From NCBI RefSeq assembly GCF_003202435.1, contig NZ_QJHK01000016.1, positions 1 through 64,000 of the forward strand: a stretch of 64,000 nt of DNA, given 5' to 3'. A program made the position numbers and the translations under genes. How positions within the stretch are numbered: position 1 is the stretch's first letter; every line of letters begins with the position of its first letter. Shown here one piece after another: positions 1 to 64,000 of the stretch. The stretch is from Flavobacterium cheongpyeongense (GTDB taxonomy: Bacteria > Bacteroidota > Bacteroidia > Flavobacteriales > Flavobacteriaceae). The notes beneath the pieces are model-generated. The model was not told the DNA's origin. It saw only the letters and a list, made by a program, of their open reading frames with translations, and did no database searches.

Positions 1-2
1 GG

Positions 3-17
3 CTCTGATTAACAGTC
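3..17 (-). repeat. tRNA-Asn anticodon-arm fragment overlapping GIY-YIG stop (copy 1)
   Basis: Fifteen bases identical to the anticodon arm of the intact tRNA-Asn genes (773-787). On the minus strand they read GACTGTTAATCAGAG, with the anticodon GTT inside. The final two sense codons and the stop codon of the GIY-YIG gene lie in this fragment. Confidence 0.85.
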
Positions 18-299
18 TTTATATTTTTCAAGTAATTTATTTATGACTTCGGGATATCGCAATAGGTTTTCAATGTAGATTTTGCTTTTCATATCTTTGA
101 TGTGCTTTTCAATCGCCAAAGCTTGCGTCTTTGATTCGCATTCTATTTTCAGAAAAACAATCCAGTCATCTGCTTTATAAGTGAATTTTCGTTCTTGCTC
201 TGAATTCAAATGAAAATCTAATCTTGTATCAAAATCTGCTGTAAAGCCAGTATAAAATCGACTCAATTTAGCAGAATGAAGAATATAAACGTAATTCAT
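9..299 (-). CDS. Small GIY-YIG nuclease domain protein (copy 1)
   Basis: A 96-residue stand-alone GIY-YIG domain of the UvrC/URI-like small family. The two halves of the signature are visible near the N-terminus as YVYIL and FYTGF, followed by the conserved Arg (TRL) and, near residue 63, the catalytic-type Glu in AIEKHIK. Family members cut DNA; the substrate of these small bacterial proteins is not established. The gene follows a transcription terminator, so it may be expressed from its own weak promoter or by readthrough of the tRNA-Asn transcript. The last codons GAC TGT TAA are identical to the tRNA-Asn anticodon arm. It differs from copy 2 by one residue (Thr versus Ser near position 58). 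Confidence 0.85.
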   Translation of the reverse strand: MNYVYILHSAKLSRFYTGFTADFDTRLDFHLNSEQERKFTYKADDWIVFLKIECESKTQALAIEKHIKDMKSKIYIENLLRYPEVINKLLEKYKDC

Positions 300-316
300 A
301 TTTTTAATTTAAAAAA

Positions 317-344
317 AAAGACCATCATTTGCATGATAGTCTTT
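317..344 (-). terminator. Hairpin with T-run upstream of GIY-YIG copy 1
   Basis: Twelve-base arms (317-328 and 333-344) with one G-U pair and the loop TTGC. On the minus strand they are followed by a run of nine Ts. It sits where the natural terminator of a tRNA-Asn transcript sits in unit 2, so it was copied with the unit. Confidence 0.7.
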
Positions 345-351
345 TAATAAG

Positions 352-375
352 CTCCCCCTCTTGGGCTCGAACCAA
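352..375 (-). repeat. tRNA-Asn 3' end fragment (T arm and acceptor strand)
   Basis: Twenty-four bases identical to the 3' end of the intact tRNA-Asn genes, covering the T arm except its first base, the 3' acceptor strand and the discriminator base. No 5' half is present next to it, so it cannot give a tRNA. It lies beside an 18-bp palindrome that replaces the variable loop. Confidence 0.85.
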
Positions 376-393
376 CCCCGAAAGCTTTCGGGG
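376..393. repeat. 18-bp perfect palindrome inside the broken tRNA-Asn
   Basis: CCCCGAAAGCTTTCGGGG is a perfect palindrome. It replaces five bases (variable loop and first T-stem base) of tRNA-Asn and joins the anticodon-arm copy to the 3' end copy. It could act as a transcription stop for the GIY-YIG gene or as the scar or recognition site of the recombination that made the array. Confidence 0.8.
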
Positions 394-408
394 CTCTGAT
401 TAACAGTC
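394..408 (-). repeat. tRNA-Asn anticodon-arm fragment overlapping GIY-YIG stop (copy 2)
   Basis: Same 15 bases as 3-17 and as the anticodon arm at 773-787 and in the second tRNA gene. The last three codons of the GIY-YIG gene fall in it. Confidence 0.85.
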
Positions 409-690
409 TTTATATTTTTCAAGTAATTTATTTATGACTTCGGGATATCGCAATAGGTTTTCAATGTAGATTTTGCTTTTCATATCTTTGATGTGCTTTT
501 CAATCGCCAAAGCTTGCGACTTTGATTCGCATTCTATTTTCAGAAAAACAATCCAGTCATCTGCTTTATAAGTGAATTTTCGTTCTTGCTCTGAATTCAA
601 ATGAAAATCTAATCTTGTATCAAAATCTGCTGTAAAGCCAGTATAAAATCGACTCAATTTAGCAGAATGAAGAATATAAACGTAATTCAT
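400..690 (-). CDS. Small GIY-YIG nuclease domain protein (copy 2)
   Basis: A 96-residue protein identical to copy 1 (9-299) except for one Ser/Thr difference. It has the same YVYIL and FYTGF signature halves and the Glu in AIEKHIK. The ATG lies just after the hairpin and T-run that follow tRNA-Asn, and the TAA stop lies inside a copied anticodon arm (394-408). The near identity of the copies points to a recent duplication or gene conversion. Whether the nuclease acts on tRNA-gene DNA is inference. Confidence 0.85.
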   Translation of the reverse strand: MNYVYILHSAKLSRFYTGFTADFDTRLDFHLNSEQERKFTYKADDWIVFLKIECESKSQALAIEKHIKDMKSKIYIENLLRYPEVINKLLEKYKDC

Positions 691-708
691 ATTTTTAATT
701 TAAAAAAA

Positions 709-736
709 AAAGACCATCATTTGCATGATAGTCTTT
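709..736 (-). terminator. Terminator of tRNA-Asn operon, upstream of GIY-YIG copy 2
   Basis: Twelve-base arms (709-720 and 725-736) with one G-U pair and a four-base loop, followed on the minus strand by ten Ts. It lies 8 bp past the 3' end of the tRNA-Asn gene, as expected for a tRNA transcription terminator. Confidence 0.75.
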
Positions 737-743
737 TAATAAG

Positions 744-817
744 CTCCCCCTCTTGGGCTCGAACCAAGGACCCTCTGATTAACAGTCAGATGCTCTAACC
801 AACTGAGCTAAGGAGGA
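744..817 (-). tRNA. tRNA-Asn (GTT), copy 1
   Basis: A 74-base cloverleaf. The 7-bp acceptor stem pairs TCCTCCT with AGGGGGA (one G-U pair) and has discriminator G. The D arm is AGCTCAGTTGGTTAGAGC, the anticodon loop CTGTTAA carries anticodon GTT (Asn), and the T loop is TTCGAGC. CCA is not encoded. The sequence is identical to the second gene at 857-930; the two lie 39 bp apart and are probably co-transcribed. Confidence 0.97.
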
Positions 818-856
818 ATCACCTTAAAGGTAAATATGTTTGCTAGAAAAAGTTTG

Positions 857-930
857 CTCCCCCTCTTGGGCTCGAACCAAGGACCCTCTGATTAACAGTC
901 AGATGCTCTAACCAACTGAGCTAAGGAGGA
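857..930 (-). tRNA. tRNA-Asn (GTT), copy 2
   Basis: Identical in sequence to the tRNA-Asn gene at 744-817, and the first gene of the pair in the direction of transcription. Anticodon GTT, no encoded CCA. Confidence 0.97.
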
Positions 931-1016
931 AGTTGTTGCTCTTTTTAGCGAGTGCAAATATAGATGATTTTTTAGTTTCCCAAAAATATTTTGACTCTTT
1001 TTAAAAAATATTTTTT

Positions 1017-2357
1017 CTACTTGACAATTGCCTTGTAAATATCGTTTCCGTTAGCAAACAAAAGCAACGCTATAAGTATTACAAAACCAACCATTTGGGC
1101 GTTTTCAAGGAATTTATCACTTGGTTTTTTACCGCTGATTATTTCATACAATAAAAATATTACGTGCCCACCGTCAAGGGCAGGAATTGGCAATAAATTC
1201 ATAACTCCAAGCATAATTGACAAAATAGCGGTGATTGACCAGAATGTTTCCCAGCTCCATGTCGCAGGAAAAATATTGTAAATTGCTGCAAAACCACCTA
1301 CTTGTTTGTAGGCTTTCGTTGCGGGATTAAAAATCATTTTCAATTGTTTCCCGTAATTTACTAATTTGTCTTTACCTTTTTGAAGCCCAATCGGGATAGA
1401 TTCCGCAAAACTATATTGTTTAGTACTAATTTTATAGTATCCTAATTTCTCTAATGTTTTTAAATCTAAATCCCCTGGCTGAACACCTAATTTACCTTCT
1501 GCAGAAACTTTAACCGTAATTGGTGTTTCTTTTAAATCACGTAAAACAACAGCATTGAGTGTTTTATTTTTATTCTTCTCTAAAATAGCTCTCGCCTGAT
1601 CAAAATACTTTATTTTTTCTCCATTAAGAGAAACAAATAAATCTTTTGCTTTCAAATTCTTATTAGGAGATTCTTCTGCAACTGCTGCCACTACAAAAGG
1701 CATTCTGGCAAGAATAAGCGATCCTTTTTCATGCTTTGACAATTGATCAATAACATCAGTAGGGATTTTAATCGAAAGTTGTTTTCCGTTTCTTTCAATC
1801 AAAATTTGTTTTGACATGATGATATCCATTGGGATATCATTATCGAAATTTTCAATTTTCTTACCATCAATTGAAATTATCTTGTCTCCTGTTCTAAATC
1901 CTGCTTTAATCATTACAGGGTTTTCAACCCAAATACCATCTTTCATATCAGAATTAGCAATATAGGTATCCCCATAAACAAATGCCATTCCTATATATAT
2001 AATAAATGCTAATATAAAGTTTACCGTTACACCACCCAACATAATAATCAAACGCTGCCAGGCTGGTTTTGAACGAAACTCCCAAGGTTGTGGAGGCAAA
2101 GCCATTTGTTCTTTGTCCATACTTTCGTCGATCATTCCGGAGATTTTTACATAACCTCCAAGTGGCAGCCATCCGATCCCGTAAACCGTTTCACCAATTT
2201 GTTTTTTGAATAAAGAATATTTGACATCGAAGAATAAGTAGAATTTTTCGACTCTTGTTTTAAATAATTTTGCAGGAATAAAATGCCCTAATTCATGAAG
2301 AATAATAAGTAAAGATAAACTCAATAGAAATTGAGAAAGTTTGATAACTATATCCAT
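1017..2357 (-). CDS. rseP: RseP-type site-2 zinc metalloprotease
   Basis: A 446-residue membrane protease of family M50B, which cuts transmembrane anti-sigma factors or signal-peptide remnants inside the membrane. The zinc motif HELGH is at residues 21-25 in the first membrane helix. The second metal-ligand motif, NLLPIPALDGGH, starts near residue 387 (Asp395), and a C-terminal helix follows. The region between holds two PDZ-like segments, the usual plan for RseP. It stands alone, downstream of the tRNA-Asn pair, and is divergent from an OYE reductase. A box reading TACTTTTG on the minus strand (2387-2394) is a plausible -7 promoter element about 30 bp upstream of the ATG. Confidence 0.93.
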   Translation of the reverse strand: MDIVIKLSQFLLSLSLLIILHELGHFIPAKLFKTRVEKFYLFFDVKYSLFKKQIGETVYGIGWLPLGGYVKISGMIDESMDKEQMALPPQPWEFRSKPAWQRLIIMLGGVTVNFILAFIIYIGMAFVYGDTYIANSDMKDGIWVENPVMIKAGFRTGDKIISIDGKKIENFDNDIPMDIIMSKQILIERNGKQLSIKIPTDVIDQLSKHEKGSLILARMPFVVAAVAEESPNKNLKAKDLFVSLNGEKIKYFDQARAILEKNKNKTLNAVVLRDLKETPITVKVSAEGKLGVQPGDLDLKTLEKLGYYKISTKQYSFAESIPIGLQKGKDKLVNYGKQLKMIFNPATKAYKQVGGFAAIYNIFPATWSWETFWSITAILSIMLGVMNLLPIPALDGGHVIFLLYEIISGKKPSDKFLENAQMVGFVILIALLLFANGNDIYKAIVK

Positions 2358-2440
2358 TTTGTATTTTTAGTTCGTAATTTAACGCACAAAAGTAACGTTT
2401 CTATTTTAATTTGATAGCGCAATATAATACATAAGATTTT

Positions 2441-2466
2441 AAATGTTTGTTAATAAATAAACATTT
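2441..2466. promoter_or_regulatory. Inverted repeat in divergent rseP / OYE intergenic region
   Basis: Arms AAATGTTT (2441-2448) and AAACATTT (2459-2466) form a dyad between two divergent genes. It could be an operator, but no regulator lies nearby. AT-rich dyads are common here, so weight is low. Confidence 0.3.
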
Positions 2467-2558
2467 GGATTTCTACTTTTACGCAGATGCTGTAACTTTA
2501 CTTTTTCATGCACTATTCTACCTAATTGGTAGCTCAAATAGATTAAAAGTTACATTCT

Positions 2559-3629
2559 ATGGCTTCATTATTATTTTCTGCGCTTACTATAAAAAATATC
2601 ACTTTAAAAAACAGAATCGTTATTTCGCCTATGTGCCAATATTCTTCTGTTGACGGGTTTGCAAACGATTGGCATCTGGTACATTTGGGAAGCCGTGCCA
2701 GCGGAGGTGCGGGACTGATTATTCAGGAAGCTACAGCCGTTTCTCCTGAAGGAAGAATTTCTCCGGCAGATCTTGGAATCTGGAAAGATGAACATATCGA
2801 AAAGCTAAAAAACATCAACGAATTCATTGTTTCGCAAAATGCCGTCCCTGGAATTCAACTCGCTCATGCCGGGAGAAAAGCCAGTGTTTCGGCTCCATGG
2901 CTGGGCAATAAAAAGTTAGACAAATCAAATATAGGATGGCAGACTGTCGCTCCAAGTCCAATACCGTATCATGAGAATGAGCCATTTCTTCCGGAAGCTT
3001 TGGATAAAATCGGAATTCAAAAAGTGATCTCCAATTTCAAAGCAGCTACCAAAAGAGCTGTCGAAGCGGGGTATCAGGTAATGGAAATTCACGCAGCACA
3101 TGGTTATTTGCTGCACCAGTTTTTATCTCCTTTAACCAACATTAGAACCGATGAATATGGCGGAAGTTTCGAAAATAGAATCCGTTTTACCTTAGAAATA
3201 CTAGAAGCAGTTCAGTCAGAATGGCCTTCAGATTTACCTTTGTTTGTTCGAATATCGGCAACAGACTGGTCAGAAGGTGGATGGAATCCTGAACAATCGG
3301 TAGAACTTTCGAAGATATTAAAACAAAAAGGAGTAGATTTAATCGATGTTTCATCTGGCGGATTGGTTTCTCATCAGAAAATTGAAATTGGACCAGGCTA
3401 TCAGGTTTCTTTCGCAGAACAGGTTAAAAAAGAAGCCTCTATTTTAACCGGAGCTGTTGGTTTAATTACAGAAGCACAACAAGCCGAAGAAATTTTAAAT
3501 AACAATCAGGCCGATTTGGTTTTGTTTGCAAGAGAATCACTTAGAAATCCTAACTTACCATTAGATTTCGCCACAGATTTAAACGACGATATTCAATGGC
3601 CTAAACAATACGAACGTGCAAAACTATAA
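2559..3629 (+). CDS. namA: Old yellow enzyme family NADPH dehydrogenase (YqjM type)
   Basis: A 356-residue FMN-dependent ene-reductase, expected to reduce activated C=C bonds with NAD(P)H in the cytoplasm. The N-terminal PMCQYS motif with Cys26 is the redox-tuning cysteine of the thermophilic-like/YqjM class. The substrate-binding His pair appears as HAAHGYLLHQF near residue 175, followed by DEYGGSFENR, the standard FMN/barrel motif. Length and start fit the family. It is followed by a Gfo/Idh/MocA oxidoreductase on the same strand after a 108-bp gap. The natural substrate cannot be inferred. Confidence 0.88.
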   Translation: MASLLFSALTIKNITLKNRIVISPMCQYSSVDGFANDWHLVHLGSRASGGAGLIIQEATAVSPEGRISPADLGIWKDEHIEKLKNINEFIVSQNAVPGIQLAHAGRKASVSAPWLGNKKLDKSNIGWQTVAPSPIPYHENEPFLPEALDKIGIQKVISNFKAATKRAVEAGYQVMEIHAAHGYLLHQFLSPLTNIRTDEYGGSFENRIRFTLEILEAVQSEWPSDLPLFVRISATDWSEGGWNPEQSVELSKILKQKGVDLIDVSSGGLVSHQKIEIGPGYQVSFAEQVKKEASILTGAVGLITEAQQAEEILNNNQADLVLFARESLRNPNLPLDFATDLNDDIQWPKQYERAKL

Positions 3630-3737
3630 ATTCTATTCGCCACGATCCGAACCGATAGCGAACACGCAAAACAAGTCGCTAATTTATTTAAACTAAAATT
3701 GTATAACTCGTGGCAAAAAACAACTAAAATAAAACCA

Positions 3738-4781
3738 ATGCAAAAAATAAAAACAGCACTACTATCATACGGAATGTCGGGGAAAGTTTTTCATGCTCCT
3801 TTTTTAGACCTGCATCCGGGTTTTGAATTATTAGGCTCCTGGGAAAGAAGCAAAAAACTCATTCAGGAAGATTATCCAACCGTAAAAAGCTATCCGTCAA
3901 TTGATGCATTATTGGCAGACGATGTCGATTTGGTAATTGTAAATACACCCGTTGGAACACATTTCGAATATGCAAAAAAAGTACTTTTGGCAGGAAAACA
4001 CGCCGTTGTAGAAAAAGCATTTACCTCAACTGTTGCCCAGGCCGAAGAATTGGCTTCTATAGCAAAAGAAAAAGGATTGAAACTGGCTGTTTTCCAGAAC
4101 AGACGCTGGGACAGTGATTTTAAAACGGTTCAACAAGTAATTAAAGATGGTGTCCTGGGCGATTTGGTCGAAGCCGAATTTCATTTTGACAGATACAATC
4201 CAATATTAAGCCCTAAAGCACATAAAGAAACACCCAATGACGGAGCGGGCATCCTGAAAGATTTAGGTCCGCATTTAATTGATCAGGCCGTTTGTCTGTT
4301 TGGCTCCCCAAAATCTGTTTTTGGCGACATTCGGTGTACCAGAGAAAATTCTGTGGTAGATGACTGGATCGATTTATTATTGCTTTATAAAGATTTCAGA
4401 GTACGTTTAAAAGCAGGTTTTTTTGTCAGAGAAGCAAATCCTGCCTATACTATTCATGGCAAAAAAGGATCCTTTTTGAAACCTCGTGGCGACGTTCAGG
4501 AAGATGAATTAAAAGTCGGTAAAAAACCAAACCTTGATTCCTGGGGGACAGAATTAGACGGTTCTGAAGGGCTTTTGCATACAGAATTTGATGGAAAAGA
4601 AATCTGCGAAAATGTACCCACCCTTCAGGGAAATTATTTTGACTATTTTGATGGTATTTATGAAGCTATTGCAAACAATAAACCAGAACCCGTTACGGCA
4701 GAGGACGGCGTAAAAGTAATGCAGATTATTGAAGCGGCCATAGCAAGTAACCGGGAGAAAAAAATCATTGATTTAGAATAG
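3738..4781 (+). CDS. Gfo/Idh/MocA family oxidoreductase
   Basis: About 347 residues: an N-terminal Rossmann NAD(P)-binding fold (ALLSYGMSGKVFHAPFL) followed by the C-terminal alpha/beta domain of the family. The conserved substrate-side motif EKAFTSTVAQAEEL and the catalytic-region LGPHLIDQAVCLFG are visible. The ATG at 3738 is preferred over an upstream ATG at 3699, because the extra 13 residues (MYNSWQKTTKIKP) precede the first beta strand and look like leader. It acts on an unknown sugar-like or polyol substrate. Resemblance to the E. coli YdgJ subgroup is an impression only. A DUF4256 gene follows 14 bp downstream, so the two may be co-transcribed. Confidence 0.82.
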   Translation: MQKIKTALLSYGMSGKVFHAPFLDLHPGFELLGSWERSKKLIQEDYPTVKSYPSIDALLADDVDLVIVNTPVGTHFEYAKKVLLAGKHAVVEKAFTSTVAQAEELASIAKEKGLKLAVFQNRRWDSDFKTVQQVIKDGVLGDLVEAEFHFDRYNPILSPKAHKETPNDGAGILKDLGPHLIDQAVCLFGSPKSVFGDIRCTRENSVVDDWIDLLLLYKDFRVRLKAGFFVREANPAYTIHGKKGSFLKPRGDVQEDELKVGKKPNLDSWGTELDGSEGLLHTEFDGKEICENVPTLQGNYFDYFDGIYEAIANNKPEPVTAEDGVKVMQIIEAAIASNREKKIIDLE

Positions 4782-4795
4782 CTAAACTTCCTGTT

Positions 4796-5359
4796 ATGAA
4801 AAATAAAAAAGAATTGCTATCCGAAGAAATTGAACAGTTCCTTAAAATTCTAAAAACTCGTTTTGAGAAAAATAAAAACCGTCATCAGAGTCTTGAATGG
4901 GAAAAAGTCCGAATAAAACTGGAATCTAACCCTGATAAACTGTGGTCACTAAACGAAATGGAGAAAACGGGGGGTGAACCAGATGTTGTAGATTTTGATG
5001 AGAAAACAAACGAGTACATTTTTTATGACTGTTCTGCAGAAAGTCCAACAGGACGAAGAAGTGTTTGTTATGACTCTGAAGCACAGGAATCAAGAAAGGA
5101 ATTCAAACCTGAAAATAATGTTATTGATATCGCAACTGCTATGGGTATCGAACTTTTATCAGAAGAACAATACCGGTCATTACAGCTTCTTGGAAGATTT
5201 GATGAAAAAACATCCAGCTGGATAAAAACGCCTTCTGAAATTAGAAATTTAGGAGGTGCTCTTTTTGCTGATTTTCGCTATAATACAGTATTCGTATATC
5301 ACAATGGGGCACAATCCTATTATGCTGCCAGAGGTTTCAGAGCTTCGTTAAGGATTTAA
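4796..5359 (+). CDS. DUF4256 domain-containing protein
   Basis: A 187-residue cytoplasmic protein recognised as DUF4256: NEMEKTGGEPDVV, then DCSAESPTGRRSVCYD, then the C-terminal YHNGAQSYYAARGFR block. Function is unknown. It starts 14 bp after the Gfo/Idh/MocA gene, suggesting one transcript. No signal peptide or membrane helix is visible. Confidence 0.8.
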   Translation: MKNKKELLSEEIEQFLKILKTRFEKNKNRHQSLEWEKVRIKLESNPDKLWSLNEMEKTGGEPDVVDFDEKTNEYIFYDCSAESPTGRRSVCYDSEAQESRKEFKPENNVIDIATAMGIELLSEEQYRSLQLLGRFDEKTSSWIKTPSEIRNLGGALFADFRYNTVFVYHNGAQSYYAARGFRASLRI

Positions 5360-5436
5360 AACAGATATTTTATAAACAATAACGTTGTAAATTTAGCAAG
5401 AAGTACTGCTGTAGTTTAGTGTAAACAGGAATTAAC

Positions 5437-5444
5437 TACCTTTG
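5437..5444 (+). promoter_or_regulatory. -7 promoter box for the MFS transporter
   Basis: TACCTTTG matches the Bacteroidota TAnnTTTG box. It lies 25 bp before the GTG at 5470, giving a short leader and supporting that start. No clear -33 element was found. Confidence 0.45.
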
Positions 5445-5469
5445 TATATACAAATTTAAAAGTATTTCT

Positions 5470-6687
5470 GTGATAGATTTCAATCCATTAACTTTATTCC
5501 AAACCAAAGGAAAAATTAAAAAAGTCTATCGGGAGGCAAAGGCTTCGTATCTAAATAGAATTCGTTTTGCTGTAGGTGTATTTTATTTTGCAATGGGTTT
5601 AAGTTTTGCTTCCTGGGCAAGCAGAATTCCGGATATTAAAACAGCATTACATTTAAGTGAAGGAGAACTAGGTTCGGTACTTTTTGCATTGCCTGTTGGC
5701 CAGTTAATCATCATGCCTTTTTCGGGTAAAATGGTAACCAAATTTGGAAGTCATCGTATTTTAATCTTATCCTTAATCATGTATGTTTTCAGTCTGACCA
5801 ATTTAGGTCTGGCTTCAACCGCATTACAACTTTCATTAGGTCTGTTTACTTTTGGCATATTTGGAAATTTAGCCAACATCGCTGTGAATACTCAGGGTGT
5901 TTATACCGAAGTCCTTTTTAAAAAAAACATCATGTCTTCTTTTCATGGCATGTGGAGTTTTGCCGGATTTACTGGTGCTTTAGTCGGATTAGGAATGCTG
6001 GCTTTGCATTTATCACCTTATCATCATTTTCTAATTGTAGCCTTAATTGTCTTTTTAATGATTGCTTTTAATTTTAAATTTTTAGTTAAAGCAAAAGAAA
6101 AAATTAAACCTCAAAAAGAAGGTAAAAAATTATTTACCAAACCTGACAGCTCCTTAATCTGGCTTGGAATAATAGGCTTTTGCAGTATGGCAAGCGAAGG
6201 CGTAATGTTTGACTGGAGCGGTATTTATTTTAAAGATATCGTAAAAGCTCCGGGTGCTTTGGTTATTCTTGGTTATACTTCATTTATGATTATGATGGCC
6301 GGAGGAAGGTTCATTGGGGATGCCATGAATAACAAATTTGGCCGCGTTCGTGTTATGCAAATTAGTGGCTGCATGATTTCAATCGGACTTTTTACTGCTG
6401 TTATTTTTCCGTACCTCATCCCTTGCACATTTGCTTTTATGATTGTGGGTTTGGGAGTTTCGACTATTGTCCCTACTGTTTATAGTGTCGCGGGAAAAAA
6501 TCCAACCGTTTCTGCAGGCGAAGCATTAACCATTGTTTCAAGTGTTAGTTTTCTTGGATTCCTTATGGGGCCGCCTATCATTGGATATATTGCCCAGACC
6601 TTAGGGCTTCCGTTTTCTTTTGCTTTTATCGGAATATTTGGCGTTTTAATCGCTTTTATGGTTTCTAAAGTAAAGATTGCAGGATAG
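5470..6687 (+). CDS. MFS transporter
   Basis: A 405-residue major facilitator superfamily permease with about 12 hydrophobic segments. The first helix holds WASRIPDIK, and the loop after helix 2 carries the MFS-like SGKMVTKFGSHR motif. The general pattern resembles the YbjJ/fucose-permease-like branch, but the substrate cannot be told. The start is a GTG: the first in-frame ATG would fall inside helix 1, and a promoter box sits 25 bp upstream of the GTG. It stands alone; the next gene, a TonB-dependent receptor, has its own leader. Confidence 0.85.
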   Translation: MIDFNPLTLFQTKGKIKKVYREAKASYLNRIRFAVGVFYFAMGLSFASWASRIPDIKTALHLSEGELGSVLFALPVGQLIIMPFSGKMVTKFGSHRILILSLIMYVFSLTNLGLASTALQLSLGLFTFGIFGNLANIAVNTQGVYTEVLFKKNIMSSFHGMWSFAGFTGALVGLGMLALHLSPYHHFLIVALIVFLMIAFNFKFLVKAKEKIKPQKEGKKLFTKPDSSLIWLGIIGFCSMASEGVMFDWSGIYFKDIVKAPGALVILGYTSFMIMMAGGRFIGDAMNNKFGRVRVMQISGCMISIGLFTAVIFPYLIPCTFAFMIVGLGVSTIVPTVYSVAGKNPTVSAGEALTIVSSVSFLGFLMGPPIIGYIAQTLGLPFSFAFIGIFGVLIAFMVSKVKIAG

Positions 6688-6788
6688 TTACACTTTCAAG
6701 CAACTTAAAATTTATGAATGTAACCTTAAAATATCTTGTTTACACATTTTTTTTAATAAGAAAAAAGAAGTAAAAGATATTTTTATAC

Positions 6789-6796
6789 TATCTTTG
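6789..6796 (+). promoter_or_regulatory. -7 promoter box upstream of the TonB-dependent receptor
   Basis: TATCTTTG fits TAnnTTTG. If used, it gives a leader of about 200 nt that contains a 42-bp palindrome and a terminator-like hairpin before the ATG at 6999. Confidence 0.4.
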
Positions 6797-6900
6797 TAAT
6801 ATAATTCACACCAACTAAACGCATTATTTGTTTGAATAATTCTAATACCACTAATTATCTTTATTTTCAAACATTTACATTTCCAAACTCAATTTGATTT

Positions 6901-6942
6901 TTTTGACTGAAATTTTTGAAATTTCAAAAATTTCAGTCAAAA
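6901..6942 (+). repeat. Perfect 42-bp palindrome in the leader of the receptor gene
   Basis: Two 21-base arms (6901-6921 and 6922-6942) are exact reverse complements with no spacer. It lies in the 310-bp gap between the MFS gene and the TonB-dependent receptor, downstream of a promoter box and just before a second hairpin. As RNA it would form a long stem; as DNA it could be a protein-binding dyad. Confidence 0.85.
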
Positions 6943-6950
6943 TGATTTAT

Positions 6951-6982
6951 ACCCTTTTCTTTTACAGGAAAAGGGTTTTTTT
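6951..6982 (+). terminator. Terminator-like hairpin just before the receptor start codon
   Basis: A stem of ACCCTTTTC (6951-6959) and GAAAAGGGT (6968-6976) is followed by a run of Ts to 6982, the form of an intrinsic terminator. It lies 16 bp before the ATG of the receptor and inside the predicted transcript, so attenuation is possible. Confidence 0.55.
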
Positions 6983-6998
6983 CAACAAATTCAGTTAC

Positions 6999-9836
6999 AT
7001 GCACAAAAAATCATTGATTCTTATATTATTTCTTACTTTCAAAATTGCTTCTGCCCAAAAAGAAACTATTTTTTCAGGACAAGTAATCGATAGTAAAACT
7101 CAAAAAGCTTTTGAAAATGCCGTTGTCAACATTCAAAATTCAGCTTTAACGCAACTCACGAAAAAAGACGGTACGTTTGAATTGCATTCGAACATTAAGG
7201 GTGAGCAGTTGATCCTAATACGCAGTCAGGGTTATAAAGATTTACTCTTAAAAGTGAATGCTAATACTGACCAAAAAGTAAATCTTGGAATCTTATTATT
7301 AGAAGAAGATCAAATAGAGAACTTTCAAGCTACCATTATTTCACTTTCAGAAAGTGATTTAGATGATGATAATAGTTCATCGGAAGCTACTTCGGGACTC
7401 TTACAATCTTCAAAAGATGCTTTTCTGCAGGCAGCTGCATTCAATTGGGGGCAGGCAAGGTTTAATGTCCGAGGATTAGACAGCGAAAATGGCGCTATGA
7501 TGCTGAACGGCATGAAAATGAATAAAATTTTTGACGGCCGACCACAGTGGAATAACTGGGGAGGATTGAATGACGTACTTCGAAATCAGGAGTTTTCAAT
7601 TGGTGCTTCTCCTTCGAATTATACGTTTGGAGGTGCTTTAGGCACACAGCAAATTTACACTCAGGCATCTGCTTATCGAAAAGGAACCCGAATATCGTTT
7701 TCAGGAACCAATACCAATTACAACTGGAGAACAATGGTTACCTATGCTTCCGGAATGAAATCCTCTGGCTGGGCGTATGTTTTTTCAGTTGGAAAACGCT
7801 GGGCAGACGAAGGTTATTTTGAAGGAATAAATTATGATGCCAATTCCTTTTTTGTTAGTCTCGAAAAAAAAATTAGTCCCAAACATTCCTTAAACTTTAC
7901 CGGTTTTTATACGCCAAATTCACATGGCAAAAACTCTCCAAACACGAATGAAATAACCGAATTAAAGTCGGAGAAATATAACTCCTACTGGGGTTATCAA
8001 AATGGTAAAAAACGAAATGCAAGAATAAAAAATGTTGAAGAACCCTTGTTAATGCTCAACCATTATTTCAAAATTAACGATCGCACCAATTTAACCTCAA
8101 CGGTTATGTATCAATTCGGAAAAGTAGGCAACAGTAACATTGATTATCAAAATGCAGATAGTCCTGACCCCACTTATTACCGGAAACTGCCCAGTTATTT
8201 CAGTTCACTTTATGCGGCTGATGATGGAGAATTTTCCGGAACATTTACTCCGGATTATGTAAATGCAGAAAAAAACAAAACTTGGTTTTTAGAAAATTCT
8301 CAAATCGGTTGGGAAGCGATGTATAAAACCAATCAAAAAGCGATCGTTAGCCCTGACGGAATTATTACCGGATATGAACCTTCAAAAAGCAGTTACGTTC
8401 TCTACGAAGACAGAACTGATGACAAAACTTTCGCCTTTAATACAAACCTAAATTCGCAACTTACAGAAAATATTTTTTTTAGTAGCGGAATACTTTTTAA
8501 GAACTTAAAATCACACCTTTTTCAAAACCTTCTGGATTTATTAGGCGGTACATATTTTGACGATATCGATTCATTTTATAAAGGTGACCAGTCTCAATCT
8601 GATTTAAAAAATCCCGACCGTCAAGTAAAAGTGGGCGATACGTATGGCTATAATTTTAATTTTTATGCCACAACAACAGAAGCTTTCACCCAGTTTCGAT
8701 TCTCTTACAGGAAAGTCGATTTTTATCTGGGAAATTCCTTTTGTACTTCAAAATACCAAAGAGAAGGTCTGTACCAAAACGGAATTTATCCAAATACTTC
8801 ATTCGGCAAAAGCCAAAAAGTAAATTTTGAAAATTTTGGGTTTAAAGGCGGACTGACTTATAAAATTTCTGGTAAACAGTGGCTGTTTTTTAACGGAATG
8901 CATCATACAAAAGCCCCTTCTCTCCGAAATACTTTTTCTAATTCCAGACTGAATAATTCAATTGTAAACGGAATCGAAAATGAAAACATAAGTACTGCTG
9001 ATCTAAATTATGTGTACCATACCCCAAAACTCAAAATGCGGATTACCGGTTATTATAGTCTTATTAAAAATACTTCCAAAACCTCTTTTTTTTACGCCGA
9101 AGGAATTTTTGATAACGGAGCCGGATATGATACTACTGATGCTTTTGTAAGTCAGACTTTGAATCACTTAGACAAAAAAAACACCGGAGCAGAATTCAGT
9201 CTTGAGTATCAGGTTTCCTCTACCATTAAAAACTTTTTTTCAGCCGCTTACGGAAGTTATACCTACAGCAGCAATCCGAAGGTGTCGATTACTAATGATG
9301 CCAATGCTACCGTTGCTGACACCCAAAACACATTTGATTTTGGAAAATCATTGCTTAAAAATTATAAGCAATCCGGAATGCCGCAACAGGCTTTTTCAGT
9401 TGGAATAGAATACCGTGATCCCCGATTCTGGTGGGTTTCTGCGAATATAAATTACATTACAGACCGTTTTGTAGATGTTTCCCCCATTTCAAGAACGTCC
9501 CGTTTTTATACCAATCCGGCCAATGGATTTAATTTTCCGGAAGCAACAGAGGAACGTGCTAAAACTCTGCTTAAACAAGAAAAACTCAATCCTGTTTCGC
9601 TGCTAAATATGACTGGAGGAAAATCCTGGCGTATTTATAACAAAACAATCGGGCTATTTGCCAGTATCAATAATGTTCTGGATTTTAAATATAAAACTGG
9701 TGGCTTTGAGCAGGCAAGAAATTCCAATTTCAGAGAAATGAATCAGGATCTTTCCAGCGGAACACCTTCTTTTGGACCTAAATATTTCTACGGATACGGA
9801 AGGACTTATTTCGTAAACATGACCATCAATCTATAA
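6999..9836 (+). CDS. TonB-dependent outer-membrane receptor
   Basis: About 945 residues: signal peptide (MHKKSLILILFLTFKIASAQ), a carboxypeptidase-regulatory-like beta domain (TIFSGQVIDSKTQKAFENAV), a plug domain (FNVRGLDSENGAMMLNG), and a long beta barrel ending in YFVNMTINL with the usual aromatic C-terminus region. It imports a scarce nutrient across the outer membrane using TonB energy. The ATG at 6999 is chosen because it begins the signal peptide; upstream in-frame sequence overlaps two hairpins. A DUF5689 lipoprotein gene follows 10 bp downstream, as a surface partner. There is no SusD homologue. The substrate is unknown. Confidence 0.9.
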   Translation: MHKKSLILILFLTFKIASAQKETIFSGQVIDSKTQKAFENAVVNIQNSALTQLTKKDGTFELHSNIKGEQLILIRSQGYKDLLLKVNANTDQKVNLGILLLEEDQIENFQATIISLSESDLDDDNSSSEATSGLLQSSKDAFLQAAAFNWGQARFNVRGLDSENGAMMLNGMKMNKIFDGRPQWNNWGGLNDVLRNQEFSIGASPSNYTFGGALGTQQIYTQASAYRKGTRISFSGTNTNYNWRTMVTYASGMKSSGWAYVFSVGKRWADEGYFEGINYDANSFFVSLEKKISPKHSLNFTGFYTPNSHGKNSPNTNEITELKSEKYNSYWGYQNGKKRNARIKNVEEPLLMLNHYFKINDRTNLTSTVMYQFGKVGNSNIDYQNADSPDPTYYRKLPSYFSSLYAADDGEFSGTFTPDYVNAEKNKTWFLENSQIGWEAMYKTNQKAIVSPDGIITGYEPSKSSYVLYEDRTDDKTFAFNTNLNSQLTENIFFSSGILFKNLKSHLFQNLLDLLGGTYFDDIDSFYKGDQSQSDLKNPDRQVKVGDTYGYNFNFYATTTEAFTQFRFSYRKVDFYLGNSFCTSKYQREGLYQNGIYPNTSFGKSQKVNFENFGFKGGLTYKISGKQWLFFNGMHHTKAPSLRNTFSNSRLNNSIVNGIENENISTADLNYVYHTPKLKMRITGYYSLIKNTSKTSFFYAEGIFDNGAGYDTTDAFVSQTLNHLDKKNTGAEFSLEYQVSSTIKNFFSAAYGSYTYSSNPKVSITNDANATVADTQNTFDFGKSLLKNYKQSGMPQQAFSVGIEYRDPRFWWVSANINYITDRFVDVSPISRTSRFYTNPANGFNFPEATEERAKTLLKQEKLNPVSLLNMTGGKSWRIYNKTIGLFASINNVLDFKYKTGGFEQARNSNFREMNQDLSSGTPSFGPKYFYGYGRTYFVNMTINL

Positions 9837-9846
9837 ACTTTTTCTA

Positions 9847-11196
9847 ATGAGAAATAAATACAAAAGCCTTATTTCGATAGCGTTTATGTTCCTTTTCAGC
9901 AATTGTAATGAAGATATCGCTATACCAAAATTAGAATGTACTCAACCTGATTTAAAAGTAAACAGAACTGTTGAAGATGTCCTAAAAACGGCTACTATTA
10001 CCGCTACAAAATATCTTTATGATGATGTTATTGAAGCTTACGTCGTTTCAAGTGATGAAAGCGGAAACTTTTTTAAAATCCTGTATCTTGAGACATTAGC
10101 GACAGAAAACAAACCTGCAATTGGATTTAGTATTTCGGTAGATGCAACAAACACTTATATAGATTACCGTGTTGGAAACAAAGTTTATATCGAATTAAAG
10201 GATCAGTTTACCGATTTATTTTATGGAGGAATGCGCATTGGAAGCTTGTATGAAGGCAATTCAGGGACAGCCTCGGTAGGCCGGATTTCTCAAAACGATT
10301 ACAAGAACGTCTTAAATGCTTCCTGCACGATGGTTGATGAAGATAAACTGGTCAATCCCATTTCAATTGAAGAAGCTTTGAATGACAGTAAACTGAATAC
10401 TTTGATTGAATTATCGAATGTTCAATTTACAGAAGCTGCAAATGGCCGTCATTATTTTGAAGAAGCTAATAATGTAGGAGGTGCTACAAATTGGTATTTA
10501 AGGGATAAGTCAGGAAATCAGATCATCTTCAGGACAAGCAGTTTTGCAGACTTTTCGGCAAATTTAATTCCCCAGGGAAGTGGTAAAGTACGTGGTATTT
10601 TAACCAAATATGGTTCCGACTATCAGTTAATTGTGCGTTCTTTGAAAGATGTTGTAATGGATGGAAAAAGCAATATTCCTTTTTTTACAGAAGATTTTCA
10701 AACAGTTACAAACAATGTCAATTTTGCTTTACCGGACTGGAGCAATATCGTAGAGAAAGCTTCAAAATTATGGAAAACTATGGTTTCTGCCGGAAATGGT
10801 TATGCAGAGTTCAATACTACAAGTACAACGGCTGCTGAAAATATTGCCTGGCTGGTTTCTCCAAAAATTAATTTGTCTAACTATAAAAATGTGGTCTTCT
10901 CTTTTAGAAGTGCACAACATGACCTAAAAGTCGATTCGTCTTTGAATACATTAGAAATTTATATCTCAACCAATTTTGACGGTTCAAATGTAACCAAAGC
11001 AAACTGGATAAAATTAAATGCTAAAGTGCCTTCGCTTTCTACACCAACACGCCAATTTATTAGTTCAGGAGGGATTGATTTATCTGCTTACTCAGGTGAT
11101 ATTAACATTGCATTTAAATACATCGGATCCGGAAAGGACAAAACACTTAATGGTGCATTTATGGTGGATGATGTAAAAATGTTTGGAGAAAAATAG
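9847..11196 (+). CDS. DUF5689 domain-containing lipoprotein
   Basis: A 449-residue protein with a lipoprotein signal peptide (lipobox LFSNC, Cys near residue 20). An N-terminal OB-fold-like DUF5689 region (VEDVLKTATI, then YVVSSDESGNFFKILYLE) is followed by a beta-rich C-terminal half with the pattern of a choice-of-anchor J / cleaved-adhesin fold (AWLVSPKINLSNYKNVVFSF, ending GAFMVDDVKMFG). It follows the TonB-dependent receptor by 10 bp, so the two are almost certainly one operon and likely one outer-membrane complex. In Flavobacteria this pairing recurs; the ligand is not known. Confidence 0.82.
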   Translation: MRNKYKSLISIAFMFLFSNCNEDIAIPKLECTQPDLKVNRTVEDVLKTATITATKYLYDDVIEAYVVSSDESGNFFKILYLETLATENKPAIGFSISVDATNTYIDYRVGNKVYIELKDQFTDLFYGGMRIGSLYEGNSGTASVGRISQNDYKNVLNASCTMVDEDKLVNPISIEEALNDSKLNTLIELSNVQFTEAANGRHYFEEANNVGGATNWYLRDKSGNQIIFRTSSFADFSANLIPQGSGKVRGILTKYGSDYQLIVRSLKDVVMDGKSNIPFFTEDFQTVTNNVNFALPDWSNIVEKASKLWKTMVSAGNGYAEFNTTSTTAAENIAWLVSPKINLSNYKNVVFSFRSAQHDLKVDSSLNTLEIYISTNFDGSNVTKANWIKLNAKVPSLSTPTRQFISSGGIDLSAYSGDINIAFKYIGSGKDKTLNGAFMVDDVKMFGEK

Positions 11197-11325
11197 TACC
11201 AACTTAACACGTTGATTTACAGAAAAAATAAAATAAAAATCTAATCATTGTTATTTTTCATTTCTTAAATTGTTAAAATTTCATAGAATTTTGTATTTTG
11301 GCATTCCCAAATCAATTAAATTCTT

Positions 11326-12189
11326 ATGAAAAAAATCTACTTGTTTGCCATTATTACAATGGTTTCTACCGGTTTGCTGCACAGTCAGGACGCTCCTGTT
11401 CGATTAAAACAAATTAATATTGTAAAAACAAATTACCAAAACTCTAAAGATGGTGAAATTGTAAACAAAACGGTTGTTTTTAAAGACGGAAAAATCGAAA
11501 CCATCACCACCTCAGATGTTATTCAAAAATTCTTTTACAATCAAAACGGATTATTGGATATGACAGTGAAGGACAAAATTGGAAGTGACTGGAAAGAAGT
11601 TACCAATTATACTTATAATGCAGATAATAATATTATCAAATTTGTAAATAAATATCATGAAGGAAGTGATTATATTACCAAAACAGTGACTTTTAATTAT
11701 GACGGAGCCCGAATAAAAGCGATAACAAAAAAGAGTACAAACCACCAGAATGTCCTTGAAGATATTGAATACATTGTGGAAAACGGTATTATCGTAAGAC
11801 GTACTTCACGTGACAGAAACAAAGCGATTATTGGGAAAATTGAATATGTTTATGTAAATGACAACGTGTCAAAACACAAAGGTCTTGTGGGAGATAAAAT
11901 ATCAAAAACATATACTTTTGATGATAAGAAATCTGTAGATCAGTTAATCGTTCAGAATTTATTTGGCGATAATTACAAAATAATCGTACCAATGATTTCA
12001 TATCATGAAAACGAATTTAGCTTTGAATCCATATCATATAACAACGAAGTAAATTTCAGCCCTACCTCAACTGCTTTGGTTGCTGTAAGCAGAAAATACA
12101 AATACAACAAACTGAATTTCCCAATTTCCTGTTCCCAAATTGAAGAAAACGGAATTGTAAAAACAGAAAAAACGTTCATCTACGAATAA
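11326..12189 (+). CDS. Secreted protein of unknown function with YD-like repeats
   Basis: A 287-residue protein with a signal peptide (cleavage near LLHSQDA). The body is a series of short beta segments such as KFFYNQNGLLDMTV, NYTYNADNNIIKFV and TFNYDGARIKAI, which resemble the YD/RHS-type rhythm seen in many Bacteroidota periplasmic proteins. No catalytic motif is visible. It lies 129 bp after the DUF5689 gene and may be independently expressed. A terminator follows at 12213-12244. Confidence 0.7.
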   Translation: MKKIYLFAIITMVSTGLLHSQDAPVRLKQINIVKTNYQNSKDGEIVNKTVVFKDGKIETITTSDVIQKFFYNQNGLLDMTVKDKIGSDWKEVTNYTYNADNNIIKFVNKYHEGSDYITKTVTFNYDGARIKAITKKSTNHQNVLEDIEYIVENGIIVRRTSRDRNKAIIGKIEYVYVNDNVSKHKGLVGDKISKTYTFDDKKSVDQLIVQNLFGDNYKIIVPMISYHENEFSFESISYNNEVNFSPTSTALVAVSRKYKYNKLNFPISCSQIEENGIVKTEKTFIYE

Positions 12190-12212
12190 AAACTGCAGGT
12201 TCAGTTTCTTTT

Positions 12213-12251
12213 AAACCATTTAGAGAGCAATTTCTAAATGGTTTTGTTTTT
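12213..12251 (+). terminator. Intrinsic terminator after the secreted-protein gene
   Basis: AAACCATTTAGA (12213-12224) pairs with TCTAAATGGTTT (12233-12244), followed by a T-rich tract to about 12251. Confidence 0.8.
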
Positions 12252-12325
12252 TTATGCAGGACTACACAATTGCTTAAATAGAATTTAAAAACAAAATTCT
12301 ATAAGGCTGGTAGTCTACAAATCAT

Positions 12326-12333
12326 TAAATTTG
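12326..12333 (+). promoter_or_regulatory. -7 promoter box for hflX
   Basis: TAAATTTG matches TAnnTTTG and lies 16 bp before the ATG at 12350, predicting a very short leader. No clear -33 element is seen. Confidence 0.4.
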
Positions 12334-12349
12334 CAACTTATTCAAAGCT

Positions 12350-13579
12350 ATGTTAGAAAAAGAAGTTATCAATTTTGAAAGAACAGCCATTGTTGGTATT
12401 GTAACTCAAAATCAAAGTGAGGAAAAACTTAACGAATATCTGGATGAGTTAGAGTTTTTGACTTTTACCGCCGGCGGTGAAGTGATCAAACGCTTTTCGC
12501 AAAAAATGGAACGACCAAATCCGAAAACTTTTGTGGGTACCGGAAAAATAGACGAAATCAATCTTTTTGTAAAGGAAAATGCGATCTCAACTTTAATATT
12601 TGATGACGAATTATCTCCTTCTCAGCAAAAAAATATTTCCCGAATTATCGATTGTAAAATTCTGGACAGAACCAATCTGATCCTGGATATTTTTGCGCAA
12701 AGAGCCGAAACTTCGTATGCAAGAACACAGGTAGAACTGGCACAATGCCAATATTTATTGCCAAGACTTTCTGGTTTATGGACACACCTTGAGCGCCAAA
12801 AAGGGGGTATTGGAATGCGTGGTCCCGGTGAAACAGAAATCGAAACAGACAGACGTATCGTTCGAGACCGAATTTCATTACTGAAAGACAAAATCAAAAC
12901 CATCGATAAACAAATGAGCATCCAGCGCAGCAATCGTGGCGCAATGGTGCGTGTAGCACTGGTAGGATATACCAATGTTGGAAAATCGACACTGATGAAT
13001 GCCATTGGAAAAAGTGATGTTTTCGTTGAAAATAAACTATTCGCAACTTTAGATACAACGGTTCGAAAAGTGGTCATTAAAAACCTTCCCTTTTTACTTT
13101 CGGACACGGTTGGTTTTATTAGAAAACTGCCCACCCAATTGGTAGATTCTTTTAAAAGTACACTTGATGAAGTTCGTGAAGCCGATTTGCTTTTGCACGT
13201 TGTAGACATCTCGCACCCTGATTTTGAAGATCATATCGAATCTGTCAATCAAACTTTACTGGAGATCAAAAGTAATGACAAACCAACTATTATGGTTTTT
13301 AATAAAATTGATGCCTACAAACATCTGACCATTGACGAAGATGATCTCATTACCGAAAAAACCAGAAGACATTATACGCTCGAAGAATGGAAACAAACCT
13401 GGATGAGTAATGTTGGTGAAAATAATGCTTTGTTTATTTCGGCTACACAAAAAGAAAATTTCGAGGATTTTAGAGAAATCGTGTACGAAGCAGTTCGCCA
13501 GATCCATATCACCAGATTCCCTTATAATAAATTTTTGTATCCGGATTATAAGGATGCCGTTGAGAAGGAGGAGGAATAA
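12350..13579 (+). CDS. hflX: GTPase HflX, ribosome-associated
   Basis: A 409-residue HflX, a GTPase that binds and splits stalled or stressed 70S ribosomes. The N-terminal HflX domain includes FVGTGKIDEI. It is followed by the linker with GGIGMRGPGETEIETDRR and the G domain: P-loop GYTNVGKST near residue 205, G3 DTVGF, and G4 NKID. Length and order fit the family. It is flanked by a promoter box at 12326 and a hairpin at 13601, so it is probably monocistronic. Confidence 0.95.
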   Translation: MLEKEVINFERTAIVGIVTQNQSEEKLNEYLDELEFLTFTAGGEVIKRFSQKMERPNPKTFVGTGKIDEINLFVKENAISTLIFDDELSPSQQKNISRIIDCKILDRTNLILDIFAQRAETSYARTQVELAQCQYLLPRLSGLWTHLERQKGGIGMRGPGETEIETDRRIVRDRISLLKDKIKTIDKQMSIQRSNRGAMVRVALVGYTNVGKSTLMNAIGKSDVFVENKLFATLDTTVRKVVIKNLPFLLSDTVGFIRKLPTQLVDSFKSTLDEVREADLLLHVVDISHPDFEDHIESVNQTLLEIKSNDKPTIMVFNKIDAYKHLTIDEDDLITEKTRRHYTLEEWKQTWMSNVGENNALFISATQKENFEDFREIVYEAVRQIHITRFPYNKFLYPDYKDAVEKEEE

Positions 13580-13600
13580 AATTTTCTCCAATTAAATAGA

Positions 13601-13637
13601 ACAAGAGTCTGTCCGAAAAGTAAGGACAGCCTCTTGT
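13601..13637. terminator. Terminator hairpin downstream of hflX
   Basis: Fourteen-base arms (13601-13614 and 13624-13637) with one mismatch and a 9-base loop. The T-run after it is weak. It may serve hflX and the converging small gene. Confidence 0.5.
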
Positions 13638-13652
13638 TATCATATTAAAAAT

Positions 13653-13953
13653 TTAAAACGTCTTGTACTCAACGCCATTTTTATCAGCATAAGGCAATAA
13701 CAACCTCATGACGTTTTCGTATTTTTTATCCAGTAATATCCCCTTTGGTATCATCTAGTTTTCTGCTGGCAATGTCTATTTCCTCTTCGCTTTTTCCTTC
13801 ATCAATCATTTTGGCAATGATAAGGAAATCCGTTTTTTGAATTTCATCAGCATCTTGAAACAAATCTAAGGTGACTGTGATAATCGGTTTGGCTTCTTTC
13901 TCAACCTTGATTTTTTTGATTTTTTTTGATGTATCCTTTAAACATATTTCCAT
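13653..13953 (-). pseudogene. Small uncharacterised gene with a frameshift in a G4 run
   Basis: The open frame from 13953 stops at 13726 after 75 residues. If one base of the GGGG run (plus strand CCCC, 13740-13743) is skipped, the frame continues as GILLDKKYENVMRLLLPYAD and ends naturally near NGVEYKTF at 13653. The product would be about 99 residues: a beta-rich start, then KTDFLIIAKMIDEGKSEEE. No family is recognised. A real frameshift mutation, a sequencing error in the homopolymer or a slippery site are all possible; the coding character of the second part is clear by eye. Confidence 0.6.
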
Positions 13954-14017
13954 ACCAATATTGGACTGACTTAACGCATGTTGCCGGACGCATCGATTTT
14001 AAAAAAGCCTAATGTTT

Positions 14018-14120
14018 TGAAATTAGCCCTGATGGGAACGACATCCTTTTTCCCGCTTCTTTAGCGGGAAAAAGATATAGTGGACAGCAGGAACAATGTT
14101 TAATAGAAGCCTGTTGTGCT
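14018..14120 (+). ncRNA. Candidate conserved Flavobacteria intergenic RNA (Flavo-1-like)
   Basis: The stretch begins AGCCCTGATGGGAACGACAT and contains a perfect 12-bp stem (14046-14057 with 14063-14074, loop TCTTT), then AAAGATATAGTGGACAGCAG. I recall this sequence plan as a recurrent structured element in Flavobacteria, possibly the Flavo-1 RNA motif. That assignment is from memory and was not tested. It lies between the frameshifted small gene and the 3' end of the DUF3078 gene, and the hairpin may also end transcripts. Confidence 0.4.
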
Positions 14121-14131
14121 GCTCCTGAATA

Positions 14132-15064
14132 TTAAAATCCGAAACTAATACCTAAACCAAAAACCTCTCTGGTTTGAAATCCTCTGAAGGCATTGTCGTC
14201 ATAGATAGCCTGAAAGGATAGGTTTGCCGAAAGGAATTTATTGACTTTCATGATAATGTTCAAAGAGTAATTGATGTCTACATTTTGCGGCTCTTCGAGA
14301 TAATTAGCATACAAATTCAGGGTGTTTTCTGCCGTTACGTTGGTCATAATAGCCAGTTTGTAATAAGCCGAGGTGTAAAAACCTAATTCGTAACGTATGC
14401 TTTTGCCCTGATCGACACCAAAATAATCTCCATCTCTGTATCCGTTTCCTGAGGTATAGGCACTGTCTACAAAAGTGAATTTTGAGGTTAAGGGTGCAAA
14501 ATTTATTTTGAGGTTTTCATCTTTGGACCAGTAAATTCCGGGACCGGTAGTCAGATAACCCGGAGACATAAATTTGGTGTATTCGGTTCTGATTTCTTTT
14601 CCGTTTACATCCTGATCGTAAATGTAACCTGTTGTAAATTGGGTTCTGAAATTCAAGAAATAAGAATAATACCATTCGCCAAAAGCTCTTTTTCCAACAA
14701 CTGAATTAAATTCTAGACGGTCATCTGTTTTTTTTCCAAAATCGGTATTTTTAGTCTGTAGAATTCCGTAGGAAGCCAGCACTTTATTGTCCCACGTAAT
14801 ATCGTCTTTTTTGTAATTGAAGTCATAATTGATTCCCAATGTTCCGGAAAAACTGTCCTCTCCACCGGCAATCCAGTTATTGAAGCTGGATTGATTTAAT
14901 AAAAGTGATACGGTACCTTTTGCCTTCCAGCCTTCGCCTTCAATGGTATCGTTTATTTTTTTTACGGCTTTTTCTGTATTTTGAATGAGTTCCTTTTCGG
15001 AATTTTGAGACTGAACAAACGCAAAGTTCGCTAAAATGAAGAGTAATAAAGCTATCTTTCTCAT
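14132..15064 (-). CDS. DUF3078 outer-membrane beta-barrel-like protein
   Basis: A 310-residue protein with a signal peptide (MRKIALLLFILANFAFVQSQ), then the typical DUF3078 start (GWKAKGTVSLLLNQSSFNNW) and alternating beta strands ending in GLGISFGF. The fold suggests a small outer-membrane barrel; function is unknown. It follows DUF2480 and the suf genes on the same strand but has its own -7 box at 15089-15096, so it can be expressed separately. Confidence 0.85.
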   Translation of the reverse strand: MRKIALLLFILANFAFVQSQNSEKELIQNTEKAVKKINDTIEGEGWKAKGTVSLLLNQSSFNNWIAGGEDSFSGTLGINYDFNYKKDDITWDNKVLASYGILQTKNTDFGKKTDDRLEFNSVVGKRAFGEWYYSYFLNFRTQFTTGYIYDQDVNGKEIRTEYTKFMSPGYLTTGPGIYWSKDENLKINFAPLTSKFTFVDSAYTSGNGYRDGDYFGVDQGKSIRYELGFYTSAYYKLAIMTNVTAENTLNLYANYLEEPQNVDINYSLNIIMKVNKFLSANLSFQAIYDDNAFRGFQTREVFGLGISFGF

Positions 15065-15088
15065 GGTTGTTTCGTTTTAGTGCATTAA

Positions 15089-15096
15089 CAAATATA
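15089..15096 (-). promoter_or_regulatory. -7 promoter box for the DUF3078 gene
   Basis: On the minus strand TATATTTG, matching TAnnTTTG, 25 bp upstream of the ATG at 15064. Confidence 0.4.
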
Positions 15097-15142
15097 CCAT
15101 TTAAAACGCTAAAGCCTGAGGGTTTATTGGTTATAAAGAAAG

Positions 15143-15652
15143 TTATTTCTTAGCTTCTTTGTATAAAGGCACTGCTGAACAGGCTTCTCCGTACATAATA
15201 CTCCTGGCATAAGGCTGTAAATATGCCGTTGCTAAAATATAAGCACGCATGGGTACCGGTTTTCTGGAACAGCCTTTTACAATTACAGGTTTGTTTTTAT
15301 AGGCCGAATAATCAATTGCAGGCAAGATCTCTTCGTACAAGCTTCCGTCCAGATCTTCTATGGTTCCATTGACTACTTTTTTGGCAAATGGTGCTAATTG
15401 CACTGCTACTAAAATCAAAGCCCAGGCTGGTATTATGGCATCTGTACTGCAATGTACTGCCACATACTGATCCTGATATTGTGTCCAGTCATGGTTTTTC
15501 AAATGTTCTCTGAAATCTTTTTCTTTTAATAAAAAACCTTCCAGAAGCCATTGCGAAATGTCAATCTGTACACGTACCCCTTTTGGATAATAATCCTCCA
15601 GATCAAAAACTTCTAAGGCACTGTTGGCAACTTTATTGATAATTTCTTCCAT
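15143..15652 (-). CDS. DUF2480 family protein
   Basis: About 169 residues. The start MEEIINKVANSALEVFDLED is chosen because 17 extra upstream in-frame residues come from an intergenic inverted repeat. Conserved blocks include RVQIDISQWLLEGFLLKEKDFR, AVHCSTDAIIPAWALILVA and VKGCSRKPVP, with Cys residues that could bind metal. DUF2480 genes lie beside suf iron-sulfur genes in many Bacteroidota, as here. The biochemical role is not established; a part in iron-sulfur assembly is inferred from position only. Confidence 0.82.
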   Translation of the reverse strand: MEEIINKVANSALEVFDLEDYYPKGVRVQIDISQWLLEGFLLKEKDFREHLKNHDWTQYQDQYVAVHCSTDAIIPAWALILVAVQLAPFAKKVVNGTIEDLDGSLYEEILPAIDYSAYKNKPVIVKGCSRKPVPMRAYILATAYLQPYARSIMYGEACSAVPLYKEAKK

Positions 15653-15670
15653 ATGAAAAGTTAGTTGCAA

Positions 15671-15722
15671 GTTTAAAGTTTCATGTTTCAAGTTGCTTAA
15701 CATAGAACATGAAACTTTAAAC
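15671..15722. repeat. Intergenic inverted repeat built of GTTTCA-like words
   Basis: Perfect 17-base arms: GTTTAAAGTTTCATGTT (15671-15687) and its complement (15706-15722). It lies between sufT and DUF2480 on the same strand and would form a stable hairpin in the transcript, where it could protect or separate the upstream and downstream messages. Confidence 0.75.
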
Positions 15723-15734
15723 GTGAAACAAATA

Positions 15735-16058
15735 TTAAAGCATTCCTAATTCTAATTTTGCTTCTTCGCTCATTAAATCTTTACTCCATGGCGGATCAAA
15801 AGTAATCTCAACATCGACATCTTTTACATTTTCGATTGTTTTTACTTTTTCTTCTACCTCGCGTGGTAAACTTTCGGCTACCGGGCAGTTTGGAGAGGTT
15901 AAGGTCATCAGGATTTTTACTTCGTAATCTGTATTTACCATTACATCGTAAATCAATCCTAATTCGTAAATGTCTACAGGGATTTCAGGATCGTAAATCG
16001 TTTTTAAAACTTTTACAATTGATTCTCCTAATTCGTTTGTGTCTATTTCTTGTTCCAT
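15735..16058 (-). CDS. sufT: SUF-associated DUF59/MIP18 protein (SufT-like)
   Basis: A 107-residue MIP18/DUF59 protein. The motif YDPEIPVDIYELGLIYDV is diagnostic, and the conserved Cys is in TSPNCPVAESLP. Members help mature iron-sulfur proteins. It sits between DUF2480 and (across an inserted GxxExxY gene) sufE and sufS. In related genomes the suf genes are normally continuous at this point. Length and start match the family. Confidence 0.85.
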   Translation of the reverse strand: MEQEIDTNELGESIVKVLKTIYDPEIPVDIYELGLIYDVMVNTDYEVKILMTLTSPNCPVAESLPREVEEKVKTIENVKDVDVEITFDPPWSKDLMSEEAKLELGML

Positions 16059-16076
16059 TTTTATTATTTAATTTTT

Positions 16077-16184
16077 ACCATATAAGTTATATAAGTTCAT
16101 TTAATTTTTGAAACCTAATTTGTGTCGCATATTAAAAGCTCATTTAAGAAGCGAACTTAAATTTACTTATATAACTTATATGGT
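16077..16184. repeat. Inverted repeat beside the GxxExxY gene
   Basis: ACCATATAAGTTATATAAGT (16077-16096) and its exact complement (16165-16184) flank 68 bp of non-coding DNA. A shortened third copy lies at about 16659-16682 on the other side of the GxxExxY gene, with the 9-base word ATATAAGTT deleted. The repeats bracket the inserted gene. Confidence 0.8.
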
Positions 16185-16200
16185 TTAATTTTTATTTTTT

Positions 16201-16611
16201 TTAATCTTCTAGCCAGCGATACAATTCGTTGACGTATGTTTTTTGGCCTTCGTGATAAATATTTGTAACGTTAAAGTTTATCATTAGTCCTGTTGGAGAC
16301 TTTAAAAGTTTCATATATGACATTAATTTGGCAATATGAACTGGAATAATTTGATCAACAGATTTTAATTCAAGAACTAAACAATTTTCTATGAATAAAT
16401 CACATCTTAAATCTGATTCCAATACTAACCCCTTATATTCAACCGGAATAATCAACTCAGATTGAAAATTAATTCCTCTTAAAGATAATTCTCTTATCAA
16501 GCACTGATGATAAATGTTTTCTAAAAGTCCTGCGCCAATATTTTTATGAACTTCAATCGCTGCTCCATTAACCTGATAAATTAAATCAGTCAAATATTTC
16601 TTTGTTATCAT
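16201..16611 (-). CDS. GxxExxY protein
   Basis: A 136-residue protein with the family signature GAGLLENIY (GxxExxY) near residue 26, followed by a PD-(D/E)xK-like core (SDLRCDLFIENCLVLELKSV) and LMSYMKLLKSPTGLMINFNV. The family belongs to the restriction-endonuclease-like fold; its biological role is not established. The gene interrupts the suf gene order between sufT and sufE and is bracketed by repeats sharing AACTTATATGGTT (around 16174 and 16670). This suggests arrival as a small cassette. The flanking sequence after sufE matches on both sides in part, like a duplicated target. Confidence 0.88.
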   Translation of the reverse strand: MITKKYLTDLIYQVNGAAIEVHKNIGAGLLENIYHQCLIRELSLRGINFQSELIIPVEYKGLVLESDLRCDLFIENCLVLELKSVDQIIPVHIAKLMSYMKLLKSPTGLMINFNVTNIYHEGQKTYVNELYRWLED

Positions 16612-16658
16612 TCTCTTTTCACAAATAAATAAAGAAAGATTAAGACTACAAAAAACTA

Positions 16659-16682
16659 ATCTTAAATGAACTTATATGGTTC
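16659..16682. repeat. Third, shortened copy of the GxxExxY-flanking repeat
   Basis: TTAAATGAACTTATATGGTT here matches the complement of 16077-16104 with one 9-base word missing. It is in direct orientation to the copy at 16165-16184, so the GxxExxY gene lies between direct repeats. Confidence 0.7.
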
Positions 16683-16688
16683 AGATTT

Positions 16689-17114
16689 TTAATTTTTATT
16701 TTTGGCATCAAAAGCCAAAGCATACATTTTGATGTTTTTTATCATCGAAACCAAACCGTTGGCTCGTGTTGCAGACAAATGTTCTTTTAAACCAATTTCG
16801 TCAATGAATTCAGTATCCGCATTTATAATGTCTTCTGCTTTTTGATTGGAGAAAGCACGAATTAAAATGGCGATTATTCCTTTTGTCAAAATCGCATCAC
16901 TGTCTGCCGTGAACACAATTTTATCGTCTTTTTGTTCTCCCTGAAGCCAGACTTTCGACTGGCATCCTTTGATTAAGTTTTCCTCCGTTTTGTAGTCTTC
17001 TTTTATTAACGGAAGACTTTTCCCTAATTCGATGATGTACTCATAACGTTGCATCCAGTCATCGAACATAGAGAATTCGTCAATTATTTCGTTTTGTATT
17101 TCCTTTATTGTCAT
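16689..17114 (-). CDS. sufE: Cysteine desulfuration protein SufE
   Basis: A 141-residue SufE, which takes persulfide sulfur from the cysteine desulfurase SufS and passes it to the Fe-S scaffold. The acceptor Cys51 is in KGCQSKVWL, at the same number as in E. coli SufE, and the family motif ARANGLV is in the C-terminal half. The stop of an upstream lipoprotein gene and this ATG are 2 bp apart, and sufS lies one gene upstream, so they share an operon. Confidence 0.95.
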   Translation of the reverse strand: MTIKEIQNEIIDEFSMFDDWMQRYEYIIELGKSLPLIKEDYKTEENLIKGCQSKVWLQGEQKDDKIVFTADSDAILTKGIIAILIRAFSNQKAEDIINADTEFIDEIGLKEHLSATRANGLVSMIKNIKMYALAFDAKNKN

Positions 17115-17116
17115 AA

Positions 17117-17542
17117 TTATTCTTTAACAAAATCAGTGAGTAAATGAACCAGTTTTTCAATTTCCTTTGGAGGAAAACCATTGTCAAAACCCTGTGTTTC
17201 GTAGGTTTTCTGATTTTGGGTTATTTTTAAATTCCCAATTGCAGCACCATCATGAAAACGTTTTTCAGTTGGTGCTTTCAAGGTTGAAAGTTTTTCTACA
17301 TTTATCTTTTCAAATTCGGTTACAATTTTGTCCCAATCTGCCTTTTCAATTTTGTTTTCTGCAGGTTGTGCATCCCTTCCATTGGTCACAGAAACCGTTT
17401 GGTTTTGTACCACTATCTTTTTATAATACCCTCTCGACATAGCCGAATATTGAATTATCGTTGATGCCATATCTGCTTTTTTTTGACTTGAACAGCCTGC
17501 TCCAATAAAAATCATCAGGAAAATTAAAGATCGTATTTTCAT
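17117..17542 (-). CDS. Small lipoprotein embedded in the suf operon
   Basis: A 141-residue protein with a lipoprotein signal (lipobox GAGC, Cys near residue 17). The body has ISQYS-like beta segments and VTNGRDAQPAENKIEKADWD; no catalytic motif is seen. It is packed between sufS (10-bp gap) and sufE (2-bp gap), so it is co-transcribed with iron-sulfur assembly genes although it is exported. A general family name is not recognised. Confidence 0.75.
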   Translation of the reverse strand: MKIRSLIFLMIFIGAGCSSQKKADMASTIIQYSAMSRGYYKKIVVQNQTVSVTNGRDAQPAENKIEKADWDKIVTEFEKINVEKLSTLKAPTEKRFHDGAAIGNLKITQNQKTYETQGFDNGFPPKEIEKLVHLLTDFVKE

Positions 17543-17552
17543 AAAAAGTTTT

Positions 17553-18767
17553 TTAGCTTAACATGGTTTTTGCCTTTTTAATGGCCTCCACCATTATATC
17601 AATTTCTTCTTTGGTATTGTAAAAAGAAAACGAAGCACGAATAGTTCCCGGGATACAAAAGAAATTCATGATGGGCTGTGCACAGTGGTGTCCGGTACGA
17701 ACTGCTATTCCTAATTTATCAATTATAGAACCAATATCATAAGGATGAATCCCATCGATATTAAACGAAACTACCGAAGCTTTATTTTTTCCGTTTCCGT
17801 AAATTCTCAAACCTTCAATTTCTAATAAACGCTTAGTTGCGTGTTCCAAAAGTTTGTGTTCCTGCAGCTGAATATTTCCAAATCCAATACCATTCAAATA
17901 ATCAACAGCAGTTCCTAAAACAATTCCACCAGCGATATTGGGAGTTCCGGCTTCAAATTTATGAGGCAAATCGGCATACGTTGTTTTCTCGAAAGTTACT
18001 TCTTTAATCATTTCGCCACCGCCCTGATAAGGAGGTAGTTTGTTTAGCCAATCTTCTTTTCCGAATAAAATTCCGGTTCCGGTTGGTCCGCACATTTTGT
18101 GTCCTGAAAAAGCGTAAAAATCACAATCTAAATCCTGAACATCCGGCTTTAAATGCGGAACAGCCTGCGCTCCGTCAATCAAAACGGCAGCTCCAACGGC
18201 ATGGGCTTTAGCAATCATTTCCTTAACAGGATTTATTATGCCCAAAGCATTCGAAATATGGTTAACCGTAACAATCTTCGTTTTATCAGATAATAACGAT
18301 TCGTATTCGCTGATAATCAGTTCGCCGTCGTCATTTATCGGAATCACTTTTAAGACAGCTCCTGTTTTTTCACACAACATTTGCCATGGAACAATATTGC
18401 TGTGGTGTTCCAAAGCAGAAACCAAAACTTCATCTCCCGGTTTTAAAATAGACGCAAAACCATTCGCTACTAAGTTAATTCCGTGCGTTGTTCCGGAAGT
18501 AAAAAGTACTTCATGTGCAAATTTGGCATTAATATGATGTTGCAATTTTACACGTGAAATTTCATAAGCATCAGTTGCCAACTGGCTTAATGTATGAACT
18601 CCACGGTGAATATTGGCGTTTATTTCCTGATAGTATTTCGCTTCGGCATCAATCACGATTTGTGGTTTTTGCGAGGTTGCCCCATTATCGAAATATATTA
18701 ATGGTTTTCCGTTTACTTTTTCTGAAAGTATCGGAAAATCAGCTCTTATTTTTTGAATATCCAGCAT
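17553..18767 (-). CDS. sufS: Cysteine desulfurase SufS
   Basis: A 404-residue PLP enzyme of the SufS/CsdA group, which removes sulfur from cysteine as an enzyme persulfide. Markers are YFDNGATSQKP, the PLP-facing His in ALEHHSN, the PLP Lys in FSGHKMCGPTG near residue 225, and the active Cys in RTGHHCAQP near residue 362. It is first in the minus-strand run sufS, lipoprotein, sufE, (GxxExxY), sufT, DUF2480. A minus-strand box TACTTTTG at 18793-18800 is a possible promoter. Confidence 0.95.
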   Translation of the reverse strand: MLDIQKIRADFPILSEKVNGKPLIYFDNGATSQKPQIVIDAEAKYYQEINANIHRGVHTLSQLATDAYEISRVKLQHHINAKFAHEVLFTSGTTHGINLVANGFASILKPGDEVLVSALEHHSNIVPWQMLCEKTGAVLKVIPINDDGELIISEYESLLSDKTKIVTVNHISNALGIINPVKEMIAKAHAVGAAVLIDGAQAVPHLKPDVQDLDCDFYAFSGHKMCGPTGTGILFGKEDWLNKLPPYQGGGEMIKEVTFEKTTYADLPHKFEAGTPNIAGGIVLGTAVDYLNGIGFGNIQLQEHKLLEHATKRLLEIEGLRIYGNGKNKASVVSFNIDGIHPYDIGSIIDKLGIAVRTGHHCAQPIMNFFCIPGTIRASFSFYNTKEEIDIMVEAIKKAKTMLS

Positions 18768-18792
18768 AGTTTATTTAGAAAAATTCTATTTA

Positions 18793-18800
18793 CAAAAGTA
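18793..18800 (-). promoter_or_regulatory. -7 promoter box for the suf operon
   Basis: Minus-strand TACTTTTG fits TAnnTTTG, 26 bp upstream of the sufS ATG. Confidence 0.35.
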
Positions 18801-18983
18801 CTAAAACTAAATTGTTTTATCCGCCAATTCTATCATTTCCTTTTATAGTATTATCAATTACAGTTTGAAATATTTATTCAATACGGTTTGAATTGTGAAT
18901 CATCAAAATAGAAATTCAAAATGAGTTATAAAATCATGCCTTTAAATTATTTATATTGCATAAAATATATCTCATTTCAAAAT

Positions 18984-20330
18984 ATGAAAAAAATCCTTAA
19001 ACTTCTCGCTATTGTTTTAGTTCTCATTATTCTATATTTTGGATTTACTACATATCCGAAACTGGATTTGATTTCCGGCTTTTCAGCCAAAAGTATCGCT
19101 TCAGGTCATTTTTTGGACAACCGTCCGAAAGAATTAATCGAAAAAACTGACAATGATATTAATCTGATTGATCTGGCAACCAACACGATTAATGATGCAG
19201 GAAAATTTGCTACTTCGAATGTTTACGGATTAAAGGAACGAAAAGCCATTTACCGTGAAGGTTTAGGAGCGACTTTAATTAATGATGATTTTGATGTTTC
19301 AAAACCCTATTTGCTTCCAAAGCGAACCATACTGACCCATAATTTACCTTTTCCTTACGGGAATAACGAACCAAAAGACACCGTTTTTTCCAATATTGAT
19401 TATTCTAAATTAAAAAAAGCAATTGATAACGCTTTTGACAAATCGGGGGGGAAATTAAAACGAACACGTGCTGTTGTAGTTCTGTATAAAAACAAACTGA
19501 TTGCCGAAAAATACGATACCGGTTTTACGAAAGACAGCCGAATTTTAGGCTGGTCGATGACAAAAAGCATTACCAGTTCTGCTTTTGGAGTGCTCGCCAA
19601 ACAAGGAAAAATAGACATTTACAAACCGGCTCCAATTATGGAATGGCAAAATGACGAACGCAAAAACATTACCCTAAATGATTTACTTCACATGAATTCG
19701 GGTTTGGAGTGGGAAGAAAATTACAACACCATTTGTGATGCTACCAAAATGCTTTTTCAGGCCGAAGATATGGGCAAGGTACAACTGGACAAACCAGCTC
19801 AGTTTAAACCCAACACACATTGGAATTATTCTTCAGGGACGACAAATTTGTTGTCGCTTATTTTAAGAAGACAATTTAAAACCCAACAGGAATACCTGAA
19901 TTTCTGGTACAACGCCGTTATTGACAAAATCGGAATGACTTCGATGATTGTCGAACAGGATATGAGCGGGACTTTTGTGGGTTCCTCCTACGGATGGGCG
20001 ACAGCGCGTGACTGGTCAAAATTTGGATTGTTGTATTTAAATAAAGGTAACTGGAACGGTGAGCAAATTCTGGATGAAAGCTGGGTAAAATACACCGCAA
20101 CTCCAACCAATACTTCTGAAGGAAAATATGGCGCACAATTCTGGCTGAATGCCGGAGGAAAATTCCCGGACGTACCTCGCGATATGTTTTACTGCAGCGG
20201 TTATCAGGGACAAATGGTTGCCATTATTCCGTCAAAGGATATGGTGATTGTGAGAATGGGATTAAAAGAAGATCCTGCTTTTGATTTTAATGACTTTTTG
20301 AAAGGGATTGTTGAGAGTGTGAAGAAGTAA
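18984..20330 (+). CDS. Beta-lactamase-family serine hydrolase
   Basis: About 448 residues with an N-terminal membrane anchor or uncleaved signal (KILKLLAIVLVLIILYFGF). The nucleophile motif SxxK appears as SMTK near residue 191, the Tyr motif as NYSSGT, and a C-terminal block YCSGYQGQMV plays the part of the KTG-like strand. This is the class C/esterase-like penicillin-binding fold; it could be an esterase or D-amino peptidase, and antibiotic resistance should not be assumed. The ATG at 18984 starts the hydrophobic leader; upstream in-frame Met codons lie in AT-rich non-coding DNA. Confidence 0.85.
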   Translation: MKKILKLLAIVLVLIILYFGFTTYPKLDLISGFSAKSIASGHFLDNRPKELIEKTDNDINLIDLATNTINDAGKFATSNVYGLKERKAIYREGLGATLINDDFDVSKPYLLPKRTILTHNLPFPYGNNEPKDTVFSNIDYSKLKKAIDNAFDKSGGKLKRTRAVVVLYKNKLIAEKYDTGFTKDSRILGWSMTKSITSSAFGVLAKQGKIDIYKPAPIMEWQNDERKNITLNDLLHMNSGLEWEENYNTICDATKMLFQAEDMGKVQLDKPAQFKPNTHWNYSSGTTNLLSLILRRQFKTQQEYLNFWYNAVIDKIGMTSMIVEQDMSGTFVGSSYGWATARDWSKFGLLYLNKGNWNGEQILDESWVKYTATPTNTSEGKYGAQFWLNAGGKFPDVPRDMFYCSGYQGQMVAIIPSKDMVIVRMGLKEDPAFDFNDFLKGIVESVKK

Positions 20331-20364
20331 TTTTAGCACTTAAATACTTTTAAATTTAAAATTA

Positions 20365-20372
20365 TACTTTTG
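20365..20372 (+). promoter_or_regulatory. -7 promoter box for the toxin-antitoxin-like operon
   Basis: TACTTTTG fits TAnnTTTG; transcription would start near 20380, upstream of the dyad at 20447-20472. Confidence 0.35.
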
Positions 20373-20446
20373 TAAAAATGAATCTTATGTAAATTGTTAA
20401 TAGTTTTCATTTTTGAAAAACCCAGTAAAATCAACCATTTGTATAA

Positions 20447-20472
20447 TGTTTCCCTCATTGATGAGGGAAACA
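20447..20472. promoter_or_regulatory. Perfect dyad before the DNA-binding/Doc operon (operator candidate)
   Basis: TGTTTCCCTCAT (20447-20458) and its exact complement (20461-20472) are separated by two bases. It lies 28 bp before the ATG of the DNA-binding partner. In toxin-antitoxin operons such dyads are autoregulatory operators; as RNA it would be a strong leader hairpin. Confidence 0.6.
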
Positions 20473-20499
20473 ATTTAAAGTTATTAACATTTTTTGTTT

Positions 20500-21513
20500 A
20501 TGAAAAAAGATTTAACTATGTCATCTGTAGATAGACAGAATATTCTAAACAATGCAATTGTTTTAGAAAACATACAAGAACATATCGGTGTTAATGGGAT
20601 GTATTTTAATGGAGAATATAGATTTACTAAGTCTGATTTGTCTGATTTTTATGGAATAGATGGCTCAACTATTGATCGCTATTTGTCAAATAATGAAGAA
20701 GAATTAAAACATAATGGATACGTAAATCTGAAAGGGAAACTGCTAAAAGAATTCAAAGCAGAATTTGGATGGATGCTTCAAGAAGGAGCAAAAGCCCCAC
20801 AATTAGGAGTTTTTAATTTTAGAGCTTTTCTAAATTTAGGAATGCTCTTGACTGAAAGTGAAAAAGCTAAAGCATTAAGAAGTGTCATGCTAGACATAGT
20901 AATAGATACCTTAAATCAAAAAGTTGGCGGGTCAACAAAATATATCAATCAAAGAGATGAAGATTTTTTAGTTGCTATAACAAGAGAACCTATTTATCGT
21001 AAAGAATTTACAAATGCGCTAAATCTTTATCTTGAAATGGGAAATTACAAATATGCGGCATACACAGATAGCATATATGAAGTAATTTTTCATGAAAATT
21101 CAAAAGAATACAAGCAAATATTACAATTAGAAGAAAAAGAGAATCCTCGTGATACTATGTATTCTGAAGTATTAAAATTAATTGCTTCTTTTGAAATAGG
21201 AATAGCGGATGAAATGAAAAAGAAATTTGATGAATTAAAAAGAAAATTACTACCTAAAGAGTTAGATAAACTAATATTAGATTTTGCTAATCAACGCTTT
21301 TGGGGACCTCAATTAGAAGATGTAAGAACAAAAATGGCTTGTAGAGATTATGGTCTTAGGAATATTATTCATGAAAGACTTAAGCCTTATATAAACACTT
21401 TAAATAGTGATGAGTATAACCGCTTTTTAGGAGATAAAAGTAAAAGCTTAATCGAAAGAGTAATGGAAGATGATCAGCTATTAGAAATTTTTAAAAGATT
21501 AAAAGATAGATAA
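20500..21513 (+). CDS. DNA-binding partner of a Doc-type toxin (putative antitoxin)
   Basis: About 337 residues. The N-terminal part has a helix-turn-helix-like stretch (FTKSDLSDFYGIDGSTIDRY), followed by a segment like phage antirepressor/RhuM proteins (FNFRAFLNLGMLLTESEKAKALR). The C-terminal half is helical (DEMKKKFDELKRKLL). I recall a family of about 340-residue DNA-binding proteins encoded beside Doc toxins in Bacteroidota, and this fits. It ends one base before the toxin ATG. A neutralising role is inferred from this coupling and the upstream dyad. ATG 20500 is preferred to a TTG at 20494; ATG 20518 is also possible. Confidence 0.7.
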   Translation: MKKDLTMSSVDRQNILNNAIVLENIQEHIGVNGMYFNGEYRFTKSDLSDFYGIDGSTIDRYLSNNEEELKHNGYVNLKGKLLKEFKAEFGWMLQEGAKAPQLGVFNFRAFLNLGMLLTESEKAKALRSVMLDIVIDTLNQKVGGSTKYINQRDEDFLVAITREPIYRKEFTNALNLYLEMGNYKYAAYTDSIYEVIFHENSKEYKQILQLEEKENPRDTMYSEVLKLIASFEIGIADEMKKKFDELKRKLLPKELDKLILDFANQRFWGPQLEDVRTKMACRDYGLRNIIHERLKPYINTLNSDEYNRFLGDKSKSLIERVMEDDQLLEIFKRLKDR

Positions 21514-21514
21514 T

Positions 21515-21949
21515 ATGTTTGACTTCTCATATTTTGATGCTGAACATGCAATCTACGTTCACGATCAAATAATTATTAACTCTGGTGGAATTTTAGGAAT
21601 GCTCAACAAAGGACTACTAGAGAGTTCTATTGAACATTTAAAAAATGATCTTTACTATCCAAATTTAGAAGATAAGCTAACCCATTTATTTTTTTCAGTT
21701 AATAAAAATCATTGTTTTCAAGATGGAAATAAAAGGGCTTCAATTGCACTTTCAGCATATTTCCTAGAGATAAATAATTGCGGTTTTATAGTGCCAAGAT
21801 TTATTGAACAGATGGAAAACATTGCCGTAGATGTTGCAGATAATAAAATCAACAAAGAATTATTATCTGAAATAATTCTTTCACTATTATATGAATTAGA
21901 TTATAGTGAAGACCTCAAATTGAAAATCATTTTTGCAAAGTTAAATTAG
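21515..21949 (+). CDS. doc: Fic/Doc family death-on-curing toxin
   Basis: A 144-residue Fic-fold protein. The motif HCFQDGNKR (His near residue 66) matches the Doc form HxFxDxNKR. Doc enzymes phosphorylate elongation factor Tu; canonical Fic enzymes add AMP. The NKR ending favours Doc. The gene starts one base after the stop of the DNA-binding partner, so translation is probably coupled. The usual small Phd antitoxin is absent. A terminator follows at 21954-21987. Confidence 0.85.
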   Translation: MFDFSYFDAEHAIYVHDQIIINSGGILGMLNKGLLESSIEHLKNDLYYPNLEDKLTHLFFSVNKNHCFQDGNKRASIALSAYFLEINNCGFIVPRFIEQMENIAVDVADNKINKELLSEIILSLLYELDYSEDLKLKIIFAKLN

Positions 21950-21953
21950 AAAA

Positions 21954-21987
21954 AAAACCGATAAACTTAAAAAAGTCTATCGGTTTT
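21954..21987. terminator. Bidirectional terminator between doc and the dioxygenase gene
   Basis: AAAACCGATA (21954-21963) pairs with TATCGGTTTT (21978-21987). It is A-rich on one side and T-rich on the other, so it can serve both converging genes. Confidence 0.8.
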
Positions 21988-22010
21988 GTATTTTATAAAT
22001 CTTTGAAAAA

Positions 22011-22550
22011 TTATTTTTTAGCTACAAACCTCGGATCAGATTCCATAACGGTCCCGCAATTATCACAGGTTCTTAAATCTTCTGAATTATAAAAATGTTC
22101 AAAGTGCGGTAAGAAATCTTTTTCGATATTGTGCAGTTCAAAAAACACTTCATATAATTTGTGGTTGCAGTTGTCACAATGCCAGAGCAAACCATCTGTA
22201 TAACCCAATCCTGCACGTTTTCGCTCGATTACCAAACCTATTGAGCCTTCTGAACGAACCGGAGAATGCGGCACTTTTGCAGGATGCAGATACATATCGC
22301 CTGCATTCAAAATCATTTCTTTTCGCTCGCCATCTTCCTGGATTACTACTTTTATACTACCTTCCAGCTGGTAAAAAAGCTCTTCGGTTTCGTTGTAATG
22401 ATAATCTTTTCGGGCATTTGGTCCCGCAACAATCATGACAATATAATCGCCTGAATCGACATATAAATTTTTATTCCCAACGGGCGGTTTTAGTAAATGA
22501 CGGTTTTCATCTATCCATTTATTCAGGCTGAAAGGTTTTGCTATGGCCAT
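22011..22550 (-). CDS. nbaC: 3-hydroxyanthranilate 3,4-dioxygenase
   Basis: A 179-residue cupin dioxygenase that opens the ring of 3-hydroxyanthranilate in tryptophan breakdown and de novo NAD synthesis. The iron ligands are in DYHYNETEELFYQLEG and in MYLHPAKVPHSP, and RKRAG is conserved. The C-terminus carries two CxxC pairs (HCDNCNH and TCDNCGT), the rubredoxin-like iron site of bacterial and fungal enzymes. No other kynurenine-pathway genes are in the window. Confidence 0.93.
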   Translation of the reverse strand: MAIAKPFSLNKWIDENRHLLKPPVGNKNLYVDSGDYIVMIVAGPNARKDYHYNETEELFYQLEGSIKVVIQEDGERKEMILNAGDMYLHPAKVPHSPVRSEGSIGLVIERKRAGLGYTDGLLWHCDNCNHKLYEVFFELHNIEKDFLPHFEHFYNSEDLRTCDNCGTVMESDPRFVAKK

Positions 22551-22607
22551 CTTTTTAAAGGTACTAAGTTGCTAAGTTTCGAGAGGCTAAGGTAATAAAA
22601 AGTATTC

Positions 22608-22663
22608 AGTCACGGTCTTAGTTTACAGTCAAAAACTGAAAACTGTGACTAAAAACTGTGACT
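22608..22663. repeat. Imperfect inverted repeat of AGTCAC/ACTGTGACT words
   Basis: The 22-base arms 22608-22629 and 22642-22663 match at about 16 of 22 positions; the right arm is itself two copies of ACTGTGACT-like words. It lies between the dioxygenase and nuclease genes and overlaps the latter's stop codon. Confidence 0.5.
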
Positions 22664-23760
22664 CATTTTCTCTCTTTTATCAGATACATATAAACGGGTA
22701 AATGGTCGCTGAAACCCACTTCGTTTGTGCTGTGCCGCAACGGATATCCTTTGTATTGACCTGAATTCTGAATCAGATACGGTTTATTGAAAATTCCGGC
22801 TCTCCAAAATTTAAAAGAGCTGAAGTCGGGTTTTATGAATGACTCTGTAATAATGATCTGGTCGAAAATATCCCAGGAATCCCGAAAAGCTGTCGTTCCC
22901 ATACCGCGTTTTGCCATTTCCTCGAATGGATTATAAGTGCCAAATTCCGATACATCTGCTTTGTGGGCTTTTGCTCCCAAAGCAATTTTAATGCTTTTAT
23001 TATAAGGCCCATCGTTTAAATCACCCATCGTAATGACTTTTGCATTCGGATTTATTTGTTGTAACGAATCGATGATTTTACGATTTAATTTCCCTGCTGC
23101 TTCCCGATATTCGCTTGTTGCTTTTTCACCTCCGGAACGAGAGGGCCAGTGATTCACAATGATATTGATTTCCTCTCCTTCCAGAAAACCGGTAATCAAA
23201 AGCTGGTCACGGGTAAAAACCCGATTGTTTTGTTGCACAATTTCGGATTCTTCTTCTGTAGATTCTTCTTTTTTATCCTCCTTCCCTGCATTTTTATTTT
23301 TTAATATATATAAAGGTATGTTTGAAAAAGTCACCGGTTTAAAAAATTTCTTCTGATACAACAAAGCCACATCGATTCCGCGTTTGTCGGGTGAATCAAA
23401 ATGAATAATACCATAATCCCAACGAAGTAGTTTTGGCTCTTTAATTAAATCTTCCAGGACATCACGGTTTTCAATTTCAGAACCTCCGATTAAGGCTGGT
23501 GCATTTGGATTTTCGGGTGTTCCTATTTCGGATAAAACCCTTGATAGGTTTTGTAATTTTTGATGGTACTTTTCTGTAGTCCAGTTTTGAGATCCGTTTG
23601 GTGTCCATTCATCATCATTTGTGTAAACATCATTATTGGTATCAAAGAGGTTCTCAAAATTATAAAAAGCAACGGTGTGAATCGTGTATTTTTTGGATTG
23701 TCCAAAGAATGAAACCGAGAAACAAAAAATATAAAAGACTTTATAAATCAGATTTAACAT
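22663..23760 (-). CDS. Secreted endonuclease/exonuclease/phosphatase family protein
   Basis: A 365-residue protein with an N-terminal signal peptide (cleavage near SFFGQ). The EEP fold is marked by AFYNFENLFDT, GGSEIENRDVLEDL (metal Glu), NIIVNHWPSRSGG, TMGDLNDGP and the final SDHLPVYMY. Such proteins cut nucleic acids or remove phosphate from small molecules in the periplasm or outside. The substrate cannot be told. It is single and converges on the dioxygenase through an inverted repeat. Confidence 0.88.
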   Translation of the reverse strand: MLNLIYKVFYIFCFSVSFFGQSKKYTIHTVAFYNFENLFDTNNDVYTNDDEWTPNGSQNWTTEKYHQKLQNLSRVLSEIGTPENPNAPALIGGSEIENRDVLEDLIKEPKLLRWDYGIIHFDSPDKRGIDVALLYQKKFFKPVTFSNIPLYILKNKNAGKEDKKEESTEEESEIVQQNNRVFTRDQLLITGFLEGEEINIIVNHWPSRSGGEKATSEYREAAGKLNRKIIDSLQQINPNAKVITMGDLNDGPYNKSIKIALGAKAHKADVSEFGTYNPFEEMAKRGMGTTAFRDSWDIFDQIIITESFIKPDFSSFKFWRAGIFNKPYLIQNSGQYKGYPLRHSTNEVGFSDHLPVYMYLIKERK

Positions 23761-23847
23761 AACTAATTTTAAATTTAAAAAATGCCAAAATTAATCAATT
23801 TTTCTTATTTGTAAGAAATTTCAAATATTTATGTTTTTTAAAATCTA

Positions 23848-23855
23848 TATCTTTG
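23848..23855 (+). promoter_or_regulatory. -7 promoter box for LD-carboxypeptidase
   Basis: TATCTTTG fits TAnnTTTG, 31 bp before the ATG at 23887. Confidence 0.4.
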
Positions 23856-23886
23856 CTTTTATAGATAATTCGAAGCCAAATATAAA

Positions 23887-24888
23887 ATGAAAAACAGTCT
23901 GCACTTTTCAATCCGTAAACATTTTGATTTTTACAGATTCGTATTTCTTATTTTTGCTTTCCAATCCTTTACCTGTCAATCCCAACAAAACATGATAACA
24001 CCACCTTATTTACAAAAAGGCGATACCGTTGCTATTTTAGCCACAGCCCGAAAAAACATAGATGATAATTTAAAACCAACTTTGGATTTATTGCATAGCT
24101 GGGGTTTAGAAGCGGTAATTGGCAGTTCAATCGGACTGGACTACCATCAATTGGCCGGAACCGATGAGCAGCGTGCTGCCGATTTTCAAAAGCAACTCGA
24201 CAATCCGAATATTAAAGCGATCTGGTGTGTCCGTGGCGGTTACGGAACCGTGAGGATGTTAGATTTACTGGATTTTACTAAATTTAAACAGCATCCCAAA
24301 TGGATTATTGGTTTTAGTGATGTTACGGTTTTGCACAATCATCTGAATACGATGGGTTATAAATCGATTCATGGTGTAATGCCGGTTACTATTCCGCGTG
24401 CAACTCCCGATGCCATAAGTTCGATGAAATTGGCGATGTTTGGCGAATCGCTTTTTTATTCTGTTGCTCCTCATGAAATGAACCGCTTTGGTCAGGGAAC
24501 AGGAGAATTGGTAGGAGGAAATCTTTCTATTTTATACAGTTTATTAGGATCTCCATCGGCAATTGACTGCAAAGACAAAATTTTATTTATTGAAGATTTA
24601 GATGAATACCTATATCATATTGACCGTATGATGATGAATTTACGTCGAAATGGCTGTCTCGAAAACCTAAAAGGAATTATTATTGGGGGTATGTCGAAAA
24701 TGAAGGACAATGATATTCCGTGGGGCAAAAATGCACTTGAAATTATTGATGATGTGACCAAAAAGTACAATATTCCGGTAATTTTTAATTTTCCGGCCGG
24801 ACATATTCAGGATAATCGTGCTCTGGTTATGGGAAGTACGATTTCTATTGAGGTGAATGCTTCGGGTAGTACTGTTGTTTTTAAGTAA
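23887..24888 (+). CDS. ldcA: LD-carboxypeptidase (peptidase S66)
   Basis: A 333-residue muramoyl-tetrapeptide carboxypeptidase, which trims the terminal D-Ala from cytosolic or periplasmic murein tetrapeptides. The nucleophile Ser is in GFSDVT, with WCVRGGYGTVR before it; the Glu and His of the triad are in LFIEDLDE and FPAGHIQDN. Unlike cytosolic LdcA it has an N-terminal hydrophobic leader with a possible lipobox (SFTC), so it may be exported. A hypothetical gene follows 22 bp downstream. Confidence 0.88.
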   Translation: MKNSLHFSIRKHFDFYRFVFLIFAFQSFTCQSQQNMITPPYLQKGDTVAILATARKNIDDNLKPTLDLLHSWGLEAVIGSSIGLDYHQLAGTDEQRAADFQKQLDNPNIKAIWCVRGGYGTVRMLDLLDFTKFKQHPKWIIGFSDVTVLHNHLNTMGYKSIHGVMPVTIPRATPDAISSMKLAMFGESLFYSVAPHEMNRFGQGTGELVGGNLSILYSLLGSPSAIDCKDKILFIEDLDEYLYHIDRMMMNLRRNGCLENLKGIIIGGMSKMKDNDIPWGKNALEIIDDVTKKYNIPVIFNFPAGHIQDNRALVMGSTISIEVNASGSTVVFK

Positions 24889-24910
24889 AAATCAAGGAGT
24901 TATTTTATAA

Positions 24911-25420
24911 GTGGAATACTTAGCTGAAAAAAGATTGGTAATTGATGTAGACTTAGCTCCAAATGTTGACGCAGTTTATACAGGAATGTGTTTGATTTCG
25001 AACTCAGAAATAATCCTGCTGCTTAATTTTGATGAAGCAAAAGGAGAATTTGATGGATTCACAATTGTTAAAAATGATGATGTTGAAAAATATCGTACGT
25101 GGAATGAAAATAATTACTTAGAACTAAAAAACAATAATTCTAAAGATTTAATAGCAAAAATTGATTTAAACAGTTTTTTAGATATTGCAACTTCATTAAA
25201 AAGTCTAAGATCAAAATTAGTTTCAATATTTACATACGATGATGAGGATTCATTCTATCTTGCAAAAGTTCTATCTGTAAAAAATGAATGTGTTGAACTA
25301 CATTTAATTGACGAAGATTCTAATTGGATCGATATTAAAGTTATTAAATTCAGTGATATAAATTATATTGGTTTTGATACTCAATACGAAAGAAAATATA
25401 TAGAATCACTGCCAATTTAG
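24911..25420 (+). CDS. Hypothetical protein of unknown function
   Basis: A 169-residue acidic protein read from a GTG start, with no signal peptide or membrane helix. Beta segments such as VEYLAEKRLVIDVDLAPN and VELHLIDEDSNWIDIKVIKF dominate, and the C-terminal part around VLSVKNECVELHLIDED resembles small SH3-like folds. No family is recognised. It lies between ldcA and yraN on the same strand with short gaps. Immunity-like proteins have a similar look, but nothing here supports that use. Confidence 0.65.
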   Translation: MEYLAEKRLVIDVDLAPNVDAVYTGMCLISNSEIILLLNFDEAKGEFDGFTIVKNDDVEKYRTWNENNYLELKNNNSKDLIAKIDLNSFLDIATSLKSLRSKLVSIFTYDDEDSFYLAKVLSVKNECVELHLIDEDSNWIDIKVIKFSDINYIGFDTQYERKYIESLPI

Positions 25421-25462
25421 ATGTACATTCATCTTTCAACTACTAACTCATAACTTCAAAAA

Positions 25463-25834
25463 ATGGCAGAACATAACGAACTAGGAAAAAAAGGTGAAGA
25501 TCTTGCCGTAGAATTTCTACTTCAAAACGACTATACAATTTTAGAAAGAAACTGGATTTTTCAAAAAGCCGAAATTGATATTATTGCCAAAAAAGATCAT
25601 TTATTAGCTGTAATAGAAGTGAAGACAAGATCAAGTTTAGATTATGGCTTACCGCAGGATTTTGTGAAACCAAAAAAGATTCAGTTGCTCATAAAAGCAG
25701 TAAATGCCTACATAAACGATAGGGAAAAGGATAGTGAAGATGATTTAGAAATCCGTTTTGATATCATTGCCATTCATAAAAACGAGGAATCATTTGCTAT
25801 TGAGCATCTTACTGATGCTTTTTATCACTTTTAA
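25463..25834 (+). CDS. yraN: YraN/UPF0102 family protein
   Basis: A 123-residue protein of the UPF0102 family, with an endonuclease-like fold. Markers are NELGKKGEDLAVEFLL, the core EIDIIAKKDHLLAVIEVKTRSS with the PD-(D/E)xK-type residues, and a final FDIIAI. The cellular role is unsettled. Length is normal. Confidence 0.9.
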   Translation: MAEHNELGKKGEDLAVEFLLQNDYTILERNWIFQKAEIDIIAKKDHLLAVIEVKTRSSLDYGLPQDFVKPKKIQLLIKAVNAYINDREKDSEDDLEIRFDIIAIHKNEESFAIEHLTDAFYHF

Positions 25835-25854
25835 CATATTTTTTTATTGTTATA

Positions 25855-25886
25855 TTTGTAACAAATTGTTTTTTAATTTATATTTG
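25855..25886 (+). promoter_or_regulatory. Bacteroidota promoter (-33 TTTG and -7 TATATTTG)
   Basis: TTTG at 25855-25858 and TATATTTG at 25879-25886 are separated by 20 bp, close to the usual spacing. It drives the ACT-like gene at 25955. Confidence 0.6.
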
Positions 25887-25954
25887 CAAAAATTTATAAC
25901 ATAAAAAACAACCAAACTAACACAATCACGTTACCCAAAAACAATTAAAAGATT

Positions 25955-26611
25955 ATGAAAACCGTTTCTTCGATTGTAGAAAATTACATCAAAACCAAGC
26001 CATTTCTGCTCAATGCGCTTTCTCTTGGAATTATTAACCTGACTTCCTTATCGCGCAACATCATGACCGAACTCGAAAGCGAATTTGGTAAAGAGGTAAA
26101 ACAAGGAGCTGTAGTAATGTCCTTAAAAAGACTAACAGAAGAATTAGATTTTAAACTGAACCACAAAATCAACAAGGTTATTAAAAACATTGGAGAAATC
26201 ACGGTTCGTTCTGAATTGACAGATTACACTTTTGCAGCTTCTGACTCTGTTTTAAACAAACAAGCTGATTTGATTTCTGATATTAATGTGCTTTCTGATA
26301 TTTTTTACACCTCATCACGTGGCGTAAACGAAACCAATATCGTAGTAAGCAGCAGTATCAACCATTTAGTCGAAAAACACTTTATCCGCGAAAAACTGAT
26401 TCAGAAATTAGATAATCTGGCTTCTATCACAGTAAAATTACCCAAAGAAAATATTGTGGTTCCCGGAATTTATTATTTCATTTTTCAGCGTCTGGCCTGG
26501 GAAGGAATCATTATCAATGAAGTAATTTCGACCTCAAACGAATTTACAATCCTGGTAGGAGAAGAACAAGTGGATGTTGCTTTTAAAGTGATTAAAGACT
26601 TAAAAAATTAA
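25955..26611 (+). CDS. Uncharacterised protein with C-terminal ACT-like domain
   Basis: A 218-residue cytoplasmic protein. The N-terminal part is helical (LNALSLGIINLTSLSRNIMTE) and looks like a winged-helix or regulatory segment. The last 70 residues (LASITVKLPKENIVVPGIYY through FTILVGEEQVDVAFKVI) have the pattern of an ACT domain, as in aspartate kinases, and homologues are sometimes labelled aspartate kinase. There is no kinase domain, so that label is not justified. It has a good promoter and a terminator and is monocistronic. Confidence 0.72.
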   Translation: MKTVSSIVENYIKTKPFLLNALSLGIINLTSLSRNIMTELESEFGKEVKQGAVVMSLKRLTEELDFKLNHKINKVIKNIGEITVRSELTDYTFAASDSVLNKQADLISDINVLSDIFYTSSRGVNETNIVVSSSINHLVEKHFIREKLIQKLDNLASITVKLPKENIVVPGIYYFIFQRLAWEGIIINEVISTSNEFTILVGEEQVDVAFKVIKDLKN

Positions 26612-26664
26612 TTTTCTTTCGAGAAAAACCCCAAATCAAAAAAAAGAAAAAAAGACAATATACG

Positions 26665-26696
26665 AAAGAGACTGGGCCAACAGTCTCTTTTTTTTT
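26665..26696. terminator. Intrinsic terminator (ACT-like gene / OsmC)
   Basis: AAAGAGACTG (26665-26674), loop GGCCAA, and CAGTCTCTTT (26681-26690) plus Ts to 26696. The tract overlaps the OsmC stop codon on the other strand. Confidence 0.85.
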
Positions 26697-27165
26697 ATGC
26701 CGTTTCGCAAGTGGCATTGTGCAACACAGGAAAATTACAGGAGTTGGCTATAAAACATAATTGATTCGCTTTTGTATGCAGATTTAATGCTTCCTGAATT
26801 TTATCCGAATTTGCAATTTTAACTTTTGGGTACAGACGGACTTCTGTAAAACGGCCGCTTCCATCAGCAGAAACTTCGAGTATTGCTTCAGCATTATCAA
26901 TATATTCCAAAACTTCAATTCCGTTTTGCGAGCACACATATAAATACGACATCATGTGGCAGGAAACCAGACTGCTTAAGAGCAAATCCTCCGGATTGTA
27001 TAATTCGGGATCTCCTTTGAAGGCTTTTGCGGCTGAAATGTTTAAAATTGGTTTTCCTTCAATTGTAATTTGATGGCTTTTACTGTAGAATTTTGAAGTT
27101 GATTCAACTCGACTGGAGTTGAAAGTCCAGTTTATTGCTGCTTTGAAGTAATGTTTGAAGGTCAT
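26695..27165 (-). CDS. OsmC family protein
   Basis: A 156-residue OsmC/Ohr-fold protein, family members of which reduce organic hydroperoxides with a Cys pair. The first Cys is in SLVSCHMMSYL; the second lies in HTKANQLCFIANSC near the C-terminus. The N-terminus KHYFKAAINWTF is typical of the Bacteroidota branch. A copy of that N-terminal stretch is repeated in the remnant at 30169-30315. Confidence 0.85.
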   Translation of the reverse strand: MTFKHYFKAAINWTFNSSRVESTSKFYSKSHQITIEGKPILNISAAKAFKGDPELYNPEDLLLSSLVSCHMMSYLYVCSQNGIEVLEYIDNAEAILEVSADGSGRFTEVRLYPKVKIANSDKIQEALNLHTKANQLCFIANSCNFPVLHNATCETA

Positions 27166-27431
27166 TTTATTTCAAATTTAATTAAATTTTAGTCACAAAA
27201 TTACTAGAATCGTCTTGATTCAACATATTTCATGCATTATCATAAAACTTTTTGTAATATTTTGACCCTCAATTGATAATTCATCTATCTGTTTTAAATT
27301 CAGGTATTTATACGCTATCTTAATATTATTATTTTTAAGAAATTTCCTAAAACAAAACTCTTATGAAATGTACAAGTCTAAATATATTTAAAAAACAGTA
27401 CGCTTTTATAAATAATCAATAAACAAATAGG

Positions 27432-28940
27432 ATGGATTTTAAACAAAAACTAAAAAAAATGGGTCCAAAACCTGACCTGATTCTCATCATAACTGATGAA
27501 CAACGGGCAACCCAGCATTTTCCACCAGGATGGGAAAAGCAAAACCTCCAGACGCTTACATTTCTTAAGAAAAATGGCTTTAGTTTTGACAGGGCTTTTT
27601 GCAACACTTGTATGTGTTCTCCCAGTCGTACAACTTTGTTCACAGGTATTTATCCTGCAAAACATGGTGTAAGCCAAACACTTACAGAAGGTGGTTTATT
27701 ATCTCCTCAGGAGCCCACACTTAGTACTTCTTTGCCTAATATAATGAATACGCTTTGGGCAGACGGCTATGATGTGCAATACCGTGGTAAATGGCACATG
27801 AGTAAAGGAGTGGCTCCAAACGGGACCAAAACAAATTATGAAGACCTTACCGCAGCCGATATTTCATTGTATGGTGCTATGGGCTGGGTAGCTCCTGATG
27901 CGGGAGAAGATGTTAACCCACTTAATTTTGGTGGTGGATTTGCTAATCATGATGCTAAATACACTGCAGAAGCTATTGCCTATTTAAAGCAAGTAAAAGA
28001 GAAACGCAAAAATGGTCATCATCAGCCTTACCTCTTGGTATTGTCTCTTGTAAATCCGCATGATGTTCTTGCGTATCCCAAAACAGCCGGAACCTCTGGA
28101 TATTATCCCGAAAGCTGGTTAAAAAGAGAGGTTGGACTACCGGATACTGTTGATGAACATTTGCTTCTTAATAAAAAGCCAATGGTGCAGGAACAGATTT
28201 TATTAAATATGGCTGTTAGTTTAGGTGAAATTAATTCTACAGAAGACAAACTAAATTATATCAACTTTTATGCATCTCTTTTAACTAAAGTAGATAAAGA
28301 GATTGGTTTTTTTATTGATGAATTATATAAAGAAGATTTAAACGGTGAAAGGTTGGCAGATACTGCTATTGTAACCTTTACATCGGATCATGGTGAAATG
28401 GGATTAGCACATGGTGGATTGCGTCAAAAAACTTTTGTAGCTTATGAGGAAGCCCTGCGTGTACCTCTGGTCATTTCAAACCCAATTTTGTTTGATAAGC
28501 CTGAAGAACAAAATTCGATGAACTTAGCCACGCTTGCTGATATTATGCCTACTTTCTTAGAATTAGCCAATGTTTCAAATCCGCCTGATGGACTTGCCGG
28601 AACCAGTTTACTTCCAATTATTGAAGACGGAAAACCAATACAAGACAGTATCCTGTTTACTTATGATGATATAAAAGCAGGATCAAATAGTAATTGGAAC
28701 ATTGTAAAAGCGGCCAATCGTATTCGCTGTATTAGAACTGAAAAGTGGAAATATGCCTATTATTTTGATGCCTTTAATGCCTATTTTCAGCAATATGAAC
28801 TATATGATTTGGTCAACGATCCTTCAGAATATACTAATCTTGCTTATAATCCTGATTACGATGCAATTAAACAGGAATTAGCAAAACAATTACATGATCT
28901 CGAAATTGCAAAGTTAAGAGTAAACACTCCTTCATCTTAA
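27432..28940 (+). CDS. Sulfatase-family hydrolase without signal peptide
   Basis: A 502-residue alkaline-phosphatase-fold sulfatase. The formylglycine motif CSPSR is at residues 62-66 and is followed by TTLFTG, so a maturation enzyme is needed. Metal ligands are near TDEQR (Asp22) and FTSDHGEMG near residue 319, and the substrate-side YRGKWHMSKG is present. No export signal is visible at the N-terminus, unlike most polysaccharide sulfatases, so a cytoplasmic substrate (for example a sulfate or phosphate ester) is possible. The unrecognised gene that follows starts 61 bp downstream and shares the terminator at 30104. Confidence 0.85.
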   Translation: MDFKQKLKKMGPKPDLILIITDEQRATQHFPPGWEKQNLQTLTFLKKNGFSFDRAFCNTCMCSPSRTTLFTGIYPAKHGVSQTLTEGGLLSPQEPTLSTSLPNIMNTLWADGYDVQYRGKWHMSKGVAPNGTKTNYEDLTAADISLYGAMGWVAPDAGEDVNPLNFGGGFANHDAKYTAEAIAYLKQVKEKRKNGHHQPYLLVLSLVNPHDVLAYPKTAGTSGYYPESWLKREVGLPDTVDEHLLLNKKPMVQEQILLNMAVSLGEINSTEDKLNYINFYASLLTKVDKEIGFFIDELYKEDLNGERLADTAIVTFTSDHGEMGLAHGGLRQKTFVAYEEALRVPLVISNPILFDKPEEQNSMNLATLADIMPTFLELANVSNPPDGLAGTSLLPIIEDGKPIQDSILFTYDDIKAGSNSNWNIVKAANRIRCIRTEKWKYAYYFDAFNAYFQQYELYDLVNDPSEYTNLAYNPDYDAIKQELAKQLHDLEIAKLRVNTPSS

Positions 28941-29001
28941 ACAGTGAATAAGAATCAAATAGTATAGCAGAATAAATATTTTTTCATAAAATACCAACAT
29001 T

Positions 29002-30096
29002 ATGTCACATACAAGAAGTAATACAATCGTACAAGGGGTTAATTATATCCCTTTTAACTATCCCTCATTAGGCCTAACATCAAGACACACTATAATTGAA
29101 GGCATCAGAGCCGTATCCGGATCACAGCATGAAGTCTATATTTCTGGGGGACTGGTTGGTGTTGATTTGCCTCAGGAAGTACAGACTGAAGTCAAAAACA
29201 TCTGGCAGGGATTTATTTATAAAGGCAAACTGGAAGATGCAAACAAGCTCGAAAACTGGCATCTGCTGCATTATAAACTCGAAGATGATGACGATGATAT
29301 TGTTTTCAATACTTCCTGTTATGGGCCAAACAATGGCGAAAATGGTACTATAGAAATTGTGGGGGCATATATTAAAAGTTCAAGTCCAAAAAATAATCTT
29401 GGTTTTTATTATAACGGCCCGATAGATGGCAGCGGTACCTGGCGAACTGTAACACCTAATAACGGAAATAACAAAAATGTATTCATGCACAGTGTTATGG
29501 GCGGGCTGGCTGTTGGAAATTACCAATCTGATGCAGCAGATGAAAATACGATTAATGTTAATGCCTTTGTTTATGATATCAAAACGCAAGAATGTATCGA
29601 CTTTATTATAGACGATTTAAATGCTCCTACCTTATATGGTATTTGGCATAATGGAGGCAACAGCTATACGATGGCCGGAGGTAATTCAGCCCGTAAAATT
29701 GGAGATACCGTATCACAAGCCTTTCTGGTTGACTATGATTCCAGCACCAAAACATTCAACAACTTGCAATTCTTTAGCTATCATAACGAAATCACTCCTA
29801 CAGTAAATGTGCATTTTGAAGGCATCACTATAAACAAAACCAATGATGGGTACAACATGCCCAGTGATTGGTCAAAAGGCGCTAAAGAAGGCGCTTCATT
29901 CGTTACAGTGAAACGAAACAAAAACGGAACTTTTGGTCTGGCTGAATGGAAAGATATTGCTTATCCCGGAGATGATGTAAAAATAACGAGCGCCAATACT
30001 GTTTATTTAGATAATGTACTGGGTATTTATGTTTCAAAAAGCAGCGACGAAACAGAAACGGTAATCTCTTCATATTGTGCTACTATTACAGATTAA
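29002..30096 (+). CDS. Uncharacterised protein paired with the sulfatase
   Basis: A 364-residue protein with no signal peptide. It is rich in Gly, Asn and beta strands, with repeated motifs GIWHNGGNSYTMAGG, GLAVGNYQSDAAD and HEVYISGGLVGVD that suggest a beta-propeller or trefoil-like fold. No family was recognised and no catalytic residue can be named. It lies 61 bp after the sulfatase and ends just before a terminator, so the two form an operon. A role with the sulfatase is inferred from position. Confidence 0.65.
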   Translation: MSHTRSNTIVQGVNYIPFNYPSLGLTSRHTIIEGIRAVSGSQHEVYISGGLVGVDLPQEVQTEVKNIWQGFIYKGKLEDANKLENWHLLHYKLEDDDDDIVFNTSCYGPNNGENGTIEIVGAYIKSSSPKNNLGFYYNGPIDGSGTWRTVTPNNGNNKNVFMHSVMGGLAVGNYQSDAADENTINVNAFVYDIKTQECIDFIIDDLNAPTLYGIWHNGGNSYTMAGGNSARKIGDTVSQAFLVDYDSSTKTFNNLQFFSYHNEITPTVNVHFEGITINKTNDGYNMPSDWSKGAKEGASFVTVKRNKNGTFGLAEWKDIAYPGDDVKITSANTVYLDNVLGIYVSKSSDETETVISSYCATITD

Positions 30097-30103
30097 AATA
30101 AAG

Positions 30104-30136
30104 AAACCCCGAAAGCATTTTACTTTCGGGGTTTTT
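30104..30136 (+). terminator. Intrinsic terminator of the sulfatase operon
   Basis: AAACCCCGAAAG (30104-30115) pairs with CTTTCGGGGTTT (30123-30134), then Ts. Confidence 0.85.
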
Positions 30137-30168
30137 TAAAATTAACCAATGCTCCAAAACCGTTTCAA

Positions 30169-30315
30169 TTAGTTTTTTAACAGTTTAATTAATTTTGGAT
30201 ACAGATTTTTTGGGATAGTGTCAAAACACACCGTATTTTTATAAAATTTTCTTCCTGATGGTTCCTGATTTTGGCTGAAAGTCCAATTTATTGCTGCTTT
30301 GAAAAAATGTTTCAT
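30169..30315 (-). pseudogene. Remnant or small ORF sharing the OsmC N-terminus
   Basis: A 48-codon open frame starts MKHFFKAAINWTF, which matches the OsmC start (KHYFKAAINWTF) of the gene at 26695-27165, and stops at TAA after LIKLLKN. The match fades after about 25 residues. It is probably the truncated 5' end of an OsmC paralogue or a recombination scar. It opens a zone (30137-30982) with no intact gene. Confidence 0.55.
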
Positions 30316-30405
30316 TTGCTATTGTTTACTTTTGCTAAGTTAAAATTTTATGTGGTAAAGAATTAATCTGGCAAAGGCGAAGAGGCGCAAATTTTTGCCC
30401 CAATC

Positions 30406-30507
30406 TTGTCATTTCGACGAAGAAGAAATCTTCCCGAGAAACTCGACAAAGATTGGATTATCGTTGCGGAATTACTTGCGAAGATTTCTCCTTCGTCGAA
30501 ATGACAA
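30406..30507. repeat. Long inverted repeat with 28-base arms
   Basis: The arms 30406-30433 and 30480-30507 match with one mismatch (core TCATTTCGACGAAG and CTTCGTCGAAATGA). They enclose 46 bp. Such elements recur between genes in Bacteroidota genomes; no transposase is nearby. It could fold as a long hairpin in RNA or DNA. Confidence 0.75.
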
Positions 30508-30527
30508 AAATAAATAATTCGTGAAAA

Positions 30528-30635
30528 TTAGTGTAATTCGTGGAAACCTTTTAATCCATATAAAAACTCAAAATCACGAGCTTCTTTTAAATCGTCTTCT
30601 ACTCTTGGGTCAGCAACTAAAGTGTATTTTTTCAA
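30528..30635 (-). pseudogene. Truncated RelE/ParE-like toxin remnant
   Basis: From a TTG at 30635 the frame reads KKYTLVADPRVEDDLKEARD, typical of the first helix of RelE/ParE toxins, then goes on as FEFLYGLKGFHELH and stops at 30528. The rest of the toxin is missing. The start overlaps the end of the antitoxin remnant, as in an intact operon. Confidence 0.6.
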
Positions 30636-30644
30636 TCTAACGCT

Positions 30645-30855
30645 CTAAATTACCTAACATAGCAAAAGCATCTACAGTACCTTTTTTATCTTTTATTCGT
30701 TTTAACACTACTTCTTTATGTCACTCAGGGATTTCTTGAATTTCCTGAGAGTGCTTAAAAGCAAGAAAATCAATGTACTTTTCGACTTCTTCTACCAAAG
30801 CATCAGGTAAACTTTTAAGCTTTGCATTTACTCGTTTTGTGGTTGTTGCTGTCAT
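30645..30855 (-). pseudogene. Antitoxin-like gene with internal stop codon
   Basis: From the ATG at 30855 it reads RVNAKLKSLPDALVEEVEKY and IDFLAFKHSQEIQEIPE, then TGA (plus strand 30721-30723) where Trp (TGG) would be expected, then HKEVVLKRIKDKKGTVDAFAML, and ends at TAG 30645. This is the plan of the DUF2281/VapB-like antitoxins encoded before RelE-type toxins. The nonsense change and toxin truncation show a decayed type II module. No stop would be present if the base were G. Confidence 0.65.
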
Positions 30856-30982
30856 GATTAAAGATCTTGTGAATGGCATAAATTAATTGATAAATTTAAC
30901 CTTTTTTATGCCTTAAACTGACTGTAATATCTACAACAAAAAGTTAAAGAATATATCTTTTTAGATACTTGTTGGTAAATCT

Positions 30983-31447
30983 TTATTTTTTCTTTTTCTG
31001 AATAATTTCCTTTTTTACTGAATCATTCTTCATTTCAGCATTTTTAATTTTATTATTAATCTCACTTTCATTTATTGTATCATTGCTTATTACAGCTGGT
31101 TCGCCATCTACAGCTGCTTTTCCCATACAACTTGTTAAAGTAAAAAACACACTCAATGAAAATAGGGCGATTGCTTTAATTGGCTTTATTTTAATTCGGC
31201 TAAATCTGCTTCTTAGTTTATCATATTTAATACTTTCTTCAGTTTCAATTTGATTGAATTTAAAATGCCCACAAATACTTTCCTGTTCAGAGTTTTCAGC
31301 GAAATATTTCTGAATTTCAGGGTTATTCATTTTAGTAAAATCAATTACAGTTTTATTGCAGGAATTACAAAATCTGCCATTTTTGTCTGGTGACATTGAA
31401 TTCCAATTTTCATTACAAGGTTTTGGTATCCTTATTTTATTTTCCAT
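30983..31447 (-). CDS. Uncharacterised membrane protein with N-terminal Cys motif
   Basis: About 154 residues from the preferred ATG at 31447, because the family typically starts MENKIRIPKPCNENW; 12 upstream residues are probably untranslated. The N-terminal region has CNENWNSMSPDKNGRFCNSC, a conserved Bacteroidota motif whose Cys residues could bind metal, then a single membrane helix (AIALFSLSVFFTLTSC) and a charged tail ending in KKEIIQKKKK. Related longer proteins have a carboxypeptidase-like domain after the helix; here it is missing, so this may be a shortened version. Function unknown. Confidence 0.6.
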   Translation of the reverse strand: MENKIRIPKPCNENWNSMSPDKNGRFCNSCNKTVIDFTKMNNPEIQKYFAENSEQESICGHFKFNQIETEESIKYDKLRSRFSRIKIKPIKAIALFSLSVFFTLTSCMGKAAVDGEPAVISNDTINESEINNKIKNAEMKNDSVKKEIIQKKKK

Positions 31448-31600
31448 ATTATTTAAAAAAGACGATTCAATTAAATTTTGCAAAAACTATTCCACTACAA
31501 AACTACTTTTCGGATTCATCTTAAATTTTTATAGATTATTAAATCTAAAATCTACGAGATTCCTTTTTGGATTCTTTTTAATCCTTTAATTTCAGCTCTT

Positions 31601-32176
31601 TTATTCAAATAAATTAATTAATTCTGTAACATTTGATTTAATAGATAATTTACTTCCAATGTTAAATATTTCTTCTTCCCATTTTTTCCACTCATCAGTA
31701 TGGGGATTATTTAGTTTTATACTGGCGTTAATATTGTTTGTGATGATGTGAAAATTATAAAATATACCATCTAAAGCAATTCCTTTACCTGCATCAAATA
31801 GATTAAAATTTGCAATCTCTACAATTTTATCTGGAGTATTTGGCAATATTTCTGTATATAAATCTTTTATTCCTGTGTTATCATATAAAAAAATACCCTG
31901 CAGTAATTCGTCTGGATTTAGATATTCTCTAAAATTATTTTCATTGAATTTTATGGAAAAAATACCGCCCCAACCTATGAATGATCGTGATACCAATACA
32001 ATCCATATTGATTCGATATTTTTTTCATTTTCTCGCCAACCTTTTTCATTTCTAATTATTTGGATACCATTCCTGATTTCAGAAAGACCAAGTCTATGTG
32101 CAAGAGATTTTTCAATACTTTGATATAATTGAAAATCGTCAAGTGCCCTTCTTTGATTAATTTCGGTTCTATTCAT
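31601..32176 (-). CDS. Hypothetical protein of unknown function
   Basis: A 191-residue protein with no signal peptide. Visible features are a helical start (MNRTEINQRRALDDFQLYQS), a Trp-rich strand (SFIGWGGIFSIKF) and FDAGKGIALDGIFYNF. No family is recognised. It stands on the minus strand between the short membrane protein and galM with ordinary gaps; the base composition is typical of the surroundings. Possibly an immunity-type protein, but there is no supporting toxin. Confidence 0.6.
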   Translation of the reverse strand: MNRTEINQRRALDDFQLYQSIEKSLAHRLGLSEIRNGIQIIRNEKGWRENEKNIESIWIVLVSRSFIGWGGIFSIKFNENNFREYLNPDELLQGIFLYDNTGIKDLYTEILPNTPDKIVEIANFNLFDAGKGIALDGIFYNFHIITNNINASIKLNNPHTDEWKKWEEEIFNIGSKLSIKSNVTELINLFE

Positions 32177-32345
32177 TTTGGTTCAATTGGATTATAACTT
32201 TCTACATTTCATACCATTCCGCAAAAATATCTTGATTTAATTTCAGTTGTCAATGGATATTCTTTTATCATTTACTCTTGTATCAACTTTATCAAATGTA
32301 AGAAAGAAATACACAAATCAATCAGTATAAAATACTTCAAAATAA

Positions 32346-32378
32346 AAAAACCCCGAAATCACAACTTTCGAGGTTTTT
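32346..32378 (-). terminator. Terminator of the ara operon (after lipoprotein galM)
   Basis: AAACCCCGAAA pairs with TTTCGAGGTTT (one mismatch) around a 7-base loop, downstream of the galM-like gene on the minus strand. Confidence 0.7.
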
Positions 32379-32401
32379 TGAACTAACAAAACTGATTAAA
32401 C

Positions 32402-33583
32402 TTATTTTTTAACTGAAAACTTAAATGTTGTTTTCGTTTTATAATTTTCGCCAGGGTTTAAAACTGTCGTTGGAAAGTCTTTCTGGTTTGGAGAATCCGG
32501 GTAATGTTCTGTTTCTAAGCAGAAACCTGTTCTGTGTGCATAAGTTCCGCCGTTGCGCATTGGTAAAGTTCCGTCAAGGAAATTTCCGGAGTAAAACTGA
32601 ATTCCAGGTTCGTCTGTAGTCATTTCTAAAACTCTTCCGCTGGCAGGGTGGTAAACCGATGCAATGATCGTTTTTCCTTTTTCAGGATTGTTCAAAACCC
32701 AGCAGTGATCGTAACCTTTTCCTCTTACTAATTGTTCATCTTTAGCATCGATTTCTTTTCCAATTAATTTTGGTTTTCTGAAATCGAATGGTGTATTGGC
32801 TACGTCCTGCAATTCTCCTGTTGGAATCAGGGTAGCATCTATAGGAACAATTTTATCCGCATTCAAAGTCAGTTCATGATCTAAAATCGTTTTAGAGAAA
32901 TCACCTGATAAGTTAAAATACGTATGCTGTGTTAAGTTGACAACTGTCTTTTTATCTGTAGTTGCTTCGTAAAGCACTTCCAATTCGTTGTTTTTAGTTA
33001 ATGTGTACGTCACGATAACTTTTAGATTTCCAGGGTAGCCTTCTTCCATATCTTTGCTTAAATACGATAATTTCAAAACAGCTGCTTCTCCTGATTTAGC
33101 TTCTTCTGCTTTCCAAACTACTCTGAAAAAACCTTCCGGTCCTCCGTGTAAAGCATTTGTCTCGTTGTTGATCGCTAATGTATATTCTTTTCCGTCTAAT
33201 GTAAATTTACCTTTTGCAATACGGTTTCCGAAACGTCCGATCAAAGCTCCAAAAAACGGGTTTGGTTTCATATATTGTTCCAAAGAAGTAAATCCTGTTA
33301 CCACATTTTCAGAAACACCGTCTTTATTTGGCACTTTCAGATCTGTAATAATACCACCAAAAGTGATGATATCCACTTCCATTCCGTTTTGGTTTTTCAG
33401 CTTGTAGCTTTCAATTTTTTCTCCTTTTGGAGTGGTTCCGTAATCTGATTTTACAATTGTTACAGAATCTTTTGCTTCTTGGGTTGTGGTTGCATCCATT
33501 TTTTTATCGCTTTTACATTGAACAGAAAGTGTTGTCAAACCGATTATTGAAATTCCGAAAGCACAACGTTTTAATACATTCAT
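32402..33583 (-). CDS. galM: Aldose 1-epimerase, lipoprotein form
   Basis: A 393-residue mutarotase that interconverts alpha and beta anomers of sugars. A lipoprotein signal ends in LSVQC (Cys near residue 23), so it acts in the periplasm. Family motifs are FFGALIGRFGNRIA, NALHGGPEGF, LTQHTYFNLSGD and the catalytic Glu region TGFCLETEHYPDSPN. It closes the araB-araD-araA set on the minus strand and probably speeds anomer exchange of imported arabinose. A second, cytoplasmic galM lies at 50908-51963. Confidence 0.92.
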   Translation of the reverse strand: MNVLKRCAFGISIIGLTTLSVQCKSDKKMDATTTQEAKDSVTIVKSDYGTTPKGEKIESYKLKNQNGMEVDIITFGGIITDLKVPNKDGVSENVVTGFTSLEQYMKPNPFFGALIGRFGNRIAKGKFTLDGKEYTLAINNETNALHGGPEGFFRVVWKAEEAKSGEAAVLKLSYLSKDMEEGYPGNLKVIVTYTLTKNNELEVLYEATTDKKTVVNLTQHTYFNLSGDFSKTILDHELTLNADKIVPIDATLIPTGELQDVANTPFDFRKPKLIGKEIDAKDEQLVRGKGYDHCWVLNNPEKGKTIIASVYHPASGRVLEMTTDEPGIQFYSGNFLDGTLPMRNGGTYAHRTGFCLETEHYPDSPNQKDFPTTVLNPGENYKTKTTFKFSVKK

Positions 33584-33607
33584 AAATACTGGTGTTTTAA
33601 AGTTAGT

Positions 33608-33679
33608 AAAGTCATAAAGACAAAAATCATAAAGTCTGGTGATTCAAATTTAGTTAAATCTTTTCGACTTTATGACTTT
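33608..33679. repeat. Inverted repeat between araA and galM
   Basis: AAAGTCATAAAG (33608-33619) and CTTTATGACTTT (33668-33679), with further copies of the AAGTC word between them. A possible intercistronic hairpin. Confidence 0.6.
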
Positions 33680-33694
33680 CGACTTTTGACTAAA

Positions 33695-35203
33695 TTATAG
33701 TCCGTGTTGAAACGTATGATAGTACGCTTCGTTGGCATTCAATTTATCTTTGAAATCTCTAATTGTAGTTTTTTCATCAATCACCAATAACTCGATTCCG
33801 GCGATGTCTGCAAAATCTTCCATGAACTCCGTTGTTACAGACTGACTGTACACTGTATGGTGTGCTCCACCCGCTAAAATCCATGCTGTTGCTGCAATAT
33901 CAAGGTTTGGTTTACAATCCCATAAAACTCTTGCAACCGGTAATTTTGGTAATTCTGCCATTGGTTTTACAGCTACCACTTCGTTTACAATCAAACGGAA
34001 ACGGTTCCCCATATCCACTAATGAAACGTTGATTGCTTCTCCTGCTGGTGAGTTGAATACCAAACGTGCAGGGTCTTCTTTTCCGCCAATTCCAAGAGGA
34101 TGTACTTCGCAAGACGCTTTTCCGTCAGCAATAGATGGACAAATTTCCAACATGTGTGATCCCAAAACATATGATTTTTGAGGTGTAAAATGATAGGTGT
34201 AATCTTCCATGAAAGATGTTCCACCTTCAAGACCCACGTTCATTACTTTTAAGGCACGAACCATTGCAGCTGTTTTCCAGTCGCCTTCGCCACCAAAACC
34301 GTAACCATCTGCCATTAATCTCTGGGTGGCAATTCCTGGTAATTGTTTCCATGCTCCCAGATTTTCAAATGTATCTGTAAAAGCTCCAAAACCTCCTTCT
34401 TCAAGGAAAGCTCTTAGACCTAATTCTATTTTTGCTGCTTCTGCTAATGAACTTCTTTGTGCTCCGCCTTCTTTTAAAGCATCCGTTAAATTATAAGAAG
34501 CTTCGTAAACTGCTAATAAATCGTTTAATTGTGCGTCAGTCACTTTCTCGATATGTTTTGTAACATCAGAGGAATCGAAACCGTTAACCGACATTCCGAA
34601 ACGAATCTGAGCTTCTACTTTATCCCCTTCTGTAACGGCAACTTCACGCATATTGTCTCCGATACGGGCTACTTTTAAGTTTTGAAGTTCGTCCCATCCT
34701 AAAGCTACTCTTGTCCAGATCCCTAATTTTTTCTGAACTCTTTCGTCTTCCCAGTGTCCTACAACGACTTTGCGTTTTTTACGCATTCTGGACATGATAA
34801 AACCAAATTCACGATCTCCGTGAGCTGACTGGTTGAGGTTCATGAAATCCATATCGATAGATCCCCACGGAATTTCAGCGTTGTATTGTGTGTGTAAGTG
34901 ACATAATGGTTTTTTAAGAATACTTAATCCGCCAATCCACATTTTTGCAGGTGAAAAAGTATGCATCCAGGCGATAATTCCGATACAGTTTTTAGTCGTA
35001 TTTGCCGCTAAACAAACATCTAAAATCTGAGCCGGAGATTTTACTACATCTTTATAAACCACTTTTACAGGGATTTGAGATGATTCTCCTAATCCTTTTG
35101 CAATTATCTGAGAATGTTCTGCTACTTTTCTTAATGTTTCTTCACCGTATAATTCCTGGCTTCCTACTACAAACCATACTTCTTTTTGAGAGATATCTAT
35201 CAT
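33695..35203 (-). CDS. araA: L-arabinose isomerase
   Basis: A 502-residue enzyme that converts L-arabinose to L-ribulose in the cytoplasm. The start [20 protein letters not shown] is chosen over an ATG eight codons upstream, because the family begins here. Markers are [28 protein letters not shown] with a metal Glu, and [11 protein letters not shown]. It is encoded after araD and before galM. An 18-bp hairpin (35291-35342) lies between araD and araA. Confidence 0.96.
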
Positions 35204-35290
35204 GTTCTTTTGTTTATTTTGTTTCAAGTTTCAGGTTTCAAGTTGTTGGAATCTGAAGATCTTAAATTTGTTATTTTATTGTTTTTGTTT

Positions 35291-35342
35291 GTTTCAGGTT
35301 TCAGGTTTCCAACTTGAAACAAAAAAACCTGAAACCTGAAAC
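35291..35342. repeat. Inverted repeat of GTTTCAGG words between araD and araA
   Basis: Eighteen-base perfect arms (35291-35308 and 35325-35342), with further GTTTCAAG and GTTTCAGG copies at 35220-35245. It forms a strong hairpin inside the ara transcript. Confidence 0.75.
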
Positions 35343-35349
35343 TAAATTT

Positions 35350-36051
35350 TTATTGTCCGTAATACGAATCTTTTCCGTGTTTACGGTTGTAATGTTTCTT
35401 TATTAAGGAATCCTTTAATCTTGGCGCATTTGGATTTATTTGTAAAGTCAGATACGCCATTTCGGCTACTACTTCCAGAACTTTACTGTTGTAAACCGCT
35501 TTTGCAGCATTTTTTCCCCAGGCAAATGGGCCATGGTTTCCAATCAAAACCATTTCTACTTCTTCGTAGGAAAGATTTTTTTCTTTGAAGCAATCCAAAA
35601 TCTGAATTCCGGTATTGTGTTCGTAATTTCCTTCGATAAGCGAATCTGCCATTGGCGGAGCACACGGAATATCAGCCGTAAGGTGATCGGCATGAGTTGT
35701 CCCAAAAATTGGAATATCACGCTGCGACTGCGCCCATGCTACTGAATACGTGGCGTGTGTATGAGCCACACCACCGATATTGGGCCAGTTTTTGTATAGA
35801 TAAGCATGCGTTTTGGTGTCTGATGACGGACGCATGGTTCCTTCGATAATATTGTTGTCAAAATCAACAATCACAATATCTTCCGGTTTTAAATCTTCGT
35901 AAGGGACACCACTTGGCTTAATGGCAAAAACACCATTTTCTCTATCGACTGCGCTTACGTTTCCAAAAGTATAAACCACCAGATTCAATGCATTTAACTG
36001 CATGTTGGCTTCGTAACATTCTTGTTTTAAATCTTTATAAAGAGAACTCAT
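35350..36051 (-). CDS. araD: L-ribulose-5-phosphate 4-epimerase
   Basis: A 233-residue class II aldolase-fold enzyme that turns L-ribulose 5-phosphate into D-xylulose 5-phosphate. The zinc His pair is in GVAHTHATYS (His97 and His99), with LIGNHGPFAWG and RPSSDTKTH also present. The start at 36051 matches the family (MSSLYKDLKQECYEAN); it overlaps the end of araB by 17 bp, a sign of coupled translation. Confidence 0.95.
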   Translation of the reverse strand: MSSLYKDLKQECYEANMQLNALNLVVYTFGNVSAVDRENGVFAIKPSGVPYEDLKPEDIVIVDFDNNIIEGTMRPSSDTKTHAYLYKNWPNIGGVAHTHATYSVAWAQSQRDIPIFGTTHADHLTADIPCAPPMADSLIEGNYEHNTGIQILDCFKEKNLSYEEVEMVLIGNHGPFAWGKNAAKAVYNSKVLEVVAEMAYLTLQINPNAPRLKDSLIKKHYNRKHGKDSYYGQ

Positions 36052-37726
36052 TTTCTGTAATTTTAATAGATGGATCGGCAAAAGCACTTAACTGATCGTA
36101 TGCTAAAAGTAATTTGTTGTAAGCAGACACTTTGTCAAGTTGTGGCGTGTATTCGCTTTCAAAAGGACTTCCCATTTTTTGACTGGCTTCGATTACATTT
36201 GGATAAATTCCGGAAGCTACGGCAGCATAAATTGCGGCTCCCAAAGCCGGAGCCTGATCTGATAAGGCTACTTTTATTGGTTTGTTTAAAACGTTGGCCA
36301 GAGTCTGCATGATAAAAGGAGATTTACGGGCAACACCACCGATACCGATAACACTGTCAATTTTTACACCCTCTTCCTCAAAACGATCCACGATTTTTTT
36401 AGATCCAAAACAGATTGCATTTACCAGAGCTTTAAAAATATGAGGGGCTTTTGATCCTAAAGATAAGTTGGAAATGGCGCTTTTTATTTCCTGATTCGCA
36501 TCCGGAGTTCTGCGTCCGTTAATCCAGTCTAAAGCGGTTGGTATACTTTCAGATAATGGAATTTTTTCAGCTTCTTTCGTCAATTCTACAATTAGTTTAT
36601 CGCTGAATTCTTCTCTTAATTTTTCCTTTTGTGCTTCATCCAAAATTGATGAAGAACTCAATAATTGTTCTGTTGGCCACATGAGTAGTTCTTTGTACCA
36701 CGCCAGTAAATCACCAAAAGCAGATTGTCCAGCTTCAAGACCTATATAACCCGGGATTACAGATCCGTCAACCTGACCGCAGATTCCGCGAACGGTTTTT
36801 GTTCCTACTTCATCATAAGAACCCACCAAAATATCACAAGTAGAAGTTCCCATAACACGAACTAAAGTGTTTTCGCCAATTTTAGCTCCAACAGCTCCAG
36901 AGTGCGCATCAAAAGTTCCAACAGCTACAACAGTATCTGTCGTAAGCCCTAAACGGTCTGCCCATTCTTTGCTTAAGTTTCCGGCAACTAAATCTGACGT
37001 ATAGGTTTCATTATATAAATTTCCGCGAAGCTGTGCTAAATACGGATGTAATTTTTCTAAGAATTCAACCGGAGGAAGTCCGTTCCAGTCTTCGTGCCAC
37101 ATGGCTTTGTGTCCCGCTGCACAACGGCTTCTTTTGAATGTCTTTAAATCTTTATCGTCAATTAACAAATAGGTCATTAAATCGCAATGTTCTAACCATG
37201 TATATGCTGCATTTCGAACGGCTTCATCTTCTCTTGCAATGTGCAGGATTTTTGCCCAAAACCATTCTGATGAATAAATTCCGCCTACATATTTTGTTAC
37301 GTTTTCTCCTCCCCAGCTTACGGCCAGTTCGTTGATTTCGTTTGCTTCACTGATGGCTGTATGGTCTTTCCATAATACCATCATCGCATTTGGGTTTTCT
37401 TCAAAACCTTTAGTCAAAGCCAGTGGAGTTCCGTCTTTTGTAACCGGAACCGGAGAAGATCCTGTAGTATCAATACAGATTCCTTTAATTGCAGCAGAAT
37501 CAACACCACTTTCTTTTACAACTGTCTGAATCGTAGTTTCCAATCCTTCAATATGATCCAGAGGATGCTGACGAAACTGGTTGATAGAGGCGTTACAATA
37601 TTGTTTGTTTTTCCATCTTTTATAATGAGAAACATTGGATGCCAACTCCTGTCCATTTTCAGTGTCTATCAGCACTGCACGAACAGAATCTGTTCCGTAA
37701 TCTAATCCTATAACATAGTTTTTCAT
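36035..37726 (-). CDS. araB: Ribulokinase
   Basis: A 563-residue FGGY-family kinase that phosphorylates L-ribulose. The N-terminal GLDYGTDSVRAVLID phosphate-1 motif and the C-terminal VIGIGGVARKSPFIMQ adenosine-side motif are clear, as is APALGAAIYAAV near the end. First gene of the araB-araD-araA-galM run. Its -7 box (37749-37756) and an AraR-type site (37771-37791) lie within 70 bp upstream. Confidence 0.96.
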   Translation of the reverse strand: MKNYVIGLDYGTDSVRAVLIDTENGQELASNVSHYKRWKNKQYCNASINQFRQHPLDHIEGLETTIQTVVKESGVDSAAIKGICIDTTGSSPVPVTKDGTPLALTKGFEENPNAMMVLWKDHTAISEANEINELAVSWGGENVTKYVGGIYSSEWFWAKILHIAREDEAVRNAAYTWLEHCDLMTYLLIDDKDLKTFKRSRCAAGHKAMWHEDWNGLPPVEFLEKLHPYLAQLRGNLYNETYTSDLVAGNLSKEWADRLGLTTDTVVAVGTFDAHSGAVGAKIGENTLVRVMGTSTCDILVGSYDEVGTKTVRGICGQVDGSVIPGYIGLEAGQSAFGDLLAWYKELLMWPTEQLLSSSSILDEAQKEKLREEFSDKLIVELTKEAEKIPLSESIPTALDWINGRRTPDANQEIKSAISNLSLGSKAPHIFKALVNAICFGSKKIVDRFEEEGVKIDSVIGIGGVARKSPFIMQTLANVLNKPIKVALSDQAPALGAAIYAAVASGIYPNVIEASQKMGSPFESEYTPQLDKVSAYNKLLLAYDQLSAFADPSIKITENEFSL

Positions 37727-37748
37727 TGCAAATTCATTTAAATGATGA

Positions 37749-37756
37749 CAAATATA
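37749..37756 (-). promoter_or_regulatory. -7 promoter box of the araBDA operon
   Basis: Minus-strand TATATTTG, a match to TAnnTTTG, 23 bp upstream of the araB ATG. The AraR-type dyad lies just upstream, over the -33 region. Confidence 0.55.
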
Positions 37757-37770
37757 CTACAATTAATTTA

Positions 37771-37791
37771 TAAGTGTACAAAAAACACTTA
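37771..37791. promoter_or_regulatory. AraR-type operator, site A (araB)
   Basis: TAAGTGT (37771-37777), seven bases, then ACACTTA (37785-37791): a perfect half-site palindrome. The same plan is found at 44397, 44560, 48288 and 55342. It covers the -33 region of the araB promoter, so the bound regulator would block transcription. Confidence 0.75.
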
Positions 37792-37891
37792 ATAAAAATG
37801 GTTGTTCTTTTTTTTACAAATAATGTATCAAAACAGGGATTTAAAATCAAAACAAAAAGCAAACGTTAATTATAAATTTATTCTTTTGCGA

Positions 37892-39877
37892 TTATTTCAT
37901 CTTTATTTTCAAAACTGTAACCGAGTATGCCAGGAAATTGTATTGAATTTGGTTTCCTTTTAGCTTAAATTCACTTTCTTTAGGGCTAATTTTGGTTGGC
38001 GTTGCAAAAGAATTCTCATCATTAAGCCCCTCTCCTTTCAAAACTACAGCCATTCCTTTTGTATCTAATTGGGCTCCTTTTAAATCAATTGCTACATTTT
38101 GATCTGATGCAGCTGCGTTAATGATTTTCAGGATTACCTCTTTTGAATTCATGTCTTTTACTGCCGATGCAAACAAATCATTTTGACCTGTTACTGCTTT
38201 TCCGTCCAATGTAATATTAATTAAATCTGTTCCTTTATTGTTAGAAAACAACTTCTGAACATAATAATTTGGTGTTCCGTATGATTGCAAATTATTAAAC
38301 CAGATCATGTCCGGTGTCCATTGCCAGCCTTCAACATGGGCCAATAAAGGTGCGTAAGAAGTTAGCTGAACTACCTCAGCATTACGCTCCATTCCGGTCA
38401 TGAAAGCGGCTTCAGAAAACGCACATTCCCAGTTATTTTTATTGTTCGGACTTGCGATTGCAACACTTTGTGCAGCATATTCTCCTGCAAAAATCTTTGG
38501 TCCTTTTCGGTCGTAATTATCGTAACGGGTTACATTTTTACGAAACCATGCCGGATCTTTATAATAATGTTCGTCTACAATTTCGGCATTTAATTTTTTA
38601 AGTTCGGTCATACCATAATCATAAAAATCTCCGTCAGGAAATGGTCCGGTTCCGGAAACAATGGTAATATTTGGATATTTTGCTTTTATCGCTTTTTGAA
38701 ACACTTTGAAACGCTCAATATAATCCGGTCCCCATTGTTCATTTCCAACTCCGATGAATTTTAAATTAAATGGTTTTGGATGTCCCATATCTGCCCTTAC
38801 TTTTCCCCAGGCTGTTTCTGATCCACCATTTGCAAATTCAATTAAATCTAAAGCGTCCTGGACATAAGGGTCTAATTGATCCATAGGAACCAATTGGCCG
38901 GTATTGAACTGACAAGCCATCCCACAGCTTAAAATGGGTAACGGAGAAGCTCCGATATCTTCGGAAAGCTGAAAATATTCAAAGAATCCTAAACCAAAAC
39001 TCTGGAAATAATCCGGTGCCGGTCTATGCGCAAATTCCATGTTCCAACGGTTTACAGCAGTCTCTCTGTCTTCAACATTTCCAACTGATTTTTTCCATTG
39101 GTAACGTTCTGCCAAAGTTCTTCCTTCAACAATACAGCCTCCCGGAAAACGTAAAAATCCTGGTTTTAAATCGTATAATAATTGTACTAAATCTTTACGC
39201 AGACCGTTCTTTCTTCCTGCCCAGGTATCTTCTGGAAACAACGAAATATTATCTAAATCAATCACTCCGTTTCCTTCAAAAGTGATTTTTAATTTTGCTT
39301 TTGCTTCTGTTGCAGATGATGTTAATTGCCCCGTGTAATTTGACCAGTCTTTTGATATTGGTACAATTGACGTTTCTCCTAAAACCTTATTGTCTTTATC
39401 AATGAATTGAAACTTGATTTTAGAAATATTCCCTGATATTTTTGATGCTTTTAAAGACAAATTGTATTTCAGGTCTTTTTTGATTCCCATTCCTCTGAAA
39501 CCTTCATTGATCAGTTCATAGCCGTAAGCATCATTAATGGTTACTCTGCAGTAATTATGATTTGTTCCTTTTTGGGAATATTGAATCACATTTGCAATTC
39601 CGGATTGTGTATTTAATTTATGACGGTCACTCTTTGGCTCGTTCCATCCCATCATTGGGAACAGGAATTCGAATGATCTGTTTTTGATCATCTCGGCGTA
39701 TAAGCCTCCATCAGCAGCAAAATTGATGTCTTCAAAAAACACTCCGTACATCGTAGGCTGAATTTTGGTAACTGTTTTTGCAACATCTACCTGAAGGTTG
39801 TTTTTTTGTGCCGAAGCTAAAAAGCCGTTCAGCAATAAACCGCAAAGGATAATTTTGGTAATTAAATTGGACTTCAT
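37892..39877 (-). CDS. GH51 alpha-L-arabinofuranosidase with carbohydrate-binding domain
   Basis: A 661-residue secreted enzyme (signal MKSNLITKIILCGLLLNGFLA). After an N-terminal barrel start (PTMYGVFFEDINFAADGG) comes a beta-sandwich insert of CBM4/9 type (residues about 110-210), then the GH51 barrel: acid/base Glu in GVGNEQWG near residue 378, nucleophile Glu in FAGEYAAQS near residue 462, and a C-terminal beta domain. It cuts terminal alpha-L-arabinofuranose from arabinan or arabinoxylan. It is downstream of the GH127 gene and upstream of araB. Confidence 0.92.
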   Translation of the reverse strand: MKSNLITKIILCGLLLNGFLASAQKNNLQVDVAKTVTKIQPTMYGVFFEDINFAADGGLYAEMIKNRSFEFLFPMMGWNEPKSDRHKLNTQSGIANVIQYSQKGTNHNYCRVTINDAYGYELINEGFRGMGIKKDLKYNLSLKASKISGNISKIKFQFIDKDNKVLGETSIVPISKDWSNYTGQLTSSATEAKAKLKITFEGNGVIDLDNISLFPEDTWAGRKNGLRKDLVQLLYDLKPGFLRFPGGCIVEGRTLAERYQWKKSVGNVEDRETAVNRWNMEFAHRPAPDYFQSFGLGFFEYFQLSEDIGASPLPILSCGMACQFNTGQLVPMDQLDPYVQDALDLIEFANGGSETAWGKVRADMGHPKPFNLKFIGVGNEQWGPDYIERFKVFQKAIKAKYPNITIVSGTGPFPDGDFYDYGMTELKKLNAEIVDEHYYKDPAWFRKNVTRYDNYDRKGPKIFAGEYAAQSVAIASPNNKNNWECAFSEAAFMTGMERNAEVVQLTSYAPLLAHVEGWQWTPDMIWFNNLQSYGTPNYYVQKLFSNNKGTDLINITLDGKAVTGQNDLFASAVKDMNSKEVILKIINAAASDQNVAIDLKGAQLDTKGMAVVLKGEGLNDENSFATPTKISPKESEFKLKGNQIQYNFLAYSVTVLKIKMK

Positions 39878-40183
39878 TTTTATTTTGTTTGTGTTTTATG
39901 AAACGCAGATTACACTGATTCACTAAAGTGAAAACGCGGATAAAAACGGATTTTTAATTTTTGTATATATGTTTCTAACACATAAGAACATTGTATTTGA
40001 TTTCTTAAAAAGCTATTTAATTTATTTAAAATCAAATAGCTATGTATTCAAATCAGGATTTGTTTTAAACTCTTTTTTATTCATTTTCAAATTCTATGAT
40101 TCTTTTTTCACGCAGATTTTTAATCTTTCTAAATCCTTTAATCTATAACTTTTTCTTGATTCTTTACTCTTTGTTCTATATTC
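39878..40183. other. Gene-free stretch between GH51 and GH127 genes
   Basis: 306 bp of AT-rich DNA with words such as ACGCAGATTACACTGATT and ACGCGGATAAAAACGG, which are dispersed Flavobacteria intergenic words. No promoter, hairpin of note or AraR-type site was found here. Confidence 0.4.
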
Positions 40184-42169
40184 TTAATTCTTATAATCCA
40201 ACCAGACTTTCATTTTTCCAACTCCTCTGTTTGACCAACTGTAATACGGAATGGCTTTGAATTTTGAATTTTCAATAACATTTATTCCATTTAATAAATT
40301 GTCATCTTTTCTAACTTTGAAAGTATCTGATGATTCAACATCAATCTTGTCAAAATTGGTTTTGTTGTCAATTTCCTCAACAGCATAAACAATTGGTCCG
40401 TATTCTAAAGAAACTTTATTTTTATTGGTTTCTACTTTTGAATTGGTTTCTACTTCCTGAACTTCCATTGGGAAATTAAGGTTGATTTTATCTCCTTTTT
40501 TCCAATTTCTGGTGATAGTAAAATAACCTTCTTCAGGTCGAATTGTCAATTGTTCTCCATTCAGATTAATAGTTGCTTTTTGAGTCGAAGCTTTTTTGTA
40601 ACTGTATAAATCTCCCGGCAACACTTCATTTCTTGCCCAGCCCGGAACACGAAGTTTGATGGTGAATTTGCTTTCTTTTTTTGGATTAACCAAGATGTTA
40701 ATTTTTCCTTTCCAGGGATATCCTGTTTGCTGAGAAATCTGTAAATCTGTATTTCCAACTTTAAAAGAAGCATTGTTTGATGCATATAAATTCACATACA
40801 AAACGTCATTCGATTTGGAGTAAATCAATCCGGGAATTGAAGGTACAAAACGAATTAAATTGGTCGGACAGCATGAACAGTCAAACCATGCCTGACGGGT
40901 ACAGGAACCTCTGTTTGATTTATAGACCCCGTCTGCTTCCAGTGCATTTGGATAGAAAAACTGTTTTCCGTCTAATGAAATTCCGGAGATTAAACCGTTG
41001 TACATGGTTCTTTCGATTACGTCAAAATATGCTGATTTTCCATATAAATTATGCAATCTGTGGTTCCAATATACATCTCCAATTGCGGCGCAGGTTTCGT
41101 TGTAGGCTGTTAAATTTGGCAATTCGTAATTAGGGCCAAAGGCTTCTCCATCATGTCTGGAACCAATTCCTCCGGTGATATACATTTTTTTGTTGACCAT
41201 ATTACTCCACAAATTATTTATGGCATCTGTATAACCTTTGTCTTTTGTCATAGCGGCAATATCGGTCATTCCTGCATACATGTAAACAGCACGAACCGCA
41301 TGACCCACAACTTCATTTTGCTGAATTACCGGTTTATGATCCTGCGCATATTCGCCATATAATTTATGATTTTCCGGGTTGCCTCGATTGTCCAGATAAT
41401 ATTTTGCCAGTTTTAAGTAGCTTTCATTGTGAGTTACCTGATACAATTTGATCAAACCGGTTTCTACAATCTGATGTCCCGGAACGCCTTTTACCTGACC
41501 CGGGCCATCGCCAAAAGTTTGTACTAACAAATCGGCATTTTTGATGGCAATATCCAAAAAGTTTCTTTTTCCGGTTGCTTCATAATGCACCACAGCAGCT
41601 TCAATCAAATGTCCTGCATTGTAGCATTCGTGACTGATCTGCAAGGATTCCCAACGTTTTCCTTCAATTACCGGAACCCATGTACAAGGTGGTTTTGCAG
41701 GATTTATGGTTCTCCAGGTTGTTAAGTAACCGTCCTTTTCCTGACCAATTTTTACAATGGCAATCAGCGAATCTAAAACTTGTTCTAATTTTGGGTTTGG
41801 TGCAGAAATCAAAGTGTTCGAAGCACCTTCGATAATTTTGTAAACATCGGTATCGTCAAAAGGCATTTCGCCTTTTACTGTCCCTGTTTTTTGTTTTCCG
41901 GCGATCAGGAAATTCTCAAAACGTCCTTCTTCATTACATTTTTGAATGGCATAGGCAATCGTAATTTCCTGCACTCTTTTGATAATAGGAAGCCAGAAAG
42001 AATCAGATAGTTTTACATTTTGAATGTTTACCGGTTCGATTTGATAACCGGCTTTTAAGGCAGAAGTTTTATCGCTCGATTGTACTACATTGTTTCTGGT
42101 TTCTTTGCAGGAAATCAAAATCAGAATCGACAGAAAAATTGCCAGTATTGGAAAATTATATTTTTTCAT
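40184..42169 (-). CDS. GH127 beta-L-arabinofuranosidase, lipoprotein
   Basis: A 661-residue lipoprotein (lipobox LILISC, Cys near residue 21). GH127 enzymes release beta-L-arabinofuranose, as in plant extensins and arabinogalactan side chains. The (alpha/alpha)6 barrel shows the acid/base Glu in YNETCAAIGD near residue 357 and the zinc-binding Cys set CSCCPTN near residue 432, which includes the nucleophile Cys. Upstream on the strand lie a GH43 remnant and a GH51 gene. Together they suggest attack on several arabinose linkages. Confidence 0.92.
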   Translation of the reverse strand: MKKYNFPILAIFLSILILISCKETRNNVVQSSDKTSALKAGYQIEPVNIQNVKLSDSFWLPIIKRVQEITIAYAIQKCNEEGRFENFLIAGKQKTGTVKGEMPFDDTDVYKIIEGASNTLISAPNPKLEQVLDSLIAIVKIGQEKDGYLTTWRTINPAKPPCTWVPVIEGKRWESLQISHECYNAGHLIEAAVVHYEATGKRNFLDIAIKNADLLVQTFGDGPGQVKGVPGHQIVETGLIKLYQVTHNESYLKLAKYYLDNRGNPENHKLYGEYAQDHKPVIQQNEVVGHAVRAVYMYAGMTDIAAMTKDKGYTDAINNLWSNMVNKKMYITGGIGSRHDGEAFGPNYELPNLTAYNETCAAIGDVYWNHRLHNLYGKSAYFDVIERTMYNGLISGISLDGKQFFYPNALEADGVYKSNRGSCTRQAWFDCSCCPTNLIRFVPSIPGLIYSKSNDVLYVNLYASNNASFKVGNTDLQISQQTGYPWKGKINILVNPKKESKFTIKLRVPGWARNEVLPGDLYSYKKASTQKATINLNGEQLTIRPEEGYFTITRNWKKGDKINLNFPMEVQEVETNSKVETNKNKVSLEYGPIVYAVEEIDNKTNFDKIDVESSDTFKVRKDDNLLNGINVIENSKFKAIPYYSWSNRGVGKMKVWLDYKN

Positions 42170-42179
42170 TGTTGCTATT

Positions 42180-42392
42180 CTATTTTAAAATGGGCCATAA
42201 ATCTGCATTCCATTGTATTTCTTTTACTATTAATCTTGGTGTTCCGTTGGTTTTCTTTTCGTAAGCATGGTAAAAAATATAATCTTTTCCATCAAACGTG
42301 TAAGCGCTGTTATGGCCTACTCCAAAATAATTTTCGTCGCCCTGAACTACTAAACTTCCACCACCTTCGTTTAATGGCTTCTCTTCTTTAAT
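42180..42392 (-). pseudogene. C-terminal remnant of a GH43 arabinanase/arabinosidase
   Basis: An open frame without a start codon reads EGGGSLVVQGDENYFGVGHN, SAYTFDGKDYIFYHAYEKKT and NGTPRLIVKEIQWNADLWP, ending at TAG 42180. This is the last third of the GH43 five-bladed propeller (GHNS and YHAY are family motifs). The stop TGA at 42393-42395 closes it upstream. The rest of the gene is gone, and dispersed intergenic repeat words take its place. The GH127 ATG lies 10 bp downstream, so the remnant now forms its leader. Confidence 0.75.
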
Positions 42393-42600
42393 TCATAGAA
42401 ACATTAAACACATAGGACGTAGTTTTTTCGTTCAAAAAAGGAACTTCACTTACTTAAATATGTATAGCTACATATATGAAAAGTGAAACGTCTTTTTCAC
42501 AACTGTAAAAATCCTGTTTCTATGTGTTCAAATTATAATCCTAATGATATTTTTAGCAAAAACTCTAATTCTGTTAAAGAGCTTTTGATTTTTTATCCTT

Positions 42601-44148
42601 TTATTTTCCTTCTAAAACAACTACTGAGAAAGGAGGAATAGTAATTTCTAATTTTCCTTTTTTATTTTCGAAACCTTTAAAAACTGTTGGTACAATTTTA
42701 TTAGGTGTATCGAATGAATTGTAATCTTGTAATTTTACTGATGTTATTATTGTTCCAGTGAAGTTTTTTACGCCAAGGTCTTTAACATCAATCTCAATTT
42801 TATTTTTATTTTTGGCATCCACATTTACTAAAGAAATATGAATTGCCCCATTTTTATCTTTTGAAGCTGAAGCCGATACTGCCGGAAGTGTTTCTCCATT
42901 CACTGTATACAATGGCGACTGAAAACTTACCGGTACTAATTTTGCATCCTGATGAACAGCATATATTTTCATTACATGATAAGTAGGTGTAGTAATCATT
43001 TTGGCTTTATCAGTAAGGATAACTGCCTGCAAAACGTTAACACATTGTGCTAAATTCGCCATACGAACCCTGTCTGCATGATTGTTGAAAATATTAAGGG
43101 TTGCTCCTGCTAAAACGGCATCTCTCATGGTATTCTGCTGGTATAAAAATCCCGGATTTGTACCTTTTTCTACTTCATACCAGCCTCCCCATTCGTCAAC
43201 CAGCATAGCTACTTTTTTCTCAGGATCGTATTTATCCATTATAGCACCGTGTTTGGTAACCAATTCTTCCATTTTCAAAGCCGATTGCATCGTTTTGAAA
43301 TATTGTTCTTCTGTAAAATCGACTCCGTCTCCTTTTTTATTCCAGTTGATTACTGCATAATGATGCACTCCTAATCCTCCTAACATATTAAGCGGAATGT
43401 TTTTCATTAAAACTTCTGTCCAGTTATAATCGGCACTGTTTGATCCTGAAGCAATACGGGTAATGCCACCAGTATTTTCCCAATCTGACATAAAAGTGGC
43501 AAATTTTCTATATTCTCCGGCATAATATTCAGCAGTCATATTTCCTCCGCAGCCCCATGCTTCATTTCCTATTCCCCAGAATTTAACTTTCCATGGTTCT
43601 ATTCTGCCATTCTTTTTACGCAAATCACTCATAGGGCTTTTTCCGCTAAAGTTGGTGTACTGAACCCAGTCAGCTAATTCCTGAACGGTACCGCTTCCCA
43701 CGTTTCCTGATAAATACGGCTCTGTTCCTAAAAGCTCACACATATTTAAGAAATCATGTGTCCCAAAACTGTTGTCTTCCGTTACTCCACCCCACCATTT
43801 GTTTACAATAGTTGGTCTTTGTTCCTGAGGTCCAATTCCGTCTTTCCAGTGGTAAGTATCGGCAAAACAACCGCCAGGCCATCTTAAATTTGGAATTTTC
43901 AAATCTTTTAAAGCCGCAATAATATCATTTCGAACTCCTTTGGTATTTGGTATTTTTGAAGTATCCCCTACAAAAAAGCCTCCATAAATACAGCGTCCTA
44001 AATGTTCAGCAAAATGCCCGTAGATGTTTTTATTGATTGTAGGAGCACTTTCGTCATTTTTTAATGTGACAATTGTCGTTTCTTTTTGTGCGAAAGTAAT
44101 TTGATTACAAAATGTAAATACAAATAGAATTAAAAATGTTTTTTTCAT
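42601..44148 (-). CDS. abfA: GH51 alpha-L-arabinofuranosidase
   Basis: A 515-residue secreted GH51 enzyme of the short class (signal peptide ending near ITFAQ). The barrel begins KNIYGHFAEHLGRCIYGG; LRWPGGCFADTYHWKDG and GPQEQRP are typical of this class. The acid/base Glu is in GIGNEAWG near residue 194, the nucleophile in VDEWGGWY near residue 317. First gene of the secreted arabinose-releasing set on the minus strand, divergent from araR; AraR-type sites lie in the shared region. Confidence 0.93.
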   Translation of the reverse strand: MKKTFLILFVFTFCNQITFAQKETTIVTLKNDESAPTINKNIYGHFAEHLGRCIYGGFFVGDTSKIPNTKGVRNDIIAALKDLKIPNLRWPGGCFADTYHWKDGIGPQEQRPTIVNKWWGGVTEDNSFGTHDFLNMCELLGTEPYLSGNVGSGTVQELADWVQYTNFSGKSPMSDLRKKNGRIEPWKVKFWGIGNEAWGCGGNMTAEYYAGEYRKFATFMSDWENTGGITRIASGSNSADYNWTEVLMKNIPLNMLGGLGVHHYAVINWNKKGDGVDFTEEQYFKTMQSALKMEELVTKHGAIMDKYDPEKKVAMLVDEWGGWYEVEKGTNPGFLYQQNTMRDAVLAGATLNIFNNHADRVRMANLAQCVNVLQAVILTDKAKMITTPTYHVMKIYAVHQDAKLVPVSFQSPLYTVNGETLPAVSASASKDKNGAIHISLVNVDAKNKNKIEIDVKDLGVKNFTGTIITSVKLQDYNSFDTPNKIVPTVFKGFENKKGKLEITIPPFSVVVLEGK

Positions 44149-44396
44149 GTTATGGTATAGAATTTAAAAGTGGTTTCTTCGTTTTTTTCATAAATATTAT
44201 CCCTTGAACAATCTATAATATTCATTCTGGTTTTGGATTTCAAATAGGACCTAAATAATAAAACTGCTTTAGTTTTTAAATCATTCAAAAGGATTACAGC
44301 ATAATACTTTCATGTTTTAAACAACATTAAAATAAATTCTCAATGAAAACAATTTTTTACATTTCCTGATAGAAATATAAATTAGTAGAGACCTTA

Positions 44397-44417
44397 TAAG
44401 TGTTTTTTTTACATTTG
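44397..44417. promoter_or_regulatory. AraR-type operator, site B (abfA/araR)
   Basis: TAAGTGT, seven Ts, then ACATTTG. The right half-site contains TACATTTG (44410-44417), a plus-strand -7 box, so the regulator would cover a promoter reading toward araR, with abfA served on the other side. Confidence 0.7.
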
Positions 44418-44559
44418 TAAATTTAATTAAAAAAAAGGATAAAAAAAACAGATATAATAATTTTAGCTATTAAATACATATTTAATCACCGTCCTTGACG
44501 CAGAATAGCTTAATATGTTTTTATTAAATCATAGAAACATTTACATAACTGTATTTTAG

Positions 44560-44580
44560 TAAGTGTTAAATCAACATTAA
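44560..44580. promoter_or_regulatory. AraR-type operator, site B2 (araR)
   Basis: TAAGTGT, seven bases, then ACATTAA, 54 bp before the araR ATG. It matches site C at all half-site bases but one. It could mediate autoregulation. Confidence 0.6.
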
Positions 44581-44634
44581 TAAAATTATGAAACCTATTA
44601 GGAAGTTTATATATTTACCGATAAAATATAAAAT

Positions 44635-45324
44635 ATGATAAACAGTTATAGCTCTGCCGATAAGGTTTTATTAGCCGTAGATTGTATCATTTTTGGATTC
44701 GACCATCAGGGATTAAAAATACTTTTGATTAAAAGGGACTTTGAACCTGAGAGAGGAAAATGGTCTTTGATTGGAGGGTTTTTAAAACGTGATGAAATAT
44801 TAGACGATGCTGCGATTCGAATTTTGAATACCTACACCGGGTTACACGATATCTACATGGAACAACTGCACGCATACAGTGAAATTGATCGTGACCCAGT
44901 AGACAGGACTATTTCCGTTTCCTATTATGCCTTAATTAATATTGAAAACCATAATGAAGAATTGATTAAAAATTATCATGCAGAATGGTTTAGCATAGCA
45001 GATGCTCCAAATCTTATTTTTGATCACAACGAAATGGTTCAGCACGCTATTAGAAGATTGCGTTACAGAACTTCGATAAAACCAATTGGTTTTGAATTAT
45101 TACCAGAAAAATTCACTATGCGCCAATTACTGGAATTATACGAAGCAATTTTAAGCAAAGAATTAGACAAACGTAACTTTATCAGTAAAATTAATTCTTT
45201 GGAAATTTTAAACAAACTGGATGAAAAAGACATGCAGTCTTCCAGAAAAGGATCTTATTTGTATACGTTCAACAAAGAAAAATATGAAGAAAAATTACTT
45301 AATGATTTTGTCTTAAATTTATAA
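44635..45324 (+). CDS. araR: NUDIX-fold transcriptional regulator of arabinose use (AraR type)
   Basis: A 229-residue protein: an N-terminal NUDIX fold (residues 1-140) fused to a C-terminal winged helix (LPEKFTMRQLLELYEAIL, SKELDKRNFISKI). This is the plan of NrtR and of the Bacteroidota AraR regulators that sense L-arabinose. The NUDIX box region GGFLKRDEILDDAAIRILNT lacks the catalytic Glu residues of REUXEE, so hydrolase activity is unlikely and ligand binding is the expected role. It lies between arabinosidase genes and the transaldolase/transketolase pair, and five matching dyads surround it. Confidence 0.85.
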   Translation: MINSYSSADKVLLAVDCIIFGFDHQGLKILLIKRDFEPERGKWSLIGGFLKRDEILDDAAIRILNTYTGLHDIYMEQLHAYSEIDRDPVDRTISVSYYALINIENHNEELIKNYHAEWFSIADAPNLIFDHNEMVQHAIRRLRYRTSIKPIGFELLPEKFTMRQLLELYEAILSKELDKRNFISKINSLEILNKLDEKDMQSSRKGSYLYTFNKEKYEEKLLNDFVLNL

Positions 45325-45370
45325 AATTAACTGCAAAGACTTTACCTTCCATTAAAAATATATCAAAAGA

Positions 45371-45403
45371 AAAACCCTGAAATTGACAACATTTCAGGGT
45401 TTT
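45371..45403. terminator. Bidirectional terminator between araR and transaldolase
   Basis: AAAACCCTGAAAT (45371-45383) pairs with ATTTCAGGGTTTT (45391-45403); it can serve both converging genes. Confidence 0.85.
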
Positions 45404-45449
45404 GCATTAAATAAAACTACTATTAAAAACTAAACTAATTATTCTCTTT

Positions 45450-46106
45450 TTAGCTATTCCCTTTTTGATAATCAGCCAGGAAAGTAGCCAGACCAATATC
45501 TGTAAGAGGATGCTTCAACAAACCTTCGATTGCGCTCAATGGCCCTGTAATCACATCTGATCCTATTTTTGCACAATTAATAATATGCATTACATTTCGA
45601 ACAGAAGCTGCCAGTATCTGGGTTTCAAATCCAAAATTGTCATAAATCAGCCTGATTTCTTCAATCAGATTCATTCCGTCTGTTGAAACATCGTCAAGCC
45701 TTCCAATGAAAGGAGAAACATAAGTCGCTCCGGCTTTTGCAGCCAACAAGGCTTGCCCTGATGAGAAAACCAAAGTACAATTGGTTCTGATTCCTTTATT
45801 CGAAAAATATTTAATGGCTTTTACACCGTCTTTTATCATCGGTATTTTTACCACAATTTGCGGATGCAGAGCTGCCAGTTTTTCACCCTCGGCAATCATA
45901 CCTTCAAAATCTGTTGAGATTACCTCGGCACTTACATCGCCATCTACCAATTCGCAAATTTTTATATAATGATCCAGAATATTCTGCGCTCCTGTAATTC
46001 CTTCTTTTGCCATCAGCGACGGATTGGTAGTAACACCATCCAAAACTCCTAAATCATTGGCTTCTTTAATATCTTTTAAGTTTGCTGTATCTATGAAAAA
46101 TTTCAT
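45450..46106 (-). CDS. fsa: Transaldolase / fructose-6-phosphate aldolase type
   Basis: A 218-residue short transaldolase of the FSA/TalC class. The Schiff-base Lys is Lys87 in VVKIPM, preceded by [32 protein letters not shown] and SPFIGRLDD are class motifs. It acts in the non-oxidative pentose phosphate pathway. It follows transketolase by 22 bp, so both are made from one transcript that begins with an AraR-type site. Whether it is a transaldolase or a true F6P aldolase cannot be settled by eye. Confidence 0.9.
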
Positions 46107-46128
46107 GTTTTCTTTTTATTTTAATGAA

Positions 46129-48171
46129 TTAAAAATTGTTTTCTTTTAAATATTTAGTGATTTCTGCTGCCGCATTTTTACTGGTAAATCCGAATTTCTG
46201 ATCCAATACTGAAGCCGGAGCTGAATACCCGAAATGATCCAGGCCAAATACTCTTCCGTTATTTCCAACCAGATTTTCCAGATTCACCGGAAGCCCTGCT
46301 GTAAGTCCGAATACCAGTCCACCATTCGGAATCACGCTTTCCTGATATGCTGCCGACTGTGACCTGAATAATCCTTCAGAAATTATCGATGCCACATTTA
46401 TTTTTATTTGCATCGTGTTTTCAAGTTCAGCTGCTGCATCTATTAATGTTGCCACTTCAGATCCGTTGGCGATTAAGGTAATGTCTGGATTTTGGGTTTC
46501 TTTGACCAAATAACCTCCTTTTTTGGCTTTGCCTGCTTCCGCAAATCTTGAGGTTCCATGAGTTGGAATGTCTTTAATTTCCTGTCTGGAAAGAATCAAT
46601 CCGGTTGGTGTTTTCTTATTCTCCAATGCCATCTGCCAGGCTACAGAAGTTTCAACAGCATCTGCAGGGCGTAAAGCCAGTAAACTTTGTTCTCCTGAAT
46701 GGTTTTTAATTTTTTCTAATAATCGAATTTGTGCTTCCTGCTCGATTGGCTGATGGGTTGGCCCGTCTTCGCCTACGCGGAAAGAATCGTGCGTCCAAAC
46801 ATATTTTACCGGTAATTCCTGAATTGCTGCCAGACGAATCGCTGGTTTCATATAATCTGAAAACACAAAAAATGTAGCCACTACCGGAATTACCCCACCA
46901 TGCAATGCAATTCCATTGGCAATTGCAGCCATTGTTAATTCGGCAACACCAGCCTGTAAAAAGCCTCCGTTAAAATTATTCTTTTGCAAAACCGATGATT
47001 TTTTTAAGAAACCGTCTGTCTTGTCACTATTCGATAAATCTGCTGAAGATACAATCATATTCTCAACGTTTTCTGCCAGATAACCCAAAACTGCTGCAGA
47101 AGCATCACGCGTTGCTGCATTTGCTTTTTGGGTAATACTGCTAAAATCAAGGTTTGGCAAATCTCCTGAGAAAAACTGTTGGATTTTTTGAGCCCGTTCA
47201 GGATTTTGATTCTCCCACGCTGCCATTTTTGATTTTCTTTCAGCTGATTCTGTAATTTTACTTTTTAAAATAGCAGAATAATGTGCCGCAACTTCTTCAT
47301 AAACCGCAAATGAATCTTCAATATTTGCACCTAAATTCTGTAATGTTTTATTAAAATCTGCTTTTGTGGCGCCAATTGGTTTTCCGTGCAGTTCGCATTG
47401 TCCTTCGTACATGGTTCCATCTGCCGTAACACATCCTTTACCCATTATGGTTCTGCCAATAATCAGGGTCGGTTTTTCGGTTTCATTATTGGCATCAGTC
47501 AGCGCTTTACGAATTTGTTCGTGGTCATGACCGTCAATGGTAGTTACTTTCCATCCCCATGATTCGTATTTCATGGCTGTATCTTCGGTGGTAACCTCAT
47601 CTGTCATGGAAGAAAGCTGTACGTCATTGGAATCATAGAACATAATAAAATTGTTCAGTCCCAAATGTCCTGCAATACGTCCTGCTCCCTGAGAAATTTC
47701 TTCCTGAACACCTCCGTCTGTTATAAAGCCATATATTTTATGATCGAATAAATTATCAAACCTTGCTGATAAAAATTTAGCTGCAATGGCTGCCCCAATT
47801 CCCATAACATGACCCTGACCTAATGGTCCCGAAGTATTTTCGATGCCTCGCTTTACATCAATCTCAGGATGTCCGGGAGTCACAGATCCCCATTGTCTAA
47901 ATTGCTCTAAATCTGTTTTTTTATAATTCCCAAGCAAATGATATTGTGCATACATCAAAGCCGAAAGATGTCCTGCATCCATAAAAAAACGATCTCTGAA
48001 AATCCATTGCATATCAGTTGGATCGTACTTTAAATATTCGGTATATAAAATATGAAGAAAATCTGCACCTCCCATTGCTCCTCCAGGATGTCCTGAATTG
48101 GCTTTTTCTACCATCGAAATGGCTAAAGCACGTATATTATCTGCAGATAACTGGTCAATCTTGTTGTTCAT
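46129..48171 (-). CDS. tkt: Transketolase
   Basis: A 680-residue thiamine-diphosphate enzyme moving two-carbon units from D-xylulose 5-phosphate. Markers: SGHPGGAMGGAD, GHVMGIGAAIAAKF, a TPP-site region ITDGGVQEEISQG, HDSFRVGEDGPTHQPIE and LSRQEI. It is placed under an AraR-type site (48288-48308) with the transaldolase, so pentose disposal is induced with arabinose. A housekeeping copy may exist elsewhere in the genome. Confidence 0.95.
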   Translation of the reverse strand: MNNKIDQLSADNIRALAISMVEKANSGHPGGAMGGADFLHILYTEYLKYDPTDMQWIFRDRFFMDAGHLSALMYAQYHLLGNYKKTDLEQFRQWGSVTPGHPEIDVKRGIENTSGPLGQGHVMGIGAAIAAKFLSARFDNLFDHKIYGFITDGGVQEEISQGAGRIAGHLGLNNFIMFYDSNDVQLSSMTDEVTTEDTAMKYESWGWKVTTIDGHDHEQIRKALTDANNETEKPTLIIGRTIMGKGCVTADGTMYEGQCELHGKPIGATKADFNKTLQNLGANIEDSFAVYEEVAAHYSAILKSKITESAERKSKMAAWENQNPERAQKIQQFFSGDLPNLDFSSITQKANAATRDASAAVLGYLAENVENMIVSSADLSNSDKTDGFLKKSSVLQKNNFNGGFLQAGVAELTMAAIANGIALHGGVIPVVATFFVFSDYMKPAIRLAAIQELPVKYVWTHDSFRVGEDGPTHQPIEQEAQIRLLEKIKNHSGEQSLLALRPADAVETSVAWQMALENKKTPTGLILSRQEIKDIPTHGTSRFAEAGKAKKGGYLVKETQNPDITLIANGSEVATLIDAAAELENTMQIKINVASIISEGLFRSQSAAYQESVIPNGGLVFGLTAGLPVNLENLVGNNGRVFGLDHFGYSAPASVLDQKFGFTSKNAAAEITKYLKENNF

Positions 48172-48287
48172 TATTGGTGGTTTTTTAGTAAAAAATTTGT
48201 GGTTTTTTGTAGCGTTTTCGACTTGTAAATGCCAAATTTGAAATCAAAATAATTTTTAAAAATGACTGACAAAAACACATTAAATAA

Positions 48288-48308
48288 TAAGTGTAAAATT
48301 TACATTTA
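48288..48308. promoter_or_regulatory. AraR-type operator, site C (tkt-fsa)
   Basis: TAAGTGT, seven bases, then ACATTTA. On the minus strand a -7 box TACATTTG (48309-48316) lies right beside it, so the site covers the predicted transcription start of the tkt-fsa operon. Confidence 0.7.
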
Positions 48309-48316
48309 CAAATGTA
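48309..48316 (-). promoter_or_regulatory. -7 promoter box of the tkt-fsa operon
   Basis: Minus-strand TACATTTG fits TAnnTTTG, 138 bp upstream of the tkt ATG and next to AraR-type site C. Confidence 0.45.
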
Positions 48317-48498
48317 TGCAAAATAATTTCAGAAAAACAAAAAATATTTTATTTATTTTTTTTACTAATTTTTTGATGATTTGCTAAACATATATAAGAT
48401 GAGGTGCTATTTAAGCAATAGAACAAAAAAGGGTTTAATGTTTTTTTGCACTCAAAATAATTCAAACATCTCATGTTTTTAAGAATCCATTTTTAATG

Positions 48499-48539
48499 AA
48501 AAGGTTCCAATTCTAAACATCATAGAATTGGAACCTTTT
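48499..48539 (-). terminator. Terminator after the FAD-dependent reductase gene
   Basis: A perfect 17-bp stem (48499-48515 with 48523-48539) and a 7-base loop, ending in TTTT on either strand. Confidence 0.85.
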
Positions 48540-48559
48540 AAATGAATTAACCATTCAAA

Positions 48560-49705
48560 TTAAAAAATAGCCTCTTTAATTTTTTCCCGTATCTTCTTTT
48601 TATAATCTTTAGGATAAGTTCTGGTTCCCATGAAAATATCTGTCATGGCATTCGATAAAAAAGTGCCATAGTTTTTAGCGACAAAATTGCGTAATGTTCT
48701 TTTTTCATAGAAAATTTTGGCCAAGATAACTCCGGCTTTTATTTCGGGTAAAATGCTGTTTTCTAATTTTTCATGATACAATTCTGAAGATCTTACGGGA
48801 TCCAGTTTACCTTCTATAATCGACTGTGCAGCCAAAACTCCGCTTAATATGGCATTCGAAATACCTTCGGCCAGTACAGGGTCTGCAAATCCTGCTGAGT
48901 CACCAATTAAAAAAACATTTTTTTGAACAAAAGTATCCGTTCTGGGAGAAACCGGAATTACAAATCCGTGGGCATCTTCGTTTACAACTTCTGTAATTCC
49001 CAGCGTTTTTTTTAAATATGCTGCATAGTATTTTTTCAAATCAAGCTTTTGGTTTGTTTTAGTCAAAACACAAACACCTACAGATAAATGATTTTTTTTA
49101 GGAAAACACCAGCCATAACCATTCGGAATGGCATCAATATCAAAACGAACGTTTTTTGATAGTCTTTCAAAATCAGCTAAAGGAACTTCTATTTCGTACT
49201 CTAAGGCCGGAATAATAGTTCGGCTTTCTTCCCATCCTGCCATTTTAGCTATAGGGCTTAATGCACCATCTCCGGCAATAATAAATTTTGCCTGTATAGC
49301 TCCCTCAGTTGTATGTATCGTTTGAATTTCTCCAAAAGTAATTGCTGTAACTTTATGGTTTTGTAAAAGAGTAACGCCATTTTCTTTTGATTTTTCTACA
49401 ATCAGATTATCAAAAGCATCACGCATAATCATGCTAATTATGGGCTTATCTCTTTTTGTTGTAAGCTTGATGTTGGTGTTTGAAAAATAGGTATCTACTT
49501 CATAGAATTCTTTTTCAACAACAGATGAAATATCAAAAGGAATATTATTTCTTCCTCTGTGAACTAAGCCTCCGCCACAGGTTTTATATCTTGGCAGCGT
49601 TTCTTTCTCAATTATAACGGTCGTAATTCCGTTTTTTGATAATTCAAAAGCTGCAGAAGCTCCGGCCGGACCGCTTCCAATTATGGCTACATCAAATGCT
49701 TTCAT
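48560..49705 (-). CDS. FAD-dependent oxidoreductase, geranylgeranyl-reductase family
   Basis: A 381-residue flavoprotein. The FAD-binding GxGxxG is at VAIIGSGPAGASAAFEL near residue 7, then ETLPRYKTCGGGLVHRG, and the second FAD motif FLIGDSAGFADPVLAEGIS near residue 280, as in GGPP reductase and related p-hydroxybenzoate-hydroxylase-fold enzymes. It reduces or oxidises a lipid-like or quinone-like substrate that cannot be named. It is single and lies between the tkt and GntR genes; no carotenoid genes are in the window. Confidence 0.83.
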   Translation of the reverse strand: MKAFDVAIIGSGPAGASAAFELSKNGITTVIIEKETLPRYKTCGGGLVHRGRNNIPFDISSVVEKEFYEVDTYFSNTNIKLTTKRDKPIISMIMRDAFDNLIVEKSKENGVTLLQNHKVTAITFGEIQTIHTTEGAIQAKFIIAGDGALSPIAKMAGWEESRTIIPALEYEIEVPLADFERLSKNVRFDIDAIPNGYGWCFPKKNHLSVGVCVLTKTNQKLDLKKYYAAYLKKTLGITEVVNEDAHGFVIPVSPRTDTFVQKNVFLIGDSAGFADPVLAEGISNAILSGVLAAQSIIEGKLDPVRSSELYHEKLENSILPEIKAGVILAKIFYEKRTLRNFVAKNYGTFLSNAMTDIFMGTRTYPKDYKKKIREKIKEAIF

Positions 49706-49806
49706 TGTTTTTTTTTCAAAACTAAAGGAAACATCGTAAAAAACAAAATTTTGACTGTCCTGATACTACTTTTAAAAAATCACGGAGTGTCTAAATCTAT
49801 TGAAAC

Positions 49807-50805
49807 TTAAAGCGAGTTTCGCATAATTAAAGAACACTTGTTTTCTATTTGTTCATTTTTTCCTTTAAGAACCATATCTGCCAAAATTTTTCCCATAGCT
49901 TCAAAATGGGTTGAAATGGTCGTAATTCCTTGTGCCACAACTTTTTTCAGAGGAGTTTCATTGTAGGAAATAATACCAAAATCGGTTCCTAATTTCAGAT
50001 TTTTATTTGTAGCTTCTTCGATTACGCCAACCAAATCCCGATCATTTGGAATCACATATAAATCCCCAATTTCGATTTTATGATCGGTAAACTGGGTAAT
50101 AATTTCGTAATGAAACTGATGTTCCGTACAAAAATTTTCAAACCCCGTTTTCATTCCTAATGGCTCTCTGAATCCGGGAAAAATTAAAATAAGTTTTTTG
50201 TATTTATTAATCCTTGATTTTCCTTTGTAAAGTCCTTCAAAAATATCTTTTTGATGATTTTGATAAATGGCAGGATACGATTTCAATTCATCATTTATCT
50301 GATCTAAAATAATCACTTCATTTACTGGTAGGGTTTTTATCGAATCTATTATATCGGTTAAGTTGGTTGGCATAATGATATATTTGGTGTAATTTCCATT
50401 ACTGTCATTAATCAGTTTTTTAAAAACAGGGACATTGAAATGATGGAAAAAAATATCGACCTGAACATCTTTTCCAATATTTTTTAAAAATGAATTATAA
50501 ATGTCTTCTTTGAAAATATTTAACTCATCAAAAAGTAGAAAAATTTTCTGTCTGATACTGGTTTCAATGCTTTTAACGTAATACCCTTTACCTGGAATGG
50601 CATAAATTATCCCTCTTTTTTTAAGTTCGTCATAAGCTTGCAAAACTGTATCACGTGACAAAGAAAAGGTCAGGCACACTTTATTAACAGAAGGCAGACG
50701 GTCCCCTCTTTTTAGTTTTTCTTCATCAATTGCTTTTTCAACCGAAAGAATTATCTGTTTATATTTGGGTAAACCCAGATTATTTTGAATAGAAATAACG
50801 TTCAT
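49807..50805 (-). CDS. GntR-family regulator with periplasmic-binding-protein-like domain
   Basis: About 332 residues from the preferred ATG at 50805. The N-terminal winged helix has RLPSVNKVCLTFSLSRDTVL (GntR type), followed by a LacI-like sugar-binding domain of about 250 residues (VIILDQINDELKS, LGTDFGIISYNETPLKKV). This mix is frequent in Bacteroidota sugar operons. It is divergent from galM-galK-galT-galE, so it is the likely galactose-responsive regulator. Two copies of ACTGGTA (50838 and 50848) lie in the shared region. Confidence 0.85.
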   Translation of the reverse strand: MNVISIQNNLGLPKYKQIILSVEKAIDEEKLKRGDRLPSVNKVCLTFSLSRDTVLQAYDELKKRGIIYAIPGKGYYVKSIETSIRQKIFLLFDELNIFKEDIYNSFLKNIGKDVQVDIFFHHFNVPVFKKLINDSNGNYTKYIIMPTNLTDIIDSIKTLPVNEVIILDQINDELKSYPAIYQNHQKDIFEGLYKGKSRINKYKKLILIFPGFREPLGMKTGFENFCTEHQFHYEIITQFTDHKIEIGDLYVIPNDRDLVGVIEEATNKNLKLGTDFGIISYNETPLKKVVAQGITTISTHFEAMGKILADMVLKGKNEQIENKCSLIMRNSL

Positions 50806-50837
50806 TAGAAAAAGATTTTTTTTTGCAATATACAAAA

Positions 50838-50854
50838 ACTGGTAGGTACTGGTA
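50838..50854. promoter_or_regulatory. Direct repeat ACTGGTA, candidate GntR operator
   Basis: ACTGGTA at 50838-50844 and again at 50848-50854, ten bases apart (one helix turn), over the region just upstream of the galM -7 box (TAATTTTG, 50876-50883). GGTATAC is part of the second copy. Confidence 0.5.
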
Positions 50855-50875
50855 TACATCTGTGAAGAATATTTT

Positions 50876-50883
50876 TAATTTTG
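50876..50883 (+). promoter_or_regulatory. -7 promoter box of the gal operon
   Basis: TAATTTTG fits TAnnTTTG, 25 bp before the galM ATG at 50908. Confidence 0.45.
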
Positions 50884-50907
50884 GATTTCATTTTTTGTAA
50901 AAATTAT

Positions 50908-51963
50908 ATGGATTTAAAACACATATCACATTTTCAGGACAAATCTTTATCCAATTTATTTGGTTTAATGCCTGATAACGAAGAAATTCTTTCTTTTGAA
51001 TTATGCAATAAAAATGGCATGAAAGTTCAGATCATTACTTATGGTGCAACTGTAACTTCACTGCAAATCCCGCTTTCAACAGGAAAACTTGTTGATGTCG
51101 TATTAGGCTTTGATTCACTGGAAGGCTATTTAAAGTCGTATGATCTGCCAAGTGCGCCTTATTTTGGGACAACTGTTGGACGTTATGCAGGAAGGATCAG
51201 CAAAGGTATTTTTTCATTAAATGATAAAACATTTCAGCTAAACACCAATAATAACGGAAACGCTCTGCATGGGGGAAATATTGGTTTTGGAAAAAAAGTG
51301 TGGCAGGTTGCTGATTTAACCTCCGGCGAGAATCCGTCTATAACTTTAAGTCTCCTAAGTGAAGATTTGGAAGAAAATTATCCGGGAGAATTACAGGTTT
51401 TTTTAACTTATACTTTAACAGAAAAAAATGAATTAAAACTGGAGTATAAAGCAACAACGACTAAAGATACGGTAATCAATCTGACCCATCACAGTTATTT
51501 TAATCTGGATGGTCATGATTCAACTGTTTTAAATCAAAGTATGTTTATTGATGCTGAAAAAATTGTGGAAACGGATGCAGATAATATTCCAACCGGAAAT
51601 TTCACGGATCTTTTCAACCATGATTTCGATTTCAGAACAGCTAAAAAATGCCCTGCAACAATCGATACTTCATTCGTTGTTGAACCAGCAAATAATTGTG
51701 CCGCGAAATTATTAAGTTCGAAAAATAACCTGCAAATGAGCGTTTACACAGACCAGCCAAGTGTACATATATATGTAGGCGGAAATTGTTTTGATATCTT
51801 AAAAGGTAAAGAAAATGCCGCTTATCATGCGTCAAGCGGAATTTGTTTTGAAACTCAAAATTTTCCTGATGCACCCAACAAGGAACATTTTCCAAATTCA
51901 GTTTTGAAAAAAGGCGAAGAATACCATCAAAAAACAGTTTATAAATTTGAAAATATAAATTAG
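50908..51963 (+). CDS. galM: Aldose 1-epimerase, cytoplasmic
   Basis: About 351 residues with no signal peptide, so it acts in the cytoplasm, unlike the lipoprotein form at 32402-33583. Family motifs: FGTTVGRYAGRIS, GNALHGGNIGFG, LTHHSYFNLDG and the catalytic Glu region SGICFETQNFPDAPN. The ATG at 50908 is chosen because upstream residues are AT-rich leader. First gene of the Leloir operon, giving alpha-galactose to GalK. Confidence 0.93.
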   Translation: MDLKHISHFQDKSLSNLFGLMPDNEEILSFELCNKNGMKVQIITYGATVTSLQIPLSTGKLVDVVLGFDSLEGYLKSYDLPSAPYFGTTVGRYAGRISKGIFSLNDKTFQLNTNNNGNALHGGNIGFGKKVWQVADLTSGENPSITLSLLSEDLEENYPGELQVFLTYTLTEKNELKLEYKATTTKDTVINLTHHSYFNLDGHDSTVLNQSMFIDAEKIVETDADNIPTGNFTDLFNHDFDFRTAKKCPATIDTSFVVEPANNCAAKLLSSKNNLQMSVYTDQPSVHIYVGGNCFDILKGKENAAYHASSGICFETQNFPDAPNKEHFPNSVLKKGEEYHQKTVYKFENIN

Positions 51964-51984
51964 TAAACGCAAGATTATGTCAGC

Positions 51985-52024
51985 CTGATTGGAGTCGAAG
52001 GCTTCTTTACGTAACTCCGATCAG
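51985..52024 (+). repeat. Hairpin between galM and galK
   Basis: CTGATTGGAGT (51985-51995) pairs with ACTCCGATCAG (52014-52024) with one G-U pair. It sits in the galM-galK gap, the only wide gap in the operon, and could stabilise or separate the two messages. Confidence 0.6.
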
Positions 52025-52074
52025 CCGGAGAATTATAACAAGGTAAAATAAAAACACATTTCAAATACAACATA

Positions 52075-53244
52075 ATGAACGAGATTTTAATACAGAATAC
52101 CACTGCTTTTTTTGAGAAATCATTCGGTAAAGCCCCTGAAAAAATTGTACTTTCACCGGGAAGAATCAATATTATCGGCGAACATGTCGATTATAATGAC
52201 GGTTATGTTTTGCCGGCAGCAATTGATAAAGTTATTTGTTTTGCCTTTGAGAAAAGCAATTCGAAAACATCCAAAATTATCGCCATCGATTTAAATGAAG
52301 AATTTGAAGCTGACCTGACTCAGGAAATTGAATTAAGCGATGTTGTCTGGACCAATTATATCCTTGGCGTTATCAAACAATTACAGGATAATGGATTTTC
52401 TTTCGACGGTTTCAACTGTGTTTTCAGCAGTAATATTCCGGTTGGTTCAGGATTATCCTCTTCTGCTGCTTTAGAATGCGGAATGATTTTCGGTATCAAA
52501 GAACTTTTCGGTTTACAAATTGAAAAAGTAGATATTGCCTTATTAGGACAAAAAGCAGAGCACTGGGTGGGTATCAATTGTGGTATTATGGATCAGTTTT
52601 CAAGCGTTCACGGACTTGAAAACAAAGTAATAAAATTAGACTGTAATACGTTGGAATTTGAATATCACAATGCCGATTTTAAAGATTACTCACTGGTATT
52701 ATTTGACAGTAATGTAAAACACTCGCTTTTTACATCTGAATACAACAACAGAAGATTAGAGTGCGAAGAAGGATTGTCGATCATCAAAAATCATTTTCCG
52801 GAAATCAAAACGTTCAGGGATTGTACTGAAGAACAAGTTTTGAGCCTTAAAGACAAAATGACTGAAGTTGTTTTTAGAAGAGTGCATTTTGTCGTAAAAG
52901 AAATCCTGCGCGTTACTCAGGCTTGCGAAGCTTTGGATAATGGTAATATTGAAGTTTTAGGACAACTGCTTTTTGACACCCACGACGGATTATCTAAAGA
53001 TTATGAAGTTAGCTGTGCAGAATTGGATTTTATTGTAGAACAGGCCAAAAAAGAAGAAGCTGTAGTGGGATCTCGATTGATGGGAGGCGGTTTTGGAGGC
53101 TGTGCCATCACTTTAATCAAAAAAGGTCATGAAAACAGCATAAAAGAAGCGTTTACAAGCCTTTATTTTGATACATTTGGAATTGATTTAAAAATTTATG
53201 ATGTGAAGGTCTCAAACGGAACATCACTTTATACCACAAATTAA
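52075..53244 (+). CDS. galK: Galactokinase
   Basis: A 389-residue GHMP kinase that makes galactose 1-phosphate. Signature GRINIIGEHVDYNDG near residue 29, the GHMP motif PVGSGLSSSAALECG, and the C-terminal GSRLMGGGFGGCAITLI are complete. galT begins 2 bp after its stop. Confidence 0.96.
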   Translation: MNEILIQNTTAFFEKSFGKAPEKIVLSPGRINIIGEHVDYNDGYVLPAAIDKVICFAFEKSNSKTSKIIAIDLNEEFEADLTQEIELSDVVWTNYILGVIKQLQDNGFSFDGFNCVFSSNIPVGSGLSSSAALECGMIFGIKELFGLQIEKVDIALLGQKAEHWVGINCGIMDQFSSVHGLENKVIKLDCNTLEFEYHNADFKDYSLVLFDSNVKHSLFTSEYNNRRLECEEGLSIIKNHFPEIKTFRDCTEEQVLSLKDKMTEVVFRRVHFVVKEILRVTQACEALDNGNIEVLGQLLFDTHDGLSKDYEVSCAELDFIVEQAKKEEAVVGSRLMGGGFGGCAITLIKKGHENSIKEAFTSLYFDTFGIDLKIYDVKVSNGTSLYTTN

Positions 53245-53246
53245 GA

Positions 53247-54296
53247 ATGAGAAATTTTGATATTAACGAAGATCCGCACAGACGTTATAATCCGTTACTA
53301 AACGAATGGGTTTTGGTGTCACCCCACCGTGCAAAACGACCATGGCAAGGCCAGAATGAAACTATCTCGACAGAAAAATTACCTAAATACGATCCGACCT
53401 GTTATTTATGCCCGGGTAATGTTCGCGCCAATGGTATGAATAACCCAAATTACGAAAGTTCGTTTGTTTTTGAAAATGATTTCGCAGCTATGAAGCAGGA
53501 TGAAATCATGTACGAAGAAGACATTCGACACACTTTTTTTAAGGCACAGCCGGAAAGAGGGATTTCGAGAGTCGTTTGTTTTTCGCCAAGACACGATCTT
53601 ACTTTGCCTGAAATGGAAGTGGCAGGCATCGAAAATATTATCCGTACCTGGCAAAAAGAATATACTGATTTAGGCAGCATCGACTACATCAACCATGTTC
53701 AGATTTTTGAAAATAAAGGAAGTGTCATGGGATGCAGCAATCCACACCCACACGGGCAAATCTGGGCGCAGTCATCATTGCCGACACAGGTAGAAAAAAC
53801 ACAAAAAAACCTGAAAGATTATTTTATTAAAAACAACCGCAATCTTTTACAGGATTATCTTAAAGCCGAATTAATTAAAGATGAACGGCTTGTAATCGAA
53901 AATGATCATTTTGCAGCATTGGTTCCTTTTTGGGCCATCTGGCCATACGAAACGATGATTATCAGTAAAAGACATATCACTAAAATTACCGATTTTACAG
54001 CAGAAGAAGTCACTTCGTATGCCACTATTTTGAAACAGCTGACTACAAAGTATGACAATCTTTTTAATACGTCATTCCCTTATTCTTCAGGAATCCATCA
54101 GGCGCCAACAGACGGTGGGGCACATGAAGAATGGCAGTTTCACATGCACTTTTATCCACCATTATTACGTTCTGCTACAGTAAAAAAGTTCATGGTTGGA
54201 TATGAGATGTTAGGTGAATCACAACGTGATATTACTCCTGAAAAAAGCGCAGCCATTTTAAGAGAGCAATCAGATATTCACTATAAAAATAAATAA
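53247..54296 (+). CDS. galT: UDP-glucose--hexose-1-phosphate uridylyltransferase
   Basis: A 349-residue HIT-superfamily enzyme moving UMP from UDP-glucose to galactose 1-phosphate. The active-site HxH is in NPHPHGQIW (HPH), with a metal pair of Cys in DPTCYLCPGN near residue 52. It begins 2 bp after galK and ends 2 bp before galE. Confidence 0.96.
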   Translation: MRNFDINEDPHRRYNPLLNEWVLVSPHRAKRPWQGQNETISTEKLPKYDPTCYLCPGNVRANGMNNPNYESSFVFENDFAAMKQDEIMYEEDIRHTFFKAQPERGISRVVCFSPRHDLTLPEMEVAGIENIIRTWQKEYTDLGSIDYINHVQIFENKGSVMGCSNPHPHGQIWAQSSLPTQVEKTQKNLKDYFIKNNRNLLQDYLKAELIKDERLVIENDHFAALVPFWAIWPYETMIISKRHITKITDFTAEEVTSYATILKQLTTKYDNLFNTSFPYSSGIHQAPTDGGAHEEWQFHMHFYPPLLRSATVKKFMVGYEMLGESQRDITPEKSAAILREQSDIHYKNK

Positions 54297-54298
54297 CC

Positions 54299-55312
54299 AT
54301 GAAAATAGTCGTTACTGGTGGGTTAGGTTTTATCGGCTCACACACCGTTGTAGAATTACAAAACGAAAATTTCGAAGTAATTGTTATAGACAATCTTTCT
54401 AATTCTTCGATTGAAGTTTTAGACGGAATCGAACGAATTACCGGAAAAAAACCGCTTTTTGAACAAATTGATTTAAGAGACAAAGCAGCTGTTCAGGATT
54501 TCTTCAAAAAATATTCTGATGTATCCGGTGTTATTCATTTTGCTGCTTCAAAAGCTGTGGGAGAAAGCGTTCAGAACCCTTTGTTATATTACGAAAACAA
54601 CATAAACTCATTGGTGTATATCCTTCAGGAATTACAACAAAAATCAGAAGCGAATTTTATTTTCAGTTCTTCCTGTACCGTTTACGGTCAGGCCGAAAAG
54701 ATGCCAATCGCAGAATCAACCCCTATCCAGCCGGCAATGTCACCTTACGGAAATACCAAACAAATTGGTGAGGAAATCATTACCGATGTTACCAAAATAA
54801 GTAACCTGAATGCTATTTTACTGCGTTATTTCAACCCAATTGGGGCACATCAATCAAACGAAATTGGCGAATTGCCACTGGGAGTCCCACAAAATTTAGT
54901 ACCATTTATCACGCAGACCGGTGTTGGATTACGAAAAGAATTATCCGTTTACGGAAATGATTACCCTACTCCTGACGGAACCTGTGTCCGCGATTATATT
55001 CACGTAGTGGATGTGGCAAAAGCACATGTTATTGCCATGCAAAGGCTGGTAAACAAAACCAATGCAGATAAATTAGAAATTTTCAATTTAGGGACCGGGA
55101 AAGGAAGTTCTGTACTTGAAGTAATCAATGCCTTTGAGAGAGCCAGCGAACAAAAACTGCCTTACAAAATAGTTCCAAGAAGAGAGGGTGATGTTACAGA
55201 AGCGTATGCCAATACTGACAAAGCTAATAATATTCTGGGCTGGAAAACACAACTCACATTAGATGACGCCATTGCAAGTGCCTGGAAATGGGAACAAAAG
55301 ATCAGACAATAA
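54299..55312 (+). CDS. galE: UDP-glucose 4-epimerase
   Basis: A 337-residue short-chain dehydrogenase-fold enzyme that converts UDP-galactose and UDP-glucose. NAD-binding GGLGFIGSHT at the N-terminus, catalytic SSSCTVYG and YGNTK (YxxxK), and CVRDYIHVVDVA are present. Last gene of the tight gal run. Confidence 0.96.
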   Translation: MKIVVTGGLGFIGSHTVVELQNENFEVIVIDNLSNSSIEVLDGIERITGKKPLFEQIDLRDKAAVQDFFKKYSDVSGVIHFAASKAVGESVQNPLLYYENNINSLVYILQELQQKSEANFIFSSSCTVYGQAEKMPIAESTPIQPAMSPYGNTKQIGEEIITDVTKISNLNAILLRYFNPIGAHQSNEIGELPLGVPQNLVPFITQTGVGLRKELSVYGNDYPTPDGTCVRDYIHVVDVAKAHVIAMQRLVNKTNADKLEIFNLGTGKGSSVLEVINAFERASEQKLPYKIVPRREGDVTEAYANTDKANNILGWKTQLTLDDAIASAWKWEQKIRQ

Positions 55313-55341
55313 AAAATATAGAAATGGTAGCTTTTTTGTTA

Positions 55342-55362
55342 CAAATGTAAAAAACACATTTA
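55342..55362. promoter_or_regulatory. AraR-type operator, site D (symporter)
   Basis: CAAATGT, seven bases, then ACATTTA, in the 259-bp gap before the sodium/sugar symporter. It matches the other four sites except for the left half-site, where TAAGTGT is CAAATGT. It is the basis for linking the symporter to arabinose rather than galactose. Confidence 0.55.
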
Positions 55363-55571
55363 TTTATATTGCGCATAACTATTTTTACTTTACTTTTGAT
55401 TTTCAATTTTATAAAAAAAGAGCCAAATTAAAATACATATCGTATTTTTTTCGGATTAAAAGAATAAATTAATTAGTTTAGCAAGCATAATAAACTATTT
55501 TCGACAGTCGTTATAGGAACCATTAAACTTTACAAAAATCACTTTATATTAATTTCAAATATTACTAACAA

Positions 55572-57257
55572 ATGAGCCAAAACCTTGCTTTTGCAGATTA
55601 TGCAGTATTTATTATCTATTTTCTCGTCGTATCCATTTACGGATATACGATTTATCGCAAACGCGAAAAAAACGAACACGATGCTAAGGCTTATTTCCTT
55701 GCAGAAGGAACACTTACATGGTGGGCGATTGGAGCTTCATTGATCGCTTCAAACATTTCAGCAGAACAATTTATCGGAATGAGTGGTGAGGGCTTCTTTC
55801 TTGGAATTGCAGTTGCTGCTTATGAGTGGATTGCCGCTATTGCCCTTATTATTGTTGCCGTTTGGTTTATCCCCGTATATCTTAAAAATAAGATTTACAC
55901 GATGCCACAATTCTTAAAAACACGTTATAACGAATCTACTGCCTTAATTATGGCGGTTTTCTGGCTGTTTTTATATGTTTTCGTAAACCTAACTTCTATT
56001 TTATACTTAGGAGCGGTTGCTATTAACGGACTGGCAGGTGGTGAGTATCTGCATGTTATTATGATTGGTCTGGCTGTTTTTGCTTTAATCATTTCTTTAG
56101 GAGGTATGAAAGTGGTCGCTTATACTGATGTTATTCAGGTAGCGGTTTTAATTATTGGAGGTTTAGTAACCTCTTATATTGCTTTGACGGTTGTGGCAGA
56201 AAGTTTTGGTTTTGGAAAAGACGCCCTTGCCGGTTTCAACTTATTGATGGAAAAAGCTCCTGAGCATTTTAAAATGATTATTCCTGAGCCGACCGCAACT
56301 TCTTCTCAAAACGACATCGACAAATATCTTACTTTCCCTGGTATGATGTCTTATTTAGCAGGTATCTGGATTATCAATCTTAACTATTGGGGATGTAACC
56401 AGTACATTACTCAAAGAGCATTGGGTGCTGATTTGCAAACTGCCCGTACCGGTATTTTGTTCGCGGGTTTCTTAAAATTATTAATGCCGCTTATCGTAAT
56501 GTTACCTGGTATTGCTGCTTTTGTTTTATATAAAAACGGAGATTTACCACAATTGGTTGGAGGAAAAGACGGTGCTTACTCAGCCATGCTAACGTTCTTG
56601 CCAACAGGTCTTAAAGGATTGTCTGTAGCAGCCTTAACAGCAGCAATTGTTGCTTCATTAGCAGGTAAAGTAAACAGTATCTCTACCATTTATACCTTAG
56701 ACGTTCACAAAAAATACATTCAAAAAAACGCCAGCGACAGACATCAGGTAAACATCGGTCGTTATGCGGTTTTTGCAGCGATGCTTTTGGCTGTTATGTT
56801 TACGTGGAATGATATTCTTGGAATTGGCGGTGTTGGTGGATTCACATACATCCAAAAATATACAGGATTCATTAGCCCTGGAGTATTTGCTATGTTCGTT
56901 TTAGGTATGTTCTGGAGAAGAACTACCGGAGCTGCAGCGATTGTAGGGGTAATTTTAGGATTTGTATTATCAGTATTATTTAACGAATATGCTCCTGCTT
57001 TGTTTGGAAACGAAACTTTATTGTACACAGCCTATAAAAATGCTAAAGGTATCTACGAAATTCCGTTCCACATCTGTATGGGATTATCATTCTTCTTTAC
57101 AACACTTGTAATGGTTGCAATGAGTTTTGCAGGACCAAAAGTGAACCCTAAAGCTTTTGAAACTGAGCCGGGAATGTTTGCTGTAAAACCACAGACAACT
57201 GTTTTAATTGTCATTACTTTATTAGTTATCGTAGCGTTGTACGTGAAGTTCTGGTAA
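55572..57257 (+). CDS. Sodium/sugar symporter (SSS family, vSGLT-like)
   Basis: A 561-residue membrane protein with about 14 hydrophobic helices. Early motif SLIASNISAEQFIGMSGEGF and SYLAGIWIINLNYWGCNQYI are typical of SGLT-like SSS carriers, as is the helix with GLSVAALTAAIVASLAGKVNS. It imports a monosaccharide with sodium. It lies after galE, and its own AraR-type site D suggests L-arabinose, but galactose cannot be excluded. Confidence 0.92.
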   Translation: MSQNLAFADYAVFIIYFLVVSIYGYTIYRKREKNEHDAKAYFLAEGTLTWWAIGASLIASNISAEQFIGMSGEGFFLGIAVAAYEWIAAIALIIVAVWFIPVYLKNKIYTMPQFLKTRYNESTALIMAVFWLFLYVFVNLTSILYLGAVAINGLAGGEYLHVIMIGLAVFALIISLGGMKVVAYTDVIQVAVLIIGGLVTSYIALTVVAESFGFGKDALAGFNLLMEKAPEHFKMIIPEPTATSSQNDIDKYLTFPGMMSYLAGIWIINLNYWGCNQYITQRALGADLQTARTGILFAGFLKLLMPLIVMLPGIAAFVLYKNGDLPQLVGGKDGAYSAMLTFLPTGLKGLSVAALTAAIVASLAGKVNSISTIYTLDVHKKYIQKNASDRHQVNIGRYAVFAAMLLAVMFTWNDILGIGGVGGFTYIQKYTGFISPGVFAMFVLGMFWRRTTGAAAIVGVILGFVLSVLFNEYAPALFGNETLLYTAYKNAKGIYEIPFHICMGLSFFFTTLVMVAMSFAGPKVNPKAFETEPGMFAVKPQTTVLIVITLLVIVALYVKFW

Positions 57258-57282
57258 AAATATTTATTATATCATCATTATT

Positions 57283-57318
57283 AAAAAGAGACTATCTGAA
57301 AAGGTAGTCTCTTTTTTT
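57283..57318 (+). terminator. Intrinsic terminator after the symporter
   Basis: AAAAAGAGACTA (57283-57294) pairs with TAGTCTCTTTTT (57305-57316), followed by more Ts. Confidence 0.85.
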
Positions 57319-57424
57319 ACACAAAAGGAAAAAAGGAGCTTGAGATTGTATTATACAGTTAATTTTTGCCAAACAAAAAATTAATTATTTTTAAACTACA
57401 TCAAAAAAATTTGAAATTATTAAA

Positions 57425-58588
57425 ATGAAATCAAACCCAATTATTACACCAACTATTATTTGCTTACTGGTTTTTTTAATTTCTTGTAAAAAACAAGAAA
57501 AAGTTGATTTGATGAAACTGAAATTAACAGAAAAGATTGAAAACATAATTGATTTCAACGATTCAATATATATTGGAGTCGAAACTGTTGAATATCCTTT
57601 TTGTTTATTGGCCGAAATTGACAATTCAACAAAATACACTTTTGACGGTATGGATTTAAAAAAACAAAAAGTATATTTTCAAATCAACTCAGATTTATTA
57701 AAAACAGACAGTATTACAAAATCAGGCGGAGGTCATATCGATTTTGTACGCTTAAAGAAGAAAGAGGAATTGACCCTTCTTTTTAAAAAATACAAAGCAG
57801 ATGATTATTTGTATGGTTTTAGAATAGAAATGAAATCTTCAGAATTTAAAAATGAAATCCTGAAAAAACTTGAAAACAAATATGGAAAAGGCACAAAAAA
57901 TCCCAACACAGATAACGGTTTATACTGGAATTTAAAAAAACAGGGGAAGTATATTTTTTATTCACCGGATTATAACAGGGTAACCATTTTAAATAACGCA
58001 AAACTATCGAAAACCTGTTATTGGGACACTTTCAATGGTTTAATCGATTTTGGAGGATGCAATAATGAAAATTACTTTAAGGAGTTACTCATTAATACTA
58101 CAAAACCAGAAAACATGAAGAACAAACCTCTTCTTACTATTCATAAAGATTGGAGTATAAATGATGTTACAATTGGAAAATCAAATGAAAATGATTTTAA
58201 AAAATCCAAAACCAGTAAAAATTTTGAACGAAATATTATCATACAAGGAAGCAATGGAGCTATTAATGAACTTACTTACGATAATGATTATAACAATTTT
58301 TATTTCTTTTTTGATATCACTAAAAAAAATAGTGAAAACCCACAGTATAATATTGTAAAAGCATATTCTTTAACAGACTTTAGCCTTGCCGAAATTTCAT
58401 TTGAAAACGGATTAAAACCCTTCTCTCCAAAAGAAGAAATAGCAAAAAAACTGGGTAAAGACCAAATTGAAAATTATGACGATTTAAAATTTTCAAATTA
58501 TATCGAAATTAAGAATGCCGTTTTAAAAATACAGCTAATGTTTAATGATAAGAACGAGTTTTCAAGTATTTATGTTGTAAAAAAATAA
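57425..58588 (+). CDS. Uncharacterised lipoprotein
   Basis: A 387-residue protein with a lipoprotein signal (VFLISC, Cys near residue 21). It has repeated beta-strand segments and a long middle with FRIEMKSSEFKNEILKKLE. No known domain was recognised. It is single, between two terminated regions, on the plus strand. Surface or periplasmic location follows from the signal. Confidence 0.65.
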   Translation: MKSNPIITPTIICLLVFLISCKKQEKVDLMKLKLTEKIENIIDFNDSIYIGVETVEYPFCLLAEIDNSTKYTFDGMDLKKQKVYFQINSDLLKTDSITKSGGGHIDFVRLKKKEELTLLFKKYKADDYLYGFRIEMKSSEFKNEILKKLENKYGKGTKNPNTDNGLYWNLKKQGKYIFYSPDYNRVTILNNAKLSKTCYWDTFNGLIDFGGCNNENYFKELLINTTKPENMKNKPLLTIHKDWSINDVTIGKSNENDFKKSKTSKNFERNIIIQGSNGAINELTYDNDYNNFYFFFDITKKNSENPQYNIVKAYSLTDFSLAEISFENGLKPFSPKEEIAKKLGKDQIENYDDLKFSNYIEIKNAVLKIQLMFNDKNEFSSIYVVKK

Positions 58589-58671
58589 AGACCCAAACAG
58601 GCGTTCTGTTATATTTTATGATTACATTCAAAATTAAAACAGAATTGCTACACTTGACAAACACATCCATT

Positions 58672-59001
58672 TTATGCAGATTTTGCTAATTTGCTTTTAT
58701 ACAAATCAAATTCATAACTAAAAATATCAAGTACGAGTTCATGACTTAAATCCGGATGGCAAAAATAGGCTCCTGCTTCTAATACTCTGTCTGGAAAATT
58801 ATCAGAAAATTTTCCGCAAATACTGAAATTATTGATAACCACAAATTTTGAATTGTCGTTTGTTAACTTTATTTTGAAATATCCATATAAATTATCTCTG
58901 TATTCTACCGAGAGAATCTCAAAAATAAAATTCGTTAATAAACCATGTTTGTCTGATAAGTAACCCATATTTCCTAAACTTTCATTTTTTATTATTGCCA
59001 T
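58672..59001 (-). CDS. Hypothetical protein
   Basis: A 109-residue protein, no signal peptide or membrane helix. Segments such as FEILSVEYRDNLYGYFKIKL and YFCHPDLSHELVLDIFSYEF suggest a small mixed fold. No family recognised. The start MAIIKNESLGNMGY is accepted because it is the longest frame with normal composition; a shorter start is possible. The neighbouring genes do not suggest a role. Confidence 0.5.
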   Translation of the reverse strand: MAIIKNESLGNMGYLSDKHGLLTNFIFEILSVEYRDNLYGYFKIKLTNDNSKFVVINNFSICGKFSDNFPDRVLEAGAYFCHPDLSHELVLDIFSYEFDLYKSKLAKSA

Positions 59002-59119
59002 AATTACTGGATTTTTAGATTTGTAACTTTGATAATTAATCCTGATTAGATTTTGTACTTACTTTATAAAATACGTGTCTTGATCTATTTAATGCATTTC
59101 AGATTTTTAAGTTGATACA

Positions 59120-59383
59120 TTATATTTTTTTGCTGAAAATTTCTTTTCTGCGCAATGTGATTGTTGTTTCTTCATGTAATCTTTTTTGATACAATTCAAT
59201 GATTGCATCCTCAATATCATTATTGGTATTTCTGCCATTAAAAACGTGGGTGATATATGAATTACTAAAGGGAAGTCCTTTTTTATTCCATATTTCTTTC
59301 TCTTCTAATAGTTTTTTAACATCACTTGAGTAGCCTGTTTTAAAGACTTTCTTCATTTTATTCCTTTGTACAGCTGTAATCAT
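59120..59383 (-). CDS. Small protein, possible DNA-binding, divergent from an HTH gene
   Basis: An 87-residue basic protein. The run FSNSYITHVFNGRNTNNDIE followed by DAIIELYQKR resembles the recognition-helix area of small XRE-like regulators of Bacteroidota elements (compare VLNGKR patterns), though the match is weak. It diverges from the HTH gene at 59510 across 126 bp, a layout common in phage or mobile-element switches. ATG at 59383 or 59356 are both possible starts. Confidence 0.5.
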   Translation of the reverse strand: MITAVQRNKMKKVFKTGYSSDVKKLLEEKEIWNKKGLPFSNSYITHVFNGRNTNNDIEDAIIELYQKRLHEETTITLRRKEIFSKKI

Positions 59384-59509
59384 AGATAAGTTTTATTTGA
59401 ATCATATAATTATTGTATTTTTACTACGTATTTACTACGATGTAACTACTTCAAATATATATCATTTATTGATATATTGTATCATTTTTAATACAAAAAT
59501 TTAAAAAAA

Positions 59510-59878
59510 ATGCAAACAGAAGGCGAGAGATTACGCTACTACATTGAAAGCAAGGAAGTTAACCTTAGGCAGTTCTGCATAGAAAATGATATATTATACA
59601 CTTCTTTACACCCAATTTTAACGAATTCCAGGTCATTGGGAATGAACATTTTGAAAAAAATTATGCAGGTTTATCCTAATTTAAACATAAACTGGGTTTT
59701 AACCGGCATGGGGGATATGGAAATTACAGAAGACAACATTTTGCGTGATCCAAATTCAGTTTATCAAAATTCAGATCCCGGATATGTAGCTTTCTTAAAA
59801 TACTTTGACAAAGAAGCCACTACAGATAAAATTATTGCCTTAATTGAAAAGAAATTAGAGGATAAGAAAAAGAAATAA
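59510..59878 (+). CDS. Helix-turn-helix transcriptional regulator
   Basis: A 122-residue XRE-like protein. The helix region LRQFCIENDILYTSLHPILTN is followed by the Bacteroidota signature NLNINWVLTGMGDMEI. A Lys-rich C-terminus may form a helical tail. It is divergent from 59120-59383, like a repressor/antirepressor pair, but no phage structural genes follow within the window. The next genes are the umuC-umuD locus on the other strand. Confidence 0.75.
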   Translation: MQTEGERLRYYIESKEVNLRQFCIENDILYTSLHPILTNSRSLGMNILKKIMQVYPNLNINWVLTGMGDMEITEDNILRDPNSVYQNSDPGYVAFLKYFDKEATTDKIIALIEKKLEDKKKK

Positions 59879-60168
59879 TATTTAGTAACTTACAGAAACT
59901 TATACCAATAAACAATCATATAAAAGTTAAAAAATTTTCTGATATAATGCCTATACAATTATAAAAACAGGCTAATTTTTATTAATTTATAACGAAATAC
60001 ATAATCGGTATTAACCCCTTTGCTGGTTTGTATCTGGTGCTTATTTAAAACTTATAGAAAAATATAGCGTTTGCAACCTAATTAAAAACAGAAGTATCCT
60101 AAACAAGTATACTTTGTTCCTTACAAAGGAATTAAGTGTATAATGATATTTTAGATGTGCATCTTATT

Positions 60169-60609
60169 TCACACTTTTTTAATCACATAAGTCACCATTC
60201 CCCAAATGATGAGCTGATTTTCTTCCGTAACTTTTATGGGACTGTAATTGGGGTTTTCAGGTATGAGGTACATGCAGTCCTTTTCGACCTGAATGCGTTT
60301 TACGGTAAATTCGCCATCAATAAAACAAATCGCAATCTTATTATTTTGAGGTTCCAGACTTCGGTCTACTACCAAAACATCTTTGTCATTAATACCCGCA
60401 TCAATCATAGAATTCCCTTTGACCCTCACATAAAAAGTAGCCAGCGGATTTTCGCTTAACTCCTTGTTAAGATCAATACTGGTTTCCATAAAATCTGCAG
60501 CCGGTGAGGGAAAACCTGCCGAAACGCCTTCAGTATTATACCGGATCCTGATTTCGCTTTCGAAATCAGCCTTAAAGAAGGTTAGTTTTTGTTCTTTTTT
60601 TAGAGACAT
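60169..60609 (-). CDS. umuD: UmuD-like autoproteolytic subunit of DNA polymerase V
   Basis: A 146-residue S24-family protein. Self-cleavage is expected at Ala31-Gly32 (SAGFPSPAADF), with Ser67 in GNSMIDAG and Lys104 in FTVKRI forming the Ser-Lys pair, 37 residues apart as in E. coli UmuD. On activation by RecA filaments the cleaved form joins UmuC. It overlaps the end of umuC by 10 bp but lies downstream of it, the reverse of the classical umuDC order. Confidence 0.93.
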   Translation of the reverse strand: MSLKKEQKLTFFKADFESEIRIRYNTEGVSAGFPSPAADFMETSIDLNKELSENPLATFYVRVKGNSMIDAGINDKDVLVVDRSLEPQNNKIAICFIDGEFTVKRIQVEKDCMYLIPENPNYSPIKVTEENQLIIWGMVTYVIKKV

Positions 60610-61874
60610 TTTACTTCTAATAATTTTTTGAAATCAGTCGTATATTTAGGCGAAAGATGATTCTGGTTCATGTTCCAGGTCAATTTAAGATTTTGAGAAG
60701 CCAGTTTAACTTTTCTATTGCCCATTTTACCATTCAACTGATCCATTACTTTCATCAAAGCAAGGTGTTTAGGGTCTTCCTCTTCAAACAACTGAAACTG
60801 TTTTTTATCTTCATCAATCAATTCTGTCACTACGACACCTGCTTTTTTAAACCTGATGCTCTCATTTCCTTTGTGTAATTTCTTAAGCAATTCTACAGCA
60901 GCATTTGAAATGGTCAAAGTCGAATTGCTTGCATAAGGCAGCGTTACCGCCATATTAAAGTAATATTTAGGACTCTCAATAGTATGCCTGTCAATGACCA
61001 GCATTACAATTATAGTATGACAGCAAGAATTTTGAATCCGTAATTTTTCTGCACAAACAGAGGCAAAAGTTACAATACGCTCGCGCAGTAAATCAAAATC
61101 AGAAATTTGTTTAGGAAAACTTCTCGTAGTTGCAATGCTCTTTTTTTGTTCCGGCAAAGGTTCTAAATCCAAAACCGATTTTCCTTCGAGTTCATATTTA
61201 AGGCGAAGACCAATAACCCCCATTTCTTTTTTAATCCAGGCTTCGTGTTGTGGCTGAATAAAATCCAGAGCCGTATGAATGTTGCGAAGTTTGACTTTCT
61301 TTTTTGTGCGATGGCCGATACCCCAGACATCTTCAATTTTGGTCCATTTTAAAGCTTTGATTCTTTTTTCATCGGTATCAATAACATAAACACCCTTAGT
61401 TCTGTCCTGAAATTCCTTGGCAATTTTATTGGCTAATTTTGACAAAGCCTTTGTTTCGGCAAAACCAATGCAGACCGGAAGTCCAACCCATTTTTGAATA
61501 CGGGATTTCATTTGAATACCATAACTATGATAATCCAAAACACCAACACCATCAAAATTCAGGAACGCTTCGTCTATACTGTAAATTTCAACATGGGGAG
61601 TAAACTGCTCCAGGATTTTCATCACACGATTACTCAAATCTCCATACAGCGGATAATTTGAAGAAAACAATTTGACATTTTTTTCTTTTACCAATTCCCT
61701 AATCTTGAATGCCGGCGCCCCCATTGGAACTCCAACCGCTTTTGCCTCATTGCTTCTCGAAATAACACAACCATCGTTGTTGGATAAAATCGCAACCGGT
61801 TTTCCGTTGAATTCCGGCTGGAAAACACGTTCGCAGGAAGCATAAAAATTATTACAATCGACTAAAGCATACAT
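60600..61874 (-). CDS. umuC: Y-family DNA polymerase, UmuC-like
   Basis: A 424-residue translesion polymerase. The N-terminal metal Asp is in ALVDCNNFYASCERVF, the NDGCVISRSNEAKAVG block follows, and the catalytic pair is in YSIDEAFLNFDG. A C-terminal little-finger domain contains IATTRSFPKQISDFD. Its stop overlaps the umuD start by 10 bp, so coupled translation is likely. A -7 box at 61879-61886 is only a few bases from the ATG, so the message may be leaderless. Confidence 0.93.
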   Translation of the reverse strand: MYALVDCNNFYASCERVFQPEFNGKPVAILSNNDGCVISRSNEAKAVGVPMGAPAFKIRELVKEKNVKLFSSNYPLYGDLSNRVMKILEQFTPHVEIYSIDEAFLNFDGVGVLDYHSYGIQMKSRIQKWVGLPVCIGFAETKALSKLANKIAKEFQDRTKGVYVIDTDEKRIKALKWTKIEDVWGIGHRTKKKVKLRNIHTALDFIQPQHEAWIKKEMGVIGLRLKYELEGKSVLDLEPLPEQKKSIATTRSFPKQISDFDLLRERIVTFASVCAEKLRIQNSCCHTIIVMLVIDRHTIESPKYYFNMAVTLPYASNSTLTISNAAVELLKKLHKGNESIRFKKAGVVVTELIDEDKKQFQLFEEEDPKHLALMKVMDQLNGKMGNRKVKLASQNLKLTWNMNQNHLSPKYTTDFKKLLEVKCL

Positions 61875-61878
61875 CTTG

Positions 61879-61886
61879 CAAAATTA
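61879..61886 (-). promoter_or_regulatory. -7 promoter box directly at the umuC start
   Basis: Minus-strand TAATTTTG, ending 4 bp before the ATG at 61874. A start of transcription about six bases further on would coincide with the ATG. Confidence 0.45.
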
Positions 61887-62284
61887 CGCAATAGTGTAAT
61901 ATGCTTTTGATAAGAAGCGTTAAATTTTATTTTAAGCAATACGCTTATCATTGAAATAATTTAAACTTTTTAGAATTAAAAATTCTTAAATTATGAAACC
62001 TATTTCTGCTTAATTGTTTTCAGGAAGAGTGTTTTTTACCATACTATTGAATGCAAGTGTAAACACCTGTCCGGGCTTAAAAAAAATTAGAAAAACTAAA
62101 AACTGACAATACGTAATTTTTAAATCCAGAATTTATGACCTTAATTTATTAATTACAAAAGATTTAGCCTGCAACAAAATCGATAGAATTGGATTATTAG
62201 AAAGTAAGCTTTTGAAAGCTTCAATACTTCTAAATTAAAAAAAAACACAATAAAAATTTAATGTTTTAATTTAAATAAAAAACT

Positions 62285-62292
62285 TACATTTG
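62285..62292 (+). promoter_or_regulatory. -7 promoter box for the secreted-protein gene
   Basis: TACATTTG fits TAnnTTTG, 24 bp before the ATG at 62317. Confidence 0.4.
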
Positions 62293-62316
62293 AATTTTAA
62301 CTTAAATACATTTTTT

Positions 62317-62922
62317 ATGAAAAAAACAGTACTTGCATTATTGCTCTTTACAGGAATTACATTTGCCCAGGACATAGATGTCGTAAAAGGAAGCTTTGAT
62401 TTTTTAAAAGACCAAAAAGAAATCAACGTAGAATTTGATTATAGTGATTTTACTATGATGAAAGACAAAAAAACTGAGGCACAATATGTAGAAGAAAGGA
62501 CTGCCGAATTAAATGAAAAAACAAAAGGAAACGGAAACATCTGGAAAAAGAAATGGGAATCTGCAAAAGAATTAATCTGGACTCCAAAGTTTTTAGAGCT
62601 TGTAAATATAGTACTAAGTAAAGAAAAGAAAGATGTTACTTTTCAGGAAGGATTAAGTACTCCTTATACTTTGATCGTAAAAACAGTTTGGTTATACCCA
62701 GGTTGGGATGTGGCAATGATGAAACAGCCTGCGAAAGTTACTACAAATTTAAAATTTGTTGAAACGGCTAACAAATCAAATGTATTATTAGAGATTACTA
62801 GCGAAGAGGCTCCCGGAGATCAATGGGGAAATAACTTTAGCAACGAATCAAGACTTGGCGAAGGTTATGCTAAAACAGGTAAATCACTTGCTAAATTACT
62901 TTTGAAAAAGGCTTACAAATAA
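62317..62922 (+). CDS. Secreted protein of unknown function
   Basis: About 201 residues from the ATG at 62317, which starts a clear signal peptide (MKKTVLALLLFTGITFAQ). The mature part has helices rich in Lys (ELNEKTKGNGNIWKKKWESA) and VWLYPGWDVAMMKQPAKV with a final SLAKLLLKKAYK. No family could be named. It is single, ends at a strong terminator shared with the next gene, and is probably periplasmic. Confidence 0.7.
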   Translation: MKKTVLALLLFTGITFAQDIDVVKGSFDFLKDQKEINVEFDYSDFTMMKDKKTEAQYVEERTAELNEKTKGNGNIWKKKWESAKELIWTPKFLELVNIVLSKEKKDVTFQEGLSTPYTLIVKTVWLYPGWDVAMMKQPAKVTTNLKFVETANKSNVLLEITSEEAPGDQWGNNFSNESRLGEGYAKTGKSLAKLLLKKAYK

Positions 62923-62929
62923 AAAAACA

Positions 62930-62955
62930 AAAACCCTGGTTCGCACCAGGGTTTT
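62930..62955. terminator. Bidirectional terminator
   Basis: AAAACCCTGGT (62930-62940), loop TCGC, ACCAGGGTTTT (62945-62955), serving both converging genes. Confidence 0.85.
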
Positions 62956-62959
62956 CTTT

Positions 62960-64000
62960 TTATTTCTTTTCCATATCAATCAAATAGGCCATATTTTTTA
63001 TCACGTTGTCATGTTTTTTAACAAACGGGTTTTCTTCATTCCAGACATATCCTGCCAAAACAGAACAAATTTTCTCTTTAACATCTGGATTTTCAGGCTG
63101 ATGAAAAAATAAGGTTTGCAGGTTTCCAGTGTACCATTCTTTCACATAAGTAGTAAAAACACCAATACCGCGTTTCATATATTCTGTAAATTCAACTTCC
63201 CAGTCGACTTCAATACCTTTTGACTCTTTAAGGTATAATTTTGCAGCCAGCATTCCGGATTCTGTAGCAAAAGCGACTCCTGATGAAAAAACTGGGTCTA
63301 AAAATTCAGAACTGTTTCCTGTCAGCGCAAAACCATCTCCATACATTTTCTTTACGGCTCTTGAATAGTTTTCTAGTTTTACGGGTTCAAATAAAAACTC
63401 TGTTCCTTTAAATCTTTTTATATAGTAATCTGAAAGCTGAATTGCATTTCGCAGAGCCTCAGCATTGTCTTTGTTTTCTGAAAGTGAATTGATAAAGTCT
63501 GTTGGTCCTACAACGCCTAAACTGGTATTACCGTTAGAAAAAGGAATGACCCATAGCCAAACCTCAGTTTCCAAAATATCAAAAGAAATCAAGGTTCCCT
63601 CCTCGCCTTCTGGTCTGTTGATGTCTTTTACATGTGCAAAGATAGAAGAATGCGGATCTAATTTTGATGGAGTATCAAGATCTAAAAGTCTTGGTAATAC
63701 ACGTCCGTATCCACTGGAATCAATAATAAATTTAGCATGAATTTCTTTTAGATTTCCATCCTTATCTTTTACAATCGTTTTCGAATTTTTTCCTTCAAAA
63801 GACACTTCCAGTACTTCTGATTCAAATTCAAGATCAATTCCTTTTCTGATTACTTCCTGTGCCATTGTATTGTCAAAATCAGCTCTTGGAACCTGCCAGG
63901 TCCAATCCCAGCCTTCACCAAATTTTTTACTGAAATCAAAAACACAAATTTCTTCGCCCCGAATAAAACGCGCTCCAAGCTTCTTTTCAAAATTCATTGC
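62960..64000 (-). CDS. FAD-dependent oxidoreductase, tryptophan-halogenase-like, cut at its 5' end
   Basis: The last 345 or so residues of a larger flavoprotein; the gene continues past the right edge. The N-terminal GxGxxG FAD motif is not present in the visible part, so the Met at 63997 is internal. VPRADFDNTMAQEV and IDSSGYGRVLPRLLD, then GDGFALTGNSSEFLDPVFSSG are typical of tryptophan-halogenase-like and related monooxygenase folds. Similar genes occur in the flexirubin/aryl-polyene clusters of Flavobacteria, a context that the window does not show. Whether it halogenates cannot be told. Confidence 0.7.
   Translation of the reverse strand, partial: AMNFEKKLGARFIRGEEICVFDFSKKFGEGWDWTWQVPRADFDNTMAQEVIRKGIDLEFESEVLEVSFEGKNSKTIVKDKDGNLKEIHAKFIIDSSGYGRVLPRLLDLDTPSKLDPHSSIFAHVKDINRPEGEEGTLISFDILETEVWLWVIPFSNGNTSLGVVGPTDFINSLSENKDNAEALRNAIQLSDYYIKRFKGTEFLFEPVKLENYSRAVKKMYGDGFALTGNSSEFLDPVFSSGVAFATESGMLAAKLYLKESKGIEVDWEVEFTEYMKRGIGVFTTYVKEWYTGNLQTLFFHQPENPDVKEKICSVLAGYVWNEENPFVKKHDNVIKNMAYLIDMEKK

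Follow-up and report, generated by a model that had tools for sequence, protein, structure and literature searches.

Short GIY-YIG nuclease units that split and rebuild tRNA genes in Flavobacterium and other Bacteroidota: candidate minimal homing-type elements

Two tandem units of about 391 bp lie downstream of an intact tRNA-Asn gene in Flavobacterium cheongpyeongense, each made up of an open reading frame (ORF) for a GIY-YIG nuclease and the 3' part of a tRNA-Asn gene. Each unit sits inside the tRNA gene, in this lineage directly after the anticodon arm, and supplies the part of the tRNA that it cuts off from the native part, so that an intact tRNA remains. The displaced native piece persists at the far side of the unit as a broken copy, behind a short tRNA piece and a palindrome. 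On balance, the units are probably minimal mobile elements of the homing type, with tRNA genes as their habitat and a mode of action like that of the phage nuclease SegB. Small GIY-YIG genes are frequent in Bacteroidota and, to our knowledge, have mostly been without an assigned role.

Structure of the unit array

The window analysed here is the first 64,000 nucleotides of contig NZ_QJHK01000016.1 (C8:1-64000) of the draft genome of F. cheongpyeongense (5.22 Mb, 89 contigs). Positions 1-300 match 392-691 at a spacing of 391, and 301-375 match 693-767 at a spacing of 392; when aligned, 1-375 and 392-767 differ by one substitution and one additional A within an A-run. The two sides of a split tRNA enclose each unit, which ends in a tRNA-Asn copy broken by the palindrome (Table 1), and the anticodon-arm piece of unit 1 overlaps the final codons and the stop of its ORF. 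At up to one mismatch, the palindrome has a single other occurrence in the genome, at the matching junction on contig C27, and it was absent at up to two mismatches from all of 100 shuffles of the window. Neither the exact repeat nor the palindrome of the array is due to chance.

Table 1. Features at the start of the window, listed in minus-strand order down to the contig end; unit 1 as a whole is given last.
Positions	Strand	Feature	Basis
856-930	-	Intact tRNA-Asn(GTT), upstream tandem gene, outside any unit	ARAGORN; empty genome G060 has the same tandem pair without units
743-817	-	Intact tRNA-Asn(GTT), regenerated gene	ARAGORN; sequence identical to 856-930
817-773 and 772-743	-	Native bases and unit-supplied bases, respectively, of the regenerated tRNA	Analogy with the F. 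hibisci insertion
709-735	-	Terminator-like hairpin between tRNA and nuclease gene	Sequence reading; native counterpart in empty sites
400-690	-	GIY-YIG nuclease ORF, unit 1, 96 aa	ORF list, Pfam, invariant residues
394-408	-	tRNA-Asn anticodon-arm piece, 15 nt	Matches tRNA 743-817 exactly over this stretch
376-393		18-bp perfect palindrome replacing five variable-loop bases of tRNA-Asn (no strand)	Motif searches
351-375	-	tRNA-Asn T arm and acceptor 3' part: right half of the broken copy, start of unit 2	Sequence
318-344	-	Terminator-like hairpin of unit 2	Sequence reading
9-299	-	GIY-YIG nuclease ORF, unit 2, 96 aa, one residue different from unit 1	ORF list
1-17	-	Unit 2 anticodon-arm piece (3-17) and first two palindrome bases (1-2), contig end	Sequence
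376-772	-	Unit 1 as inserted element	Ends taken over by analogy from the F. hibisci/G060 comparison

The last 127 bp of C27 are identical to the first 127 bp of C8 (0 mismatches), so the assembly breaks within the array, which joins the two contigs. C27 (locus L003) continues through the same palindrome, the tRNA 3' part (with one difference) and the hairpin into other genes. The array in F. cheongpyeongense comprises at least two units. A second, different GIY-YIG gene of the same genome stands at the start of contig C13. It encodes 84 aa (33% identity over the match) and runs into a piece of tRNA-fMet, a different palindrome and then the fMet T arm; the layout is therefore not peculiar to tRNA-Asn.

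A preliminary description of this stretch had reported two tandem units of about 391 bp, one substitution and one A apart, with position 1 at a unit boundary. The repeat alignment agrees with it, and position 1 is also a contig end inside the array. It had further placed the insertion at the tRNA 3' half: regeneration of the tRNA stands, but the unit is flanked by both sides of the split gene and its far copy is broken by a palindrome. The palindrome and the anticodon-arm piece had both been missed.

Insertion at an orthologous site and spread between species

Across most of the Flavobacterium genus sample, tRNA-Asn lies downstream of rseP. Among 50 loci at this site, 4 were occupied, 3 held remnants, 35 were empty and 8 were unusable (4 not syntenic, 4 at contig ends), a locus being scored as empty when neither a GIY-YIG hit (E 1e-3) nor a palindrome of a listed form beside tRNA-Asn sequence was present within 1.2 kb. 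Units nearly identical to those of the window occupy the site in F. hibisci, F. pectinovorum and F. hydrophilum (97%, 96% and 93% protein identity, respectively). Compared with the empty genome G060, F. hibisci has an insertion of 398 bp that parts the anticodon arm of the native gene from its T arm. Beyond the palindrome follow the terminator and flank known from the empty site, whereas a different terminator stands behind the restored tRNA. Because F. pectinovorum and the window genome carry the same terminator on both copies, the F. hibisci/G060 pair is the only one that separates native from imported sequence. The five variable-loop bases are kept in the restored tRNA and are replaced by the palindrome in the displaced copy. 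The 398 bp hold the GIY-YIG ORF only, with no integrase. A minimal element that regenerates its tRNA without an integrase is what the preliminary description had proposed, and the exact insertion and the 35 empty loci bear this out; fixation in all relatives, which it had named as contrary evidence, does not hold.

The nuclease genes are far more alike between species than their surroundings. Compared with the window, dS of the nuclease gene was 0.12 in F. pectinovorum and 0.10 in F. hydrophilum. The corresponding values for rseP, which lies about 330 bp away, were 0.96 and 0.82; the rseP value of 1.07 for F. hibisci was set aside, part of that gene being unalignable with the window's by BLAST. 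Such low values relative to rseP indicate transfer or conversion of the nuclease gene between species at a time when the flanks had long diverged. The dN values of the nuclease gene (0.017 and 0.031) are below dS, which suggests that the gene has been kept functional, although the test is a weak one (3-7 amino-acid-changing against 5-6 silent differences). No vehicle was found: with the window protein as single query, a choice that distant lineages may escape, there was no match in PLSDB plasmids or INPHARED phages (tblastn, E 1e-5), nor any relative in a scan of IMG/VR for close relatives.

Taken alone, the window could be explained by ordinary local duplication of a gene neighbouring a tRNA together with a tRNA pseudogene. 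The exact insertion, at an orthologous site that is empty in another genome, contradicts this reading, which is also disfavoured by the low dS relative to the neighbouring gene, by the recurrence of the same boundaries at many isotypes and by the behaviour of paralogs (0 of 20 near a tRNA, see below). Plain duplication was dropped on the dS, occupancy and exact-insertion evidence and appears barely credible.

A tRNA habitat confined to one branch of GIY-YIG proteins

The product of the unit 1 ORF matches the GIY-YIG domain of Pfam (PF01541, E 2.6e-12), and residues Y5, Y16, G18, R26 and E64 are invariant in 23 aligned proteins. It holds little beyond the catalytic domain, and a separate DNA-binding domain is not evident. 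The closest solved chains by profile are UPF0213 proteins (1zg2, BH0048, E 3.6e-12; 1ywl, EF2693, E 5.5e-10), followed by SLX1 (E 2.2e-4). An AlphaFold model (mean pLDDT 89.2) has 1zg2 as its best fold match (E 1.8e-3, none falling below 1e-3), with weaker matches to SLX1 and the I-TevI catalytic domain (E near 0.2).

The window protein has matches at E 1e-4 in 34 of 61 genomes of the genus sample, its own included. A profile of the 23 proteins, at E 1e-6, matches in 183 of 249 family-sample and 191 of 296 phylum-sample genomes, the weaker of these hits being likely other GIY-YIG paralogs. We read 148 loci by script: 31 from the genus sample, 29 and a further 60 from the family sample, and 28 from the phylum sample. 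The set of 60 (L186-L245) was taken in order of E-value, with arrays merged and without regard to flanks, and it misses at least one place (G133:C3). An intact tRNA on the same strand, as called by ARAGORN, was present within 400 bp at 124 of the 148 loci (28, 24, 46 and 26 in the above order), L018 being a case where the broken copy was miscalled tRNA-Lys and the true intact neighbour is tRNA-Arg(TCT). Another 9 loci had a palindrome-broken tRNA copy alone. The preliminary description had called for a search for units beside tRNA genes and had named identical genes away from them as contrary evidence; such genes were not seen, although the script left 15 of the 148 loci with neither tRNA nor broken copy, most of which show a broken copy by eye (e.g. 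L157, L188, L189, L233, L247 and L255). In contrast, none of 20 weaker GIY-YIG paralogs (E 4e-17 to 9e-14), drawn from the same Flavobacterium genus sample as a control, had a tRNA within about 700 bp on either side. A tRNA habitat is therefore a trait of one branch within this protein group.

Units occur in tandem, with more than one GIY-YIG hit in the array at 52 of the 148 loci, and some copies have lost the nuclease gene (broken copies at L112 and L124, and upstream copies in L142 and L158). In G056, the nuclease gene lies between two intact tRNA-Asn genes, an arrangement compatible with a module serving host or phage by amplification, like SegB in phage T6, in which the nuclease raises tRNA dosage under tRNA attack. 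The tandem repeats of tRNA piece and GIY-YIG gene also resemble those reported for T6 escape mutants (PMC13096335). Only the first tRNA is intact in the window array, however, and the repeated copy is broken, so that dosage is not raised; this reading was considered and dropped as highly improbable.

Layout and isotype lineages

The nearest intact tRNA is upstream in 92 of the 124 loci and downstream in 32. In the upstream plan, a terminator comes after the intact tRNA, next the nuclease gene and last a further copy of that tRNA, with a palindrome in place of a fixed stretch (for example, TCCCGA-loop-TCGGGA). A mirrored plan is seen, for Asn, at L140, L150 and L151, where a promoter and a tRNA 5' part with a palindrome in the D loop come before the nuclease gene, and the intact tRNA after it.

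Palindrome-broken copies occur under 14 isotype/anticodon labels, with Arg(TCG) excluded as a doubtful match. Counting from the first anticodon base, the replaced stretch spans -8 to 9 and so coincides exactly with the 17-nt anticodon stem-loop in the Ala, Val, Arg(TCT), Arg(ACG), Pro(TGG), Pro(GGG) and Lys elements. It covers 10 to 15 in Asn-1, the lineage of the window, 17 to 22 in Asn-2, 22 to 27 in Phe and Pro(CGG), 15 to 23 in Asp, 0 to 5 in elongator Met and 3 to 13 in fMet. As the position script sometimes reported a terminator or the native T arm instead of the palindrome, the positions given come from rows with both tRNA flanks, from a second position analysis or from direct reading of the sequence.

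On a tree of 121 proteins, the 17 labels of nearest tRNA require 31 changes (minimum 16), against a mean of 86.3 when labels are shuffled, and none of 200 shuffles reached a value as low; the tree was built by a quick method on 82 columns and has many unresolved forks, at least one label (L018) is wrong, and in a few cases, such as L213 (Ser) and L229 (His), the nearest tRNA may not be that of the element. The Arg(ACG), Arg(TCG) and Lys labels do not cluster. The first Asn group, to which the window belongs, contains 8 rows (SH-aLRT 96), all with the palindrome in the variable loop. The second has it in the T arm in L007, L008 and L161; in its fourth row, L009, a broken copy is missing behind the gene, but one with the break in the D loop lies upstream. 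The third is formed by the three mirrored loci, and the sixteenth Asn row, L239, branches elsewhere on a long branch. Protein lineage therefore tracks isotype and, within Asn, mostly palindrome position. This match fits recognition of the target by the nuclease, but it also fits an element that travels by tRNA homology and in which the two are inherited together.

The palindrome

Palindrome stems differ by paired changes (TCCCGA, CCCCGA, TTCCGA, CTCCGA, TCCCGC and TCCGCC, each with the matching partner). Among 354 stem positions in 59 distinct inserts, 345 are paired, 9 are unpaired and none is G-T, a count biased towards paired stems by the selection of inserts with at least 4 of 6 pairs.

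The broken copy might act as RNA, a tRNA-like hairpin that ends the nuclease message and regulates, stabilises or guides the nuclease, and the swap of exactly the anticodon stem-loop in many lineages would be a sensible boundary for such a role. Most broken copies nevertheless lack the 5' acceptor half, the copy precedes the gene in the mirrored plan, G-T pairs are missing from the stems (with the selection favouring paired arms) and Rfam at E 0.1 detects just the intact tRNAs in four loci; we find an RNA role quite improbable. A group I intron in the tRNA was rejected as well, Rfam at the same threshold finding only tRNAs in L001, L003, L121 and L274.

Palindromes of the TCCCGA type are also dispersed through 59 of 61 genus-sample genomes (0-136 per genome, against 0-3 for a reversed control). 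F. cheongpyeongense has just 7, and the form found in the window is restricted to its junctions. In G006, a tRNA was called in none of 20 contexts of dispersed palindromes (258-421 bp each). Several of the dispersed palindromes of G006 interrupt other repeats. Genomes with more strong GIY-YIG hits tend to have more of these palindromes (Spearman 0.50, or 0.44 when counted per Mb and 0.36 as a partial correlation on genome size), kinship being uncorrected in all three values.

These observations bear on a view in which the palindrome is itself the substrate: the nuclease would make a structure-specific cut at the hairpin in the element's own broken tRNA copy, the freed tRNA ends would recombine with intact tRNA genes, and the tRNA would only supply homology. 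UPF0213 and then the structure-specific SLX1 are the closest solved relatives by sequence, the palindrome persists with paired stem changes, its dispersed forms rise in number with the tRNA-lodged genes (with the above caveat on kinship), and the intact tRNA would stay uncut. Repair from the intact tRNA would, however, erase the palindrome, which is kept inside the window array, and the view does not require the position in the tRNA to differ between lineages, as it does. We regard this view as unlikely, though worth weighing.

Bacterial REP sequences offer a further comparison, being short dispersed palindromes that go with a small nuclease gene, the Y1 transposase RAYT. The units likewise have a small nuclease gene and may share the dispersed short palindromes, given the TCCCGA type but not the window's own form; their nuclease is of the GIY-YIG and not the Y1 (HUH) type, and their palindrome lies within a tRNA copy.

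Discussion

A homing-type element is favoured by the exact insertion relative to an empty orthologous site, polymorphic occupancy and the low dS of the nuclease gene relative to rseP. The invariant GIY-YIG residues, dN below dS and the adjacency to tRNAs (intact or broken) that is lacking in the paralogs point the same way, as do isotype clustering, the fixed palindrome position of each lineage, the same logic in the mirrored plan, the arrays and the precedent of SegB. In such a cycle, DNA bearing a unit would enter a cell with an empty tRNA gene, and the nuclease would cut this gene exactly at, or close to, the point that the palindrome marks. Repair of the break from the unit, through its tRNA ends, would then copy the unit in and restore the tRNA. 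Exchange of the target stretch for the palindrome may allow the displaced copy to escape cutting, or to escape recombination that removes the nuclease gene, and unequal exchange between repeats would generate arrays.

SegB of phages T4 and T6 is a free-standing GIY-YIG homing endonuclease (PMC13096335; review, PMC2988022). In T6 it is reported to cut within tRNA genes, with 83 reproducible sites in the genome and the motif RAWTSGAAC at 23 of them, and to build tandem repeats of tRNA and nuclease genes by recombination, with microhomology between the tRNA 5' end and the segB 3' end (PMC13096335). In our own reading, this motif corresponds to the conserved T loop of tRNA genes in reverse complement. 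Like SegB, the units place a GIY-YIG nuclease gene next to tRNA genes and form tandem tRNA and nuclease repeats. However, SegB is encoded by a phage gene between tRNA genes, and neither tRNA splitting and rebuilding nor a palindrome is known to us from descriptions of it (PMC13096335), whereas the units are chromosomal, shorter than 400 bp and isotype-specific, and encode a smaller protein. With homing genes in general they share catalytic residues, polymorphic presence and spread separate from the flank, the last judged indirectly from three species pairs with the window.

Elements with a tyrosine integrase also enter tRNA genes and restore them from their own end. The units are like such islands in that a tRNA gene is entered and restored, and differ from them in having no integrase, a variable insertion point along the tRNA, a junction palindrome and mirrored forms.

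Several observations stand against homing. The palindrome is not accounted for by known homing, related palindromes are dispersed away from tRNAs, and the protein has no evident DNA-binding part for recognising a tRNA gene; homology by itself could produce the isotype fidelity. The plasmid and virus collections searched with the window protein yielded no vehicle, and native and imported terminators are told apart at the F. hibisci locus only. Moreover, only the displaced copy is broken, and the restored tRNA-Asn of F. hibisci is identical to that of the empty G060, so the presumed target is rebuilt unprotected and simple homing does not explain survival of the host copy. The same identity led us to reject a recoded, cut-resistant tRNA at the Asn site, the one site compared.

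The units probably fit the homing-endonuclease kind, with a fair chance that they form a separate class of their own. Tentatively, and at less than even probability, we propose a new class of mobile elements in Bacteroidota: integrase-free cassettes of less than 400 bp that split and rebuild a tRNA, in which a minimal GIY-YIG nuclease is paired with a palindrome replacing a fixed piece of the displaced tRNA, and whose lineages are specialised by isotype. The palindrome would be a working part, as substrate, immunity mark or both, and the dispersed palindromes by-products or relatives. Among the matches listed from the open-access literature, to which the search was confined, none describes these bacterial units.

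A large branch of small GIY-YIG genes thereby gains a tRNA habitat, a fixed layout and isotype-specific lineages, and across Bacteroidota this design is met again at many other tRNA genes. The life cycle offered here would run from insertion through tandem growth to loss of the gene. The units give phage SegB a chromosomal counterpart and account for tRNA-linked repeats that break assemblies. If the homing interpretation is true, essential tRNA genes across a phylum carry tiny elements that restore what they split.

A second unit in the genome and related genes elsewhere

The genome carries a second unit of the same plan, in which an 84-aa GIY-YIG gene is accompanied by a tRNA-fMet piece, a palindrome and a T arm (Table). 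At loci L010 and L013, the nuclease frame can stay open backward across the upstream tRNA-Phe gene, and the resulting longer ORF has its start within that tRNA. Another contig of the genome bears predictions for Ser(ACT), Asp(GTC) and His(GTG) that differ from its standard tRNA copies.

Table. Loci of the second unit, the odd tRNA cluster and the related genes.
Feature	Locus	Position	Remark
fMet-type unit	L004	G000:C13:1-320	Second of same plan in genome (G000); at another contig end
Cluster of three odd tRNA predictions	L067	G000:C12:365927-366399	
Related GIY-YIG loci, order of Rhizobium	L285, L306-L314		L285, Rhizobium johnstonii 3841

A related GIY-YIG gene was matched in eight of 61 genomes from the order of Rhizobium, and a same-strand tRNA (Ala, Pro, Leu or Tyr) lay within about 310 bp upstream at 7/9 loci; no clear broken tRNA copy was found at these seven. 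The Flavobacterium genomes also contain a more distantly related branch of GIY-YIG genes, and none of its 20 loci (L286-L305) had a tRNA nearby.

Variant layouts and dispersed palindromes

TCCCGA-type palindromes are also scattered away from tRNAs, in G006 (L166-L185) and across the genus sample (up to 136 per genome), where they often split other intergenic repeats. At L128 (G056), two intact tRNA-Asn genes flank the nuclease gene, and the palindrome-broken copy is absent 3' of it. Palindrome-broken tRNA copies with no adjoining nuclease gene, some of them repeated, occur at L112 (G051), L124 (G008), L142 and L158, and are possibly non-autonomous forms.
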